Source of the DNA: Thiothrix unzii
GTDB lineage: Bacteria > Pseudomonadota > Gammaproteobacteria > Thiotrichales > Thiotrichaceae
DNA: 64,000 bases
Reading direction: 5' to 3'
Assembly: GCF_017901175.1 (NCBI RefSeq)
Contig: NZ_CP072793.1
Coordinates: 992,001 to 1,056,000, forward strand
Within the stretch, counting starts at the first letter, position 1; each line of letters begins with the position of its first letter. The notes below the pieces were generated by a model. It did not search any database, was not told where the DNA came from, and worked only from the letters and a program-made list of their open reading frames with translations. Shown piece by piece: positions 1-64,000 of the stretch. The position numbers and the translations under genes are program-made.

Positions 1-1
1 T

Positions 2-325
2 TTTGCCACCGGTCAATCCACGATTGAGCCGCAATTTTACCCAGTGTTGAATAATCTGGGAAATACCTTGAATCAGTTTGCTGATACGCGCATTCAAATT
101 GCGGGGCATACAGATAATGTGGGTAGCGATGCCTTCAACCTGCAATTGTCACAACAGCGTGCCAACAGTGTGCGTGGTTATTTAGCAGGTACTGGTGTCG
201 TAGCGCAGCGTATGCAGGCGGTGGGTTACGGTGAAAGCCGTCCAGTCGCAGACAATGGCAGTGATTATGGGCGCACCCAAAACCGCCGTGTTGAAATTAC
301 CCTGATTCCGGTTCAGCAGCAATAA
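2..325 (+). CDS. OmpA-family C-terminal domain protein (5' truncated by window edge)
   Basis: The frame is open from the first bases, so this is the 3' end of a gene starting outside the window. The visible 107 residues form an OmpA-like peptidoglycan-binding domain: it opens with FATGQSTIEP, has the core GHTDNVGSDAFN, the conserved LSQQRANSV segment, then GYGESRP and the terminal NRRVEI. Domains of this type anchor outer-membrane proteins or lipoproteins to diaminopimelate in the cell wall. The N-terminal part (beta barrel, lipoprotein or other) cannot be seen, so the full protein type is open. A rho-independent terminator follows. Confidence 0.85.
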   Translation, partial: FATGQSTIEPQFYPVLNNLGNTLNQFADTRIQIAGHTDNVGSDAFNLQLSQQRANSVRGYLAGTGVVAQRMQAVGYGESRPVADNGSDYGRTQNRRVEITLIPVQQQ

Positions 326-375
326 GGCTGTGATAATCGGAAAAATCGGTATTTGATCTATAATCCGGTATTATG

Positions 376-402
376 AAGGCTCCATTAGGGAGCCTTCTTT
401 GT
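376..402 (+). terminator. Rho-independent terminator after OmpA-family gene
   Basis: Perfect 8-bp stem AAGGCTCC / GGAGCCTT with a 5-nt loop, followed by a T-rich stretch. It separates the OmpA-family gene from the phosphatidyltransferase operon. Confidence 0.8.
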
Positions 403-420
403 ATTTAACGTAGGGTAGCC

Positions 421-963
421 GTGCGGGAACAAATTCCAAATATCATTACCATGATCCGTATTGTGTCAATCGCGCCGATTTGTTGGTTATTGTGGCGTGG
501 TGAGTATCCTTTGGCTCTAATGTTACTCGTTTTAGCGGGCTTGTCAGATGCCTTGGACGGTTTTTTAGCACGTCGTTACGGTTGGTTCACGCGCTTAGGG
601 GCATTCCTTGATCCGGTTGCGGATAAATTGTTTGTGATGGCAGTGTTCATCGTGTTTGGATTACAGGGCAATTTACCTTGGTGGCTGGTCAGTTTGGTGA
701 TTGGGCGTGATGTGGTGATTGTGCTGGGTGCAATGGCGTGCCGTTGGTTGCGTGGTAAGCTCGAAATTCGTCCGTTAATGATCAGCAAGCTCAATACCGG
801 CTTGCAGATTTTCTTGTTGGCAACGACGTTGTTGCACGTTGCTTTATACCCGTTGCCGTTGTGGTTAACGATAGGTTTGCAATGGGGTGTGGCGGCAACC
901 ACGTTGTTAAGTGGTATTGCTTACATGATTTTATGGGGGCGTTATGCCTTCGCCAAGGGGTAA
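421..963 (+). CDS. CDP-alcohol phosphatidyltransferase family membrane protein
   Basis: Integral-membrane phospholipid synthase of 180 residues with several hydrophobic segments. It carries the family signature D-G-x2-A-R-x8-G-x3-D-x3-D, seen as DALDGFLARRYGW followed by LGAFLDPVADK, whose aspartates bind metal and the CDP-alcohol. Length and motif fit PgsA-like (phosphatidylglycerophosphate synthase) enzymes, but the acceptor alcohol cannot be read from sequence, so pgsA is not assigned. The start is GTG with AGGGTAG just upstream. It opens a compact three-gene run with the PerM-like permease (3-bp gap) and hda. Confidence 0.85.
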   Translation: MREQIPNIITMIRIVSIAPICWLLWRGEYPLALMLLVLAGLSDALDGFLARRYGWFTRLGAFLDPVADKLFVMAVFIVFGLQGNLPWWLVSLVIGRDVVIVLGAMACRWLRGKLEIRPLMISKLNTGLQIFLLATTLLHVALYPLPLWLTIGLQWGVAATTLLSGIAYMILWGRYAFAKG

Positions 964-966
964 GAA

Positions 967-2091
967 ATGATCTGGAGCAGTAGTCGGTGGTTTTGGTTGG
1001 CGATTGGTTTATTGTCAGTCGTTTTGCTATACGTGTTGGCTCCTATTTTAATGCCATTTTTGGCGGGGGCGTTGCTGGCCTATTTGGGCGACCCGTTGGT
1101 AGATCGGCTGGAGTCGTGGAAATTGTCACGTACCGCGTCGGTGACGGTGGTTTTCTTGACGATTTGCTTGGCTTTAGTGCTGTTTTTCTTGTTTTTAGTA
1201 CCGATTTTGGAAACCCAAACGCAACGCTTGTTCGATAAAATTCCCCAGTATTTGGAGTGGGGTGTGAATGTGCTCGCGCCGTATTTACAGGAACGTTTTG
1301 GGGTTGATCCCAGTGTTTTGGAAGTGGAGCGCATTAAGGGCGTGATTACTTCTCACTGGAAGGAAACCGGCGGCTTTATCCGTAATGCGGTGCAAACGAT
1401 TTCACATTCCGGGTTTGTAGTGTTGGGTTGGGTGGCTAATTTAGCGTTGATTCCGATTATTACGTTTTATTTGTTGCGTGATTGGGATCATTTAGTGCGT
1501 TACATTGATGATTTATTGCCGCGTTCAATAGAACCGTTAGTGGCGCGATTGGCGCGTGAATCTGATGAGGTTTTAGGGGCTTTCTTACGCGGGCAATTGT
1601 CGGTGATGCTGGCATTGTCGGTTATTTATGCGATTGGCTTGAGTCTGATTGGCTTGGAATTCGCGCTGTTGATTGGTTTAATCGCTGGCTTGGTGAGTTT
1701 TGTGCCGTATTTGGGCTTAATTGTGGGTGTAAGTATTGCCGGAATTGCGGTGTTGTTTCAGATGCCTCACGATATTTTTATGTTGTTTTGGGTATTCGCG
1801 GTGTTCGGGGTTGCGCAAGTGATTGAAGGCACGCTGTTAACCCCGTTACTGGTGGGTGAGCGCATTGGTTTGCATCCGGTGGCGGTGATTTTTGCGGTGT
1901 TAGCGGGCGGGCAATTATTTGGTTTTATGGGGATTTTATTGGCATTGCCAGTGGCAGCGGTGTTGGCGGTGATTTTGCGCCATGTGCATGATACTTATAA
2001 ACAAAGCCAGATTTATGGCATAGAGGAATCATTACTGGATGACAATCTGCCAGTTGCAGATAGTGTAACTGATGGGGAGAAAACTCCATGA
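967..2091 (+). CDS. AI-2E family transporter (PerM/YdiK-like)
   Basis: Polytopic inner-membrane protein of 374 residues in the AI-2E exporter superfamily (DUF20). Hydrophobic pairs lie at the N-terminus (about residues 8-35 and 60-80), there is a charged soluble loop around 85-150, and clustered helices from 150 to 345. The family-typical segment FVPYLGLIVG and the Gly-rich end near AGGQLFGFMGILLALP are present. Substrates differ within the family and the true role here is unknown. The 3' end overlaps hda by 4 bp (ATGA), implying translational coupling. A PerM-type gene beside hda is common in gammaproteobacteria. Confidence 0.85.
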   Translation: MIWSSSRWFWLAIGLLSVVLLYVLAPILMPFLAGALLAYLGDPLVDRLESWKLSRTASVTVVFLTICLALVLFFLFLVPILETQTQRLFDKIPQYLEWGVNVLAPYLQERFGVDPSVLEVERIKGVITSHWKETGGFIRNAVQTISHSGFVVLGWVANLALIPIITFYLLRDWDHLVRYIDDLLPRSIEPLVARLARESDEVLGAFLRGQLSVMLALSVIYAIGLSLIGLEFALLIGLIAGLVSFVPYLGLIVGVSIAGIAVLFQMPHDIFMLFWVFAVFGVAQVIEGTLLTPLLVGERIGLHPVAVIFAVLAGGQLFGFMGILLALPVAAVLAVILRHVHDTYKQSQIYGIEESLLDDNLPVADSVTDGEKTP

Positions 2092-2813
2092 TGCAGCAGC
2101 AGTTAACGCTGAATGTGGGCATTCGTGACGGGCATCGTTTCAGCTCGTTTTTCGTTACCCCTGAAAATGCTGAATTGCTGGGTATTTTAAAACGTGGCTT
2201 TGAACAGCATTTCCCGCAGATTTTTTTGTGGGGCGATACCTTGGCGGGTAAGTCACATTTGTTGCAGGCGTGTTGTGAAAATTATTACCAAGCTGGTTTA
2301 ATGGCGGCGTATTTTCCGCTGAAAACTTGTGCGCAATACGGTTTGCGGATGCTCGCGGGTTTGGAAAATAAGCATTTGGTCGTCATCGACGAATTGGATG
2401 CGGTGATTGGGCAGCGCGACTGGGAAGAAGCTTTGGTGCATTTGATTAATGCGTGTCGTGCGAATAATCAGCCATTGTTGTTTGCGGCACGTACCAGCCC
2501 CCGCGAAATGGTGTGTGCACTTCCTGATTTTTCTTCGCGCTTACTGTGGGGGCCGGATTACCGGGTGCATGTGATGAGCGAAGAACAGTGTATGCAGGCG
2601 ATGGCGTGGCGGGCGCACCAACGTGGTTTTGAATTGCCCACTCATGTGATGAAATACATTCAACGCCATTACCCGCATGATATTAAAACCTTAGTGACGA
2701 TGTTAAACCGTTTAGATGCTGCAAGTTTAACCAAGGGTCGTAAGGTGACGCGGGAGTTTATCCGTGAAGTTATGCAGGATTCCGTATCGCCTGCGCAAGC
2801 TGTGCTACAGTGA
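2088..2813 (+). CDS. hda: DnaA regulatory inactivator Hda
   Basis: AAA+ protein of 241 residues homologous to DnaA domain III. With the DNA-loaded beta clamp it stimulates ATP hydrolysis by DnaA and so prevents over-initiation. Seen: N-terminal clamp-binding-like motif QLTLNV (residues 5-10), Walker A GDTLAGKS (about 48-55), Walker B VVIDELDAV (about 98-106) and an arginine-rich C-terminal lid. The total length is near that of E. coli Hda. Two adjacent ATG codons (2088, 2091) are possible; GGGGAG sits about 10 nt upstream of the first, which also overlaps the preceding stop. Confidence 0.93.
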   Translation: MMQQQLTLNVGIRDGHRFSSFFVTPENAELLGILKRGFEQHFPQIFLWGDTLAGKSHLLQACCENYYQAGLMAAYFPLKTCAQYGLRMLAGLENKHLVVIDELDAVIGQRDWEEALVHLINACRANNQPLLFAARTSPREMVCALPDFSSRLLWGPDYRVHVMSEEQCMQAMAWRAHQRGFELPTHVMKYIQRHYPHDIKTLVTMLNRLDAASLTKGRKVTREFIREVMQDSVSPAQAVLQ

Positions 2814-2843
2814 TGTTTCGTCCTCTAGAAAATAAAGGAAAGC

Positions 2844-3485
2844 ATGATGGATATGAAAAATTTACTGGATCAATTACTGCAATCAGGTAAAGACATTGCC
2901 CAAAAAGGGCAGGTGTTGGCTGAGCAAAAATTGGGTATTCCCGCAGAAGGCGAGAAACGTGACTCTATGTTGTCGGGCATGAAAACCGGCGCGGCAGCAG
3001 CGGGTACACTGGCCTTGTTGTTAGGTACGCAAACCGGACGGCGCGTCACGGGTGCGGCAGTTAAAGTGGGCAGTCTCGCGGCATTGGGTGGTTTGGCCTA
3101 TCAAATGTACCGTCAATGGGAAACACCAAACGCTGCGTCAGATACTTCGGAGGCAGTCACCGAAGCGCAAACTGATCCGGCTATTTTATTAAAAGCAATG
3201 ATTGCGGCTGCGAAAGCTGATGGTCATGTGGATTCCGCAGAAATGACAGCGATTCGGCAAAAACTGTCCGAGTTAGCCTTGGATGGTGATGTTAATGATA
3301 TGATCTTGACCGAACTTACCAAACCACTGGATGCTGCAAGTATTGCGGCACTGGCTGATGGTAATGTGGCAATCGCTACCGAAATCTACCTCGTGTCTGC
3401 TGCTGTCATTGACGTTGCCAACGATGCGGAACAAGCGTATTTGGCGGACTTGCGTGCGGCATTAGCGTTGCCTGAAGGCGTTTAA
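2844..3485 (+). CDS. DUF533 / TerB-like tellurite-resistance-family protein (YebE-like)
   Basis: Protein of 213 residues. The N-terminal half is Ala/Gly-rich and carries a GxxxG-type hydrophobic stretch (about residues 48-88, ending GGLAYQMYRQWE) that probably inserts in or lies on the membrane. The C-terminal half (about 110-210) is a TerB-like helical domain with the acidic pattern AAAKADGHVDSAEM. This architecture matches DUF533/YebE proteins, whose function is not settled. SD AGGAAAG precedes the ATG. It is followed by a palindromic GC-rich repeat. Confidence 0.8.
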   Translation: MMDMKNLLDQLLQSGKDIAQKGQVLAEQKLGIPAEGEKRDSMLSGMKTGAAAAGTLALLLGTQTGRRVTGAAVKVGSLAALGGLAYQMYRQWETPNAASDTSEAVTEAQTDPAILLKAMIAAAKADGHVDSAEMTAIRQKLSELALDGDVNDMILTELTKPLDAASIAALADGNVAIATEIYLVSAAVIDVANDAEQAYLADLRAALALPEGV

Positions 3486-3498
3486 ACCCCCTTAACCG

Positions 3499-3526
3499 CC
3501 CCTCTACCGCTTGGCGGGGAGAGGGG
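3499..3526. repeat. GC-rich palindromic repeat (REP-like), copy 1
   Basis: CCCCTCT pairs with AGAGGGG, with an inner CCGC/GCGG pairing, between the convergent ends of the DUF533 gene and the small minus-strand gene. It belongs to a group of C-run/G-run hairpins seen also at 11897, 27207, 27253 and 27844. It could serve as a bidirectional terminator without a clear T tract. Confidence 0.6.
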
Positions 3527-3540
3527 TTGGGATGAGGGTC

Positions 3541-3735
3541 TTAAAAACGGTCGTCAAAAACATCTTTCAAGCGTCGTTCTAACGCCTTGCGTTCCAAGTA
3601 ATCCTCAACATTGCGCCGAATAATGTGCGGTTTAGTACGTTTTGGGTGATCGGCGGATGATGAAGATGTGGTTACTTTTTCGATAATAAATGAATCATCT
3701 TCTTGCTCAATGCCATACTCGTTGGTATCACGCAT
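3541..3735 (-). CDS. Small acidic protein resembling the PA3496 family
   Basis: Highly charged protein of 64 residues without a signal peptide. The C-terminal half, IIRRNVEDYLERKALERRL followed by DVFDDRF, resembles the short conserved block of PA3496-family proteins (named putative envelope integrity proteins; role unproven). The N-terminal third is Glu/Asp-rich, then Ser-rich. The assignment rests on this one block. The gene lies downstream of dsbD on the same strand, separated by a hairpin at 3852-3876. Confidence 0.6.
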   Translation of the reverse strand: MRDTNEYGIEQEDDSFIIEKVTTSSSSADHPKRTKPHIIRRNVEDYLERKALERRLKDVFDDRF

Positions 3736-3851
3736 GGATTTGCTCTCTTGTTTCGTGTATCGGTTTTTTGGTGTGCCTGTAGTATAGAAAATATAGCTGA
3801 ATTTATGCTGATTCGTGCTCGAAAAGTGTGAGAGGAAGGCTTATCCCGACA

Positions 3852-3876
3852 GACGTGCAGATGAAATCTACACGTC
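3852..3876. other. Hairpin between dsbD and the small gene
   Basis: GACGTGCAGAT and ATCTACACGTC form an 11-bp stem with one mismatch around a GAA loop, 26 bp past the dsbD stop. No T run follows on either strand, so an intrinsic terminator is not supported; it may be an RNA-stabilising or processing structure. Confidence 0.45.
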
Positions 3877-3902
3877 GTCAGAATCAATGAGGCGGAGCAA
3901 AC

Positions 3903-6257
3903 TCAAGGAGCGGTGGCTTGCTGCATGAATTGTTTGGCGTGCTTGGTTAGGCGTTCAGCATTTACTTCGCCAATTAAGCGTAAGGAACGCATTTCCTCGC
4001 CATGACTATTAAAGAAAATGAAAGCAGGCGGGCCAATAACATCAAACTGTTTCTGCAAAGCAACGTCAGCATCATCCTGTTTTGTGACATCAGCTTTTAG
4101 CAGCAAAGCGTTACCTAAAGCACCGGCAACATCCGCCGATTTAAAGGTGGTTCTTTCCATTTTGGCGCAAGTGACACAGAAATCAGCGGTGAAATCCAAC
4201 ATAACCGGGCGGTTTGCTGCTTTTGCGGCGGCTAATGCTGCTTTCAAGCCCTCAGAACCTTTGATTGCTTGGAATTGTAAACCGCTAGAAACGGCTGCAT
4301 CACTGCTGGCAATAACGGTGCTACCAAAAACGCCTTTCAGCGGTTGTAACAGACTTTGGCTGCCAGCCGATAAACCGAAGAGGATCAATCCACCGTAGAA
4401 TAACTGGATCATGCCCGTGCTTTTCCAGAAGCGTCCCCAGCCACCTGCTTCTTCGTTGGTTCTTTCCAACGCACCCATATAAACGCCGGAAGACACCAGC
4501 AAAATACCAGTAAGAGCCATCGTGATTTCAATCGGTACAATCCGGCTCAGCATGTAAATCGCAATGCCCAGCATGATAATCCCGAAAACGGCTTTAACCG
4601 TATCCATCCATGCACCCGCACGCGGCAATAAATGCCCTGCGGACGTGCCAATCAATAGCAGAGGCACACCGATACCAATACCCATTGAGAACAGCGCGGA
4701 AGCCCCTAATACTGCGTCTTTACTCTGTGCAATATAAGTCAACGCGCCTGCAATCACGGGGCCTGCACAAGGTCCGACAATTAAGGTCGAGAGAAAACCC
4801 ATGATAGCCGCACCAATGAAGCTACCACTTTCTTGTTTATTGCTGATTTCGCTTAAACGGCTTTGAATGCTGTTAGGCAATTGCAAATCGTAAAAACCAA
4901 ACATTGACAGTGCCAACAGCACAAAGAGCACGCTCATAAACCCGATAGCAACAGGGTTTTGTAAAACTGTTTGCAGATTTTGCCCGAAGAAACCAAACAC
5001 GAAACCAATGACCGCATAGGCAAATGCACCTGCTAATACATAGGTTAACGACAGGAAAAATGCTTTACGCGAGGTGGTATTACCGTAGCCCGCAATAATC
5101 CCGGATAAAATGGGAATCATCGGGAAAATGCACGGCGTAAATGCCAGTAACAAGCCCGCGATAAACATCACCAAAATCTTTTGCAGGAAACTGCTACCTT
5201 CCAGTTTTTGCGCTAAGGCATCCTGTTCATTAAGGGCAACATCAGCACTAACCGGCGTGTTATTCGCAATGGGTCGTGCTTCTGGCAATCCAGCCAATGT
5301 TAACTCATTGGTTTTCTTGACAGGTGGATAACAAACTCCAGTGTTGTCAGCACAGCCTTGATACTGTGTAGTGACGACTATTTTTTCTACGCCATCAGTG
5401 GCTTCAACCGGGATTTTGACTTCAATGTCTTCACCGTAAACTTCGATCATGCCGAAGTATTCGTCTTGCGTTTGTTTGCCCGCAGGAAACACCGGTTTGC
5501 CCAACGTTACGCCTTCTTGTGGTTCTTTAAGGCTAAACGTGATTTTAGGGCGGTAAAGGTGATGGTTGGGCTGGATAACCCACGTGGCTTTCAGCGTGCC
5601 TTTGTCGATAGCAGCGATGTCAAAAGCGAAAGCTTTATCCACAGGCATCGGTTTATTGGCGGCTTGCTTATCAGCACCTTTGAATATATCTGGAAGTTTA
5701 CTGGTCGTTGTTGGCGGTGTTGCCTCTGCTACCGCAGGTTCAGGCGCAGTAACTTCCGCAACAGGTGCTGGGGTGGGTGCAGGTGCAGGTGGTGCTGCAA
5801 CAGCAGTAGTCGGTGCAGGCGCCGCGTCGGTGGCGGCAGCGAGTTCCAGTTGTGCAATTCCACGGGAAGGCGGGAAGCACATCCCGGTATCAGAACAGCC
5901 TTGGTATTTTACTTTCAGGGCAAGTTGGATAGCCTGCGAGAGGGTTTGCCCACGTTCAACAGGAATCTCTACCTCAACTTTGTTGCGGTAAATTTCATGC
6001 TTGGCTTGAGTGGTGGGATCATCCTTGCTCTCGCCAGCCGGAAACGTGGGTGTCGCTAATTTGAGGTCGGTACTGTCTGTCTCAAACTTAAATTTGTCAC
6101 GGCTAAGGTAATGACCTTCAGCAATTTCCCACGTCGCTTTTATGGTAGTAGGGGATATTGCTTCAGCCTTGAATTGAAAGGCTTGGTCTGCCCGTAGCAG
6201 CTCTGCATGGACTTGTGTGGTGGCAAGCAAAAGCAGAAAGCAGAACAGTTTTCTCAT
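3903..6257 (-). CDS. dsbD: Thiol:disulfide interchange protein DsbD with duplicated N-terminal domain
   Basis: Inner-membrane protein that passes electrons from cytoplasmic thioredoxin to periplasmic thiol proteins. The 784 residues are: signal peptide (1-18, ending VHA), first alpha domain (about 20-140, Cys121/Cys127, YQGCSDTGMCFPP), Ala/Pro-rich linker (140-185), second alpha domain (about 190-320, Cys302/Cys309), transmembrane beta domain (about 355-630, with Cys376 in FTPCIFP and Cys497 in VGPCAGP), and a C-terminal thioredoxin-like domain with CVTC at 694-697. All redox cysteines of the family are present. E. coli DsbD has 565 residues and one alpha domain, so the extra length comes from the duplication. 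Nearby fxsA-groES-groEL matches the dsbD neighbourhood of other gammaproteobacteria. Confidence 0.95.
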   Translation of the reverse strand: MRKLFCFLLLLATTQVHAELLRADQAFQFKAEAISPTTIKATWEIAEGHYLSRDKFKFETDSTDLKLATPTFPAGESKDDPTTQAKHEIYRNKVEVEIPVERGQTLSQAIQLALKVKYQGCSDTGMCFPPSRGIAQLELAAATDAAPAPTTAVAAPPAPAPTPAPVAEVTAPEPAVAEATPPTTTSKLPDIFKGADKQAANKPMPVDKAFAFDIAAIDKGTLKATWVIQPNHHLYRPKITFSLKEPQEGVTLGKPVFPAGKQTQDEYFGMIEVYGEDIEVKIPVEATDGVEKIVVTTQYQGCADNTGVCYPPVKKTNELTLAGLPEARPIANNTPVSADVALNEQDALAQKLEGSSFLQKILVMFIAGLLLAFTPCIFPMIPILSGIIAGYGNTTSRKAFFLSLTYVLAGAFAYAVIGFVFGFFGQNLQTVLQNPVAIGFMSVLFVLLALSMFGFYDLQLPNSIQSRLSEISNKQESGSFIGAAIMGFLSTLIVGPCAGPVIAGALTYIAQSKDAVLGASALFSMGIGIGVPLLLIGTSAGHLLPRAGAWMDTVKAVFGIIMLGIAIYMLSRIVPIEITMALTGILLVSSGVYMGALERTNEEAGGWGRFWKSTGMIQLFYGGLILFGLSAGSQSLLQPLKGVFGSTVIASSDAAVSSGLQFQAIKGSEGLKAALAAAKAANRPVMLDFTADFCVTCAKMERTTFKSADVAGALGNALLLKADVTKQDDADVALQKQFDVIGPPAFIFFNSHGEEMRSLRLIGEVNAERLTKHAKQFMQQATAP

Positions 6258-6577
6258 TCTTCATTCCATTCTAAAGTACATCATTAAGACCAACCAACAC
6301 TTGGCAACTAAAGCATTTGCCCCGAATGATTCGTCTGAGTTGGAGTAATAGTAGATTAAATGTGAGTGATCGGCAAAATATCTTCGCATCATTTCTCACC
6401 TTAGGTCTTTTTTTTCGATGAACTGCACTGAAGCTGGGAAAAAAGCCGTGTGTTGCTGTGCTGGTTACAACAGTGGTGGTTTTTTTGCAACAGTTTCAGT
6501 AAGGTAGCGTTAATCTTAAAGCGATGGTTGCGGCAGGATGTATGGGTTGTATTCAAGCACGAGCTGATCGACAGGCA
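6258..6577. other. Intergenic stretch upstream of dsbD
   Basis: About 320 bp with no convincing ORF, tRNA or strong hairpin. It has an AT-rich part next to the dsbD start and a run of eight T near 6409-6416. It presumably holds the dsbD promoter; I could not identify a confident -35/-10 pair. Confidence 0.4.
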
Positions 6578-6610
6578 TAAAAAAAGCCTGAAATAGTTCA
6601 GGCTTTTTTA
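6578..6610 (-). terminator. Rho-independent terminator of the H-NS-family gene
   Basis: Perfect 12-bp stem AAAAAGCCTGAA / TTCAGGCTTTTT with a 4-nt loop, 14 bp beyond the stop codon. The A-run on the plus strand is the T tract of the minus-strand transcript; the symmetric ends mean it could act in both directions. Confidence 0.85.
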
Positions 6611-6623
6611 AAGCAATGATCGT

Positions 6624-6938
6624 TTAGATCAAGCAATCAGATAATTCGCCACCTGTTGAGGTATAAGCTTCAACCCAAGATGGCTTACGGCCGCGACCGC
6701 TCCATACTTGCATTGGATTATTTGGATTGCGGTATTTAGGTTGTACAACACGTTTTTTAGTAACACGTGCTTGCATCACTTCTTCTAATGTAAAACCTGC
6801 TGCTTCTGCCATTTCTTCAAAAGTAGCATACAGGCTTTCGAGTTCAGTTTGACGACGACCGCCAATGACACTATCAATACTGCCTTTAAGAGCTTCGAGT
6901 TCGGCAACGCTGAAATGGGAAATATCTGGGATAGCCAT
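6624..6938 (-). CDS. H-NS histone-family DNA-binding protein
   Basis: Nucleoid-associated protein of 104 residues. The N-terminal half is helical and should form the oligomerisation region. The C-terminal domain has the H-NS-type core PKYRNPNNPMQVWSGRGRKP followed by W, including the RGRKPxW minor-groove hook. Such proteins silence AT-rich and acquired DNA. The ATG at 6938 is chosen over a TTG two codons upstream because AAGGACAGG lies in front of it. A sigma70-type promoter is visible upstream and a strong terminator downstream, so the gene is a single transcription unit. Confidence 0.9.
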   Translation of the reverse strand: MAIPDISHFSVAELEALKGSIDSVIGGRRQTELESLYATFEEMAEAAGFTLEEVMQARVTKKRVVQPKYRNPNNPMQVWSGRGRKPSWVEAYTSTGGELSDCLI

Positions 6939-6988
6939 GAACAATACCTGTCCTTTATGATTTGGTTAAAAGATAAAACGTTGCGTGT

Positions 6989-7016
6989 ATTCTATTTCAC
7001 ATTAACTAATTGTCAA
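6989..7016 (-). promoter_or_regulatory. Sigma70-type promoter of the H-NS-family gene
   Basis: On the minus strand TTGACA is followed after 16 bp by TAGAAT, about 50 bp upstream of the ATG. The surroundings are very AT-rich, typical of an autoregulated H-NS promoter. Confidence 0.65.
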
Positions 7017-7289
7017 GTTATCTGTAAAAACTTTTTAACAAAAATACAGTGATTGAGGTTATTTCAGAATCGCTTTTCAAATGAGGCTAAATCAAAAAGC
7101 CATTTTTAGTAAGCAAACGGCGGTAATGCTTGATTGCGCTTACGCAAAGTGAGAGCTAATGTAGCTTTACCTTTGGTCTGTAAGAAATTCGGCATCAGAC
7201 GGGCGGCGTAGCTTTTGATCGAATAATTCCCTATAATAAAGGGCAATATTTAATCATAAAAACAGACTTGCCTTGTGCAGGGGGATTTG
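7017..7289. other. Intergenic stretch between H-NS-family and GGDEF/EAL genes
   Basis: AT-rich divergent spacer. A perfect TATAAT at 7232-7237 is a likely -10 for the GGDEF/EAL gene, but no good -35 stands at the right distance. Nothing else recognisable. Confidence 0.4.
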
Positions 7290-9260
7290 ATGCGTTTTGT
7301 CATTCCAGTCCTATCGTTGTTCGTGTTAATCGCTTCCTTACTGTGGTGGTTGGTTAATCGTGAGCTGCGCGATTCAGTCGCTGAATCCACTGATGTGTCC
7401 TCATTATTGATGGCATCGTTACCTTATGTGTTGTTGTCGATGGCGGCACTGCAAGCATTATCGTTATTGTGGTTGGCGCGTCATGAGCGAAAGGCCGTGC
7501 GTGTTAATGATGCAGAGGCATTTGTACCCAATCCTGCGGCTGCGGTTGAACAGGTTAATACCGAGTGGGTATTGGACGCGCTCGCAGGTGGCGTAGTGGT
7601 GGTTAATCCGCAGGGTAAAGTGACCTACATGAATGCCAGTGCGGAAAAGTTAACGTTGTGGCAGCGCGATAAAATCATGGGTGAACCCGTGGAAAAAGTG
7701 CTGCGTTTAGAGGATTTACAAGGGAATCCGGTGATGCGGCGTGCTTTTGAAGCACATCGGGTACATCCGGGGCATCCTTTACAGTTTGGACAGGTGAAAT
7801 TGCACCCGCGCGTAGGTGATGCGAAATTCGTGGAGTTACATACCACCTGCATTTTAGATGACTGTAAAGCAGTGGTGTTTATTTTCCGTGATGTCACCGC
7901 TGACCGTAAGGTTATTAATCGTTTATACCGTCAGGCATCACGCGATGCGTTAACCGATTTAATGAATCGTTCCAGTTTTGAGCAATACGTGGAGCAACTG
8001 GCACACGATACTTCGAGTTTGTTGCGCACTCATGTTTTAGCCAGTGTAGATTTGGATAACTTTAAGATTATCAATGATACGTGTGGGCATTTAGCCGGTG
8101 ATGAGTTGTTAAAGCAAGTCGCGCAAATATTCCGCCATTCGGTGCGGACTTCGGATAAAGTGGCGCGGATTGGTGGTGATGAATTTGCGGTGTTTCTGGA
8201 AGGCTGTAGCCAAGATAAAGGGCGCAGTATCATGGAAACCATCCTGACGGAATTGCGTAATTTCCGTTTTAGTTGGGAAGGCCGGGTGTTTTCAATCGGT
8301 GCAAGTATTGGCTTATTAGAGTTCATGCCCGCATCCCATATCCAAATTAAACAATTATTTGCCGATGCAGACCGTGCTTGTTATACGGCTAAAGCGTTGG
8401 GGCGTAATCAGGTATTTGTTCATGCTGGCGAGGCTGAAACCGAGGCGGTTTCTAATCAGCGTGTTACCGATTGGGGTAAATTACTCAAAGACGCGATTCG
8501 TGAAGACCGTTTTATGCTGTTTATCCAGCCGATTGCGCCGCTGAGTGAAAAGCGTACCGATAATATACGTCAATACGAAGTGTTGTTGCGTCTGCCTTTC
8601 CGCCAAGTGCTGTTGAATCCGGGTAGTTTCTTACCGATGGCTGATCGTTTGGATTTAATGGTGGGCATTGATCGTTGGATTATTCGTAAGTCATTAGAAA
8701 CTTTAGCGAAGTGTTGCTCATCTGCTGCCGATCAAGCAGGCGAGCAAACGCGCTTGATGATTAATCTGTCATCGCATACGGTGCAAGATCCTGAGTGTTT
8801 TGCGTATGTCGAGCAGCAAATCAAACGCACAGGGGTTAACCCCGGCATGATTTGCTTCGAGATTTCCGAATCCGTGGCGATCAGTAACTTTGTACACTCG
8901 AAACGCATTATGAACGCCTTGCACAGTTTAGGATGTCATTTGGTGCTGGACGATTTCGGGAGCGGTTTCTCATCCCTTAATTATTTGCGGGAATTGCCAC
9001 TGAGCTACCTGAAAATTGACGGCAACTTTGTGCACAACCTAGTTTCCAACCCCGTGGACGCGGCAATGGTCAAAGCGGTACACGAAGTCGGGCAGGTAAT
9101 GAATTTGCTGACCATCGCTGAGTTGGTCGAAGATGCGGAAACCTTGCAGCACTTACGGCAAATCGGGGTGGATTTTGCTCAAGGCTATTACTGTGGGCGA
9201 CCCGTGCCATTGATGCAGTTATGCCAGCAACAAGAGCAACGTCTGCAAGCGGTTGCGTGA
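7290..9260 (+). CDS. Membrane-bound PAS-GGDEF-EAL cyclic-di-GMP enzyme
   Basis: Bifunctional c-di-GMP protein of 656 residues. Two transmembrane segments (about 2-22 and 38-63) are followed by a PAS domain (about 90-205), a GGDEF domain (about 215-375) with intact GGDEF (295-299) and an inhibitory I-site RTSD five residues before it, and an EAL domain (about 395-640). The EAL signature reads EVL (430-432); the other catalytic blocks look complete (NLS, FEISES, DDFGSGFSS, K in YLKIDG, E in IAELVED, QGYYCGRP). Both cyclase and phosphodiesterase activity are therefore possible. ATG 7290 is chosen over GTG 7275 because AGGGGG stands 6 nt before it. Confidence 0.92.
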   Translation: MRFVIPVLSLFVLIASLLWWLVNRELRDSVAESTDVSSLLMASLPYVLLSMAALQALSLLWLARHERKAVRVNDAEAFVPNPAAAVEQVNTEWVLDALAGGVVVVNPQGKVTYMNASAEKLTLWQRDKIMGEPVEKVLRLEDLQGNPVMRRAFEAHRVHPGHPLQFGQVKLHPRVGDAKFVELHTTCILDDCKAVVFIFRDVTADRKVINRLYRQASRDALTDLMNRSSFEQYVEQLAHDTSSLLRTHVLASVDLDNFKIINDTCGHLAGDELLKQVAQIFRHSVRTSDKVARIGGDEFAVFLEGCSQDKGRSIMETILTELRNFRFSWEGRVFSIGASIGLLEFMPASHIQIKQLFADADRACYTAKALGRNQVFVHAGEAETEAVSNQRVTDWGKLLKDAIREDRFMLFIQPIAPLSEKRTDNIRQYEVLLRLPFRQVLLNPGSFLPMADRLDLMVGIDRWIIRKSLETLAKCCSSAADQAGEQTRLMINLSSHTVQDPECFAYVEQQIKRTGVNPGMICFEISESVAISNFVHSKRIMNALHSLGCHLVLDDFGSGFSSLNYLRELPLSYLKIDGNFVHNLVSNPVDAAMVKAVHEVGQVMNLLTIAELVEDAETLQHLRQIGVDFAQGYYCGRPVPLMQLCQQQEQRLQAVA

Positions 9261-9350
9261 CCGGCTTAAACCGTAATTTTCTGGTGTTGCCTTGAAAAGC
9301 AGGAAGTTGGGCGGATATAGTGTTTAACCGTATTCGCCGTTGGAATTGTC

Positions 9351-9821
9351 ATGCCTGTTTTTGCCGTTCTGTTGCTCCTTATCCCATTGATTGAAATTTG
9401 GTTATTGATTGAAATCGGTGGTGCATTGGGGGCATTCCCCACCTTCTTACTGCTAATTGCCAGCACCGTGTTGGGGATTACGCTGTTGCGTCGCTTGGGG
9501 TTTTCCACCTTGATGCGTGCGCAACGCAATATAAATGCCGGTGAGATGCCCGCTCAAGCCTTATTAGAAGGAAGCTTTATCGCTTTGGGTGGCATTTTGT
9601 TTCTGATTCCGGGATTTTTTACCGATGCTTTAGGGTTGCTATTAGTATTGCCGCCGACACGTTACCTGCTACTGAAATTCGTGCTCAAGCGCGGTTTGGT
9701 GGTGCGCGGCGGTTTTCAGCAAACGACGACTACCCGTTCTACACAGCATCCGCGTGATATTGAGGGTGAAGTTGTCAGCCGCCACGAACACGCCGAAAAA
9801 ATTTCGTCTGACCGCCCTTGA
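9351..9821 (+). CDS. fxsA: FxsA family membrane protein
   Basis: Small membrane protein of 156 residues. Hydrophobic segments at about 3-25, 27-45 and 75-105 surround the conserved IEIWLLIEIGG and RxxRxNINAGEMPAQALLEG regions, followed by LIPGFFTDALGLLL; the C-terminal 45 residues are hydrophilic. In E. coli FxsA overexpression relieves phage T7 exclusion by the F plasmid; its normal role is uncertain. Position just before groES is conserved in gammaproteobacteria. The stop codon overlaps the groE promoter -35. Confidence 0.9.
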   Translation: MPVFAVLLLLIPLIEIWLLIEIGGALGAFPTFLLLIASTVLGITLLRRLGFSTLMRAQRNINAGEMPAQALLEGSFIALGGILFLIPGFFTDALGLLLVLPPTRYLLLKFVLKRGLVVRGGFQQTTTTRSTQHPRDIEGEVVSRHEHAEKISSDRP

Positions 9822-9845
9822 CTTTACTTTGCCCGCCCCTATTAT
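9818..9845 (+). promoter_or_regulatory. groESL promoter
   Basis: TTGACT, 16-bp spacer, TATTAT reads as a sigma70 promoter. The same bases contain CTTGACT and CCCCTAT, close to the sigma32 consensus (CTTGAAA / CCCCATNT) with a slightly short spacer, so dual use is possible. The -10 abuts the CIRCE operator. Confidence 0.6.
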
Positions 9846-9871
9846 TAGCACTCACTAGCCTAGAGTGCTAA
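9845..9871. promoter_or_regulatory. CIRCE operator (HrcA binding site)
   Basis: Perfect TTAGCACTC-N9-GAGTGCTAA inverted repeat, identical to the CIRCE consensus, 48 bp upstream of groES. It predicts HrcA repression of the groESL operon. Confidence 0.95.
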
Positions 9872-9919
9872 CAACAACCCTAATGTCCTAATCCTATTGG
9901 TTTGAGGAGAATACTGACC

Positions 9920-10210
9920 ATGAATATCCGTCCATTACATGACCGCGTTGTAGTACGCCGTATGGAAGAAGAGCGCAAAACTGCCAGCGGCATCATCATC
10001 CCTGACAATGCTACTGAAAAGCCTGATCGTGGCGAAGTCCTCGCGGTAGGCCCTGGCAAAGTTGGCGATGACAATGAGCGTATCGCGCTGCAAGTAAAAG
10101 TCGGTGACAAAGTTCTGTTTGGTAAATACGCCGGTACAGCAGTAAAAATGGATGGTCAAGAAGTCTTGATCATGCGCGAAGAAGATCTGCTGGCGATTAT
10201 CGAAGGCTAA
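9920..10210 (+). CDS. groES: Co-chaperonin GroES
   Basis: Heptameric lid of the GroEL folding chamber, 96 residues. Seen: N-terminal [13 protein letters not shown], the mobile loop around residues 16-32 ([14 protein letters not shown]), and the C-terminal [10 protein letters not shown]. The ATG at 9920 follows TGAGGAGA; the TTG six codons upstream is rejected because GroES proteins begin MNIRPLHDR. First gene of the groESL operon, 19 bp before groEL. Confidence 0.98.
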
Positions 10211-10217
10211 ATTTTAA

Positions 10218-11867
<1,650 letters not shown>

Positions 11868-11896
11868 TCCTGCGGATTACTTCCCCCCATCCCCGA

Positions 11897-11921
11897 CCCT
11901 TCCCCCGCAAGGGGTGAAGGG
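11897..11921. repeat. GC-rich palindromic repeat (REP-like), copy 2
   Basis: CCCTTC and CCCC pair with GGGG and GAAGGG around a GCAA loop, preceded by a CCCCCCATCCCC run. It resembles the hairpins at 3499 and 27207-27863 in its C-run/G-run design. It lies between groEL and its terminator. Confidence 0.55.
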
Positions 11922-11935
11922 AGAAAGATAAGAAG

Positions 11936-11963
11936 AAAGCCCCGCTGGTCGGGGTTTTCTTTT
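11936..11963 (+). terminator. Rho-independent terminator of groESL
   Basis: Stem AAAGCCCCG / CGGGGTTTT (one G-T pair) with a CTGGT loop, followed by CTTTT. Confidence 0.8.
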
Positions 11964-11989
11964 GTGGGTAATGCTTGAGTTCATGCGGC

Positions 11990-12020
11990 AAAAAGTCTAT
12001 ATTTTTGGTATATACTTTTT
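11990..12020. promoter_or_regulatory. Candidate vapBC operator (inverted repeat)
   Basis: AAAAAGTCTATA and TATATACTTTTT are inverted with 11 of 12 matches and a 7-bp spacer. The element ends 17 bp before the antitoxin ATG. Autoregulatory operators of VapBC complexes have this layout. It contains TATA-rich sequence that could be the -10. Confidence 0.6.
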
Positions 12021-12037
12021 GATGAGAGGAGCGCGTG

Positions 12038-12265
12038 ATGCAAACAGCAAAAATCTTTCAGAATGGGCGTTCGCAAGCCATTCGTTTACCCAAAGCTTTT
12101 CGGCTGTCAGGTACTGAAGTCAGAATTTCCCGCGAGGGCAATCGCATTATCCTTGAACCGCTAAAGCAATCTTGGGACGATTGGCTGCTCGCCATCGAAC
12201 AGTTTTCAGACGATTTCATGGCGCAAGGGCGCGAACAGCCTGCCGTGCAAGAGCGAGAGTGGTAA
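12038..12265 (+). CDS. vapB: VapB-type (AbrB/SpoVT-fold) antitoxin
   Basis: Antitoxin of 75 residues. The N-terminal swapped-hairpin DNA-binding domain is seen as KIFQNGRSQAIRLPKAFR; the C-terminal tail (about 45-75, with WDDWL and aromatic residues) should wrap the toxin. ATG 12038 is preferred to GTG 12035 because GAGGAG is 7 nt before it. The stop codon overlaps the vapC start by one base, a coupled pair. Confidence 0.9.
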   Translation: MQTAKIFQNGRSQAIRLPKAFRLSGTEVRISREGNRIILEPLKQSWDDWLLAIEQFSDDFMAQGREQPAVQEREW

Positions 12266-12663
12266 TGAAGTACCTGCTGGATACCAATATCTGTATTTAT
12301 CTCATCAAGGAAAAACCGCCAGAAGTGTTGCTGCGCTTCACGGCATTGAAACCAGCGCAAGTGTTCATTTCAGCCGTTACGGTGTTTGAATTGTATTATG
12401 GCGTTGAAAACAGTCAGGCTCACAAACGCAACTTGGCGGCGTTGGAAAAATTCCTGCGCCCGATGACTATCCTCGACTTTACCCCTGAAGATGCCAAACA
12501 AGCTGCACGGATTCGTGCCGATCTCAAGCGAAAAGGTACACCCATTGGGGCTTATGATCTGCAAATTGCCGCGACAGCGTTAGCCAATGGCTTGACGGTA
12601 GTGACTAATAACACCGATGAGTTTCAGCGGGTTGTTGGGTTGAGGCTGGAGAATTGGGTTTAG
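12265..12663 (+). CDS. vapC: VapC-type PIN-domain ribonuclease toxin
   Basis: PIN endoribonuclease of 132 residues. The acidic, metal-binding quartet is visible: Asp6 in LLDTN, Glu42 in VFELYYG, Asp98 in AYDLQIAA and the Asn/Asp group in TNNTDEF (about 115-118). Family members cleave tRNA or rRNA and are neutralised by VapB. The start is the ATG overlapping the vapB stop; a longer reading into vapB is rejected. The two genes sit in an accessory stretch right after the groEL terminator. Confidence 0.93.
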   Translation: MKYLLDTNICIYLIKEKPPEVLLRFTALKPAQVFISAVTVFELYYGVENSQAHKRNLAALEKFLRPMTILDFTPEDAKQAARIRADLKRKGTPIGAYDLQIAATALANGLTVVTNNTDEFQRVVGLRLENWV

Positions 12664-12717
12664 TGGATAAACCCTAAACTTTTGGTTTGACTTCACACTG
12701 GAAAAGTTACAGTTGTT

Positions 12718-12777
12718 TTTTAACGAACAAGGTAAGCCGCCCGCAGTATGCGGGTCGGCTTGAGCGCCGGGTTAGAA
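12718..12777 (-). repeat. Candidate integron attC recombination site
   Basis: A 60-bp imperfect palindrome. Read on the minus strand it begins TTCTAAC (R'' type), has an inner stem AAGCCG plus CCCGC pairing with GCGGG plus CGGCTT around a 5-nt loop, a single unpaired base in the stem, and ends GTTAAAA (R' type, core GTT). Size and layout closely match classic attC sites such as that of aadA cassettes. It lies 13 bp beyond the stop of the minus-strand small gene, exactly where a cassette attC belongs. No integrase gene is in the window. Confidence 0.6.
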
Positions 12778-12790
12778 CTAAGAATGAAAA

Positions 12791-13069
12791 TTATTCGCCG
12801 TAATCAATGGCACAAGTTGCACAGTAGGTTTCACCTGCGAGAGAGAATCGTGTGCAACCTAGTGCACCACATTTCTCAACCAATGCTGGCTCTATATACT
12901 TTTCATAAACTTTCTTTTGTTTTTCTGTCAATGGCTTACCGTCCTCTCCTAGAATTTGTCGAATAATCCCTGCTTCAGTTTCATTCGCATTATCAAGTAC
13001 GCTCTCTAAAGCTTTTTTCCTCTCTGAGTCAGTCAGATCTTTTGCGGCTTTTGAGAATTTGTCCGTCAT
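12791..13069 (-). CDS. Small cysteine-motif protein, likely carried on a gene cassette
   Basis: Unrecognised protein of 92 residues. The first two thirds are charged and probably helical. The C-terminus has Cys67-x4-Cys72-x10-Cys83-x2-Cys86, a pattern able to bind one zinc. There is no signal peptide or membrane segment. GAGGA stands 6 nt before the ATG. A candidate attC follows the stop, and a possible cassette boundary (GTTAGTT on the minus strand, 13088-13094) lies about 20 bp before the start, so gene plus attC would form a cassette of about 370 bp. Function unknown. Confidence 0.7.
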   Translation of the reverse strand: MTDKFSKAAKDLTDSERKKALESVLDNANETEAGIIRQILGEDGKPLTEKQKKVYEKYIEPALVEKCGALGCTRFSLAGETYCATCAIDYGE

Positions 13070-13103
13070 TTTTTTCCTCGTTTTTCAAACTAACTACTAT
13101 TAG

Positions 13104-13141
13104 GCGACCTAATGTCGCCGTTCAAGACGACATTAGGTCGC
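13104..13141. repeat. Perfect 14-bp inverted repeat
   Basis: GCGACCTAATGTCG and CGACATTAGGTCGC are exact inverses with a 10-bp spacer. It stands 35 bp upstream of the small cassette-like gene. No T tract follows on either strand; it may be a protein-binding site, a recombination-associated element or a remnant end of a mobile element. Confidence 0.65.
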
Positions 13142-13331
13142 ATATACCCGACTGGATGCCAACGATTTCAGGGAATTGTAGCGTATCCTTCCGTGTAATA
13201 CGACCTAAGCATAAAGTGGGAGTGGGCATGTTTAACCCTTGAATCGGGGTTTTCTTTTGCCTGTTGAAACTACATACTTGGCTAATCAGGAATCGAGGTT
13301 ACGAATCAGCCGTGATTGAGTCTTGTGACAA

Positions 13332-14297
13332 CTAACCCCATTCCGGCAAACAAAGCTGCCAAGTCGGTAGCAAGCGTGTAAACCTTTCCATTCCCGCCAG
13401 TTCGTCGCGTAAGATTTTCCAGCGAGCCAGATTAAACGAATCCCGATACAAATACGCCATCCAGTCCGCTAATCGCACGGCTGCATAGGTTTCGGCATCG
13501 TGCGTATCGTTGCTATCCAGTCCCGCACTGTACTGGTATCCATTCACAACCGTTGCCGCGTCATAGCCCCAGCGTTGCAGCGCAACCGCCGCCGTACCTG
13601 CCCGATAGGTTACTTCTTCCGGCAAACTTGCTTCGGCAGCGGCGGCAATCGGGTCGAGTGCTGCGGGTAATTCCGAGAAATGCAGGTTGGCAAACAAGGC
13701 TTTAATGTGTGCTTCAAGTTCGGGCGTATTAGCGACATGCCAGAAATTGAAGACCACAGTTTGGCGCGGCTGAGTTACTTCGGTGACACCGTGATAAGAC
13801 GCGGCGTGCAGTAAAAAGCCAAAAGCTTTGTTGTATTCAGGGTTGACCTTGAATGTCGCTTCGCCCTCTGGTGAGGCAAATAATTCCAGCACACCACCGT
13901 GTTCCGCTTGCCAGTTTTTATTGAGTTGCAGCACCAATCGCGCAATTTCGTAGCCCAACAGCGGGCGGTCGCTGTGGATGCCAATGACGTGTCCGGGCTG
14001 CATCCGTTGCGCTGTGACCATAAAACGTTCCACGAGTGGCAGCCCGGTAATCTCACGCATTCGAGCGAGTATTTCGTGATGAAACGTTGCAGGAATCTCG
14101 TCGGTCACTTCGCGCAATGAACAGCGGTAAAACGCACCATCCCGATGTTGCCAAGTGCTGTCTTGCAAAAAGAGTTGCTCAAGCGTTGCGCACTGTTCCT
14201 CAGAAAACGCGGCATCCACCGCAAAAAAGGGAAATGGGTTTTGGTGGTGGTGAGGTTGTGAAAGCAACGGCCGAACTCCTATAGGGTGAAACGACAT
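13332..14297 (-). CDS. 2OG-Fe(II) oxygenase family protein
   Basis: Protein of 321 residues with a prolyl-4-hydroxylase-like 2-oxoglutarate/iron oxygenase core. Iron ligands: HSD in GIHSDRPL and a distal His in AASYHGVTEV; the following PRQTVVFNFW supplies the Arg that normally binds 2-oxoglutarate. The last 110 residues (after about 210) are a helical extension with no match I recognise. The substrate cannot be deduced. The ATG at 14297 starts just before conserved-looking sequence, but the frame stays open to an ATG at 14366 and neither start has a good SD. It is divergent from the FNR-like gene. Confidence 0.8.
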   Translation of the reverse strand: MSFHPIGVRPLLSQPHHHQNPFPFFAVDAAFSEEQCATLEQLFLQDSTWQHRDGAFYRCSLREVTDEIPATFHHEILARMREITGLPLVERFMVTAQRMQPGHVIGIHSDRPLLGYEIARLVLQLNKNWQAEHGGVLELFASPEGEATFKVNPEYNKAFGFLLHAASYHGVTEVTQPRQTVVFNFWHVANTPELEAHIKALFANLHFSELPAALDPIAAAAEASLPEEVTYRAGTAAVALQRWGYDAATVVNGYQYSAGLDSNDTHDAETYAAVRLADWMAYLYRDSFNLARWKILRDELAGMERFTRLLPTWQLCLPEWG

Positions 14298-14380
14298 CCT
14301 ATTGCATAATTGATAAAACGCAATGAATCTTGAGCGGTAATCCGTAATAGTGCATGGGTACTGCATAAGGATGCTGCAAA

Positions 14381-15079
14381 ATGAACACTAAGAAATCCCA
14401 AGGGGGAAAATCCCGTTGCCCCATTTGTCAACTAGGGATTTTTACAGAATTAGGTCGTCCGATCGAGGATGCCTTACAAAATCTTGATGCCGAAAGTTTG
14501 AATTTTATGGCGGGTTCAACCGTTTATGAAACAGCGTCGGCAGCTACCGCTATTTACGTGCTGATGCACGGCTACGTCAAATTGGCTAAAACCACCTTAA
14601 TAGGTAAATCGCAAATTATCCGCATTGTTAGAGCCGGGGAAATTTTCGGTTTTGATGGTTTAGTGGCGGAATATTATAACCACAGCGCGGCGGCAGTGGG
14701 CGAGATTGATGTGTGCCGGATTCCTGTTGCTGGCTTACAAGATTTAGGCGAACACAAAGCCGAAGTGGAACGTTTGATCATGGTGCGTTGCATTAAAGAG
14801 TTGCAACACGCTGACGAACGTTTGTTGGAGTTGGGGGCAAAACGTTCCCCAGAACGCCTCGCATCCTTTTTAGTGGATTGGTGCAATGCCGCTTCCGCTA
14901 ATGGGTGGGTTCCGTTGGTGTTGTCACGTTCCGAAATTGCTCAATTTTTAGGGTTGACGATAGAGACAGTGAGCCGCTTGTTCGCCTCTTGGAAACGGGA
15001 TGGCATTTTGAGGGAACAAAAGCAGTCCATTCGCGTCATGGATTGGCAACGCTTGAAGCTGCTGGCGCAATCTAATTAA
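14381..15079 (+). CDS. Crp/Fnr-family transcriptional regulator
   Basis: Regulator of 232 residues: N-terminal tail with Cys13-Pro-Ile-Cys16, cyclic-nucleotide-binding-like beta roll (about 25-140), dimerisation helix, and a C-terminal helix-turn-helix LSRSEIAQFLGLTIETVSR (about 181-199), whose E-x2-S-R recognition core matches FNR proteins. FNR senses oxygen with a [4Fe-4S] cluster held by four cysteines; here the N-terminal region has two, and QLGIF stands where FNR has QLCIPF. Cys111 and Cys136 are other candidates. Placed directly before cydABX with an FNR-like site between them, it probably controls cytochrome bd. Confidence 0.88.
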   Translation: MNTKKSQGGKSRCPICQLGIFTELGRPIEDALQNLDAESLNFMAGSTVYETASAATAIYVLMHGYVKLAKTTLIGKSQIIRIVRAGEIFGFDGLVAEYYNHSAAAVGEIDVCRIPVAGLQDLGEHKAEVERLIMVRCIKELQHADERLLELGAKRSPERLASFLVDWCNAASANGWVPLVLSRSEIAQFLGLTIETVSRLFASWKRDGILREQKQSIRVMDWQRLKLLAQSN

Positions 15080-15124
15080 CCCTACAAATAGTACACTATA
15101 TAACTCAGGTATTTCTACGTTATT

Positions 15125-15138
15125 TTGACATTTATCAA
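15125..15138. promoter_or_regulatory. FNR/CRP-type binding site upstream of cydA
   Basis: TTGAC-ATTT-ATCAA differs by one base from the FNR consensus TTGAT-N4-ATCAA. A TATAAA -10 candidate lies at 15179-15184, putting the site centre about 60 bp before the presumed start of transcription, a usual class I activator position. Confidence 0.6.
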
Positions 15139-15247
15139 TGTTGTTGCATTGCGATTCAGAGTACGTTCACCTAACAAATATAAATGGCACGAGATTTGCC
15201 ATGTGGGCGTGCTGAGTTTTTTCATGTGCTAGAGAGGTAGGTAACGT

Positions 15248-16849
15248 ATGATAACTGATGAAGTCGTCGATCTGTCACGGCTGCAATTTGCTGTGACCGC
15301 CCTTTACCATTTCCTGTTTGTACCCCTGACGTTAGGCATGACTTTCATGCTGGCGATTATGGAGTCGGTCTATGTGATGACCGGCAAGCAAATCTACAAG
15401 GATATGGTGAAATTTTGGGGCAAACTGTTTGGTATTAACTTCGCGCTCGGTGTCACCACCGGTTTGACGATGGAATTTCAGTTCGGCACGAACTGGGCGT
15501 ATTACTCACATTATGTGGGTGATGTGTTCGGCGCACCGCTCGCTATTGAAGGCTTGATGGCTTTTTTCCTCGAATCGACCTTCGTCGGCTTATTCTTCTT
15601 CGGTTGGGATCGTTTAAGCAAAGTGCAGCATTTGTCGGTCACTTGGCTGATGGCGATTGGTACGAACCTTTCCGCGTTGTGGATTTTGATTGCGAATGGC
15701 TGGATGCAAAACCCTGTCGGTGCGGAATTCAGTTATGAAACCATGCGCATGGAAATGGTGGATTTTGCAGCCGTGTTGCTGAATCCGGTCGCGCAGGTGA
15801 AGTTCATTCACACCGTGGCGGCGGGTTATGTGACGGGCGCAATGTTCGTGCTGTCGATCAGTGCATGGTACATCCTCAAAGGGCGTGATCTTGGGTTTGC
15901 GAAACGTTCGTTTGCAGTGGCGGCGGGCTTTGGTATGGCTTCAATTTTGTCGGTTATCTTGCTGGGTGACGAAAGCGGTTATGAAGCCGGTGACGTACAG
16001 AAAATGAAACTCGCGGCGATTGAAGCGGAATGGCACACCGAACCCGCGCCAGCAGGTTTTAATGTGATTGCGTGGCCTAATCAGGAAAAGGGTGAAAACG
16101 AGTTTGCCGTTAAAATTCCTTACGCGCTGGGTTTGATTGCAACCCGCTCGCTGACGGGTGAGGTTAAAGGCATCAATGATCTGGTTGAAGAAAATACTCA
16201 CCGCATCCGCAACGGCATTTTGGCGTATGAAGTCTTTTTGAAAATGCGTGCAGGCACTGCCAGCGACGTGGATAAGGAAAGTTTCGAGCGTTTGCGGGCT
16301 GATTTGGGTTACGGTTTGTTGCTGAAGCGTTATACGCCGAATGTGGTGGATGCGACCGAAGCGCAGATTCAAATGGCTGCGAAAGATACCGTGCCGCAAG
16401 TTGCACCGTTATTCTGGGCATTCCGTGTCATGGTGGCATCGGGTGTGGCGATGTTGTTTATTTTTGCGTTGGCGTTTTATTACACCGCGAAAAAGACTGC
16501 ATATGACAAGCGTTGGTTGATGCGTTTGGCGGTGCTGGGGTTGCCGTTGCCTTGGATTGCGATTGAATCCGGTTGGTTTGTGGCGGAATTCGGTCGTCAG
16601 CCTTGGGCAATCGGTGAAGTGCTACCGACCTTCCTTGGGACATCGACTTTGACCGAGTGGGATTTGATCGGGTCAATTGCCGGGTTTGTGTTCTTCTACA
16701 CCGTATTGTTGGTGGTTGAAATGTACTTGATGATCAAGTTTGCGAAACAAGGGCCTAGCAGCCTGCATACCGGACGCTATCACTTTGAGAAGCACGGTGG
16801 CGGTCACGCGGGTACAGTTTATGCTGACAAAATGAACGATCAGGTCTAA
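15248..16849 (+). CDS. cydA: Cytochrome bd ubiquinol oxidase subunit I
   Basis: Quinol-oxidising, haem-bearing subunit of the high-affinity terminal oxidase; 533 residues with about nine membrane helices. His21 in ALYHFLF and the His in [10 protein letters not shown] match haem ligands H19 and H186 of E. coli, and the Met of RVMVASG matches M393. GRQPW is present. The periplasmic Q-loop (about 255-390) is of the long type found in the E. coli subfamily. Start ATG after GAGAGGTAGG. First gene of cydABX. Confidence 0.97.
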
Positions 16850-16859
16850 GGAGCAAACC

Positions 16860-18002
16860 ATGATTTTTGATTACGAAACGTTTAAGTTGATCTGGTGGTT
16901 GTTGGTCGGTGTGCTGTTTATTGGCTTTGCCTTGACTGATGGCTTCGATATGGGCGTGGGCGCGTTGTTACGCATTGTCGGTAAAACTGACGAGGAACGC
17001 CGCGTAGCGATTAATGCGATTGCGCCGCACTGGGATGGCAATCAGGTGTGGTTGATTCTGGCAGCGGGTGCGATTTTTGCGGCTTGGCCGATTACCTTTG
17101 GCGCGTCATTTTCGACGTTTTATTGGGCGTTGGTGCTGACCTTATTCTCGCTGTTTTTCCGTCCGGTGGGGTTTGACTACCGTTCCAAGATTGAGGATAC
17201 GCGCTGGCGCAATACGTGGGATTGGGGGCTGGTTGTGGCAGGTGTTGTGCCGCCGTTGGTGATTGGCGTGGCGTTTGGCAATTTGTTGCTGGGCGTGCCG
17301 TTTGCGTTTGATGAGTTCCTACGGATTTCGACTTACGGTTCATTCTTTAAGCTGTTCCACCCGTTTGCGGTGTTGGTGGGCTTGGTGAGTTTGCTGATGT
17401 TTACCATGCAGGGCGCGACGTATTTGATGTTGCGCACGGATGAGGCGGTGTATGCACGTTCACGTAAAGCGGCGCAATGGACGGCGGCTGGGGTGATTGT
17501 GACCTTCGGGCTGGCGGGCATTTGGTTGTGGGCGGGGATTGATGGCTATGTGATTACCCAAGCACCACCGCATGATTCCTTGCCGAATCCGCTGGCGAAA
17601 ACCGTTGTGCCAATGGCAGGCGCGTGGTTGGCGAATTACAGTATTTATCCGTTGGCAATTGCTGCACCGTTGGCAGGCTTTGTTGGTGCGCTGGGCGTGT
17701 TGATTTTGGCGGGGAAAGACCGTGCGGTGCTGAGCTTTATTCACAGCTCCTTGTGCTTGATTGGGGTGATTATGACGGCGGGTGTGTCGTTGTTCCCATT
17801 CGTTATGCCTTCTAGCTTGAACCCGAACCACAGTTTGACGATTTGGGATTCGGCTTCCAGTCATTTGACGCTGGCGATTATGTTCTGGTCAGCAGTGATT
17901 TTTGTGCCATTGATCCTGTTTTACACCGTGTGGTGCTACAAACAGATGTGGGGCAAAATTACCGTTAAATTCATCCGTGACAATGATCACTCAGTCTATT
18001 AA
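16860..18002 (+). CDS. cydB: Cytochrome bd ubiquinol oxidase subunit II
   Basis: Partner of CydA, 380 residues, mostly transmembrane. The N-terminal segment with LTDGFDMGVGALL, the GNQVWLILAAGAIFAAWP block and FRPVGFDYR are typical of CydB. It begins 10 bp after cydA with an AAGGAG SD and is followed 12 bp later by cydX. Confidence 0.97.
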   Translation: MIFDYETFKLIWWLLVGVLFIGFALTDGFDMGVGALLRIVGKTDEERRVAINAIAPHWDGNQVWLILAAGAIFAAWPITFGASFSTFYWALVLTLFSLFFRPVGFDYRSKIEDTRWRNTWDWGLVVAGVVPPLVIGVAFGNLLLGVPFAFDEFLRISTYGSFFKLFHPFAVLVGLVSLLMFTMQGATYLMLRTDEAVYARSRKAAQWTAAGVIVTFGLAGIWLWAGIDGYVITQAPPHDSLPNPLAKTVVPMAGAWLANYSIYPLAIAAPLAGFVGALGVLILAGKDRAVLSFIHSSLCLIGVIMTAGVSLFPFVMPSSLNPNHSLTIWDSASSHLTLAIMFWSAVIFVPLILFYTVWCYKQMWGKITVKFIRDNDHSVY

Positions 18003-18014
18003 GGAGATTTTACC

Positions 18015-18125
18015 ATGTGGTATTTTGCTTGGTTGCTCGGCGTATTGCTGGCGTGTTCTTTCGGTATCATCAACGTGATGTGGCTGGAGTTTCACGGTGG
18101 GTTGGATACGGATGATGAGAAGTAA
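18015..18125 (+). CDS. cydX: Cytochrome bd small subunit CydX
   Basis: Single-helix peptide of 36 residues, MWYFAWLLGVLLACSFGIIN followed by VMWLE and an acidic tail. This matches the CydX/YbgT family, which stabilises the haems of CydAB. AAGGAG stands 8 nt upstream of the ATG, and the location right after cydB is the usual one. Too short for ordinary ORF calling. Confidence 0.95.
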   Translation: MWYFAWLLGVLLACSFGIINVMWLEFHGGLDTDDEK

Positions 18126-18144
18126 GGCGTAAACTGCGTCTGAG

Positions 18145-18173
18145 AAAAAGGAGTGCTGCGGCACTCCTTTTTT
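18145..18173 (+). terminator. Rho-independent terminator of cydABX
   Basis: Stem AAAAAGGAGTGC / GCACTCCTTTTT with loop TGCG and a T run, 20 bp after cydX. Confidence 0.9.
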
Positions 18174-18213
18174 GTGGGTGATTTAGTCGGTCAGGCGATA
18201 GCGCATTACAGCA

Positions 18214-18822
18214 TTAAGCATGAATTGCCCCGTAAAGAAAAAAGCCAGCCACGCCCAAAGCTAACACCGCAATGGTTGCCTGAATGGGATTAATGCGCTG
18301 AATCTCTTCTTTTTGGCGCACTTCGCACACCCCGCCGGGGCAGAGTGTCGGTGGTGTTTTATGGATCAGGTTGTACAGCACGCAGCCAATGCAAATCCCA
18401 AAAGCGGTTTCGCTAAACAACAAAATCAGACAGGCAGTGCAAATGTAGATTTTGATTGGTGTCATCATTTCCAACACCACGACCAGCCAGAACATAATGA
18501 CCGACAACACCAAGCCAATGCTCCAAGCAAACCGTTTTTGTGCCGCACCCACGTATTCGGGTTTTTGCCGCGCCACAAAGAAACGCCCCACAATCAGACT
18601 CGGTGCGTATTTGGGATTTACCAATACCCGAATAAAAAAGTCCACCATAAAAAACGTGATGAAAATGCTGGTATAACGAAAATCCATCGTGCGGTACGCA
18701 TACAAAAACGACAAAATCGCAAACACAAATAACAGCCCCGCACCCGCGCGAGCTTCACGTTCGTTCAATACACGGACGGCATAGCCATCCACCACTTCGC
18801 CAAAATAGAAATGCTTGTTCAT
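18214..18822 (-). CDS. DUF4395 family membrane protein
   Basis: Protein of 202 residues with about four or five membrane helices (about 27-62, 100-125, 127-150, 180-200). It has the FGxCxGC pattern, seen as FGICIGCVLY, and a later CPGGVC pair, typical of DUF4395 proteins, whose function is unknown. The cysteines suggest redox or metal chemistry. It heads toward the cyd terminator on the opposite strand and is upstream-adjacent to the His/Cys-rich gene. Confidence 0.75.
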   Translation of the reverse strand: MNKHFYFGEVVDGYAVRVLNEREARAGAGLLFVFAILSFLYAYRTMDFRYTSIFITFFMVDFFIRVLVNPKYAPSLIVGRFFVARQKPEYVGAAQKRFAWSIGLVLSVIMFWLVVVLEMMTPIKIYICTACLILLFSETAFGICIGCVLYNLIHKTPPTLCPGGVCEVRQKEEIQRINPIQATIAVLALGVAGFFLYGAIHA

Positions 18823-18879
18823 AGAGAAATCTTCCGTTAATTCAAAGGTTAAGCTTTAAGTGAGATAACGCGAACAAGC

Positions 18880-19206
18880 TCAGACGATGGGTGGGCGGTA
18901 GAGTACATCAGCACGTTCCGGCAAGGGCTGAAACGTCAAAACGGGTGGGATAAAACGATTGCCGGGTGCTGTAACCAGCACTTCGGGCAAGCTCAAAATA
19001 AATTGCGCGTGTTGGAGTTGGTCACAATGGCAGGCATCGGCAGCCGTCGAATGAGCGGCTGTCTGTTGCTTATCGAGGCAGCAGTGGTGATCAGTCATCT
19101 GCATTTTCATCGGGGGCGTTGCCACATGATGGCACACACTCGCCGCCGACCAGACGGGCAGGGCGGTCATGAGCAAAATCAGAAACAGGATGATGTGTTT
19201 ACGCAT
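18880..19206 (-). CDS. Small secreted His/Cys-rich protein (CopL/DUF2946-like)
   Basis: Protein of 108 residues with an N-terminal signal peptide (about 1-21). The mature part has clustered metal-ligand residues: CHH, MKMQM, HHCC and CHCDQ, followed by a Pro-rich C-terminus. This resembles short CopL/DUF2946 copper-related proteins, but similarity is compositional and I would not name it. Periplasmic metal binding is inferred. Confidence 0.6.
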   Translation of the reverse strand: MRKHIILFLILLMTALPVWSAASVCHHVATPPMKMQMTDHHCCLDKQQTAAHSTAADACHCDQLQHAQFILSLPEVLVTAPGNRFIPPVLTFQPLPERADVLYRPPIV

Positions 19207-19255
19207 GATCCGACTCTATCAGAAGCCTGTTACCCATGCAAAAAACCCGTAGACC

Positions 19256-19693
19256 CTATGTCAGCTCGACTTCCACATTTAACTGATTGAGGAAATTCGC
19301 CGTCACAAAATCCATCGAGCTGATGTGCTGTTGCAACCATTCGCGCCAATACTGAATGTAATCCTGCAACATCGCGGTATCGCGCTCGCGCAACCATTGC
19401 TGTTGCACCCCCAGCAATTGCAGCAACGCCGTTTCGTGTTCACCCTGATGGCACGGCGTGGCGAAGAAATCGTATTGATGCATCAACAGTTCTTCACGGG
19501 CAAAATGCGCTTTGGTGTGTTCCACCCATGCGGCGACTTGTGCATCAATGGTGACGGGTGCGGCGGCAGTTTCGAGGTCTGTTAGTAAGCGCGAAACCAA
19601 TGCCAATTCCTCGCTGTGCACGGTGTTCATAAACGGCATCGCCACGTTCGGCAACGCATCCCAATCAGCAGTATAAGGTTCAGTGTAAGCCAT
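19256..19693 (-). CDS. Bacteriohemerythrin
   Basis: Di-iron oxygen-binding protein of 145 residues. Ligand motifs of the four-helix hemerythrin fold are visible: H in TVHSEEL, HFAREE, HQGEH and HISSMD. It may store or shuttle oxygen, which suits the nearby cytochrome bd oxidase. The ATG at 19693 is preferred (AAGGG upstream, family begins near the WDAL core); an in-frame ATG 14 codons earlier is less likely. Confidence 0.9.
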   Translation of the reverse strand: MAYTEPYTADWDALPNVAMPFMNTVHSEELALVSRLLTDLETAAAPVTIDAQVAAWVEHTKAHFAREELLMHQYDFFATPCHQGEHETALLQLLGVQQQWLRERDTAMLQDYIQYWREWLQQHISSMDFVTANFLNQLNVEVELT

Positions 19694-19792
19694 TTCATAC
19701 CCTTTGAATTCAAGCGTTGCGCAAGGGTAGGGCATGGCGAGGTGGGGGACATTGATTCAGGTCAAGGATGTTGCGTTGGATCGCAGCCCGCA

Positions 19793-21400
19793 TTAACGGG
19801 AAGCCGCAACCATCGCCGTTGCTACCGCTTCCGCCACCTTAATACCATCCACGCCCGCCGATAATATGCCGCCCGCGTAGCCCGCGCCTTCGCCCGCCGG
19901 ATAAAGCCCTTTGACATTGACGCTTTGCAAATCCTGCCCGCGTGTCATGCGCAGTGGCGACGAAGTACGGGTTTCTACCCCGGTCAACACTGCGTCATAC
20001 AGCGAAAAGCCTTTGATTTGGCGTTCAAACGCAGGCAAAGCTTCACGAATCGCACCAATCGCGTAGTCGGGTAAACTCGTTGCAAGGTCGGTTAACTGCA
20101 CGCCCGGTTGGTAAGATGGCTCAACCGTACCGAGTTGGGTTGACGCTTGGCCTTTGATGAAATCGCCGACCAGTTGTCCCGGTGCGTGGTAATTGCAGCC
20201 GCCTAATTCGTAGGCGCGTGACTCCCATTGGCGTTGAAATTCCAATCCCGCTAACGGGCCGCCGGGAAAATCTTCGGGGGTAACACCGACCACAATACCC
20301 GCATTGGCGTTGCGTTCGGCACGTGAATACTGGCTCATGCCGTTAGTGACGACGCGCCCGATTTCTGAGGTTGCTGCCACTACTTGCCCGCCGGGGCACA
20401 TACAAAAGCTGTACACCGCCCGCCCGTTATTGGCGTGATGCACCAGTTTGTAATCTGCCGCGCCGAGTTTTTCATTACCCGCGTGTTTGCCAAAGCGTGC
20501 TTGGTCAATCAGGCGTTGTGGGTGTTCAATACGGAAACCCAGCGAAAACGGTTTCGCTTCCATAAAAACACCGCGTTGATGCAGCATGGTGAAGGTGTCC
20601 CGCGCACTGTGTCCCAACGCCATAATGACGTGATCGGTACGGATTTGTTCGCCACTGGCTAATACCAAACCGCGCACTTGACCTGCTTCAATCACAAGGT
20701 CGGTGACTTGCTGCTGAAAACGAATTTCTCCGCCCAATTGCTCGATCTGGTGGCGAATGTTTTCCACCATCTTCACCAAGCGGAACGTGCCAATGTGCGG
20801 TTTGCTCAGATAAAGGATTTCTTCCGGCGCACCGGCTTTCACAAATTCAGTTAAGACTTTGCGCCCGTAGTGTTTGGGGTCTTTGATTTGGCTGTAAAGC
20901 TTGCCGTCGGAAAATGTCCCCGCGCCGCCTTCACCAAATTGCACATTGGATTCGGGGTTTAACTCGCTTTTACGCCATAAACCCCAAGTGTCTTTGGTGC
21001 GTTCCCGTACTTTTTTGCCGCGCTCTAAAATCAACGGGCGAAACCCCATTTGTGCCAGCAATAACCCCGCCATAATCCCGCATGGGCCAAAGCCGACAAT
21101 GACCGGGCGTTGTTCAAGGTTTTCAGGGGCTTGCGCGACGGGTTGATAACGGGTGTCGGGGCTGGGGTTAATGTGTTGATCGGTGCTAAACCGCGCTAAC
21201 ACTGCCGCTTCCGCTGCGATAGTTACGTCGATGGTGTATACCAGCACAATTGCGTCACGTTTGCGGGCATCGTAGCCGCGTTTGAAAATAGTGAAAGCTA
21301 ACACTTCATCAAGGGTAACGCCCAAGCGTTGCGCAATTGCCGCAGGTAAAGCGTCAGCAGAATGTTCCAGTGGGAGGCGCAATTCAGTAATGCGTATCAT
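19793..21400 (-). CDS. NAD(P)/FAD-dependent oxidoreductase (COG2509-type)
   Basis: Flavoprotein of 535 residues. It starts MIRITELRLPLEH as in its family, has a short N-terminal domain (1-95), a dinucleotide-binding motif VGFGPCGIMAGLLLAQ (about 101-116), QFGEGGAGTFSDGKL (about 152-166) and a C-terminal GEGAGYAGGILSAGVDG FAD motif. The substrate of this widespread family is unknown. The frame is open to 21538, but a terminator hairpin at 21463-21490 lies in that extension, so the start at 21400 is preferred. Confidence 0.88.
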   Translation of the reverse strand: MIRITELRLPLEHSADALPAAIAQRLGVTLDEVLAFTIFKRGYDARKRDAIVLVYTIDVTIAAEAAVLARFSTDQHINPSPDTRYQPVAQAPENLEQRPVIVGFGPCGIMAGLLLAQMGFRPLILERGKKVRERTKDTWGLWRKSELNPESNVQFGEGGAGTFSDGKLYSQIKDPKHYGRKVLTEFVKAGAPEEILYLSKPHIGTFRLVKMVENIRHQIEQLGGEIRFQQQVTDLVIEAGQVRGLVLASGEQIRTDHVIMALGHSARDTFTMLHQRGVFMEAKPFSLGFRIEHPQRLIDQARFGKHAGNEKLGAADYKLVHHANNGRAVYSFCMCPGGQVVAATSEIGRVVTNGMSQYSRAERNANAGIVVGVTPEDFPGGPLAGLEFQRQWESRAYELGGCNYHAPGQLVGDFIKGQASTQLGTVEPSYQPGVQLTDLATSLPDYAIGAIREALPAFERQIKGFSLYDAVLTGVETRTSSPLRMTRGQDLQSVNVKGLYPAGEGAGYAGGILSAGVDGIKVAEAVATAMVAASR

Positions 21401-21462
21401 AAAATCAACAGCGTCATCGTCAGCAAAAACGCGATTGTATAACAGCACGGCGGGGGGCGCAT

Positions 21463-21490
21463 AAAAAAGGCGTGATGAATGATCACGCCT
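21463..21490 (-). terminator. Rho-independent terminator downstream of the MBL-fold gene
   Basis: On the minus strand AGGCGTGAT, loop CATTC, ATCACGCCT, then six T. It insulates the FAD oxidoreductase gene from the upstream metallo-hydrolase gene. Confidence 0.8.
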
Positions 21491-21622
21491 AAAGACTGTA
21501 AAAGCAACCATGACGAGCCACTTCACAATGTCCAACAAATCCTCTCGTAAGAGCTAGGGACGCTTGAATTATAGTCAATGCGGGCTGATAAATCTATTTA
21601 ATCTCTAAGAATCACTTATGGT

Positions 21623-22555
21623 TTATTCGGCCTCAAGTTGCAGATAAGTCTGATGCACATTGCGCCCATGCAAGTCTTTGGACAATTTGAGGAAGCTGAA
21701 TTTATCATCGGCTGACAAACGTTTAACCGCATCACCCAAATCTTCCATCTCCTCTAGCGATTTACCGACTTCCGTTACCAGCCAATCAAGGTAATCGCCG
21801 GTATTTTTCTGTGCGGTAGCCAAATCGCTGGGTGCGCCATGCCCTGCAATGACGTGTTCGGGTTTGAGTTCTGCCATTTTCTTGAAAGTTGCCTGCCAGT
21901 CTTTTACTTTGGAAATCTCCGGCAATACGCCCAGCATCCGCTCGTTGAACACCATATCACTTGTGAATACCAGCTTTTCCTTGGGCAACCACAACACCGC
22001 ATCGCCGGGGAAATGCGCATCACCGAGGTAACGCAACGACATTTCCACGCCACCGATGGTTAGGGTTTTTTCGTCGCCCTCAAAGGTTTCGCTGGCGTAT
22101 TCCACCTTCAGGTCTTCAGGCTTGCCACCAATCGCGCTGGAAAGACGCATCCGGTTCATGGGTTCTTGTTCGTGCTGGCTGGCTACGGTTTTGGCTAAGG
22201 CACTAACCGGAATTTTTTGCGCAAGGAAATGGCTATTGCCCATCCAGTGATGGTCTTGCACGCCGATATTGATCACTTGCTTGATGGGTTTGTCGGTAAC
22301 GCTTTTGACGGCGGCTTCGAGCATTTTCGCGCTGCCTGCGGTTGCACCAGAACCAACCAATACTACTCCGTCAGCGGTGATAATAAAGCCGGTGGTGTTG
22401 TTCAAGCCTTGATTGTCGGCACTGCGTTGGTCGAGTTCGCCGATGATGGCGTATACGTTGTCCGTGACTTTTTGGGTGGTGGGTTCAAATGCGTGGGCGA
22501 GTGGCGCGGCTAATAGCAACAAGCCGATGAGTCCTGATGACAATTTTCTTAACAT
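21623..22555 (-). CDS. Secreted metallo-beta-lactamase-fold protein with altered metal motif
   Basis: Protein of 310 residues with a signal peptide (about 1-22, ending AHA). The fold is shown by FIITADGVVLVGSG, the GDAHFPGDAV block and VIAGHGAP. The usual HxHxDH motif is replaced: the equivalent stretch is NIGVQDHHWMGN, so the first two His and the Asp are not in place. The remaining ligands (H in GDAHFPGD, H in AGHGAP) are intact. The C-terminal 90 residues are helical. It may bind a single metal or have changed chemistry. AGGGA precedes the ATG. Confidence 0.82.
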   Translation of the reverse strand: MLRKLSSGLIGLLLLAAPLAHAFEPTTQKVTDNVYAIIGELDQRSADNQGLNNTTGFIITADGVVLVGSGATAGSAKMLEAAVKSVTDKPIKQVINIGVQDHHWMGNSHFLAQKIPVSALAKTVASQHEQEPMNRMRLSSAIGGKPEDLKVEYASETFEGDEKTLTIGGVEMSLRYLGDAHFPGDAVLWLPKEKLVFTSDMVFNERMLGVLPEISKVKDWQATFKKMAELKPEHVIAGHGAPSDLATAQKNTGDYLDWLVTEVGKSLEEMEDLGDAVKRLSADDKFSFLKLSKDLHGRNVHQTYLQLEAE

Positions 22556-22703
22556 GGTGTAGTCCCTAGTCGGCACGGAACTGCGTGTGGCAGCTCATGC
22601 ATTGGTTCATGATCGTGGTTTTGTTTTATCGAGTATCTCAGGTTTCACAGCGTAACCGCACTATTTTTGGTATAACACCCCATCGCCATCAAATAGCACT
22701 ACT

Positions 22704-23609
22704 ATGGAACACCCTGTCAAACGCCGTAAACCTTGGCTCGCGCTGCTGCTGTCGTTGCTGTTGCCCGGTTACGGACAGCTTTATAACGGTGAAGTTAACA
22801 AAGCCATTTGGTTCTTTTTGTGCCTGTCGCTGTTACCGATAGTGGTGGTTGCAATGATTGCGCTATACGTGCCGGGTCAATGGTTATTGGCGAGTGGGGC
22901 AGGGTATTTGCTGTTGGCTGGTAGCGGGTGGTTGTATGGCGCGATTGATGCTTTTCGTATAGCACGGCGGCAGCCGGATTACGTTTTGCAGCCTTGGCAA
23001 CGCAGCGGAGTGTATCTGCTGGTGTTTATTGCCTGCGCTGTGGTGGCAGTACCGGCATTGAATGCTTACGCCCGCGATCATTGGGTGGAAACTTTCCGCG
23101 TACCATCCGGCAGTATGGAACCCACGGTAATGACCGGCGATATGTTGTTTGCAGATAAACGCTATAACTGCCCAGGTTGCGGCAAAACGTTGAAGCGTGG
23201 CGATTTGGTGATTTTTGCGCACCCGAATACCCGCAGTCATTATTTCATTAAGCGCGTGATTGGTTTGCCGGGTGAGCATTTGCGCATTGAAGGCATGGCA
23301 ATTTATATCAACGGTAAATCGCTCAGTGCCGGACAAACCCCGCAAGCTAAGGGGGTGCAAGTGACCGAAACCGACGGTAAAGCGACTTGGCAAGTGGTTT
23401 GGGAACAACCTAATGCGGCGTTACCGCAAACTGATTTACAGATTCCGACGGGGCAGGTATTTATGATGGGCGACAATCGCACTGCCAGTAATGATTCGCG
23501 CTTTTTTGGTGCAGTGCCATTGGATGGCGTGATTGCACAGGCGAAAGTAGTATGGTTATCCGTCAAAGGCAATCAAGTGCGTTGGGAACGCATGGGCTTG
23601 GCATTGTAA
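22704..23609 (+). CDS. lepB: Signal peptidase I with N-terminal membrane extension
   Basis: Serine/lysine protease that removes signal peptides at the periplasmic face. In 301 residues: an N-terminal membrane region with LPGYGQLYNG and two or three helices (about 10-90), a further helix (about 102-120), catalytic Ser in PSGSMEPT (about 137) and catalytic Lys in YFIKRVIGLPG (about 179), and box E GDNRTASNDSR. Between them lies NCPGCGK, a CxxC that could be a metal or redox site. The N-terminal LPGYGQ part is an addition relative to E. coli LepB. It stands alone, away from lepA/rnc. Confidence 0.87.
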   Translation: MEHPVKRRKPWLALLLSLLLPGYGQLYNGEVNKAIWFFLCLSLLPIVVVAMIALYVPGQWLLASGAGYLLLAGSGWLYGAIDAFRIARRQPDYVLQPWQRSGVYLLVFIACAVVAVPALNAYARDHWVETFRVPSGSMEPTVMTGDMLFADKRYNCPGCGKTLKRGDLVIFAHPNTRSHYFIKRVIGLPGEHLRIEGMAIYINGKSLSAGQTPQAKGVQVTETDGKATWQVVWEQPNAALPQTDLQIPTGQVFMMGDNRTASNDSRFFGAVPLDGVIAQAKVVWLSVKGNQVRWERMGLAL

Positions 23610-23753
23610 TCCTGTCGTAATACACGGCTATGGCTTTACAGCAGCCGCTGACTCACGCAAACTAGCAACCATAATAAATGTGTTGCTATTGTAGGCAATA
23701 CAACCGCTCACAGTCGGTATCAACCCTGATTCACCCTCATTAAAGGCAATCCA

Positions 23754-26700
23754 ATGACCCGGCAAATCAAAAAGCTTCTGGTCGCCAACCGTGGCGAAAT
23801 TGCAATCCGTATCTTGCGTGCGGCAGCAGAACTCAAGCTGTGTACCGTTTCGATCTACACCTATGAAGATCGCTTTTCACCGCACCGTTACAAGGCGGAC
23901 GAAGCGTATCAGATCGGTAAAGACGACGAGCCACTTAAGCCCTACTTGGATATTGAAGGCATTATTGCCGTCGCGAAACGCACCCATGCGGATGCGATTC
24001 ACCCCGGTTACGGCTTCTTGTCAGAAAATGTGACACTGGCACGTCGTTGCCGCGAAGAAGGTATTATCTTCGTCGGCCCCACACCTGAGGCAATGCAGCG
24101 TTTAGGCGATAAAGTCGCAGCGAAAGAAAACGCGATTGCTGCCGGTTTGCCGATTATCGAAGACAGCAAAGAGCCGCTGGATAGTCTCGAAATCGCCCGC
24201 CGTGAAGCGGATCGCATTGGCTACCCGTTAATGATGAAAGCAGCTTCCGGTGGTGGCGGTCGTGGGATGCGGGTATTGCGTGAGCCATCGCAGTTGGAAA
24301 GTGCGTATAACGATGCGCGTAACGAAGCCCTCAAAGCGTTCGGCGATGCCACGGTTTTCCTTGAAAAATACATCGACTCACCGAAGCACATTGAAATCCA
24401 GATTTTGGGTGATACCCACGGCAATTTGGTGCATTTGTACGAGCGCGATTGCTCCGTGCAACGGCGTTTCCAGAAAGTGGTGGAAGTCGCGCCCAGCACC
24501 GGTTTGAAAGACGAAACCCGCGAAAATCTGTACAAATACGCGCTGGCAATTACCCGTCACGTGGATTATTCGTGCGCCGGTACGGTCGAATTCTTGGTCG
24601 ATAAAGACGAGCGTATTTACTTTATTGAAGTGAATCCACGGGTGCAGGTGGAACACACCATTACCGAAGAAATCACCGGGATCGACATTGTACGCAGCCA
24701 GATTTTGATTGCTGGCGGGGCGACGCTGAGTGATATTAATATCCCGGATCAGGATTCGATTCAGTGCAACGGTTACGCGGTGCAATGTCGGATTACCACC
24801 GAAGACCCGGAAAACGGCTTCAAGCCTGACTACGGTACGATCATTGCGTATCGCAGTACCGGCGGTTTCGGTATCCGTTTGGATGCGGGTGCAGCGTATC
24901 CGGGGGCAAAAATTTCCCCGTTTTTCGATTCCATGCTGGTAAAAGTGACCGCGTGGGGGCGCACTTTGGATGGCGCGATTCGCCGTAATTTGCGCGGTTT
25001 GCAGGAATTCCGTATCCGTGGGGTTAAAACCAATATCGGCTTCCTCGAAAACGTATTGGAACATCCGGTGTTCACCAGCGGACAATGTTCTGTCACCTTT
25101 ATCGACAATCATCCAGAGCTGTTCCACACCCCGTTGCGCTTTGACCGGGGTACGAAAACCCTCAAATTCATTGGCAATGTGACGGTCAATGGCAACCCGG
25201 ACGTGAAATACGTTGACCCGCATAAGCACTTCCGCAAACCGCTGGTTCCTGAATTTGACATCGTAGGCGATTACCCGAAAGGCACAAAAAATCTGTTGAC
25301 CGAAATGGGTGCGGATAAATTCTGTCAATGGGTGAAGCAACAGCCGAACATTTTCTACACCGATACCACGATGCGCGATGCCCACCAATCGTTGTTAGCA
25401 ACGCGGGTGCGTACCGAGGACATGCTGAAAATTGCCGAAGGTTTGGCTAAAAACCATCCGCAATTATTCTCGCTGGAACTGTGGGGCGGGGCAACTTTCG
25501 ACGTTTCAATGCGCTTCTTGCACGAATGCCCGTGGGAACGTTTGAAACTGTTGCGTGAAGCGATTCCGAATATTTTGTTCCAGATGTTGTTCCGTGGCTC
25601 GAATGCCGTGGGTTACACCGCTTACCCCGACAACCTGATTGAGGCTTTCATCGAGAAATCGTGGGAAAACGGTATCGACGTATTCCGCATTTTCGACTCC
25701 CTCAACTGGATCGAAGGGATGCGCAAATCCATTCAAGTGGTACGCGAGCGCACCGGTGGGATTGCGGAAGGCACGATTTGCTACACCGGTAATGTGCTGA
25801 ATACCGACCCGTCCAACAAGTTCAGCCTGCAATATTACCTTGATCTTGCCAAGCAATTGGAAGATGCCGGAGCGCACATGCTGGCGGTCAAAGACATGGC
25901 GGGCGTGTTGAAACCGTATGCCGCGACTACGCTGATTAGTGCTTTGAAAGAAACCGTGAATATTCCGATTCACTTGCACACCCACGATACCGCGTCGATT
26001 CAGTCCGCGACATTGCTCAAAGCGATTGAAGCCGGGGTGGATGTGGTGGATGCTTGCATGAGTTCCATGTCGGGTTTGACTTCACAGGTCAATATGAACT
26101 CGTTGATTGCCGCGATGGAAGGCCAGCCGCGTGAACAGCCGTTTAACCTGAAGTCGTTGAATGCTTACGCAAACTACTGGGAAGACGTGCGCGAAATGTA
26201 CTACCCGTTCGAGTCCGGCTTAAAAGCAGGCACGGCGGAAGTGTACAATCACGAAATTCCGGGTGGGCAATATTCCAACCTGCGTCCGCAAGCGATTGCG
26301 TTAGGGTTAGAGCACAAGTTCGAGGAAGTGAAAGAAAACTACGCAGTGGTCAACCGCATGTTTGGCGACATTGTGAAAGTTACCCCATCGTCCAAAGTCG
26401 TGGGCGATATGGCGATTTACATGACTTCCAACGGTTTGAGCGAAGCCGACGTGATGGAGCGTGGCACAACGCTGGCATTTCCCGATTCCGTGATTGACCT
26501 GTTCAAAGGCGGTCTGGGACAAGTGCCGGGTGGCTTCCCGAAACCATTGAGCGACATTATCCTCAAGGGTGAGCAACCGTATCCGGGTCGTCCGAACGAT
26601 CACATTAAGCCCGTGGACTTGGATGTCGAATTTGCTGCATTCCAGCAAGAATTCGACCCTGAGCAAACCTTCCTTGATTTCCTGTCGTTCAAAATGTACC

Positions 26701-27191
26701 CGGCAGTATTCCGTGATTTCTACAAGCATCAGCAGGAATACGGCAACCTGAGCCATTTACCAACACCGGCATTCTTCTACGGCCTCAAGCTTAATGAAGA
26801 AGTTTTGGTCGAGTTGGGCAAAGGTAAAGTGCTGATTATTAAGCTGCTGTACCGCTCCCCAGCGGATGAAAACGGTATGTGTACAGTAACGTTTGACTTC
26901 AATGGTCAGATTCGTACCGTGCAAATCCGTGATCTCGCAGTGAAACCGACTCGTGCCACCAACCGTAAAGCGGTGGGCGACAAGGAAATCGGCACATCAT
27001 TGCAGGGTAAATTGTCCGCGATTATGGCTAAAGCTGGCGACGAAGTGGAGCAAAACACCCCACTGTTCGTTATCGAAGCCATGAAAATGGAAACCACGAT
27101 TACCGCGCCAGTCGCAGGTAAAATCCGCGCAATCCACCTGCATGCCGGAGAACTGGTCGAGCAGGGGGATTTAGTGGTTGAAATGGAATAA
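23754..27191 (+). CDS. pyc: Pyruvate carboxylase (single chain)
   Basis: Biotin enzyme making oxaloacetate from pyruvate and bicarbonate; 1145 residues, the usual length of the four-domain single-chain form. Order: biotin carboxylase (about 5-455, with GGGGRGMR and EVNPRVQVEHT), carboxyltransferase (about 535-830, with TTMRDAHQSLLATR and the metal-site HLHTHD), a central allosteric/tetramerisation region, and a biotinyl domain ending with EAMKMET (biotin Lys at about 1112). It gives anaplerotic carbon. Followed by GC-rich hairpin repeats. Confidence 0.98.
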   Translation: MTRQIKKLLVANRGEIAIRILRAAAELKLCTVSIYTYEDRFSPHRYKADEAYQIGKDDEPLKPYLDIEGIIAVAKRTHADAIHPGYGFLSENVTLARRCREEGIIFVGPTPEAMQRLGDKVAAKENAIAAGLPIIEDSKEPLDSLEIARREADRIGYPLMMKAASGGGGRGMRVLREPSQLESAYNDARNEALKAFGDATVFLEKYIDSPKHIEIQILGDTHGNLVHLYERDCSVQRRFQKVVEVAPSTGLKDETRENLYKYALAITRHVDYSCAGTVEFLVDKDERIYFIEVNPRVQVEHTITEEITGIDIVRSQILIAGGATLSDINIPDQDSIQCNGYAVQCRITTEDPENGFKPDYGTIIAYRSTGGFGIRLDAGAAYPGAKISPFFDSMLVKVTAWGRTLDGAIRRNLRGLQEFRIRGVKTNIGFLENVLEHPVFTSGQCSVTFIDNHPELFHTPLRFDRGTKTLKFIGNVTVNGNPDVKYVDPHKHFRKPLVPEFDIVGDYPKGTKNLLTEMGADKFCQWVKQQPNIFYTDTTMRDAHQSLLATRVRTEDMLKIAEGLAKNHPQLFSLELWGGATFDVSMRFLHECPWERLKLLREAIPNILFQMLFRGSNAVGYTAYPDNLIEAFIEKSWENGIDVFRIFDSLNWIEGMRKSIQVVRERTGGIAEGTICYTGNVLNTDPSNKFSLQYYLDLAKQLEDAGAHMLAVKDMAGVLKPYAATTLISALKETVNIPIHLHTHDTASIQSATLLKAIEAGVDVVDACMSSMSGLTSQVNMNSLIAAMEGQPREQPFNLKSLNAYANYWEDVREMYYPFESGLKAGTAEVYNHEIPGGQYSNLRPQAIALGLEHKFEEVKENYAVVNRMFGDIVKVTPSSKVVGDMAIYMTSNGLSEADVMERGTTLAFPDSVIDLFKGGLGQVPGGFPKPLSDIILKGEQPYPGRPNDHIKPVDLDVEFAAFQQEFDPEQTFLDFLSFKMYPAVFRDFYKHQQEYGNLSHLPTPAFFYGLKLNEEVLVELGKGKVLIIKLLYRSPADENGMCTVTFDFNGQIRTVQIRDLAVKPTRATNRKAVGDKEIGTSLQGKLSAIMAKAGDEVEQNTPLFVIEAMKMETTITAPVAGKIRAIHLHAGELVEQGDLVVEME

Positions 27192-27206
27192 AGAAACCCC
27201 TTCTAG

Positions 27207-27270
27207 CCTCCCCTTGTCAGGGGAGGAACAAGAATAGTACCTCTCTTTCTCTCTTCCCTGATAAGGGAAG
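27207..27270. repeat. Pair of GC-rich palindromic repeats (REP-like), copies 3 and 4
   Basis: CCTCCCC / GGGGAGG (27207-27226, loop TTGTCA) and CTTCCCT / AGGGAAG (27253-27270, loop GATA), separated by 26 bp, in the spacer between pyc and the Uma2 gene. A T run follows after GGAGAGGGGGGC, so the second could help terminate pyc transcripts. Confidence 0.6.
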
Positions 27271-27289
27271 GGTCGGAGAGGGGGGCTTT

Positions 27290-27766
27290 TTAACGGAAAA
27301 TTTTGGATTTGATGTCAGGCGCGAATTTGCTTTGTTCAATCTGCCCCGTATGGCTGAACGTTTCCATGCGTTTGTCTTCGTACACCACCCAGACTTCTTG
27401 TGCACCTTTCGCCAGATAAAGTTCCACTTTTTCAGCGATTTCCTGCTTGGAATTGGACGGCGACACGATTTCAACACACAGTTCGGGTGCTTTGAGGTAA
27501 GGCGTGGCGTAACCAAATTCGGCGATAAACGCAGCCGAAGCCCAAGCCACATCCGCCACTTTTACACCTTCTGAGGTTTGAATCGAGCATTCGGTGATGA
27601 CTTCGCCTTCTGGTTGGCGTTGCCACAACGCACCCGCAATCCTCCCCTGAAATCTGCCGTGGCTATTGGAGGCAGGACTCATCAACAGTTTGCCAAACTT
27701 GTTCAGCTCTATCTTGAACGGCAGATTTTGCAGCAAAGGGTTATCAATAACTTCTGACCATTCCAT
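27290..27766 (-). CDS. Uma2-family (DUF820) putative restriction-type nuclease
   Basis: PD-(D/E)XK-like protein of 158 residues. The family core is visible: VADVAWAS, ELCVEIVSPSNS with the catalytic Glu, and EKVELYLAKGAQEVWVV. Uma2 proteins occur in many copies in filamentous sulfur bacteria and cyanobacteria; their role is unclear. ATG 27766 has AAGGAG 9 nt before it, so the upstream in-frame codon is rejected. The gene is bracketed by palindromic repeats on both sides. Confidence 0.85.
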   Translation of the reverse strand: MEWSEVIDNPLLQNLPFKIELNKFGKLLMSPASNSHGRFQGRIAGALWQRQPEGEVITECSIQTSEGVKVADVAWASAAFIAEFGYATPYLKAPELCVEIVSPSNSKQEIAEKVELYLAKGAQEVWVVYEDKRMETFSHTGQIEQSKFAPDIKSKIFR

Positions 27767-27843
27767 CAGGAAATCTCCTTCTATTTGGACAGATGCTAAC
27801 ATGAATCAAGCCACTACGTAGAGTGTTTGCCCCTCTCTTTGTC

Positions 27844-27863
27844 CCTCCCCTGATAAGGGGAGG
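27844..27863. repeat. GC-rich palindromic repeat (REP-like), copy 5
   Basis: CCTCCCCT / AGGGGAGG with loop GATA, a perfect 8-bp stem, the same design as 27253-27270. It separates the subtilase 3' end from the Uma2 promoter side. Confidence 0.65.
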
Positions 27864-27884
27864 TTAGGTGGGGTTTCTTAGAGC

Positions 27885-29720
27885 TTACAGTTTTGTAACT
27901 CCTGATGCTTTCAAGCTCACGTCATCGCGATTAGTCGACGTGCTTTTGTCCAAAAACGCACTGGTCGGATACCCCAAACTCGCTTCGTAACTCGCATTAA
28001 TGACCGCGTATTTATTGGTAATTGCGGCTTCAATGCTACTAAACACCTGCTCGATAGTTTTACCCTGTGCTTTTAAATCGCGTGATGACAACGTGCGGTT
28101 ATTCGCAAGGTTAATCCCTGCCACCACCACGCCAGCTTTCACGGTGAGTTTCCAGCGTAACGCGGTGGATGTGCCGGTTTTTTGTTCCAATACGTAGCTG
28201 TAATTGACGATGTTTTGCGCTCTCCACAGGTCGCGTTGTTTCACCAACGTGTCTTTTAATACTGCGTAAGGGTCGGTAGGTGCTGGAGGCGGTGGCGGTT
28301 GTTGTGTGCCTAAGGCAGCTTGGACTGCTGCATTTGCATCCAGTAAACCCGCGCCGCAACCGTTGCAGGTTTGCGGGAAACTGCGTGCGCTGGCTTTGAG
28401 TGCGCTTTCGACTTGATCCGGGGTTAGTGCCGGATTGGCAGCCAACATCAAGGCGGCAACACCCGCGACGTGCGGCGTTGCCATGCTGGTTCCTTGGTAA
28501 TAGCTGTAAGTGTCGGCGGCGGCTAGTTGCGTGCCGGTGTTGAGCGTTGACAAAATGCCATTGGCAGTGCCGGTATTCATTGAACCACCGGGCGCGGCTA
28601 AATCCACCACATTGCCGTAGTTGGAATAATAGGCTTTACCGCCGTCTTTGCCGGTGGCAGCAACGGTAATTACGCCGCTACAGTTGGCGGGTGAGGATTG
28701 GCTGGCATCGGTATTGCTGTTACCAGCGGCTACTACAACCACCGCATTTTTGCTGCGTGCGGTATTAATCGCATTTTGCATCGTGGTTCCGCAACTGGAT
28801 GCACCGCCTAAACTGAGGTTGATGACCCGCGCCGGATTTGGGTTTAAAGGCGCACCGGAAACACTGCCACCCGCTGCCCAAATGACCGCAGCGGCAATGT
28901 CCGAGGTGTAGCCACCGCATTTACCCAAGGCTCTGACGGGTAAAGCTTTGGCATTATAAGCCACGCCTGCAATGCCTTCGGCGTTATTGCCCGCCGCCGC
29001 AATCGTGCCGGTAACGTGCGTACCGTGCCAACTGCTGTTGATATTGCTGGTATTGCCACATTCGTTGGCTAACACGTAATCGCCGGGGTCGGTTGCGTCG
29101 GCATCGCGCCCATCGCCATCGTTTGCCACGAACGTATCGCCAATCATGTCGTACCCCGGTAACAAATTCGGCAATAAATCTTGATGCGGTAATACTCCGG
29201 TATCAATGACCGCTACCACGCTGCCCGCGCCAGTGGTGTAACCCCATGCCTGATCTGCACGAATGCCACTCAGTGCGTCCAGCAACGGCCATTGATAGCT
29301 CAAATAAGCGTCATTTGGCAGGGCAGGGGTCGCCTCCGCCATTGTGGTTAACACGTAATCCGGCTCGACGTATTCAACCTCTGGCATTTGTTTTAGCCAG
29401 CCTGAAAGCTTGTCCCAGTCGGCTTTGTTTTTGCGTTTGTTAAAGCGAAACACATCCGCTTTATTGGCGGTAGTTTTGGTGTAAGCGAAGGTCTCGCGTT
29501 GTTCGCTACGCATCCGTTTTAACACTTTATCCACGTCGGTGGCGTTAGCATTGTCACGGAATCGGATGATTAACTGATCAGTATCCGCAGAGCGTGCCGC
29601 AGCGGTAACAGGTTTTGCATTGGGGTTAGTCGGCATATTAGCTGTCGCTGTTTGCATCGTAACCGCCGCAATAATAGCCAGTGTGAGTGCGCTCAAACGA
29701 GCAGGTTTGGCAATAGACAT
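27885..29720 (-). CDS. Secreted S8 (subtilisin-family) serine protease
   Basis: Exported protease of 611 residues: signal peptide (about 1-27), propeptide-like region (about 45-125), catalytic domain (about 140-470) with Asp in AVIDTGVLPH, His in WHGTHVTGTIAA and Ser in GTSMATPHVAG, then a Pro-rich linker PPPPPAPT and a C-terminal domain of about 125 residues (LWRAQNIVNYSYVLEQ...) resembling DUF6174. Cysteine pairs in the catalytic domain suggest disulfides. Probably secreted for protein degradation. Confidence 0.92.
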   Translation of the reverse strand: MSIAKPARLSALTLAIIAAVTMQTATANMPTNPNAKPVTAAARSADTDQLIIRFRDNANATDVDKVLKRMRSEQRETFAYTKTTANKADVFRFNKRKNKADWDKLSGWLKQMPEVEYVEPDYVLTTMAEATPALPNDAYLSYQWPLLDALSGIRADQAWGYTTGAGSVVAVIDTGVLPHQDLLPNLLPGYDMIGDTFVANDGDGRDADATDPGDYVLANECGNTSNINSSWHGTHVTGTIAAAGNNAEGIAGVAYNAKALPVRALGKCGGYTSDIAAAVIWAAGGSVSGAPLNPNPARVINLSLGGASSCGTTMQNAINTARSKNAVVVVAAGNSNTDASQSSPANCSGVITVAATGKDGGKAYYSNYGNVVDLAAPGGSMNTGTANGILSTLNTGTQLAAADTYSYYQGTSMATPHVAGVAALMLAANPALTPDQVESALKASARSFPQTCNGCGAGLLDANAAVQAALGTQQPPPPPAPTDPYAVLKDTLVKQRDLWRAQNIVNYSYVLEQKTGTSTALRWKLTVKAGVVVAGINLANNRTLSSRDLKAQGKTIEQVFSSIEAAITNKYAVINASYEASLGYPTSAFLDKSTSTNRDDVSLKASGVTKL

Positions 29721-29888
29721 AGGACTCTCTCGCAGTTTTATTATGACACCCTATTCACGATCATTTATTTTTATAATCTGGTTGTATTCTGGCAGGGAAC
29801 CGACAAAGTGCAAGCCTTGTCCGACAATAGGTAAGTGTTAGCGTGCTATGATTCAGTTAGCTTTAATAAAAACCGTGAGGGAAATCGT

Positions 29889-30692
29889 ATGAACGTGTTA
29901 AGTCGATGGAGTATGGGGTTCGCCCTGAGCCTGTTCGTGGTCGGTAATGTTGCCGCTAATGATTCCGTTGCATCATTAGGTGCTGGCGGTATCGTGATTG
30001 GCAAAACCGATGTGATTGCGATGGAGCAAGAGGATTTATTTGTCAGTACCGATAAAATCCGCGTGTCTTACGTGTTCCGCAACACCAGTGATAAAGCGGT
30101 GGAAACACGGGTGGCGCTCCCCGTGCCAGAGTTTCCTGAAAACCCTGATATGGATTTGGGGCTAGACACGCATTCCACTAATCCGATGGGTTTTTCTGTG
30201 AAAGTGGAAGGCAAGACCAAAAAGTTTGAGACGGAAGTGAAGAAAAAAGAGGGCAATGTAAAAATTACCCATCACTGGATGCAAACCTTCCCCGCGAATC
30301 AAACCCTGAAAGTCACCCATGAATACAAGCCCGCGATAGGCGGAGAGGCGATGTTGTGGTTCCAAGAGGAAGAACGCGCCAATAAAATCAAACGTTACTG
30401 CATCGAGCCGGATTTAGTGCGCTGGATCGACAAAAACAACGTCCCGGACAAAGGTAAAATTGTTTCTCCTCGATACATTGATTACATCCTCACCACTGGC
30501 GCGAACTGGAAAGGCTCTATCGGTAAATTCCGCCTCACAGTGCAAAAGAATAACCCGAATGAAAAGCTCAGTGTGTGCGGCACGGGCTGGAAAAAGCGCG
30601 ATGCTAAGACGTTTGTGCTGGAAAAAACCAACTTTACTCCGGCACAGGATTTAGCCGTGATGTTATTGAGCAGTTATACGTTTGATCAGTAG
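29889..30692 (+). CDS. DUF4424-type exported protein
   Basis: Protein of 267 residues with a signal peptide (about 1-23). The mature part begins NDSVASLGAGGIVIGKTDVI and continues with beta-rich sequence including VSYVFRNTSDKAVETRVALP, matching DUF4424 proteins, whose function is unknown. ATG 29889 follows GAGGGAAATC; the frame is open 18 codons further up but without an SD. It ends 10 bp from the convergent histidine kinase gene. Confidence 0.75.
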   Translation: MNVLSRWSMGFALSLFVVGNVAANDSVASLGAGGIVIGKTDVIAMEQEDLFVSTDKIRVSYVFRNTSDKAVETRVALPVPEFPENPDMDLGLDTHSTNPMGFSVKVEGKTKKFETEVKKKEGNVKITHHWMQTFPANQTLKVTHEYKPAIGGEAMLWFQEEERANKIKRYCIEPDLVRWIDKNNVPDKGKIVSPRYIDYILTTGANWKGSIGKFRLTVQKNNPNEKLSVCGTGWKKRDAKTFVLEKTNFTPAQDLAVMLLSSYTFDQ

Positions 30693-30702
30693 TGCTGAAA
30701 AC

Positions 30703-32076
30703 TCACCCCACCCGCTTAAACCGCAACCCCGCCCGTAAACCGGGGTGATTATCCGCCAAGTGCATTTGCGCTCCGTGTAAATCGGCGACTGCTTTCACAA
30801 GGCTTAACCCCAAACCATTGCCCGGTGTGCTGCGGGCATTATCGAGTCGGGTGAAACGTTGCAATACCGCGTCGTGCTGATCAGCGGGGATGCCGGGGCC
30901 ATTGTCGGCGACGCACACTTCGATGTTGTCGCCGACCCGTTGCGCACTCAAGCTAATCGTGCCAGCAGCGGGGGTGTATTTCACCGCATTGTCGAGCAAA
31001 TTGGTGATGGCTTGCGCCAGTAATTGACGGTTGCCATGCGTTGTTAAGCCCGCGCTGGCGGTGTGCTGGAGTGTCAGGTTTTGTTCTTCGGCAACCGCGC
31101 TGTAAAGGTCAGCCAATTCCGCCGTGAGTTCGGAAAGATCAACACTAGACCAATCGTCGCGCTGCACCCCTGATTCGATTTGTGCAATGCTCAATAGCGC
31201 GTTGAAAGTACGGATTAATTCATCGACCTCCTGAATCGTGTCCTGAATCAGCAACGGGTAATTGGTGTTGGTTTCAGGCTCATACTGGCTGGCTTCGAGC
31301 CGGTTGCGAATGCGGTTTAACGGGTTGCGTAAATCGTGTGCTAGATTATCAGTGACTTCACGCATTCCTTGCATCAGGTGTTGAATACGCTCCAGCATGG
31401 CGTTTAATACGTGGCTGAGGCGGTCAAATTCATCTTCACGGCGGGTAACGGGAATGCGCTGTGCAAGGTTGCCGCTGACGATTTCATTGGCGGTTTTACC
31501 AATCGCATTCATGCGGTGCAACACGTTATGCCCCATGAAACTACCACCGATAATCGCCAGCGCGAAAATCAAACCACTGGCACTTAATACCGTGATTAAT
31601 AAGCGATTGAGTAAAGCGTGTTGTTCCCGGAGATCAATCGCCACCAGCAATTGATAGCCACCGGGCAGCAAGGTTAATAGCAAACGGGTAGGCTGCTTTT
31701 GCTGCAAATTGCCGGTAATCGTCCCCAGCGGCAAAGTCGCAAACGCTTGGGTGTAATCGTTATTCAGGCGGTCAAATTCAATATCGCGGGTTAAATCCTG
31801 CTGCTGGCGATGCACCAGTTTGGAAACCAGATAGCGCGAATCATCATCACCGTTTTTGACATGAATAATCTGGATTAAACCCTCGACAGCAGCGATGCGG
31901 TAACTGCGCAATAACGCATTGGTTTCAAGCTGTAAACGGGTATCGGTTTGCTCACGGATTTGTGATTCCGCCATCCAATAAATAACCCCCAACGCACCCG
32001 CAGAAACCGCGCTAAACAGCAGCGCGTAAACCAGTGACATGCGAAAAATGGTGGTGCGAAACAGTTTTTGAATCAT
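30703..32076 (-). CDS. HAMP-domain sensor histidine kinase
   Basis: Membrane sensor of 457 residues: helix (about 12-34), periplasmic sensor region (35-155), second helix (about 158-180), HAMP (about 180-235), dimerisation/H-box DNLAHDLRNPLNRIRNRLE with phospho-acceptor His247, and an ATPase domain with VADNGPGIP and GNGLGLSLV. Last gene of a five-gene operon, 6 bp after its response regulator gene. The gene order suggests that it senses a compound handled by the RND pump. Confidence 0.93.
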   Translation of the reverse strand: MIQKLFRTTIFRMSLVYALLFSAVSAGALGVIYWMAESQIREQTDTRLQLETNALLRSYRIAAVEGLIQIIHVKNGDDDSRYLVSKLVHRQQQDLTRDIEFDRLNNDYTQAFATLPLGTITGNLQQKQPTRLLLTLLPGGYQLLVAIDLREQHALLNRLLITVLSASGLIFALAIIGGSFMGHNVLHRMNAIGKTANEIVSGNLAQRIPVTRREDEFDRLSHVLNAMLERIQHLMQGMREVTDNLAHDLRNPLNRIRNRLEASQYEPETNTNYPLLIQDTIQEVDELIRTFNALLSIAQIESGVQRDDWSSVDLSELTAELADLYSAVAEEQNLTLQHTASAGLTTHGNRQLLAQAITNLLDNAVKYTPAAGTISLSAQRVGDNIEVCVADNGPGIPADQHDAVLQRFTRLDNARSTPGNGLGLSLVKAVADLHGAQMHLADNHPGLRAGLRFKRVG

Positions 32077-32082
32077 ACCGGT

Positions 32083-32763
32083 TTACACGCTGGGGTCGTG
32101 CAATAAATAGCCCGCACCACGAATCGTGTGCAACAGCGGCACGTCAAAATCCTTATCCACTTTACTGCGCAAGCGGCTGACGTGAACATCAATCACATTG
32201 GTTTGCGGGTCGAAATGGTAGTCCCAGACTTTTTCCAGCAACATGGTGCGGGTCACGACTTGTCCCGCGTGGCGCATGAAATATTCGAGTAAATTGAATT
32301 CACGTGGTTGCAAGCTAATCACCGTGCCAGCGCGGGTAACGCGGCGTTTCAGCAAGTCCATTTCCAAGTCACGGACTTTCAGCAGGGTTTGCTCTTGCTG
32401 TGGTTGCACCCGTCGCAATAAGGCTTGTAACCGCGCCAGTAATTCGCTGAAGGCATAGGGTTTTACCAAATAATCATCGCCGCCCGCACGTAAACCGTCG
32501 ACACGATTATCCACTTCGCCCAGCGCACTTAAAATCAGCACCGGGGTTTGCATTCCGGTTGAGCGCAAATGCTGAATCAATGACAAACCATCGCGTTTCG
32601 GTAACATCCGATCCACGATCAGCGCGTCGTAATTCCCGGTGAGCGCGAGGTGCAAACCGTCCTCGCCATTAGCCGCGTGATCCACGACATAACCCGCTTC
32701 CACTAAGCCTTTTTGGATAAAACTGGCAGTTTGGCGGTCATCTTCAACGATTAGTATGTTCAT
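32083..32763 (-). CDS. OmpR/PhoB-family response regulator
   Basis: 226 residues: receiver domain with acidic pair Asp8/Asp9, phospho-acceptor Asp51 (LIVDRMLP) and Lys in LVKPYAF, followed by a winged-helix DNA-binding domain (about 127-222) with LTRREFNLLEYF-like LQPREFNLLEYF and VDVHVSRLRSKVD. It lies between the RND pump gene (16 bp) and the kinase gene (6 bp) and is the kinase's presumed partner. Confidence 0.95.
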   Translation of the reverse strand: MNILIVEDDRQTASFIQKGLVEAGYVVDHAANGEDGLHLALTGNYDALIVDRMLPKRDGLSLIQHLRSTGMQTPVLILSALGEVDNRVDGLRAGGDDYLVKPYAFSELLARLQALLRRVQPQQEQTLLKVRDLEMDLLKRRVTRAGTVISLQPREFNLLEYFMRHAGQVVTRTMLLEKVWDYHFDPQTNVIDVHVSRLRSKVDKDFDVPLLHTIRGAGYLLHDPSV

Positions 32764-32779
32764 AGCCTAGCAGCATAAA

Positions 32780-35700
32780 CTACTGCACGGATTTTGGAAG
32801 TGACAGATTGTTAATGTGCGCCTTGCGAAACCACACCGTATAAAGTGCCGGTAAAAATAACAAGGTCAACACCGTTGCCACCAGCAAACCGCCCATAATC
32901 GCTACCGCCATTGGCCCGAAAAATACGCTTTTTGACAAGGGAATCATCGCTAAAATTGCTGCCAACGCGGTGAGCATAATCGGACGAAACCGCCGCACCG
33001 CCGCTTCCACTACTGCGTCATTGAAGGTTTGACCGTCGCTCAAATTGCGCTCGATTTGATCCACTAAAATGACCGAATTGCGCATAATCATCCCCGACAA
33101 GGCAATCGTTCCCAGCATGGCGACGAACCCAAACGGGCGATCAAACAGCAATAAAAACAGCACAACCCCAATCAGGCCAAACGGCGCGGTTAATACCACC
33201 ATAATGACACGCTGAAAACTCTGCAATTGAATCATCAACAGCGTCAGCACCACCACAATAAACAGCGGAAAACCTGCACCGATGGATTCATTACCTTTCG
33301 CGCTTTCTTCCACCGCGCCGCCGGTTTCTAAGCGATAACCCAAAGGTAATTGTTCGCGCAGGGTTTGCAACTGTGCTTCTACTTCGGCGGTAACGGTTGG
33401 GGCTTGGATTTTGCCGTAAATATCGCCGCGTACCGTGATGGTTCTTACCCGGTTGCGATGCCATAGCACCCCGTCTTCCTGCACATACTCAATCTTGCTC
33501 AATTGCGATAACGGCACGGTTTTGCCGCTGGAAGTGGTGACATTTAACCCTGCTAGTTGCGACAGTGCATTGCGCTCCTCTTCCGCCCCGCGTAATAGAA
33601 TCGGAATGGTTTGATCTTGCTCACGAAACTCACCAATTGCTGTGCCTTGCAAGGTGCTTTGCAGCAATTGCGCCAGCGTGGTTTGCGTCACACCAAGGCT
33701 AATCGCTTTAGCGGTGTCGATTTGCAGGCGAATCGCTTTGCTGCGCTCGTTCCAGTCCAGATGTACATTGACTAAATGCGGGTTGGCTCGCATGATTTGT
33801 GCGACTTTTTCACCCCATTCGCGCAATTGCCACAAATCATCACCCGACACCCGAAACTGCACCGGATAACCTACCGGCGGGCCATTTTCCAAACGAATCA
33901 CCCGCCCACGCGCATGGGTGAATTGCCCGCTTTGATCCAACAAAGTGATTAACTTTTCCCGTAAGGTTTCACGATCTTCAATGCTGTTGGTAGTAATCAC
34001 CAATTGCGCAAAACTGGGGTTGGGTAATTGCTGATCCAGCGGTAAATAAAAGCGCGGCGAACCATTACCCACATACGCTACGAAATTGGCAATGTGCGCT
34101 TGTTGGGTGTTTAAGTAAGTTTCGAGGCGGGTGACTTCGGTTTGGGTGGCGGCTAATGAGGAGCCTTCCGGCAATTTCAAATCAACAATCAATTCCAAAC
34201 GGGTGGCATTGGGGAAGAATTGCTTTTGCACAAACTGAAACAAAAACAACGACCCGGCAAACATTAATACCGTCAGTAAAATTACCGTCAGCGGGTAGTT
34301 AACGCATCGCTGGATCAACTGCCGGAAATGCCGCAAAAACGTCTCACCCCACTGATGCAGGCGGGAAGGTTTGGGGGCGTGCGTGTGAGTGACTTTCAGC
34401 AACTTAAACCCCAAATACGGAATCACTACCACCGCTGCAAACCACGAAATCACTAACGCAATCGTGACCACCTGAAAAATCGAGCGGGTAAATTCCCCCA
34501 CCGACGATTGCGCGGTAGCAATCGGTAAAAATCCCGCAGCCGTCACCAATGTGCCGGTAAGCATCGGAATCGCGGTAGTGCTGTAAGCAAAGCTGGCGGC
34601 TTTTACCCGATCCCAGCCTTCTTCCATTTTTACCGCCATCATTTCGACCGCGATAATCGCATCATCCACCAGCAAACCCAGTGCCAGAATCAGTGACCCC
34701 AAGGAGATTTTGTGCAAGCCGATCCCGAATAAGTGCATCGCAAAAAATGTACCTGCCAACACCAGCGGAATCGACAGCGCGACCACGGTTCCGGCACGCA
34801 TCCCAAGGCTGATAAAGCTTACCGCCAACACAATAATGACCGCTTCCAACACCACTTGCAGGAATTCGCCAATGGAACGTTTTACCGCAACCGGCTGATC
34901 ATTAACGCGCTGCAAACTCATGCCGACGGGGAGTTGGCTTTCTATGCGCACCAAGGCTTCGTCCAGCGATTTACCCAGCGCGATAATGTCGCCACCTTTA
35001 CGCATGGATACGCCCAAACCTAAAGCAGGTTGCCCCTGAAACCGGAACGTCGAATACGCCGGGTCTTCAAATCCGCGTTTTACCTGCGCCGCTTCGCTCA
35101 GGCGCAAGGTGCGTCCGCCGACATTAATCGGTAACGCACGAATATCATCAAGGTTGTTAAACACACCTTCAGGGCGTACATAAATCCGGTCGCTGGCGGT
35201 GTTATACGCACCCACGGCGGCAATCGCGTTTTGCCCCTGCAAGCTGTCAATCACTTGCTGAATACTGAAACCCAGCGTGGCTAATTTGCTGTTGGATAGC
35301 TCAATGTAAACGCGCTCGTGTTGTTCGCCGATGCTTAATATTTTTGCCACATCGGTGACGCGCAGCAATTCCTTACGGATGTTATCTGCCGCATCCCGCA
35401 ATTGCGCAAAGTCGAAACCATCGCCGGTCAGTGCGAAAATATTGCCGTAAGTTTCGCCGAATTCGTCGTTAAAAAATGGCCCTTGCACCCCTTGCGGTAA
35501 GGTGTGCTCCATATCCGTCACCCGTTTGCGAATATCGTAAAACATTCCCGCCATTGCTTCAGACGGCGCATTGTCTTTGGCAATCACGAAAATATTGGCT
35601 TCGCCGGGGCGTGAAAAACTGCGCACAATGTCAACGTATTGGGTTTCCATCAGCACTTTTTCAATGCGTTCGGTGACTTGCGACTCCAATGCTTGTGCGG

Positions 35701-35872
35701 TTGCCCCCGGCCAATAGGCTTGAATCAGCATCACTTTAAAGGTAAACGGCGGGTCTTCGGATTGCCCCAGTTTGACGTAACCAAAAATCCCTAAACCCAA
35801 GGTGAGAAGCATCAGGTACAGCACGAAGTTACGGTGGCGCAATGCCCATGCGGATAAGTTGAAGCTGTTCAT
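32780..35872 (-). CDS. RND efflux transporter permease subunit
   Basis: Inner-membrane proton-driven pump of 1030 residues, the normal RND size, with a helix at 13-32, two large periplasmic loops and helix bundles at about 335-545 and 865-1020. In the proton-relay helix LGLLVDDAIIAVE the two adjacent Asp are present. Features such as GQSEDPPFTFKVM place it in the AcrB/CzcA superfamily, near the AcrB/MMPL-like multidrug branch rather than heavy-metal CusA. Substrate unknown. It overlaps the adaptor gene by 4 bp (ATGA). Confidence 0.93.
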   Translation of the reverse strand: MNSFNLSAWALRHRNFVLYLMLLTLGLGIFGYVKLGQSEDPPFTFKVMLIQAYWPGATAQALESQVTERIEKVLMETQYVDIVRSFSRPGEANIFVIAKDNAPSEAMAGMFYDIRKRVTDMEHTLPQGVQGPFFNDEFGETYGNIFALTGDGFDFAQLRDAADNIRKELLRVTDVAKILSIGEQHERVYIELSNSKLATLGFSIQQVIDSLQGQNAIAAVGAYNTASDRIYVRPEGVFNNLDDIRALPINVGGRTLRLSEAAQVKRGFEDPAYSTFRFQGQPALGLGVSMRKGGDIIALGKSLDEALVRIESQLPVGMSLQRVNDQPVAVKRSIGEFLQVVLEAVIIVLAVSFISLGMRAGTVVALSIPLVLAGTFFAMHLFGIGLHKISLGSLILALGLLVDDAIIAVEMMAVKMEEGWDRVKAASFAYSTTAIPMLTGTLVTAAGFLPIATAQSSVGEFTRSIFQVVTIALVISWFAAVVVIPYLGFKLLKVTHTHAPKPSRLHQWGETFLRHFRQLIQRCVNYPLTVILLTVLMFAGSLFLFQFVQKQFFPNATRLELIVDLKLPEGSSLAATQTEVTRLETYLNTQQAHIANFVAYVGNGSPRFYLPLDQQLPNPSFAQLVITTNSIEDRETLREKLITLLDQSGQFTHARGRVIRLENGPPVGYPVQFRVSGDDLWQLREWGEKVAQIMRANPHLVNVHLDWNERSKAIRLQIDTAKAISLGVTQTTLAQLLQSTLQGTAIGEFREQDQTIPILLRGAEEERNALSQLAGLNVTTSSGKTVPLSQLSKIEYVQEDGVLWHRNRVRTITVRGDIYGKIQAPTVTAEVEAQLQTLREQLPLGYRLETGGAVEESAKGNESIGAGFPLFIVVVLTLLMIQLQSFQRVIMVVLTAPFGLIGVVLFLLLFDRPFGFVAMLGTIALSGMIMRNSVILVDQIERNLSDGQTFNDAVVEAAVRRFRPIMLTALAAILAMIPLSKSVFFGPMAVAIMGGLLVATVLTLLFLPALYTVWFRKAHINNLSLPKSVQ

Positions 35873-36951
35873 GGGCTGGCCTTGCCATCGTAGGGGATGG
35901 GATTAATGGTTTGCCCTGTGCTTAATTGGTGTACGCCAGCGGCAATTACCTGCATACCCTTGCTTAGGCCGCTAACGGTAATGCCATTTTCTTGGTAAGC
36001 CATTACCTCAACAGCTTGGGTTTTTACCTGATGATTAGCGTCTACCACCCACACTGCCGGTTGCTTCGCTTCTTGGAATAACGCCGAGGCGGGCAACCAA
36101 TGTGCATTATCTGCGTGTGTTTGCGGTAAACGCACGTCAGCCGTCACCCCTAACGCTACATTTTCCGGTGGATTCAGTAAGCTGATTTTGACTAAAAAGC
36201 TGCGAGTAGCATCCACCGCCGGAGCAATTTCACGCACTTTACCTTGAAATACCTGCGCAGGTTGCGCCCATAAACTCACCGAAACCAATGTGCCGACGCT
36301 CAGGTTTTTAGCGGTGTTTTCCCCCAGACGAATCTGCACTTCGCGCTCACCTTCGTAAGCCAGATGCAATACTGCTTGACCCGCTGCCACGACTTGCCCG
36401 GTTTCTACCATAGCGGCGGTAATGACCCCGGCTTGATCGGCGTGTAATTCGGTGTATCCGGCTTGATTTTGTGCCAAATCCAATTGCACTTGCGCCGCAC
36501 TAAGGTTGGCTTTAGCGGCATTGAGGCGATTATTGTAAGTATCCAGCGCGGCCTTGCTGATAAAGTTTTTTTCAAATAAGGCGCGGTTGCGTTCCCACTC
36601 GCCTTTGGCAGTATCGACTTCGGAACGCGCCGCTTGCACGCTGGCAAGTGCTGCTTGGCGATTCAATTGCAAGTCGGTGGTGTCAAGGCTGGCGAGTAAT
36701 TGACCTTGTGTTACTTTTTCACCAATATCCACGTGGCGTTGGGTTAGTTTACCTGCTACCCGAAAGGCTAAATCGGCTTCCACTTGCGCTTTGATTTCGC
36801 CGGAATAACTTAAGGTGGAGGTGGTGTTTTGATCATTGACTTCCCACACTTGTGCGGGGCGAATCGGTGCGGACGGGGTTTCTGATTGCTGACAGGCGGT
36901 TAATGCCAACAGTAAACCGCCAGCCAGCCAGCGTAATCCAACAGGTGTCAT
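35869..36951 (-). CDS. RND efflux periplasmic adaptor (membrane fusion) lipoprotein
   Basis: Adaptor of 360 residues with a lipoprotein signal (lipobox LTAC, Cys at about 20). A split biotinyl-lipoyl domain (about 50-75 and 165-200) flanks an alpha-helical hairpin (about 85-160), followed by beta-barrel and membrane-proximal domains. Start ATG 36951 overlaps the TetR stop (ATGA) and has GGAGG 5 nt upstream, so the longer frame is rejected. No outer-membrane factor gene is nearby; a TolC encoded elsewhere is presumed. Confidence 0.92.
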   Translation of the reverse strand: MTPVGLRWLAGGLLLALTACQQSETPSAPIRPAQVWEVNDQNTTSTLSYSGEIKAQVEADLAFRVAGKLTQRHVDIGEKVTQGQLLASLDTTDLQLNRQAALASVQAARSEVDTAKGEWERNRALFEKNFISKAALDTYNNRLNAAKANLSAAQVQLDLAQNQAGYTELHADQAGVITAAMVETGQVVAAGQAVLHLAYEGEREVQIRLGENTAKNLSVGTLVSVSLWAQPAQVFQGKVREIAPAVDATRSFLVKISLLNPPENVALGVTADVRLPQTHADNAHWLPASALFQEAKQPAVWVVDANHQVKTQAVEVMAYQENGITVSGLSKGMQVIAAGVHQLSTGQTINPIPYDGKASP

Positions 36952-37586
36952 AAAGCCTCCGGTAGCAATGCCCCACGCCATAAGGCTTGTAAGGCAGTAT
37001 CGAGCATGAATAAATAATCATCGGTGCAAGCGCACAACAAAGCACGTTCTTTCATCAAGGCTTTCAGCGGGGTAGGGCGCAGCAATTGCCATAAACCTAA
37101 AATCAGCGCGTAACTTTGCAGCATTAACGCTTGGGTAACATTGGGGAAATGCCGCTGTAACGCTGCGACTGCCAAATCAAGGCGTTGGTAAGTGCGTGCT
37201 TCAAACGCATAACCCACTTCCAAGGGAATGTGCCGTTCCATCATGCCGTGGCACAATGCCGCCAACGGTAAAAATGCAGGGGTATCCAGCAAAAACTGGT
37301 GATTAAGCTCCAGCATGTCGTCCATTAACATGGGGTTTTGGTGTTGGGCGCGGGCAATGACCCGATTGAAAAATTCGCTGACATGACGTTCGTGAATCGC
37401 CAGAAACAGCTCTTCTTTACTGCGGAAATACAAATATACCGTGCCTTTAGCCAGCCCCGCAGCGGTGGCAATCTCCGCCATATTTGCCATACGTTCGGGT
37501 TGGGCAAGCCAGAGTTTGACAGCGGCATCAAGGATCGCCTCACGGCGTAATTCCTTATCTTCGGGATTGGTGGCGCGGTTTTGCAT
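36948..37586 (-). CDS. TetR/AcrR-family regulator of the RND operon
   Basis: 212 residues. The N-terminal helix-turn-helix reads REAILDAAVKLWL, then MAEIATAAGLAKGTVYLYF and KEELFLAIHE, the standard TetR block; the C-terminal ligand domain is divergent. It is the first gene of the operon and overlaps the adaptor by 4 bp, so it is co-transcribed with what it likely represses. Two palindromic TGAC-GTCA elements stand just upstream. Confidence 0.92.
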   Translation of the reverse strand: MQNRATNPEDKELRREAILDAAVKLWLAQPERMANMAEIATAAGLAKGTVYLYFRSKEELFLAIHERHVSEFFNRVIARAQHQNPMLMDDMLELNHQFLLDTPAFLPLAALCHGMMERHIPLEVGYAFEARTYQRLDLAVAALQRHFPNVTQALMLQSYALILGLWQLLRPTPLKALMKERALLCACTDDYLFMLDTALQALWRGALLPEAL

Positions 37587-37591
37587 ATAAA

Positions 37592-37608
37592 TGACTGTTG
37601 GTCAGTTG
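37592..37608. promoter_or_regulatory. Candidate TetR operator, proximal copy
   Basis: TGACTGTTGGTCAGTTG, an imperfect palindrome (TGAC...GTCA), 6 bp upstream of the tetR ATG. Matches the distal copy in 15 of 17 positions. Confidence 0.6.
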
Positions 37609-37625
37609 TTTATAAGGATTGTAAG

Positions 37626-37642
37626 TGACTGTCAGTCAGTTG
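37626..37642. promoter_or_regulatory. Candidate TetR operator, distal copy
   Basis: TGACTGTCAGTCAGTTG contains the perfect 13-bp palindrome TGACTG-T-CAGTCA. It is 34 bp (about three helical turns) from the proximal copy, so two dimers could bind the same face. Confidence 0.65.
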
Positions 37643-37741
37643 TCCACGGTGTTATGCCATGATCATTCTATCGCGGGATACCGGATGGCGACTTTCTGTG
37701 ATAAAGTCCGCCCGCATAATGTGACACACACAGGTGCGTAA

Positions 37742-40227
<2,486 letters not shown>

Positions 40228-40244
40228 TTTTATTGGGAAGTTGA

Positions 40245-41528
<1,284 letters not shown>

Positions 41529-41556
41529 TACACGGCAAGCAACTTTTGCTATCCTC

Positions 41557-41587
41557 TAGGGCGGACTTGTTTCCGCCCTATTTTTTG
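41557..41587 (+). terminator. Rho-independent terminator after eno
   Basis: Stem TAGGGCGGA / TCCGCCCTA with a short loop and a run of six T. It lies just before ftsB, so ftsB-ispD probably has its own promoter or reads through. Confidence 0.85.
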
Positions 41588-41601
41588 CTGAAATACCTAT
41601 T

Positions 41602-41943
41602 ATGACGATGACACGCACACTCTTGTTGATTTTGAGTTTGTTGCTTTTCGGGCTGTTTGTGCGCCTTTGGGTTGGCGCGGGCAGTTACCCCGATATTTGG
41701 CGATGGGAAGCGCAAATCGACAAGCAAAATACCGAAAATGATGAGCAAGCTGAAATTAACCGCAAGTTACAAGCGGATATTGTCGGTTTGACCAAAGACA
41801 CCAGTACTATCGAAGGCCACGCCCGCAGCGAATTGGGGATGGTTAAACGTGGCGAAACCTTTTATCAGGTGATCCTGAAATCAGACGCGCAATCACCTTC
41901 GCCATTACCGCCACCAATCCCGGAAAAACCGCATGTTGAATGA
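41602..41943 (+). CDS. ftsB: Cell division protein FtsB
   Basis: Bitopic divisome protein of 113 residues: N-terminal helix (about 5-25), then a coiled coil (about 38-75, ENDEQAEINRKLQADIVGL) and the conserved EGHARSELGMVKRGETFYQV segment; the C-terminal tail is Pro-rich. It forms a complex with FtsL and FtsQ. Overlaps ispD by 11 bp. Confidence 0.92.
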   Translation: MTMTRTLLLILSLLLFGLFVRLWVGAGSYPDIWRWEAQIDKQNTENDEQAEINRKLQADIVGLTKDTSTIEGHARSELGMVKRGETFYQVILKSDAQSPSPLPPPIPEKPHVE

Positions 41944-42656
41944 TGTGGTGTGGGTGGTGATTCCGGCTGCTGGAGTGGGGGCGCGAATGCAGGCTGATCG
42001 CCCCAAACAGTATTTACCGTTGGCAGGCCGCAGCGTTATTGAACATGCCTTGGCGTGCTTTACCGGACACCCCAGCCTAGCGGGAGTGGTGGTGGCGATT
42101 ACCGATGGCGACCCGTATTGGGCGGAACTCACTGCGACTTCGCTCAGTGGGCAGGGTGCTGTTCATACCGCTCCTGGCGGGCGTGAACGTGCTGATTCGG
42201 TATTAAACGCGCTGGATTATTTGGTTGATACTTTGCAAGTGACAGCGGATGCGTGGGTTTTGGTGCATGATGCGGCGCGTCCGTGTTTGCAGCGTGCGGA
42301 TTTGGAACGCCTGCTGGCGGTGCGTGAACAATGTGTTGATGCCGGTGCGCTGTTAGCCGTACCGGTGCGTGATACCATGAAACGTGCCCAGCCACACAGT
42401 TTGCGGGTGGCACGTACCGAAGACCGCGACGGTTTATGGCACGCACTTACCCCACAAATGGCACGTTTAGGCGTATTACGCACTGCCTTAGCGACGGCGT
42501 TGGCGCAAGGTGCAACCATTACCGACGAAGCTTCGGCCTTGGAGTGGGCAGGTTTACAACCGTTACTGGTCGAAGGCGATGCCCGCAATATCAAAATCAC
42601 CCGCCCCGCTGATCTGGCGTTGGCTGAGTTTTTCTTGACCTTCAGGAGTGCAATGC

Positions 42657-42664
<8 letters not shown>
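41933..42664 (+). CDS. ispD: 2-C-methyl-D-erythritol 4-phosphate cytidylyltransferase
   Basis: Third enzyme of the MEP isoprenoid pathway, 243 residues. CTP-binding PAAGVGARMQADRPKQYLPL-type loop, VHDAARPC and the C-terminal ITRPADLALAE are present. It precedes ispF with four unrelated-looking small genes in between, all tightly packed. Confidence 0.97.
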
Positions 42665-43934
<1,270 letters not shown>

Positions 43935-43938
<4 letters not shown>

Positions 43939-44417
43939 TGCGTATCGGTCACGGTTACGATGTTCATGCGTTTACGGCGGGTGATCATGTGGTGTTGGGT
44001 GGTGTGAAAATTGCGCACACGCACGCTTTTAAGGCGCATTCGGACGGTGATGTCTTGCTGCACGCGATTTGTGACGCGCTGTTGGGGGCGTTGGCGTTGG
44101 GTGATATTGGGCAACATTTCCCCGATACCGCTGCCGACTATGCCAATATCGACAGCCGTATTTTATTGCGCCATGTGTACGGTTTGGTGAAAGCACGGGG
44201 TTATGTGATTGGTAATCTCGACAGCACAATTGTGGCGCAAGCTCCGAAAATGGCTCCGCACATTGTGGCGATGCGCGAATCCATTGCAGCAGATTTAGAA
44301 TGTGCTATTGATCAAATCAGCGTCAAAGCCACCACCACGGAAAAACTCGGTTTCGCAGGGCGCAAAGAAGGCATTGCCGCTCATGCAGTTGTTTTATTAG
44401 GAGTATCGCATGTTTGA
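43935..44417 (+). CDS. ispF: 2-C-methyl-D-erythritol 2,4-cyclodiphosphate synthase
   Basis: MEP pathway enzyme, 160 residues. Zinc ligands in GHGYDVHAF and in [19 protein letters not shown], and the C-terminal [18 protein letters not shown] are all present. Two successive ATG codons are possible starts. Overlaps phhB by 8 bp. Confidence 0.97.
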
Positions 44418-44703
44418 AAAGTTAACTGAGGATGCACTCGCTGCGGCGTTGGAAGCTTTGCCGGGTTGGGTATTGCGCGAAAACAAGTTGCATCGGGTGT
44501 TAACGTTTGTGGACTTCGTGGAAGCATTCGGCTTTATGACGCAAGTGGCTTTGGTTGCTGAGCGTATGAATCACCACCCGGAGTGGTGCAACGTTTATAA
44601 AACCGTTGCCATCAGTCTCACCACCCACGATGCGGATGGCTTGACCGATAAAGATATTGAGCTGGCGCAGGCGATTAACCGACTGGCTGGGTATCCGGTG
44701 TAG
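44410..44703 (+). CDS. phhB: 4a-hydroxytetrahydrobiopterin dehydratase (PCD/DCoH)
   Basis: 97 residues with the pterin-site signature [14 protein letters not shown] and the dehydration-linked helix [14 protein letters not shown]. In many bacteria it serves phenylalanine hydroxylase recycling or molybdopterin-related roles; no phhA is visible here, so the partner is open. Last gene of the ftsB-to-phhB run. Confidence 0.92.
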
Positions 44704-44707
44704 GCGT

Positions 44708-45415
44708 TTACCGTGGCACTTCGTGACGTATTATCCTATGTGTATTGCTGTTACGGCATTGGGCGATAATATCACTCCGGGCTGCATTTTCTGCATCAAG
44801 CCATGCCGGATTTCCCTTGGATTTCATACACCAAGTTTGATGGGCGGTGTGATTGTCTTGCCAGCGAGCATCCGGTTGAATAGCACAAAACAGACGTTGT
44901 GCATTTTGGTACTGTTGAACAGCGTGGGAGGCATAATCGTTACAGCGTTCATGTAGCGGTTTATCACCTTTCCAGCATTCTAGGTCATAACGCACGTTAT
45001 AAGTGCCAGCACGCCAAACACTATGACCTTGAGCAATTTCTTTAGCGGGGATAAAACTCAACTCCCAGTTGTTGGGTTGTTCCCCTAGGTAGCGGATAAA
45101 AAAGGTATTGCCGCCATTGCCCGTGCCGCGACTTTCGAGGGGAACCCAAGGCCCCCCATTATCGCTAAAGCTGCCTATGCTCACTGCATAAGCTGCTTGT
45201 GAACAATTTCTCCCAAAAGTGTCGCATGTGGTTTCGTAGCGAGTTTCCACTCGCCACTGCATTTTGGCAGGGCGACCATCAATTTTGCAGTTCATCTCTC
45301 CATTGATCCAACTCGGAAGGTTGACTGGGCTGGCATAACTGGCACTGGATACTACCAGTAGCGTTCCCAATAGTGTGGCGTGAATTGCAAAGCCTGTTAT
45401 GGTCTTGATGGTCAT
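44708..45415 (-). CDS. Secreted protein with C-terminal four-cysteine repeat
   Basis: 235 residues, not recognised. Signal peptide about 1-29 (ending SYA). The middle part (about 35-145) is beta-like with Cys and Trp. The C-terminal 70 residues hold the same four-cysteine unit found twice in the next gene: C-x2-YA...AV...N...C...RWQDNHTAHQTWC...E..AR......C. ATG 45415 has AGGAG 8 nt upstream, so the longer frame is rejected. Last gene of the secreted-protein operon, ending 4 bp from the convergent phhB. Confidence 0.7.
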   Translation of the reverse strand: MTIKTITGFAIHATLLGTLLVVSSASYASPVNLPSWINGEMNCKIDGRPAKMQWRVETRYETTCDTFGRNCSQAAYAVSIGSFSDNGGPWVPLESRGTGNGGNTFFIRYLGEQPNNWELSFIPAKEIAQGHSVWRAGTYNVRYDLECWKGDKPLHERCNDYASHAVQQYQNAQRLFCAIQPDARWQDNHTAHQTWCMKSKGNPAWLDAENAARSDIIAQCRNSNTHRIIRHEVPR

Positions 45416-45438
45416 GGGGCAACTCCTCGTGCGCGTGT

Positions 45439-45933
45439 TTACTGACTGATGCAACGGGTTAAGCCATCAGTACGGGCTTTAGCTTCGCTGGTTAACCATT
45501 CGGGCTTGGCTTTCATGCACCAATCGTAATGACCACGGTGATTATCCATCCAACGGCCTGTGGGTTGAGTTGCAAGGCTGAAACCACAGCCTAGCTGTTT
45601 GTTACGGTTAAATTGTCTCACTGCTTGCTCCGCATAAGTTTCGCATTGAGTAGCTTTTACCTGACAAGGGCGCATATCGGCATCACGCGCCGCTGATTCA
45701 GAAACCAATGCAGCCGATGACGTGCTTAAGCACCAGCCGTAGTGATTATTATAGTTGGATTGCCAACGGGCGTTACTGTTCGCAAAGCCGCAACCTAAGC
45801 GAGTAGCAAGGTTGTTGTCACCAACGGCATCTTTGGCGTAAATCTCGCAAGTCGCTGCGTTATTGGCATAAGCGGGAAATGCTATCATGCAGCAGATGGT
45901 GAGTAGGGTGGTTGCGCTTAGGTTGATTTTCAT
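45439..45933 (-). CDS. Secreted protein made of two four-cysteine repeats
   Basis: 164 residues: signal peptide (about 1-23) followed by two tandem units of about 62 residues. Each has C-x2-YA-x2-AV, then LGCGF, RW-x2-N-x2-HY-x-WC, then E or EA, AR/AAR and a final C. The four cysteines per unit should form two disulfides. I do not know a named family. Start ATG after GGAG. Its neighbour downstream carries a third, more diverged unit. Confidence 0.75.
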   Translation of the reverse strand: MKINLSATTLLTICCMIAFPAYANNAATCEIYAKDAVGDNNLATRLGCGFANSNARWQSNYNNHYGWCLSTSSAALVSESAARDADMRPCQVKATQCETYAEQAVRQFNRNKQLGCGFSLATQPTGRWMDNHRGHYDWCMKAKPEWLTSEAKARTDGLTRCISQ

Positions 45934-45956
45934 GATGAGTCTCCTAGGTTGGGGCG

Positions 45957-46451
45957 TTACAGGGTTGGGATGCTAATGTTTTGGTAACGGACGGTTTGCG
46001 TGTGTTGCTCACCCACACTGTCAGACAAGAATTTGTAAGGCAAGCCATCTGCCTTGCCAATGTACAGCTTGGCTGTACCCGAACCCATGTCTTTCATGTC
46101 GCTGTGATAACTCAATACAGTCATTTCCACGCCATCAACGTTTTCTGCCTCGTCTTCCTTGCAGTTTGATAATTGGATGGTGCCATCCTTCATCATGCCG
46201 ATGGTGATTTTCTCGGCGGTGTCCATGTCCATTGGGGCTTTTTGCCATTTACCATCTGTTGCCATGAAAAATTGCCCATCGACTTTCATGGCTTCCAGTT
46301 TCATGCCGTCAACTTCTATCACGGAATGCCATGTGGGTTGGGCTATTTTGGTTTCACTGGCTTTGACAATGGGTTCGCAGGCGGCATCCAGTGCAAAGGC
46401 TGGCGATAAGGCGAACAAGTTCAGGGCGATAACAAGTCCAGGGTGTTTCAT
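45957..46451 (-). CDS. Exported protein of unknown function
   Basis: 164 residues with a signal peptide (about 1-20, ending AFA). The mature part has two Cys (about 25 and 103), repeated KMEA-type stretches and YHSDMKDMGSGTAKLYIGKADGLP, which looks like the lipid- or ligand-binding beta fold of LolA/DUF-type periplasmic proteins, though not enough to assign. ATG 46451 with GAGG 10 nt upstream is preferred to ATG 46466, which overlaps the preceding stop (ATGA) but lacks an SD; the latter remains possible. Confidence 0.65.
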   Translation of the reverse strand: MKHPGLVIALNLFALSPAFALDAACEPIVKASETKIAQPTWHSVIEVDGMKLEAMKVDGQFFMATDGKWQKAPMDMDTAEKITIGMMKDGTIQLSNCKEDEAENVDGVEMTVLSYHSDMKDMGSGTAKLYIGKADGLPYKFLSDSVGEQHTQTVRYQNISIPTL

Positions 46452-46462
46452 CTTTCGTTTCC

Positions 46463-46948
46463 TCATGGTAATTGGCTGTGGGCTTGGCGGAGCAGTGTTT
46501 CGAGCTTTTGCAGGCCATCTTCAAGGTATTCACCCCCCATTTTGCTGATGCTCAAGACCCGCTGACCTTCGCGCATAGAAACCTTGTCGATTTCACGCCC
46601 TCGCCGGAAGCTGTTGGCTTCGTCACCCAAATTGGCAATGCTGTTTTTGCCTGCAAACAACGTTTTGAAACCTTGCTTGGCGGCATCGACATCGTGGTAG
46701 TCGATCAACATCAGCCGTACAGAGAATCGTGCATTTTCGTAGTCACACATTTCCGGGGTGTTAGTGGTGGCAGTTACTGTCTGACCGAAAGTGGCCTGAA
46801 TATCGGCGGCACTGATCAATGTGCAAAGTGAAGGGGCTTTGCTGGCAGTGCTGGTGACGGGAGCGGGTTTGTCGGTGGCTTGTTTTTCACCACAAGCTGC
46901 CAGCAGTGCGCAAGCACAGAGTAAAAATACTAAACGACGCTGTTTCAT
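46463..46948 (-). CDS. Predicted lipoprotein (DUF3558-like)
   Basis: 161 residues. Lipobox LAAC gives Cys19 as lipidation site. The mature part has CTLISAADIQATFGQTVTA and a second Cys in MCDYENARFSV, the pattern of DUF3558-like lipoproteins in which the two Cys may pair. Function unknown. Fourth gene of the seven-gene operon. Confidence 0.68.
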   Translation of the reverse strand: MKQRRLVFLLCACALLAACGEKQATDKPAPVTSTASKAPSLCTLISAADIQATFGQTVTATTNTPEMCDYENARFSVRLMLIDYHDVDAAKQGFKTLFAGKNSIANLGDEANSFRRGREIDKVSMREGQRVLSISKMGGEYLEDGLQKLETLLRQAHSQLP

Positions 46949-46971
46949 GGTTTGCTCCTTGTGTTTAACAG

Positions 46972-48399
46972 TTATTGTTTCCTGAGTTCCACCCGCCGGT
47001 TACGGGCGCGGCCTTCAAGGGTATCATTGGTGTCACGCGGACTGGCTTCGCCATAGCCTTGGGTACTCAAACGGCTATCCGCAATTTTGAAGCGTTCCAC
47101 CAAAGCAGTTTTCACCGCCACCGCACGTTGGTTGGAAAGGTCAAGGTTAAAACTGTCGCTGGCAATGCTATCCGTATGCCCACCGATGGCGAGTTTCCAG
47201 TCGGGGTGTTTGTTGAGCAGGTCGGCGATAGTGGTTAGGGTTTCATCCGATTCCGGGCGTAATGTGGCACTGTTGAAGCTGAAAAAGATGTCATAGATGT
47301 CGACTTTATCGCCTTTTTGCAGGGCTTTTTCCAGTTCGGCGGCTTTGTTGCCACTTCCTGCGCCATTGCCGCCAGCACCTTGACCAAGGCTCAGGCTACC
47401 CGCGCCGTTGCTCATTGAACCCGTACCTGTGCCACCGCCACTATTGCCAGTACCCGCGTCCATACCGCTGCCACTGTTCGCGCCGCCGCCACCTGTAGGG
47501 AAAGGTTCGGTATCAGTATCAAATTCGCCAGATATTTCCAGTGGTTTGCCCGTATTGGTCGCTATCGGCAAATCATCGCTGTTGTGGCAGTCAAACGTAA
47601 TCTGTGTCACCTGCAAACTATCCCGTTCTGACGGTGCGGGCGATGTTGCGGCGATTTCTTCCAGCATTTTGGTCATCACCGGGTCGTCGGCAAACTTGGC
47701 TCTCAAGGCTTCATCCGCGCCAAAACCTAAACGAAATTTCAGTATTAGCGGGTTGTGTGGGTCATCCAGCACAAAAAACTCGGCTTTTTCCTCACCAAAC
47801 AAACCCTTGATGTGTAATGCAGGCAATTCCACCGGTTTGCCATTCAACAATACCGGAAATGGGACAGGGGTTTTCTCGGGCAATTCCAGCGCATACACCG
47901 AAGGCGCAAACCACCAGCGATAGGGCGAGTCAGGGTCAAGCACATTTTCCGGGGTTGTACTGAAGTTGAGCGTGGTAACGATGGAAACGTCTGCTTTACC
48001 CGTGGTTTTCAGGCGTGTGTAGTTGTCGTCGGTCAGGCTGATGGCGGTGCTATTCGGCACGGTTTCTGGCAGAATCGGACTGAAAATTGCTAGGTAGTAA
48101 GGGGCTTTTTGCTGGTCTGCGTGCAGGATACGGCGGGTGACGTTGGTGGCAACCAATTCCGGTGGCTTGTCGCTGAAGGGGTCATCGACCTCGTGTTCGC
48201 TGGAGTAATGCAGGGTAACGCCGCTGTCATCGACACTGGTAATGCGCTTGATGGATTCATAGTCGCCGCTGCTTTGGTTGATGGCAGTGACAATGTGCAA
48301 ACCGGGGCATAGCGGAATGGTCGGTGTGGTGGCTGCAACACTGACATTGCTGGCGATGAGCAACAGCGGGAACGTAAGCACAATAGGGTGGGTATTCAT
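46972..48399 (-). CDS. OmpA-domain outer-envelope protein with glycine-rich linker
   Basis: 475 residues: signal peptide (about 1-22), an N-terminal domain of about 270 residues I do not recognise, a Gly/Ser/Asn-rich linker (about 300-350), then an OmpA C-terminal domain with FSFNSATLRPES, GGHTDSIASDSFNLDLSNQRA and NRRVELRKQ at the very end. It should hold the complex to peptidoglycan. It starts 4 bp after the fibre-like gene stop and is 24 bp upstream of the lipoprotein gene. Confidence 0.85.
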   Translation of the reverse strand: MNTHPIVLTFPLLLIASNVSVAATTPTIPLCPGLHIVTAINQSSGDYESIKRITSVDDSGVTLHYSSEHEVDDPFSDKPPELVATNVTRRILHADQQKAPYYLAIFSPILPETVPNSTAISLTDDNYTRLKTTGKADVSIVTTLNFSTTPENVLDPDSPYRWWFAPSVYALELPEKTPVPFPVLLNGKPVELPALHIKGLFGEEKAEFFVLDDPHNPLILKFRLGFGADEALRAKFADDPVMTKMLEEIAATSPAPSERDSLQVTQITFDCHNSDDLPIATNTGKPLEISGEFDTDTEPFPTGGGGANSGSGMDAGTGNSGGGTGTGSMSNGAGSLSLGQGAGGNGAGSGNKAAELEKALQKGDKVDIYDIFFSFNSATLRPESDETLTTIADLLNKHPDWKLAIGGHTDSIASDSFNLDLSNQRAVAVKTALVERFKIADSRLSTQGYGEASPRDTNDTLEGRARNRRVELRKQ

Positions 48400-48402
48400 G
48401 CT

Positions 48403-49593
48403 TTAGCGTCCTATCGCGCCCATGCCGGGTACACCAATACCGAGGCAGAACATGTTTTGTTTTTTGGCACGATACACGCAAGCATCGCCACCGCCTGCTT
48501 CGGCATTGTAACCAGCAGAGAAAATACCTTCCCCATCGGGTTGGCGGATGGTGATATTGCCACCTTCACCCGTACCCTCCTGACTTTTGGCCAGTGTGGT
48601 AATCGCCTCACCGGCATCGTTGTACAACACGATCATGCGCGGCTCGGAGATAAGCGCAGCGGTGTCCTTTCCACCTTTTGCGACACTGACAACACCTGTT
48701 TGACCGTCGCTGGATGTGCCAACAAAAGCAACGTTTTCGCCTTGAGTGTTGGCTGCCATCACTGTACCGGAACCGCTGGTGGTGGGGTTTGTGCCTGCGG
48801 AAACCACCACTTTGCCTGCTTCGTCATACAAGCGCAGGGCAAATTTCTTGCCGGGGCGCAAAGCCATTTCGCCCAAGGGTTGTCTGTTGTCAGCATTACT
48901 GATGACCATGCCATTGACACCTTCTTCGGGAGAGCCAATGGCGGTACGGACACCATTACTGCTTAAAACGGTCTGGCTGATATTGGCATCCGCATTGAGG
49001 TAGCCAATATTGCTTTTATTCGCAGCAATAACACGGGCAGACTCGCCGTCGATCAACAATGCAGCCATGGCGTTGCCCGGTTCGCCCAAGCGCAGGCTTG
49101 AAATGCCTTTGTCAGAATTAACGGTCATCAGGGTTTTTCCTGCGGCATCAATCACCTTGAACGGGGCTTGCACGGTATTGTGATTGGCCTCCAGTTTGGC
49201 AATACGGGCTTCGAGGGCTTCCAGACGCGCATCGTTGTTGGCGGGCGGGGCAGGGGCTGGATTACCGCCGGGTTGTTGTTGCTGTAAACGGGCAATGGCT
49301 TCCTTGACGGTTGCCATGTCTTTTTCCAGTGTTTCGACGGATTTGTCCAATTCGTCAGTAACGTCTTGGGATTTTTCCATCCAAGCGCGAATTTCTACGA
49401 TGGTTTGTGTCATGCGTCCTAATGTTTGTGCCCCTTCCATAACTATGACCTCAGAACCTATCATTGTTTGTGCAGGCACGAGTAGGGGCGTGTTTTCACT
49501 AGCCCAGCCCGTGGGTAGCGGAGGGTAATCCGCTGCCATGACTATTGATGGTAACAAGATAAAAAGACTGGTTAAACGGAATGGAATGGACAT
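48403..49593 (-). CDS. Secreted coiled-coil protein with beta repeats, fibre-like
   Basis: 396 residues, not recognised. Signal peptide about 1-20. Two coiled-coil stretches (about 60-95 and 110-130, LEALEARIAKLE) are separated by a Pro-rich spacer. The rest (about 140-375) is Gly-rich beta sequence with a recurring pattern: FKVIDAAGKTLMTV, LRLYDEAGKVVVSAG and VLYNDAGEAITTL, each followed by short Gly-bounded strands. This resembles trimeric fibre or stalk proteins. ATG 49593 follows GAGGGGGAG; the frame upstream is not coding. Confidence 0.7.
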   Translation of the reverse strand: MSIPFRLTSLFILLPSIVMAADYPPLPTGWASENTPLLVPAQTMIGSEVIVMEGAQTLGRMTQTIVEIRAWMEKSQDVTDELDKSVETLEKDMATVKEAIARLQQQQPGGNPAPAPPANNDARLEALEARIAKLEANHNTVQAPFKVIDAAGKTLMTVNSDKGISSLRLGEPGNAMAALLIDGESARVIAANKSNIGYLNADANISQTVLSSNGVRTAIGSPEEGVNGMVISNADNRQPLGEMALRPGKKFALRLYDEAGKVVVSAGTNPTTSGSGTVMAANTQGENVAFVGTSSDGQTGVVSVAKGGKDTAALISEPRMIVLYNDAGEAITTLAKSQEGTGEGGNITIRQPDGEGIFSAGYNAEAGGGDACVYRAKKQNMFCLGIGVPGMGAIGR

Positions 49594-49673
49594 AGAGACT
49601 CCCCCTCTTGCATCTATATTTAATGACAGGATGCGGTAGTCTTTCACCGCATCCCTGCCTGTTGGGTTGCTAA

Positions 49674-50201
49674 TCAATTTGGAGCCGGGGTAAATTTCCA
49701 CAATACGTTTGGCTCATTGACACAATCCCACTGGGTTATATTGTCGCCGTTGCCGTTAGTCGCCCCGTGTTGGTGTAAACAGTACCCAATGGTGGATTGT
49801 ATTTGCACATAAGGATCAGTCGGGCTGTTGCTGGCTTTGATTGCGTGCCAAGTCTGGTTGCGTGGACCATCGTAATTACAATCCCACTGTATGATATTGG
49901 CTCCACGATCTAGGCTGTCATTTTCGACAGTGAGGCATTTGCCGCTGTGTTTGAAACGCAGTAGGAAATAGCCACTGCCAGTTGGTATGCGTTCCAGTTT
50001 GGTATTGCCCTGATTAACGCAATCCCATTGGGTGACGTTGCCGCCATTGTTGTTGATATGTCCGTGCTGATGGACACACTTGTTACTGTGTTTGGCTTTG
50101 ATGTAAAAGATGCCGTCTGCTGCGGGTTCGGCACTGGCGGGTATGCTCAGGCAAGCTAATGTTAGTGCTAGTGTCATGCTGATGGTGGTTAGTGATTTCA
50201 T
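49674..50201 (-). CDS. Secreted ricin-type beta-trefoil lectin
   Basis: 175 residues: signal peptide (about 1-24) and one ricin B-type beta-trefoil domain. Three repeats each carry a QxW motif (VTQWDC, IIQWDC, ITQWDC) and a Cys pair, as in sugar-binding RICIN domains. No catalytic domain is attached. First gene of the operon. ATG 50201 has GGAG upstream. The promoter region contains the 16-bp element shared with the next gene. Confidence 0.85.
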   Translation of the reverse strand: MKSLTTISMTLALTLACLSIPASAEPAADGIFYIKAKHSNKCVHQHGHINNNGGNVTQWDCVNQGNTKLERIPTGSGYFLLRFKHSGKCLTVENDSLDRGANIIQWDCNYDGPRNQTWHAIKASNSPTDPYVQIQSTIGYCLHQHGATNGNGDNITQWDCVNEPNVLWKFTPAPN

Positions 50202-50230
50202 GGCTATACTCCTTCTCGTAAATGAAGATG

Positions 50231-50246
50231 CCAATATAGTACCAAT
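50231..50246. promoter_or_regulatory. Shared promoter element, lectin-operon copy
   Basis: CCAATATAGTACCAAT, 30 bp upstream of the lectin ATG; identical over 16 bp to 50871-50886. On the minus strand it includes TACTAT/TATATT, possible -10 hexamers, so a bound protein would block the promoter. Confidence 0.6.
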
Positions 50247-50307
50247 TATGTATTTTGGTAAATATCAAAATTTAGGCAAGTCGCCTCGTGATTTGAATTG
50301 TTATGCT

Positions 50308-50826
50308 CTATGAGCGAAGCTTACTAATGATCGTGCTAATGCCTTGCGCACCCAACGCACAATAAAAACCGATGCCTATCTCAATGAGCGTAATGGCAAT
50401 ATTGATCTTGATTTCCCATGAATTGCCTGAGATCTCCAGATGGTTGCTTATTGCCCAAAATATCAAAGCGTTGTGAAAAAGGTCAGGAATCGTCCATGTC
50501 AGGATGTAAATACCAATAATGGCAATCCCGGCTATCTGGATAGCCTGCCCCTTTTCTTCCAGTAAGGGGGAATCAGAGCGCAGATTTCCCACCAAAGATC
50601 TCGCTAATAAGGTGGGAAACTTGAGCATCAGAAACGCAATCAATGCCATCGCCGTGAATATGGCATACTGGATGTACGTAATGTAGGTGTCACTTTCGGG
50701 TACTGGTCTGTCTGGGCTAATGATCGCCAATGCTTGAAGCCAATAAGGTAGACTTTCCAGCATACGAATGAGTAATAGAACTCCCAAAATCCGAATGGCA
50801 ACAGCTAGCACTTCAATGATTTTCAT
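50308..50826 (-). CDS. Small four-helix membrane protein, unknown
   Basis: 172 residues with four hydrophobic segments (about 5-22, 50-70, 97-118 and 142-165); no family recognised. An acidic/polar loop follows helix 1. Upstream is a perfect 11-bp inverted repeat containing the element also found before the lectin operon, implying shared control. Confidence 0.65.
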   Translation of the reverse strand: MKIIEVLAVAIRILGVLLLIRMLESLPYWLQALAIISPDRPVPESDTYITYIQYAIFTAMALIAFLMLKFPTLLARSLVGNLRSDSPLLEEKGQAIQIAGIAIIGIYILTWTIPDLFHNALIFWAISNHLEISGNSWEIKINIAITLIEIGIGFYCALGAQGISTIISKLRS

Positions 50827-50866
50827 CTTCGATTCCTTTCATAACTCCCACGCATAACTTTGCTAT

Positions 50867-50895
50867 AATTCCAATATAGTACCAATATTGGAATT
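50867..50895. promoter_or_regulatory. Shared promoter element, perfect inverted repeat copy
   Basis: AATTCCAATAT and ATATTGGAATT, an exact 11-bp inverted repeat with 7-bp spacer AGTACCA. It contains the 16-bp CCAATATAGTACCAAT also seen at 50231. A strong candidate operator for an unidentified regulator. Confidence 0.7.
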
Positions 50896-51020
50896 TGCAA
50901 ATAGAAAAATATCGCTAGAAACCCTTTTCCTCCAACACGAAGCCATAAAAAAATCGCCGGGTGATGTTCAAATTCAACTAAAATTGCGCTGTCTGGGTTA
51001 TGGAGGGAGTAGCAAATAGT

Positions 51021-52931
51021 ATGGTGGATGTGTTTGTGCTGGGCAGTTATGTGAATGCCAATAGTCTTGTGGTTAAACAGTTGCCGAAAGCAGGGGAGTC
51101 ATTGCAAGCTGAAGCTTTGTGGACGGAGCATGGCGGCAAGGGGTTGAATCTGGCTGTCGGGATGCATCGTCTGGGCTTACGGACTTACCCGCTGATTGCG
51201 GTCGGCAACGACACGCCGGGTGATGCATTGATGACCTTGCTGCGGTCTGAAGGTCTTGAGATACAAGGCGTTGTGCGCACTTCCATCCCTTCCGGTTTTG
51301 GTGTTGGTTTGGTAACAGCCGCTGGTGACAATATCATTACCATCTATCCGGGGGCGAACGCCCAACTGAGTATTGGTCACGTTCAGACTGCCAGTAATAC
51401 CTTGCAAGATTGCCGCTTGGTGTGCGCCCAGTTTGAAATTCCTGATGCACCGATTGTGGAAGCATTTAAGCAAGCGCGGCAACGCGGCATCAAAACCTTG
51501 CTGAATCCCTCGCCTTGGCGTGAACCTGAAACGGTGCTGCTTTCCCTGACGGATATATTGGTACTCAACGAAACAGAAGCAGCAGCTTGTTTTGGTATTA
51601 CTGATGTGGACACACTCTCACTTGCCCAGTGGTTGCGCTTGTTACCGGTGTTAGCATGGAAAGGGGAGTTGCTGGTGGTGACGTTGGCGGAACGTGGTTG
51701 TGTGGCATTACAGCGTGGGCAGGAAGCAATGCACGAACCTGCTTGGACAATTGAGCCTGTTGACCCAACAGGAGCAGGGGATGCGTTTGCCACAGGACTG
51801 GCTTATGCTTTGCTGAACGATTATCCATTAGTTAAAGCATTACGCTTTGCCAATGCTTGTGGGGCTATGATTGCATCCCAGCAAGGGGTGTTGCAGATTT
51901 TGCCAACCTGGCAGCAAGTTGGGCAGTTTATGGGGGATTGTCAGCGTAATCGTGATATTCACCCGCTGATGCTTGAGGTTATGGGGAATACCAAAAGCAT
52001 GATGGAGCAATTCGGATTACATGATCTTGCCAGTGAGAATCTGGAGGCTTTGCGTCGGTTTCAGCGTGCGTGTTGTCCGGCATCTGAGAACTTGCCGTTT
52101 GTCTGTTGTGTAGAGGATCATCACATACCCACTAAAGCTGGTACGTTGGCAATCAGGTTATACAAACCGAGCCTGCAACCGAATTTACCCATGCTAGTTT
52201 GGTTTCATGGAGGTGGGTGGGTCATGGGGGGCTTGGATAGTGCAGAATGGCTATGCCGTTCTTTGGCAAATCGTGTGGGTTGCGCAGTAGTGTCCATCGA
52301 CTATCGGCTTGCACCTGAATATCCTTTTCCGTGTGCTTTGGACGATGGTTTGACCGTTGTGCAATGGTTGGAAACCGCAGCGTCTGATTTGGGTTTGGAC
52401 AGGGGCAGGATGGCGGTTGGAGGGGATAGTGCTGGCGGGAATTTAGCGGCCTGTATGACGCATCAGTTACAAAATTCGAGAAATAAGCCTTTATTCCAGC
52501 TTTTGCTGTACCCCTCATTAGATGCTGATTTTACCCGTGTTTCGTATCAGGAAAATGCTCAAGGAGGGATTCTGACAAGTGCAGTGATGCGGCGATTTTG
52601 GGATTGTTATGTGCCAGACCGATCGCAGCGTTGCAGGAGTGATATTTCACCGCTTTATGCCAAGACCTTTGCTGCATTGCCACCCGCGTTGATTATTACA
52701 GCAGAATTTGACCCATTGCGTGATGAGGCTGAGGTGTATGCACTTATGATGCAAGTGGCGGGTGTTAATGCCCGATCATACTGTGCTAAAGGTATGATCC
52801 ATGATTTTTTAGCATTTCCTTCAAGTACTGATCTGGCGGTGGTTACTACTGTATGGCGTGAAATTGTATCGGCATTACAGCAGGTTTTTGGTATTACGAG
52901 TGCTGCGGTTAAGGTTGCATCTTCAACGTAA
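51021..52931 (+). CDS. PfkB-family sugar kinase fused to HSL-type alpha/beta-hydrolase
   Basis: 636 residues joining two enzymes. N-terminal kinase (about 1-300) of ribokinase type: VFVLGSYVNANSLV, GGKGLNLAVGMHRLG, and the anion-hole/catalytic motif DPTGAGDAFATG (catalytic Asp254). C-terminal esterase (about 325-630) of the hormone-sensitive-lipase family: HGGGWVMGG oxyanion motif, GDSAGGN with Ser470, Asp564 in EFDPLRDE and His594 in GMIHDF. Both active sites look complete. ATG 51021 is preferred (GGAGGGAG upstream, kinase fold starts here); ATG 51000 is the alternative. The substrate could be an acylated sugar or nucleoside. Its 3' end overlaps the convergent GntR gene by 23 bp. Confidence 0.88.
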   Translation: MVDVFVLGSYVNANSLVVKQLPKAGESLQAEALWTEHGGKGLNLAVGMHRLGLRTYPLIAVGNDTPGDALMTLLRSEGLEIQGVVRTSIPSGFGVGLVTAAGDNIITIYPGANAQLSIGHVQTASNTLQDCRLVCAQFEIPDAPIVEAFKQARQRGIKTLLNPSPWREPETVLLSLTDILVLNETEAAACFGITDVDTLSLAQWLRLLPVLAWKGELLVVTLAERGCVALQRGQEAMHEPAWTIEPVDPTGAGDAFATGLAYALLNDYPLVKALRFANACGAMIASQQGVLQILPTWQQVGQFMGDCQRNRDIHPLMLEVMGNTKSMMEQFGLHDLASENLEALRRFQRACCPASENLPFVCCVEDHHIPTKAGTLAIRLYKPSLQPNLPMLVWFHGGGWVMGGLDSAEWLCRSLANRVGCAVVSIDYRLAPEYPFPCALDDGLTVVQWLETAASDLGLDRGRMAVGGDSAGGNLAACMTHQLQNSRNKPLFQLLLYPSLDADFTRVSYQENAQGGILTSAVMRRFWDCYVPDRSQRCRSDISPLYAKTFAALPPALIITAEFDPLRDEAEVYALMMQVAGVNARSYCAKGMIHDFLAFPSSTDLAVVTTVWREIVSALQQVFGITSAAVKVASST

Positions 52932-53724
52932 TCCGATACGTATACGCATCCCCACGGAATGTCCCTTCCACGTATTCAACCATTTGCCCGTTAGTGGCGT
53001 AAGTTTTCCGTTTCAGCAACAAGCAGGGGCTAGGTTCTAGGAAACCAAAAACAGCCATTTCATCCTCGTTGCTCATCGCGGCTTCTATGGTTTGTTCCCC
53101 ATGATCGAGTGCGATGCTGCAGCGTTGTTGTAAAAACTGGTATGCAGAACCCTCAATATCCCATTCCGCCAAAGCAGGTGCAATGGTCAGGTCGTACCAA
53201 GCCACTTCCCGCGTCATGGGGATTCCATCACCAAGGCGTAAGCGCACCAGTTTTAAAAAGCGTGCGGTAGACGGGCGGTTAAAAACAGAGGCAATGGTGC
53301 GATCAGAAACGATACGCCGTTCCAGCAATTGCGTGGATGGTTCGACCCCGATTTCACGCATTTCTTCGGTGAAACCTTTGAGTTTGCCTAGTTCCGGGTT
53401 AATTCGTGGCGGGGCTTTAACCATGACACCGGCACGCCCGTGGGTGCTGATGTAATCTTGCTCGCGTAACTCATCGTAGCAACGACGCACGGTGGTGCGG
53501 CTTAGTTTTAACGCTTCTGCCAACACGCGTTCTGAAGGCAGGCTATCACCGTCGTTTAATTCACCCGCTTCGATCATTTGAATAATCTGGCGTTGCAGTT
53601 GGAGGTACAAGGGTTCCGCAATCCCAGCATCGGGTTTTAAACGTCCAATGAAGGCTCGACTGTCGTTAACTGCTTGTGATGGCAGCGAGTTGGTATTTAA
53701 GGTTGCGTAGGATGTCTGCCCCAT
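52909..53724 (-). CDS. GntR-family regulator with UTRA domain (HutC subfamily)
   Basis: 271 residues. After a nonconserved 35-residue leader comes the winged helix: PLYLQLQRQIIQMIEAGEL, LPSERVLAEALKLSRTTVRR, REQDYISTHGRAGVMV; then a UTRA ligand domain (about 110-265) with LVRLRLGDGIPMTRE. HutC-type regulators sense sugars, amino acids or phosphates. It faces the kinase-esterase gene tail to tail and might respond to its substrate, but this is inference. Confidence 0.9.
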   Translation of the reverse strand: MGQTSYATLNTNSLPSQAVNDSRAFIGRLKPDAGIAEPLYLQLQRQIIQMIEAGELNDGDSLPSERVLAEALKLSRTTVRRCYDELREQDYISTHGRAGVMVKAPPRINPELGKLKGFTEEMREIGVEPSTQLLERRIVSDRTIASVFNRPSTARFLKLVRLRLGDGIPMTREVAWYDLTIAPALAEWDIEGSAYQFLQQRCSIALDHGEQTIEAAMSNEDEMAVFGFLEPSPCLLLKRKTYATNGQMVEYVEGTFRGDAYTYRITLKMQP

Positions 53725-53734
53725 GATGAGTGAC

Positions 53735-53784
53735 CTGTTCGTGTTTCGTTAGAGAACAATACCATAAAAGACCTTAACGAACAG
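53735..53784. promoter_or_regulatory. Possible GntR operator region
   Basis: CTGTTCG (53735) and CGAACAG (53778-53784) form a spaced inverted pair, and TTCGTTA / TAACGAA a second one inside it. They sit directly upstream of the GntR gene. Half-site spacing is wide, so confidence is low. Confidence 0.3.
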
Positions 53785-53793
53785 CGCACCGCA

Positions 53794-54678
53794 TCAATTT
53801 GTGTAAGATAAAGCCTGCACACGCGGTACTTTGCTCATATCCCACTGCTGAATCGCGAAATCCCAAAATGCATTCAAGCTACCAAATGCATCAGCTTCTG
53901 GGCAGGTTTGACCCAAGAAGTGCAGAGCTGATACCAGTGTTTCTAAACGTTTATGGGTGTCCAAGGCTGGTGCGAGATTTTGTTTACTCAGTTTTTGCCC
54001 GTTTTCACTAACGGCTAACGGAATATGGGCGTAACTGGGCTGAGGGTAGCCGAGTAAGTGTTGCAACCAGCATTGACGCGGGGTGTTGTCGAGTAAGTCT
54101 GCACCGCGCACGATTTGATTTACCCCTTGAAACGCATCATCGACTACGACCGCTAATTGATAGGCAAACAAACCATCGGCACGCCGCACCACAAAGTCCC
54201 CGACTTCCTTGTGCAAGCGTTGGCAATAGTGACCACGTATCAAATCGGTAAAACACACTGTTTCATCATCCGTGCGCAAGCGCATAGCGTGGGGTGCATC
54301 CGTGTGGGTTTGATCCCGGCAGGTATCAGGGTAAATAAGCCCAAATTCACCGACGTGGGCGTGTTGTTGCAGGTCTTTACGTGAGCAGGTGCAAGGGTAG
54401 GTGTGTGATGCTAATGCGCTGAGTGCTTGTTGGTAAGCAGCGGTGCGCTGGCTTTGATAGAGAATCTCGCCATCCCAGCAAAATCCAAATTCGCCAAGGG
54501 TGCGAATAATGTCTGCGGTTGCGCCGGGTTGTTCGCGGGGTTTGTCGAGGTCTTCAATGCGTAACAGCCAACGCCCCCCGGCTTGACGTGCCGCCAAGTA
54601 ACTGGCAGCAGCGGCAAGTAACGAGCCAAAATGCAATGACCCGGTGGGTGAGGGTGCGAATCTACCAATAGTGAGCAA
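53794..54678 (-). CDS. gluQRS: Glutamyl-Q tRNA(Asp) synthetase
   Basis: Catalytic-core-only paralogue of glutamyl-tRNA synthetase that attaches glutamate to queuosine at position 34 of tRNA-Asp. 294 residues. The class I HIGH motif appears as GSLHFGSLLAAAASYL; the KMSKS-like motif as KLSKQN; zinc-type Cys are seen in YPCTCSRKDL and a later Cys. There is no anticodon-binding domain, as expected. The start is TTG, 3 bp after the dksA stop, with no closer ATG. dksA-gluQRS is a conserved pair. Confidence 0.95.
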   Translation of the reverse strand: MLTIGRFAPSPTGSLHFGSLLAAAASYLAARQAGGRWLLRIEDLDKPREQPGATADIIRTLGEFGFCWDGEILYQSQRTAAYQQALSALASHTYPCTCSRKDLQQHAHVGEFGLIYPDTCRDQTHTDAPHAMRLRTDDETVCFTDLIRGHYCQRLHKEVGDFVVRRADGLFAYQLAVVVDDAFQGVNQIVRGADLLDNTPRQCWLQHLLGYPQPSYAHIPLAVSENGQKLSKQNLAPALDTHKRLETLVSALHFLGQTCPEADAFGSLNAFWDFAIQQWDMSKVPRVQALSYTN

Positions 54679-54681
54679 GGC

Positions 54682-55137
54682 TTAGTAAGCCATTTGCTTT
54701 TCTTTGATTTCTTGCGTGGTTTTACAGTCGATGCACAGTTCGGCAGTAGGGCGGACTTCTAAACGTTGTAAGCCGATTTCAATGCCGCAGGCATCGCAGT
54801 AGCCGTAATCGTCTTCATCCAAACGTGCGATGGTTTTTTCAATTTTGCGGATCAGTTTACGTTCGCGGTCACGCGCCCGTAGTTCCAATGCGAATTCTTC
54901 TTCCTGTGTGGCGCGGTCGGCGGGGTCTGAAAAGTTAGTTGCGTCTTCCTTCATATGGTCAACCGTGCGGTCAACTTCTTCCATCAGGGATTTCTTCCAT
55001 GCAACAAGGATGCTACGAAAATGCTGTAATTGCTTTTCGTTCATATATTCTTCACCGGGTTCCGGGATATAAGGTTCAATCCCGTCAACTGGTAACGCTG
55101 ACTTCCGTGTCATATAGGTTACATTGTCAGTTGCCAT
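54682..55137 (-). CDS. dksA: RNA polymerase-binding transcription factor DksA
   Basis: Stringent-response factor that enters the RNA polymerase secondary channel and acts with ppGpp. 151 residues: coiled-coil arms (about 30-105) with the DPADRATQEEE tip containing the Asp pair, and a C4 zinc finger CDACGIEIG...CIDC. ATG 55137 (GGAG upstream, reading MATDNV) is preferred over a codon 5 residues earlier. Confidence 0.97.
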   Translation of the reverse strand: MATDNVTYMTRKSALPVDGIEPYIPEPGEEYMNEKQLQHFRSILVAWKKSLMEEVDRTVDHMKEDATNFSDPADRATQEEEFALELRARDRERKLIRKIEKTIARLDEDDYGYCDACGIEIGLQRLEVRPTAELCIDCKTTQEIKEKQMAY

Positions 55138-55284
55138 TTTTGTCTCCAACAAGCTGATTGGGCAAGGCTTATGTGTCGTTTCGGACGGTTACACCTTGCG
55201 GTTGAGTAAGGCGATAATGGCCGCGAAATTTGCGCGGCGAATTGTAGCCGAAATTTATAATAAGCGCATCATTTCCTTTAATAT

Positions 55285-56067
55285 TCACATAAAGCGAAAT
55301 TGAAAACGCACTGCTTCACTACCGGGATCCGATATGTTGAGTAATAATTCACTGGGAACACCCGGTTGGATGGGTTCGTCCTGAAAGTTTTTTATGTATT
55401 CACCGGGGGTGAAGCGTCGTAATGCCACCACATTATTGTCCTTATCCAAGAAGCTGATTTCTACCAACGGGTAAGGTTGGGCAAACACCGCTTCGTTTTG
55501 AATAGACAAGCTAATGGTCAGCACGCCCGGTGTGTTGGGATGCGAATACACATTACGACTCAATAAGTTAATCTTCTGCAAGTCACGTGGTAAGCGGATC
55601 TCACACCCTAATGACAAGCACAGTTGGCGTGTCAGATTGGCTGTTAACGGATACTGGGCTAACCAATTACGGCTGCTGTAGGTCAGTTGCAATAACAACA
55701 GTAATACCAGCGAGGTAATACCAATGGTTAATAACAGGCGCGAGGTAAACACCCGCCGTGGGTAATGTTGCGTATTGGCCTGAAAGGTCGGCTTATTGGT
55801 TGCTGCTTGCGCTTCTTTTTTGCTGAAAAAACCTTTTTCAAATCCGGCTGTCGATAATTTGTTCGAGGCAGCTACTTCTGCTACATCGGTCAGCGCGGCA
55901 TTACCCATTGGGGCGAAACGCCGTTCTTCGGGCAAGGTCGTGCTTAAGCTTTTCATTGCATCAAAAATGGTATCGCACTCACCACAGCGGAGTAAGCCTT
56001 GAGCGGCTGTTAACTCTTTCATGGTGACGCGAAAAATCGCTTTGCAGTGGTTGCACTGTGTATACAT
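55285..56067 (-). CDS. MJ0042 zinc-ribbon / DUF3426 membrane protein
   Basis: 260 residues. N-terminal zinc ribbon CNHCKAIF ... CGECDTIFDA (about 5-40), a disordered linker, a single membrane helix (about 112-130), then a DUF3426 beta domain with ISLQNEAVFAQPYPLVEISFLD. Function unknown; the gene usually lies beside prmA in gammaproteobacteria, as here. Confidence 0.88.
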   Translation of the reverse strand: MYTQCNHCKAIFRVTMKELTAAQGLLRCGECDTIFDAMKSLSTTLPEERRFAPMGNAALTDVAEVAASNKLSTAGFEKGFFSKKEAQAATNKPTFQANTQHYPRRVFTSRLLLTIGITSLVLLLLLQLTYSSRNWLAQYPLTANLTRQLCLSLGCEIRLPRDLQKINLLSRNVYSHPNTPGVLTISLSIQNEAVFAQPYPLVEISFLDKDNNVVALRRFTPGEYIKNFQDEPIQPGVPSELLLNISDPGSEAVRFQFRFM

Positions 56068-56179
56068 GACTCCGTGCCATTAGGGGTTGTCGCCTTATTC
56101 TAGTCCGTCTAACGACGAATTTCATACTCGAATGGGCGCAAAATATCAGCGAAGTCCTTGTATGGGCAAAAAATAGAGA

Positions 56180-57061
56180 TTAACGGTAGATTCCAGTTAC
56201 CCTGATCCAATCGTCTTTTTGAACGATGCTAAAGTCATCTAATGCAGGTTTATAAGCATTTTCAATAGATTCAGCCTGTTCCGCCAAAATGCCGGACAAC
56301 ACTAGCTTACTACCGGGGTGCATTGCCGACAGTAACGCAGGTGCTAACTCGACCAACGGCCCTGCTAAAATGTTAGCCATGACCACATCGTAGGTTTGTT
56401 TGGGTAGTTTTTCTGGGTAACAGGTGTGTAACAGTGCGGGGTCAACGCTGTTTCGTTCAGCATTGTCTTGAGTCGCCAGCAGTGCTTGCGGGTCAATGTC
56501 CGTGCCCACTGCGTGTTTCGCGCCGAGTTTGAGTGCGGCAATGGCAAGCACGCCAGAGCCGCAACCGTAATCCAGCACTTCCTGTCCTGTCACGTCTTGT
56601 CCATCCAGCCACTCAAGGCACAGCGCGGTGGTTGGATGCGTGCCTGTACCAAACGCCAAGCCGGGGTCAAGCAACAGTTTTACGCTGTCATCGTCGGGGA
56701 TTTCAAACCAACTGGGGTAAATCCACAAACGTTTACCGAAGCACATAGGCTGGAAACTATCCATCCAAGCACGTTCCCACGGCTGATCTTCGACAATTTC
56801 ATACAGCACGGATTCGATTTGCCAGTCGGCTTTACGTGTTTCCAGCAGTAACTGCAAGGCGTTGAGGTCGGTATCTTCCTCATACAATGCAGTGACTACC
56901 AGATTATTCCACAAGCGCATTTCGCCGGGGCGTGGTTCGAGGATGGGGTCATCTTCCGCATCCTGCCAAGTAATGGAAACCGCTCCCACGGCTTCCATCG
57001 TATCCACGACCACTTCCTGATGTTTGGAAGTGGTATGACAAACCAATTGCTGCCAGCTCAT
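56180..57061 (-). CDS. prmA: Ribosomal protein L11 methyltransferase
   Basis: SAM-dependent trimethylation of L11; 293 residues. N-terminal substrate domain (about 1-90) and catalytic domain with LDYGCGSGVLAIAA (motif I), GTDIDPQAL and VMANILAGPL (NILA, PPY-like). It starts on the last base of accC (TAATG). Confidence 0.96.
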   Translation of the reverse strand: MSWQQLVCHTTSKHQEVVVDTMEAVGAVSITWQDAEDDPILEPRPGEMRLWNNLVVTALYEEDTDLNALQLLLETRKADWQIESVLYEIVEDQPWERAWMDSFQPMCFGKRLWIYPSWFEIPDDDSVKLLLDPGLAFGTGTHPTTALCLEWLDGQDVTGQEVLDYGCGSGVLAIAALKLGAKHAVGTDIDPQALLATQDNAERNSVDPALLHTCYPEKLPKQTYDVVMANILAGPLVELAPALLSAMHPGSKLVLSGILAEQAESIENAYKPALDDFSIVQKDDWIRVTGIYR

Positions 57062-58407
57062 TATTTATGCATTCCCAACATTTTTTCGAGGTAGTGAATA
57101 TCAGCACCACCAGCACGGAACGCGGGGTCTTCCATAATGCGGGTTTGCAGCGGGATATTGGTTTTAATGCCTTCGATGACCATTTCACTAAGTGCGCCGT
57201 GCATCCGGTTGATCGCGGTTTCGCGGTCTTGCCCGTGGACAATCAGCTTGCCGATCATGGAATCGTAGTAGGGCGGCACACTGTAATCGGCGTAAATGTG
57301 CGAATCCACGCGCACACCCAAGCCACCCGGTACATGGTAACGGGTAATTTTGCCCGGTGATGGCGCAAACGTTTGCGGGTCTTCGGCATTGATACGGCAT
57401 TCAATCGCGTGACCGTTCACCTTGATGTCTTCCTGACGCAACGCCAGCACTTCACCGGAGGCAATCAGCAATTGCTGTTTCACCAAATCTACGCCAGTAA
57501 TCAGTTCAGTGACAGGGTGTTCGACTTGCAAACGGGTATTCATTTCGATGAAATAGAATTCGCCGTCTTCGTAGAGGAACTCAAACGTACCCGCGCCACG
57601 GTAGCCGATTTTACGGCAGGCTTCGGCAACACGGTTGCCAATGCGGGCGCGTTGCTCTTCGGTAATGAACGGGGCAGGGGCTTCTTCCACCACTTTTTGG
57701 TTACGGCGTTGCATCGAGCAATCGCGTTCGCACAGGTGAATCGCATTGCCGTGAGAATCTGCCAGCACTTGCAGTTCGATATGACGCGGGCGTTGCAGGA
57801 ATTTTTCCATGAACACCACGTCGTTACCAAACGCGGCTTTGGCTTCGGCACGGGTGAGGGTAACGGCTGCTACCAGTTCGTCGGCAGAATGCACCACGCG
57901 CATCCCACGACCGCCGCCACCGCCGGTTGCTTTGACGATTAACGGGTAGCCAATGCGCGTTCCCATTTTGAGGATTTCTTCGGGGTCTTCGGGCGTACCG
58001 CCTTCAGAACCCGGAACGCACGGAACGCCAGCGGCAATCATCGCGTCTTTCGCTGAAATCTTGTCACCCATTAGGCGAATGGTGTCAGCACGCGGGCCAA
58101 TGAAAATGAAACCGCTGGATTCGACGCGCTCGGCAAAATCGGCGTTTTCAGACAAAAAGCCATAGCCGGGGTGAATCGCATCCGCACCCGTGACTTCCGC
58201 CGCGCTGATAATCGCAGGGATGTTCAGGTAACTATCAGTGGAACGTGGCGGGCCAATGCACACGGATTCGTCGGCAAGACGCACGTGCTTGAGGTCACGG
58301 TCAGCGGTGGAATGCACTGCGACCGTTTTAATGCCGAGTTCACGGCAACCACGCAAGATACGCAGGGCAATTTCGCCCCGGTTTGCGATCAGTACTTTCT
58401 TCAACAT
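57061..58407 (-). CDS. accC: Acetyl-CoA carboxylase biotin carboxylase subunit
   Basis: ATP-dependent carboxylation of biotin on AccB; 448 residues. ATP-grasp features: [13 protein letters not shown] glycine loop, [24 protein letters not shown] with the catalytic Glu and Arg. N-terminal [14 protein letters not shown]. Part of aroQ-accB-accC-prmA. Confidence 0.98.
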
Positions 58408-58442
58408 ATTCTCACCTCAACGGTGTTACTTAATCACAAACG

Positions 58443-58907
58443 TTATTCAACGATGAACAGCGGCTGCCCGAATTCGACAGGTTGTTCGTTCTCAACCAAA
58501 ATGGCTTTGATGACACCGGATACATCGGATTGAATCTGGTTGAGCATTTTCATTGCTTCGATAATGCACAGGGTGTCGCCAACTTTGACGCTTTGCCCGA
58601 CTTCAGCAAAGGGTTTAGCGGTTGGCGAAGAGGCGCGGTAAAACGTGCCAACCATTGGCGATTCGACCACGTGGCCTGACGGTGCGGCGGCGGCAGTGTG
58701 AACTTCTGCTGCTGGTGCGGCGGCAACAGGTGCGGCGTGACCAACAGGTGGTGGTGTGTAGAAGTGCTGTGGCGCGGCATTGGTCATCATGCCGGAATTC
58801 AGGCGGCTAATGCGCACGGAATCTTCGCCTTCTTTGATTTCGATTTCGGCAACATCGCTGCCTTCGAGTAACTGGATGAGTTTTTGTATTTTACGCACGT
58901 CCATCAT
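58443..58907 (-). CDS. accB: Biotin carboxyl carrier protein of acetyl-CoA carboxylase
   Basis: 154 residues. N-terminal helical tip [15 protein letters not shown], Ala/Pro-rich linker (about 50-80), and a biotinyl domain with the biotin Lys in [11 protein letters not shown] plus the thumb segment [11 protein letters not shown]. Overlaps the aroQ 3' end by 17 bp; accC follows after 35 bp. Confidence 0.97.
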
Positions 58908-59367
58908 GGGGTAACGCCTTTGTCATGTTTGTTGAGGTTTTCTGTATAGCGGCATACAGTGCAAGTTCATAACCTACGGCTCCTAAGCCTAGAATCACGC
59001 CTTCAGCAATATCGGAAAGATACGAATGGTGGCGGAAAGATTCGCGGCGGTGCACGTTGGATAAATGGATTTCAATAAAGGGTATAGCAACGCCTAGCAG
59101 CGCATCTCGCAATGCAATGCTGGTGTGTGTATAAGCACCGGGATTGATGATAATGAATTCGACACCTTCATCCATTGCCAAATGAATGCGGTCAACCAAA
59201 GCCCCTTCCGTGTTGTTCTGGTAACAAAGCAGGGTTTGCCCCCGTTCTGTTGCGAGTGCAGTAAGGTTTGACTCGATTTGTGGCAGGCTTAGGCTACCGT
59301 AGTGTCCGGGTTCACGCTTTCCCAAGAGGTTAAGGTTTGGCCCGTTTAGCAAGAGGATAGTCGCCAT
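58891..59367 (-). CDS. aroQ: Type II 3-dehydroquinate dehydratase
   Basis: Third step of the shikimate pathway, 158 residues. [13 protein letters not shown] near the N-terminus (active-site Tyr in the HYGS block), [17 protein letters not shown] and [11 protein letters not shown] are all typical. ATG 59367 (GGGCGGA upstream) chosen over a TTG two codons before. Confidence 0.97.
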
Positions 59368-59478
59368 TAGCAATCCGCCCTTTCGTCGCAGATACCCATA
59401 AAATCACCTGATTCTACACCGAACTGCGGCGATATGCAGCAATTCGGTGCGAAAAGCGTGAATTTAGTCCTGATTGAC

Positions 59479-60987
59479 TTAACGTCCCTTGAACAAGGAG
59501 CCGAGAAGACCGCGCACAATTTGCGTGCCGATACGTCGTCCTGCACTGGAGGTGGCGGCTTTGACTGCATTCTTCAATAAACCTTCGGCAATGTCGCCCA
59601 TGAAGCTGCCTTCGTCGGCTTCACGTTTGCTGCTGGTTTCGTAACGACGCACGGTTTTACGTTCTGCGGCGGCGGCTTCTTCAGTGGCAGCTTCGGCAGT
59701 GGCTTGTTCAGTGCGTTTTTGCAGCAGTTCGTAAGCGGATTCGCGGTCGAGGCTATTGTCGTAACGTCCGCTGAAAGGGCTGGTGCGCAACAGTTCCGCA
59801 CGTTCGCTATCAGTGACAGGCCCGATGCGTGATTGCGGCGGGCGAATCAAAGTGCGTTGCACAATGCTCGGCGTGCCTTTGTCTTCCAACACGGAAACCA
59901 AGGCTTCACCAACGCCCATTTCCATAATGGTTTCAGCCACATCCAGCTTGGGATTTTGGCGGAAGGTTTCAGCAGCGGTACGCACCGCCTTTTGGTCACG
60001 TGGGGTAAAGGCGCGTAAGGCGTGTTGAATGCGATTGCCGAGCTGCCCCAAGACGGACTCAGGCACATCCAGCGGAGTCTGGGTAATGAAATAAATGCCG
60101 ACACCTTTGGAACGGATTAACTTCACTACCTGTTCGACTTTTTCGACCAAGGCTTTGGGTGCGCCATTAAACAGCAAGTGGGCTTCGTCGAAGAAAAACA
60201 CCAGACGCGGTTTATCCATATCGCCGACTTCGGGCAGATTTTCAAATAGTTCCGATAGTAACCACAACAAGAACGTGGCGTATAAACGCGGGGTATTGAT
60301 GAGTTTATCAGCAGCGAGGATATTGACGTTACCGTAACCGCCCGCGCCCGTGCGCATAAAGTCCCACAAATCGAGTGCTGGTTCGCCGAAGAAGTTTTCC
60401 GCGCCTTGCTGTTCTAATACCAGCAATTGTCGCTGAATCGCTCCAATCGAGGCGGAACTGACATTGCCGTAAGCCCCTTGAAACTCTTTGCTGTTGGTAC
60501 TCATGTACTGGAGGATGGCGCGTAAATCCTTCATATCCAGCAGCAACATGCCTTGGTCGTCGGCAAATTTGAATGCAATGTTTAACACGCCTTCTTGGGT
60601 GTCGTTCAAATCGAGCAAACGAGCCAGTAACAGCGGCCCCATGTCGGAAACCGTGGCACGAATTGGATGCCCGCGTTCACCTGCCAAATCCCAAATAACG
60701 GTGGGGCAGCCTTCAAAACGGAAATCCGTAATGCCAATTTTTTCCACGCGCTCATCCACTTTGGGATGTGCCGCACCGGGTTTGCTAATGCCGGTTAAAT
60801 CGCCTTTGATGTCCGCCATGAATACGGGCACGCCCATGCGTGAAAAACCTTCCGCCAGCACTTGCAGCGAAATGGTTTTACCTGTCCCCGTCGCACCGGC
60901 AATCAGACCGTGGCGGTTGGCAAAGCGCGGGCTGAGATGAACCAGTGTTTCACCTTTACCGATCAGGATTCCGGTTTGTTCTGACAT
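59479..60987 (-). CDS. HerA-like ATPase, DUF853 family
   Basis: Cytoplasmic P-loop ATPase of 502 residues. Walker A GATGTGKTIS (about 32-41), KGDLTGISKPG, Walker B LVFFFDEAHLLF (about 255) and sensor-like TQTPLDVPESVLGQLGNR. The last 90 residues are helical and charged. Annotated in genomes as helicase-HerA-like; activity not established. Solitary gene. Confidence 0.88.
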   Translation of the reverse strand: MSEQTGILIGKGETLVHLSPRFANRHGLIAGATGTGKTISLQVLAEGFSRMGVPVFMADIKGDLTGISKPGAAHPKVDERVEKIGITDFRFEGCPTVIWDLAGERGHPIRATVSDMGPLLLARLLDLNDTQEGVLNIAFKFADDQGMLLLDMKDLRAILQYMSTNSKEFQGAYGNVSSASIGAIQRQLLVLEQQGAENFFGEPALDLWDFMRTGAGGYGNVNILAADKLINTPRLYATFLLWLLSELFENLPEVGDMDKPRLVFFFDEAHLLFNGAPKALVEKVEQVVKLIRSKGVGIYFITQTPLDVPESVLGQLGNRIQHALRAFTPRDQKAVRTAAETFRQNPKLDVAETIMEMGVGEALVSVLEDKGTPSIVQRTLIRPPQSRIGPVTDSERAELLRTSPFSGRYDNSLDRESAYELLQKRTEQATAEAATEEAAAAERKTVRRYETSSKREADEGSFMGDIAEGLLKNAVKAATSSAGRRIGTQIVRGLLGSLFKGR

Positions 60988-61054
60988 GATTACTCCTTTG
61001 TTTCTGCATCGTTTTTGTATGGGTCACAGTCTAGCAGGAAATGTCCTAGGGTCT

Positions 61055-61987
61055 CTAGGGCAGCCCTAATTTTCGCAAGGTTTCGAGGGTGATAGCACCC
61101 GATGCCAAGCGATTGTCTTGTTGGAAATGGGTAAGCGCGGTGCGGGTAGCCGTGTCGATTGCGCCACTGGCTTTGCCGGTGTCGTAACCCAGTTGTTGCA
61201 GGCGTTGCTGTAAACGGCTGATCAATACGGAGTCAGCTTCGGTTTCGCACAATACCGGCATTTTGATGAAGCGTTCGGCTTGCACTTTGCGCAATACCGG
61301 GACTTGCTGGCTTTGTTCGGGTTGCGGCGTGGTAACGAGTTTTGCGGCTTGTTCCACCCGGCCTAACGGGATGCTTGCGTAAACAGCGGGTATTTCTTTG
61401 CGCACGACTTTGGCAGGTTCGACCAACACTTTGCGGGTTACGGTTTGGGTTTTACCCGGAATCACGCGCTTAACGGTACGCGCTGGGGTGGCAATCAGTT
61501 CACGGGTGACTTCTTGGTATTCGGCCGGAGTTTCGAGCAAACACGCGGGCGGAATGTTGCTGGCATCGTCGCTAACGACGGGGGCGCAGGCAGGGTTCCA
61601 CTGCACGCTGGCTTCCTTGGTTTTAATGCGCTTGGTTTCGGTGCGGTAAGTCGCGGGAAACGTTTCGACTTCGGTGCGTTCACGTTCGATTTCGACGGTT
61701 TCGGTGACTTCATCGAACACCGCCGGAATGATTTCGTATTCCACGTAAGCGTCCGCGACTTTGATTTTACGTTCGCCGTAACCCAGTTGTACGGGTGTGG
61801 TTTGATAAAGTGGGCTGCCCTCAAAAGTCACGACTTTTTCTTCAGCCGTCTGAAATACCCCCGGAACCAATACTTGCGCGTAACAAGTGCTATCCGCTGT
61901 TGCAGTCGTCGCCGGGTTTGCCATCAGAGTGTTACTGGCGGTGAGTCCGCTCGTCAGTAGCGTGGTTAAAATCATTGCTGTTTTCAT
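61055..61987 (-). CDS. Exported peptidoglycan-binding protein with charged repeats
   Basis: 310 residues: signal peptide (about 1-25), a long central part (about 30-250) rich in repeated Glu/Arg/Thr/Pro units such as YEIIPAVFDEVTETVEIERE, EVETFPATYRTETKRIKTKE, TRELIATPARTVKRVIPGK and VTRKVLVEPAKVVRKEIPA, then a C-terminal peptidoglycan_binding_1 domain (RLQQRLQQLGYDTGKASG, ending LETLRKLGLP). It should sit in the periplasm as a cell-wall-bound extended rod. The frame is open to 62134, overlapping the holA start, but a signal peptide begins at the chosen ATG. Confidence 0.8.
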   Translation of the reverse strand: MKTAMILTTLLTSGLTASNTLMANPATTATADSTCYAQVLVPGVFQTAEEKVVTFEGSPLYQTTPVQLGYGERKIKVADAYVEYEIIPAVFDEVTETVEIERERTEVETFPATYRTETKRIKTKEASVQWNPACAPVVSDDASNIPPACLLETPAEYQEVTRELIATPARTVKRVIPGKTQTVTRKVLVEPAKVVRKEIPAVYASIPLGRVEQAAKLVTTPQPEQSQQVPVLRKVQAERFIKMPVLCETEADSVLISRLQQRLQQLGYDTGKASGAIDTATRTALTHFQQDNRLASGAITLETLRKLGLP

Positions 61988-62088
61988 GGAGCGCACATTG
62001 TCAGGAAAATTGCCGCCGATTCTAAACAAAAACAGCTTAAAAAACCCGATTATGTTACATTTTCGCTTTCTTTTGATTGATTCTTGGT

Positions 62089-63120
62089 ATGCAAGTCCGC
62101 GTAGAACAAATTGAAGAACACCTTCGTCATACACTCGCTTCCGTTTATCTGATTGCTGGTGACGAGCCGTTACAAGTCATGGAAGCGGCGGCGGCAGTGC
62201 GTAAAGCTGCCAGCGAACGCGGTTTTAGCGAGCGCGATGTTTTTAGCGTTGATGCGCAATTTGACTGGGGCGTGTTGTACGACGCAGCCGGGTCGTTATC
62301 GCTGTTTTCTGATAAAAAAATGCTCGATGTCCGAATGCCAACCTGCAAGGCGGGGCAGTCCGGCACGAAGGCGTTGCAGCATTACCTTGATTATATTCCC
62401 AGCGATAAAATCTTACTGATCCAGTCCGGGCGTTTGGATAAAACCTGCAAGAATGCTGCTTGGGTCAAAAAGCTCGAACAAGTCGGGGTATTGGTGCAAG
62501 TGTGGGATTTATCCCCAGCGCAAACCTTGGCGTGGGTGGCACGACGGATGCGCGAAGTCGGTTTACAGCCGGATAACGACGCGGTGCGTTACCTGACCGA
62601 GCGGGTTGAGGGTAATTTACTCGCAGCGGTACAAGAGATTGGTAAATTATCGCTGCTGTTCGGCAATCGCCCGGTGACGGCGCAAAATATTATGAGCGTG
62701 GTGGCGGATAACTCACGTTTCAGCGTGTTTGATCTGGCGGAAGCGATTTTAGCGCAGGATGCCCGCCGCTTGTGCCACATCATGCAGGTGTTGCAGGAAG
62801 AAGAAACCGCAACGCCGTTACTGGTGTGGGCATTGGCAGATTTGTTGCGTCAGCTTTACGACGGTTGCCAGTTGGTGAGCAATAACCAGTCGATTCAGGG
62901 CTTGTTGATGCGAATGCCGAAAACCCGCCAAGGTTTATTTCAAAACGCTTTGCGGCGCATGGCGCGGGCGGATTGGCAGTTACTATTTCATCACGCGGCG
63001 TTATTGGATCAGCACAGCAAAGGTGTCGGGCAAGATGTGTCGCGCCATCCGCAGCGGTTGTGGGATGAAATGCTGGCAATGGCGTTGCTGTTGGCGGGTA
63101 AGCCGGTGATGCGGGTATAA
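62089..63120 (+). CDS. holA: DNA polymerase III subunit delta
   Basis: Clamp-loader wrench subunit, 343 residues. AAA+-like N-terminal domain with VYLIAGDEPLQVMEAAAAVRKAA, the clamp-opening LSLFSDKKMLDVRMP, and a C-terminal collar domain. lptE often lies before holA; here the upstream gene is divergent. ATG 62089 chosen. Confidence 0.93.
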   Translation: MQVRVEQIEEHLRHTLASVYLIAGDEPLQVMEAAAAVRKAASERGFSERDVFSVDAQFDWGVLYDAAGSLSLFSDKKMLDVRMPTCKAGQSGTKALQHYLDYIPSDKILLIQSGRLDKTCKNAAWVKKLEQVGVLVQVWDLSPAQTLAWVARRMREVGLQPDNDAVRYLTERVEGNLLAAVQEIGKLSLLFGNRPVTAQNIMSVVADNSRFSVFDLAEAILAQDARRLCHIMQVLQEEETATPLLVWALADLLRQLYDGCQLVSNNQSIQGLLMRMPKTRQGLFQNALRRMARADWQLLFHHAALLDQHSKGVGQDVSRHPQRLWDEMLAMALLLAGKPVMRV

Positions 63121-63123
63121 CGC

Positions 63124-63621
63124 CTATTCACCATGCGTTGTCTGTTCCAACAATCGGCGTTTCAAATCAGTACTCAGGCGAAATTCCACCCGCTCTAAAT
63201 CTTGCAGAATGTCTGGCAGTTGCGTGGTTGAGATTTCCCCTTTCTGTTGAAGCGCACCCAAAATTCCCACCAATCCAGTAATTTTTAACCCCATTAATGT
63301 TGCCATCTTGCGTCCTGCCTTTTCATCAATCAGCAGGGGTAACTTGAGTTGGTCGGCGAGCAGGATCGCTTCCGATTCACCGGGATCAATCTGCAACAGC
63401 AGGACGGCCAAACGTGGGTCAGTTTGCAACGGAGCGGGGCGGATAAAACCGGATGCTTGCAGGGCAAACCAAATGGAATCATTGGCTTCACCGCGTCCCA
63501 CTTCTTCCGCAACTTTATTGGGGACGATAATGTGGGTAAACAGTTTTTCCAACAAGGTGAATCGCCCAATATTCAGCAATGTGATCAAGGGGGAACTGTC
63601 AGCGACAATCAGCCCTTTCAT
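63124..63621 (-). CDS. DUF3368 / PIN-like toxin
   Basis: 165 residues with PIN-like acidic residues: ADSSPLITLL (Asp), GRGEAND, DPGESEAILLADQ (Glu) and LLIDEKAGRKMA (Asp/Glu), matching DUF3368 proteins found as toxins beside UPF0175 antitoxins. Overlaps the antitoxin gene by 4 bp (ATGA). Converges on holA, 3 bp apart. Confidence 0.85.
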   Translation of the reverse strand: MKGLIVADSSPLITLLNIGRFTLLEKLFTHIIVPNKVAEEVGRGEANDSIWFALQASGFIRPAPLQTDPRLAVLLLQIDPGESEAILLADQLKLPLLIDEKAGRKMATLMGLKITGLVGILGALQQKGEISTTQLPDILQDLERVEFRLSTDLKRRLLEQTTHGE

Positions 63622-63956
63622 GCAGTGGCATCTTGCAGCAAAAAGTCAATTTCCGCCGATACTTCGTCAGCGGGATAGTCAATCATGGGCAGGTTCATGA
63701 TGGATAACAGGTGGCGTAAATCCCGTTTATCCATTTTTAGTAACTCAGCCATTTTACCCAGCGAGATGTCGCCGTTGCGCCATGCTTGTAAGGCGGTGGC
63801 TTTGGTCAGGCCAATGCAAAGGTTTTCATCAGTCAGTGGGACAGCGACACCAATGGGTTTGCCGTGTTTGGTGATGAAGACGTACTCATTTTGTTCGAGC
63901 GAATGGGTCAGGCTGGCGGGATTATTCCGCAGCTCCCGAATGGCGATGGAGTGCAT
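63618..63956 (-). CDS. Composite antitoxin: Phd/YefM-like N-terminus plus UPF0175-like C-terminus
   Basis: 112 residues. The N-terminal 45 (IAIRELRNNPASLTHSL, YVFITKHGKPIGVAVPL) look like a Phd/YefM DNA-binding domain. The C-terminal part (about 52-108, ALQAWRNGDISLGKMAELL, then MNLPMIDYPADEVSAEIDFL) looks like UPF0175, whose members pair with DUF3368 toxins. It starts near the window edge with ATG 63956 and overlaps the toxin gene. Confidence 0.8.
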   Translation of the reverse strand: MHSIAIRELRNNPASLTHSLEQNEYVFITKHGKPIGVAVPLTDENLCIGLTKATALQAWRNGDISLGKMAELLKMDKRDLRHLLSIMNLPMIDYPADEVSAEIDFLLQDATA

Positions 63957-64000
63957 GGCATTACCTTTAGTGCTACGTTATGCAGGTACAAAAGATAATA

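Follow-up and report, generated by a model that had tools for sequence, protein, structure and literature searches.

In the fusions of PfkB kinases with aldolases (models NF041633 and NF047869), the two partners share a pathway. The same is described for the eukaryotic PsuG-PsuK fusions (PMC9247573). The chimera described here, encoded in the window (the whole 64,000-nucleotide stretch of Thiothrix unzii DNA that was analysed), resembles both groups in combining a PfkB kinase with a second enzyme, but differs from them in that no known pathway joins its two halves. That second enzyme is an HSL-type esterase, and the resulting kinase-esterase chimera is real, unusual and lineage-specific.

Both halves have known relatives. 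The nearest solved structures to the kinase half by sequence are the ribokinases 8cqx, 6znx, 4x8f and 1gqt, with which it shares a common family. Ribose is contacted in Escherichia coli RbsK by Asn14, Asp16, Gly42, Lys43, Asn46, Glu143 and Asp255 (PMC9604405), and in E. coli PsuK, too, the hydroxyls of ribose are bound by an Asp16 (PMC9247573). The esterase half has the HGGG, GDSAG, Asp and His elements of Est8 (4ypv), EstDL136 (6aae), Est2 (1evq) and LipP1, and shares the alpha/beta-hydrolase fold with Est8, Est2 and EstDL136 by model match, but unlike all of these its N-terminus is fused to a kinase.

HSL esterases framed with another enzyme, as in the chimera, also occur in other Pseudomonadota: four loci (L100, L102, L103 and L104) encode an HSL esterase and an FMO-like domain in one frame, with the esterase first in L100 and last in the other three, and a fifth (L054) joins it to a Pyr_redox_2 domain. 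These cases come from five of the genomes examined, and in them the esterase is joined to a flavin-dependent oxidoreductase, not to a kinase; their existence suggests that HSL esterases tolerate fusion. One further open frame (L097:1296-2975, minus strand) contains TetR_N, TetR_C_29 and Abhydrolase_3 and is possibly a fusion of a TetR regulator with an esterase.

Two enzymes in one reading frame

The fusion frame (51021-52931, plus strand) is uninterrupted and encodes 636 residues. An earlier ATG at 51000 would extend it to 643 residues (51000-52931), but the second ATG at 51021 agrees with the kinase starts of relatives, and GGAGGGAG ends 11 bases upstream of it. With numbering from 51000, Pfam places PF00294 at residues 10-303 (E 6.4e-49) and PF07859 at residues 399-604 (E 1.3e-66). 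Frame, Pfam matches and motifs thus bear out what the first-pass annotation had read from the letters, namely a single 636-residue chain with a complete PfkB kinase and a complete HSL esterase. The DPTGAGD motif that it named was recovered in the alignment with related kinases, the HGGG motif is present, and Ser470, Asp564 and His594 are where it had placed them.

The kinase domain (51021..51935, plus strand; residues 1-305) was recognized by its Pfam match, and its end was placed by codon count against the stand-alone kinase of Thiothrix UBA5583, which leaves an uncertainty of a few codons there. It scored 167.4 bits against PF00294 (cut-off 25.8) and carries the GG and DxTGAGD motifs of PfkB carbohydrate kinases. 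The window kinase retains GGKGLN, NETEA and DPTGAGD, and GGKGLN and GAGD are kept in all 14 aligned kinases (the window and 13 relatives). By sequence, this half appears to be a working PfkB kinase. Like ribokinases it has GGKGxN, DxTGAGD and a glutamate (Glu139) at the position of RbsK Glu143, and all 14 subfamily members retain GGKGxN, the Glu and the catalytic Asp. Unlike RbsK, it scores under the curated cut-off of the ribokinase equivalog TIGR02152 (199.6 against 299.65 bits), and at the RbsK Asp16 position all 14 members have Asn (10) or His (4). The Asn14 position is also variable (N in six, H in four, S in three and Q in one), and the kinase half does not reproduce the RbsK set of ribose-contacting residues. 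Ribose is therefore a doubtful substrate for a subfamily that lacks Asp16, and the kinase probably acts on some other small molecule.

The inserted HSL family IV esterase segment (51936..52907, plus strand; residues 306-629) was recognized by PF07859, by its catalytic residues and by a fold model, and is esterase-like from about residue 312. Its score of 224.8 bits (cut-off 25) places it in the HSL/family IV group. It retains HGGG and GDSAG, and its HGG, GxSAG serine, Asp and His positions do not vary when seven other HSL esterases are aligned with it. Modelled alone, it adopts an alpha/beta-hydrolase fold with a mean pLDDT of 79.5 and Est8 (4ypv) as the best PDB match. In the prediction of the whole chimera the kinase half was mostly well predicted, the esterase half poorly, with few relatives in the alignment, and a helix was predicted with low confidence across the junction (297-330). 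The curated cut-off for the chloramphenicol hydrolase NF033149 is 500 bits, of which the segment reached 230.4. The best-scoring NCBIfam model, the LipP1 equivalog NF058653, gave 303.2 bits, below its curated cut-off of 350; we take this model to be named after HjEstP1. The latter enzyme (gene lipP1) is described as active on p-nitrophenyl esters with short chains (below C6) but poor on acetate (PMC11614938).

The insertion site and the history of the insert

The kinase is conserved in a minority of the family: 14 of 63 genomes carry it (the order-level set consists of the same 63 genomes), only the window's copy is fused, and the other 13 lie in frames of 306-340 residues. Within the genus it was found in 10 of 16 genomes, and since the remaining six are without it, it is dispensable there. 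The closest kinase is the stand-alone one of UBA5583, with 87% identity. In the kinase tree the window groups with UBA5583 as its sister (support 1.000), inside a set of unfused relatives, and the simplest history is a single insertion after these two lineages had split.

The two loci are colinear on both sides, in the order OmpA-like, ricin-type lectin, kinase, GntR, tRNA-synthetase-like and DksA-like genes (where OmpA and DksA are names that we presume for these genes), and UBA5583 has no esterase at the locus. The right edge of the insert is sharp. From GTT at 52908 the window again matches the end of the UBA5583 kinase, in an ungapped stretch of 45 bases (42 identical) that continues into the GntR gene (GTTAAGGTTGCATCTTCAACGTAA in the window against GTTCAGGATTCATCTTCAACGTAA at the UBA5583 kinase end), and the ancestral last codons and stop thus now close the esterase. 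This remnant of the kinase C-terminus (52908..52931, plus strand) reads VKVASST* in the window and VQDSSST* in UBA5583. Codon counting places the insert after kinase codon 305 and before codon 306, ahead of the ancestral last seven codons and stop. Its left edge is less sharp, and its length is 963 or 972 bp depending on how residues 306-308 are counted, a multiple of three both ways. Two esterase homologues (L045 and L047) start and end near the ends of the insert, which suggests that a whole esterase was taken in. At the left junction TCAGCGTAATC resembles TCAACGTAATC at the right, a weak candidate for a target-site duplication, as an equal match arose in 533 of 20000 shuffles and in 310 of 9135 other stretches of the window.

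An artefact of assembly or sequencing that joined two genes would fit a fusion carried by a single genome, but we regard it as very improbable. The source genome comprises 3.72 Mb in 8 contigs, and the locus lies on a contig of more than 3 Mb with both flanks colinear with the relative, which makes a chimeric contig a poor explanation; moreover, the ancestral tail retained behind the insert is what a real insertion leaves.

The best esterase homologues are 46-47% identical (398 phylum genomes, among the matches listed). Closer to the window, one genome of the genus (G010) has an HSL gene with 35% identity elsewhere in its genome and six others have weaker matches, while in the wider family HSL genes with 34-38% identity occur in G412, G421, G422, G426, G427 and G428. 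In G421 and G422 the kinase occurs as well, on contigs other than that of the HSL gene. None of these HSL genes of genus or family is the source of the 100% open insert at the kinase locus. Among viral contigs, a single-sequence esterase query found no relatives and an alignment-based query five distant ones (28-42% identity).

Third-position GC is 0.43 in the insert and 0.50 in the kinase, and the codon-usage score of the insert is the third lowest of 53 window frames of at least 150 codons (2 of the 52 others are as low), the reference for both tests being mechanical frames of the window only. The two lower-scoring frames are 58894-59367 and a 172-residue frame at 50308-50826; compared with 29 longer window frames the insert scored lowest. 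Together with a best homologue of 47% identity, the atypical codon usage makes the insert look horizontally acquired, and such an origin is likely on these sequence grounds. However, the ricin-type lectin gene, which is next in the ranking, scores nearly as low and is also present in UBA5583; atypical codon usage is common to the neighbours and so counts against a foreign-origin reading of the insert. No donor was found in the phylum set (398 genomes, matches listed), and 47% identity does not name a source.

Between the window and UBA5583, dN and dS of the kinase are 0.081 and 0.374 by NG86 (dN/dS 0.22) and 0.088 and 0.276 by YN00 (0.32), compared with 0.023 and 0.728 (NG86) and 0.023 and 0.518 (YN00) for the GntR gene. 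These values point to purifying selection on the kinase, weaker than that on its GntR neighbour. The branches leading to the sister kinases are similar (0.085 and 0.073), so that no relaxation or decay of the kinase after the fusion is visible.

The convergent GntR/UTRA gene and the upstream element

As the first-pass annotation had noted, a GntR/UTRA regulator (52909..53724, minus strand; PF00392 and PF07702) faces the fusion; it is convergent, tail to tail, and overlaps the fusion frame by 23 bases. The regulator and the kinase thus share no promoter. At the insertion site the regulator acquired a new stop (window 52909-52920, minus strand) and is shorter by its last three residues, ending in LKMQP against LKMNPEQV in UBA5583.

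Of the nineteen loci examined, one (L012) is the window's own and another five duplicate others, leaving 13 distinct related loci, two of them labelled Methylococcales. A GntR/UTRA homologue is convergent to a stand-alone kinase in all 13, with overlaps of 11-41 bases in 11 of them and gaps of 19 and 380 bases in the other two. More distant kinase homologues on two alphaproteobacterial plasmids, from Azospirillum and Methylobacterium, also adjoin a GntR-family gene, which is divergent there.

Upstream of the kinase lies the CCAATATAGTACCA element at 50871-50884 (plus strand), with a second occurrence at 50231-50244. The corresponding pattern, CCAATNTARTRCCA, has two matches in the whole genome, both at the kinase locus; it was found upstream of the kinase in eight of the nine other distinct loci of the genus (being absent in L006), and not in four loci outside the genus (L010, L011, L042 and L043). 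Inspection of these same upstream regions by eye had supplied the pattern, and with one mismatch two matches were also obtained in 10 of 100 window shuffles, so that the count in the window is weak evidence by itself and conservation the stronger part. We infer that the element is a candidate operator of the GntR/UTRA regulator, which would act on the kinase.

Both copies of the element lie within direct repeats (50228-50257 and 50868-50897, 83% alike) that flank the 172-residue frame mentioned above (50308-50826, minus strand). This frame has no Pfam match, has atypical codon usage and occurs in one of the 16 genus genomes; it probably represents another insertion specific to this lineage, located across the kinase from the esterase. 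UBA5583 in turn has an extra 175-residue frame (L005, 7791-8318, minus strand) between its GntR and tRNA-synthetase-like genes, a site at which the window has no frame of its own of at least 90 residues on that strand.

Distribution and function of the chimera

Sequence searches with the fusion or its halves located the fusion in the window's genome only, within the sets searched, in which each species is represented by one genome. When the whole fusion was compared with genome contigs, every match at the seven loci obtained covered the kinase half only. No second fusion was seen in the 63 family genomes at E up to 1e-30, nor among the matches listed for the 369 genomes of the class at E up to 1e-70, where at most three candidates were scored per genome and a less similar kinase in a fusion could be missed. 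The same held among the matches listed for 398 genomes of the phylum with each half queried alone and at most five candidates scored per genome; here the kinase was found at E up to 1e-42 in eight genomes including its own, the other seven having frames of 307-375 residues. Among 50,697 phage records 69 matched, none over 80% of the fusion query, and among 72,556 plasmid records 1523 matched, with one place covering 80% of the query in the best 30 of these, which is not a fusion. This candidate, on a plasmid of Rhizobium jaguaris (81% of the query), consists of two separate genes that stand in reverse order with about 1.45 kb between them, and its kinase shares only 26% identity with that of the window. 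Long frames among part of the phylum esterase matches listed were also considered as kinase fusions and rejected: blastp of 15 of them against the kinase gave a best E of 0.42, PF00294 was found in none of the 10 that were scanned with Pfam, and one frame of 783 residues (L046) is, by eye, a spurious high-GC frame. Among the literature matches listed we found no paper on a kinase-esterase fusion and, judged by title, none on HSL fusions.

Nor was any esterase match found beside the kinase in the flanks of the 13 distinct related loci (about 5-6 kb a side for seven loci and about 1.5 kb a side for six). The first-pass annotation had named, as a finding that would refute its view, a fusion unique to this assembly with split genes in all close relatives. 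Uniqueness holds within the sets searched, but the relatives have no esterase at the locus rather than split genes.

We consider it about 75% probable that the protein is a chimera confined to one lineage, its two active sites working independently and its esterase having come under the kinase promoter. On this reading, a conserved ribokinase-like kinase gene in tail-to-tail overlap with the GntR/UTRA gene acquired an HSL-type esterase, in frame after kinase codon 305, in the window's Thiothrix lineage once it had split from UBA5583. Each half of the resulting 636-residue chimera retains its own active site. The kinase half may continue to phosphorylate its ancestral small substrate, which is probably not ribose; the esterase half, following a linker of only about six residues, may hydrolyse short-chain esters and would now be expressed from the kinase promoter. 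Both halves would be active, and the two reactions independent.

The first-pass annotation had instead proposed a bifunctional pathway enzyme, in which the esterase de-acylates an acyl-sugar or acyl-nucleoside and the adjacent kinase phosphorylates the product, all in one polypeptide. Such a role could draw on the two intact active sites, on the very short connection between the last helix of the kinase and the N-terminal region of the esterase (the low-confidence helix 297-330), and on the precedents of PfkB kinases fused to other enzymes, such as the kinase-aldolase models and the eukaryotic PsuG-PsuK proteins (PMC9247573). We nevertheless judge it unlikely, and the proposed order of de-acylation followed by phosphorylation found no support beyond the tether itself: all 13 distinct related loci have the kinase on its own, the esterase joined it through a single, apparently young event in one lineage, and neither recurrence of the fusion nor a partner gene neighbouring the kinase, as expected of a pathway-type fusion enzyme, was seen in the sets searched. 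Somewhat less probable still is a nearly neutral accident, in which the insertion persists only because kinase and overlapping regulator gene both stay unbroken, with the esterase carried along passively and bound to decay. It would account for a fusion present in one genome only and for the sparing of both overlapping genes except for the last residues of the regulator, but the 963-972 bp still form an open frame that has its catalytic residues. For a pure accident, it would be somewhat lucky that the insert is open, joins in frame on either side and is catalytically complete, which hints at selection.

The locus offers a clean example of a two-enzyme protein arising in one step, by in-frame insertion of an intact enzyme where another one ends; the ancestral tail can still be read beyond the insert, and an unfused sister genome allows comparison. 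The locus further draws attention to a kinase subfamily whose substrate is probably not ribose and which is adjoined by a GntR-family gene. If the pathway reading were true after all, this would be a new bifunctional deacylase-kinase that salvages an acylated sugar or nucleoside, a pairing without other example in the sets searched, seen soon after its origin.
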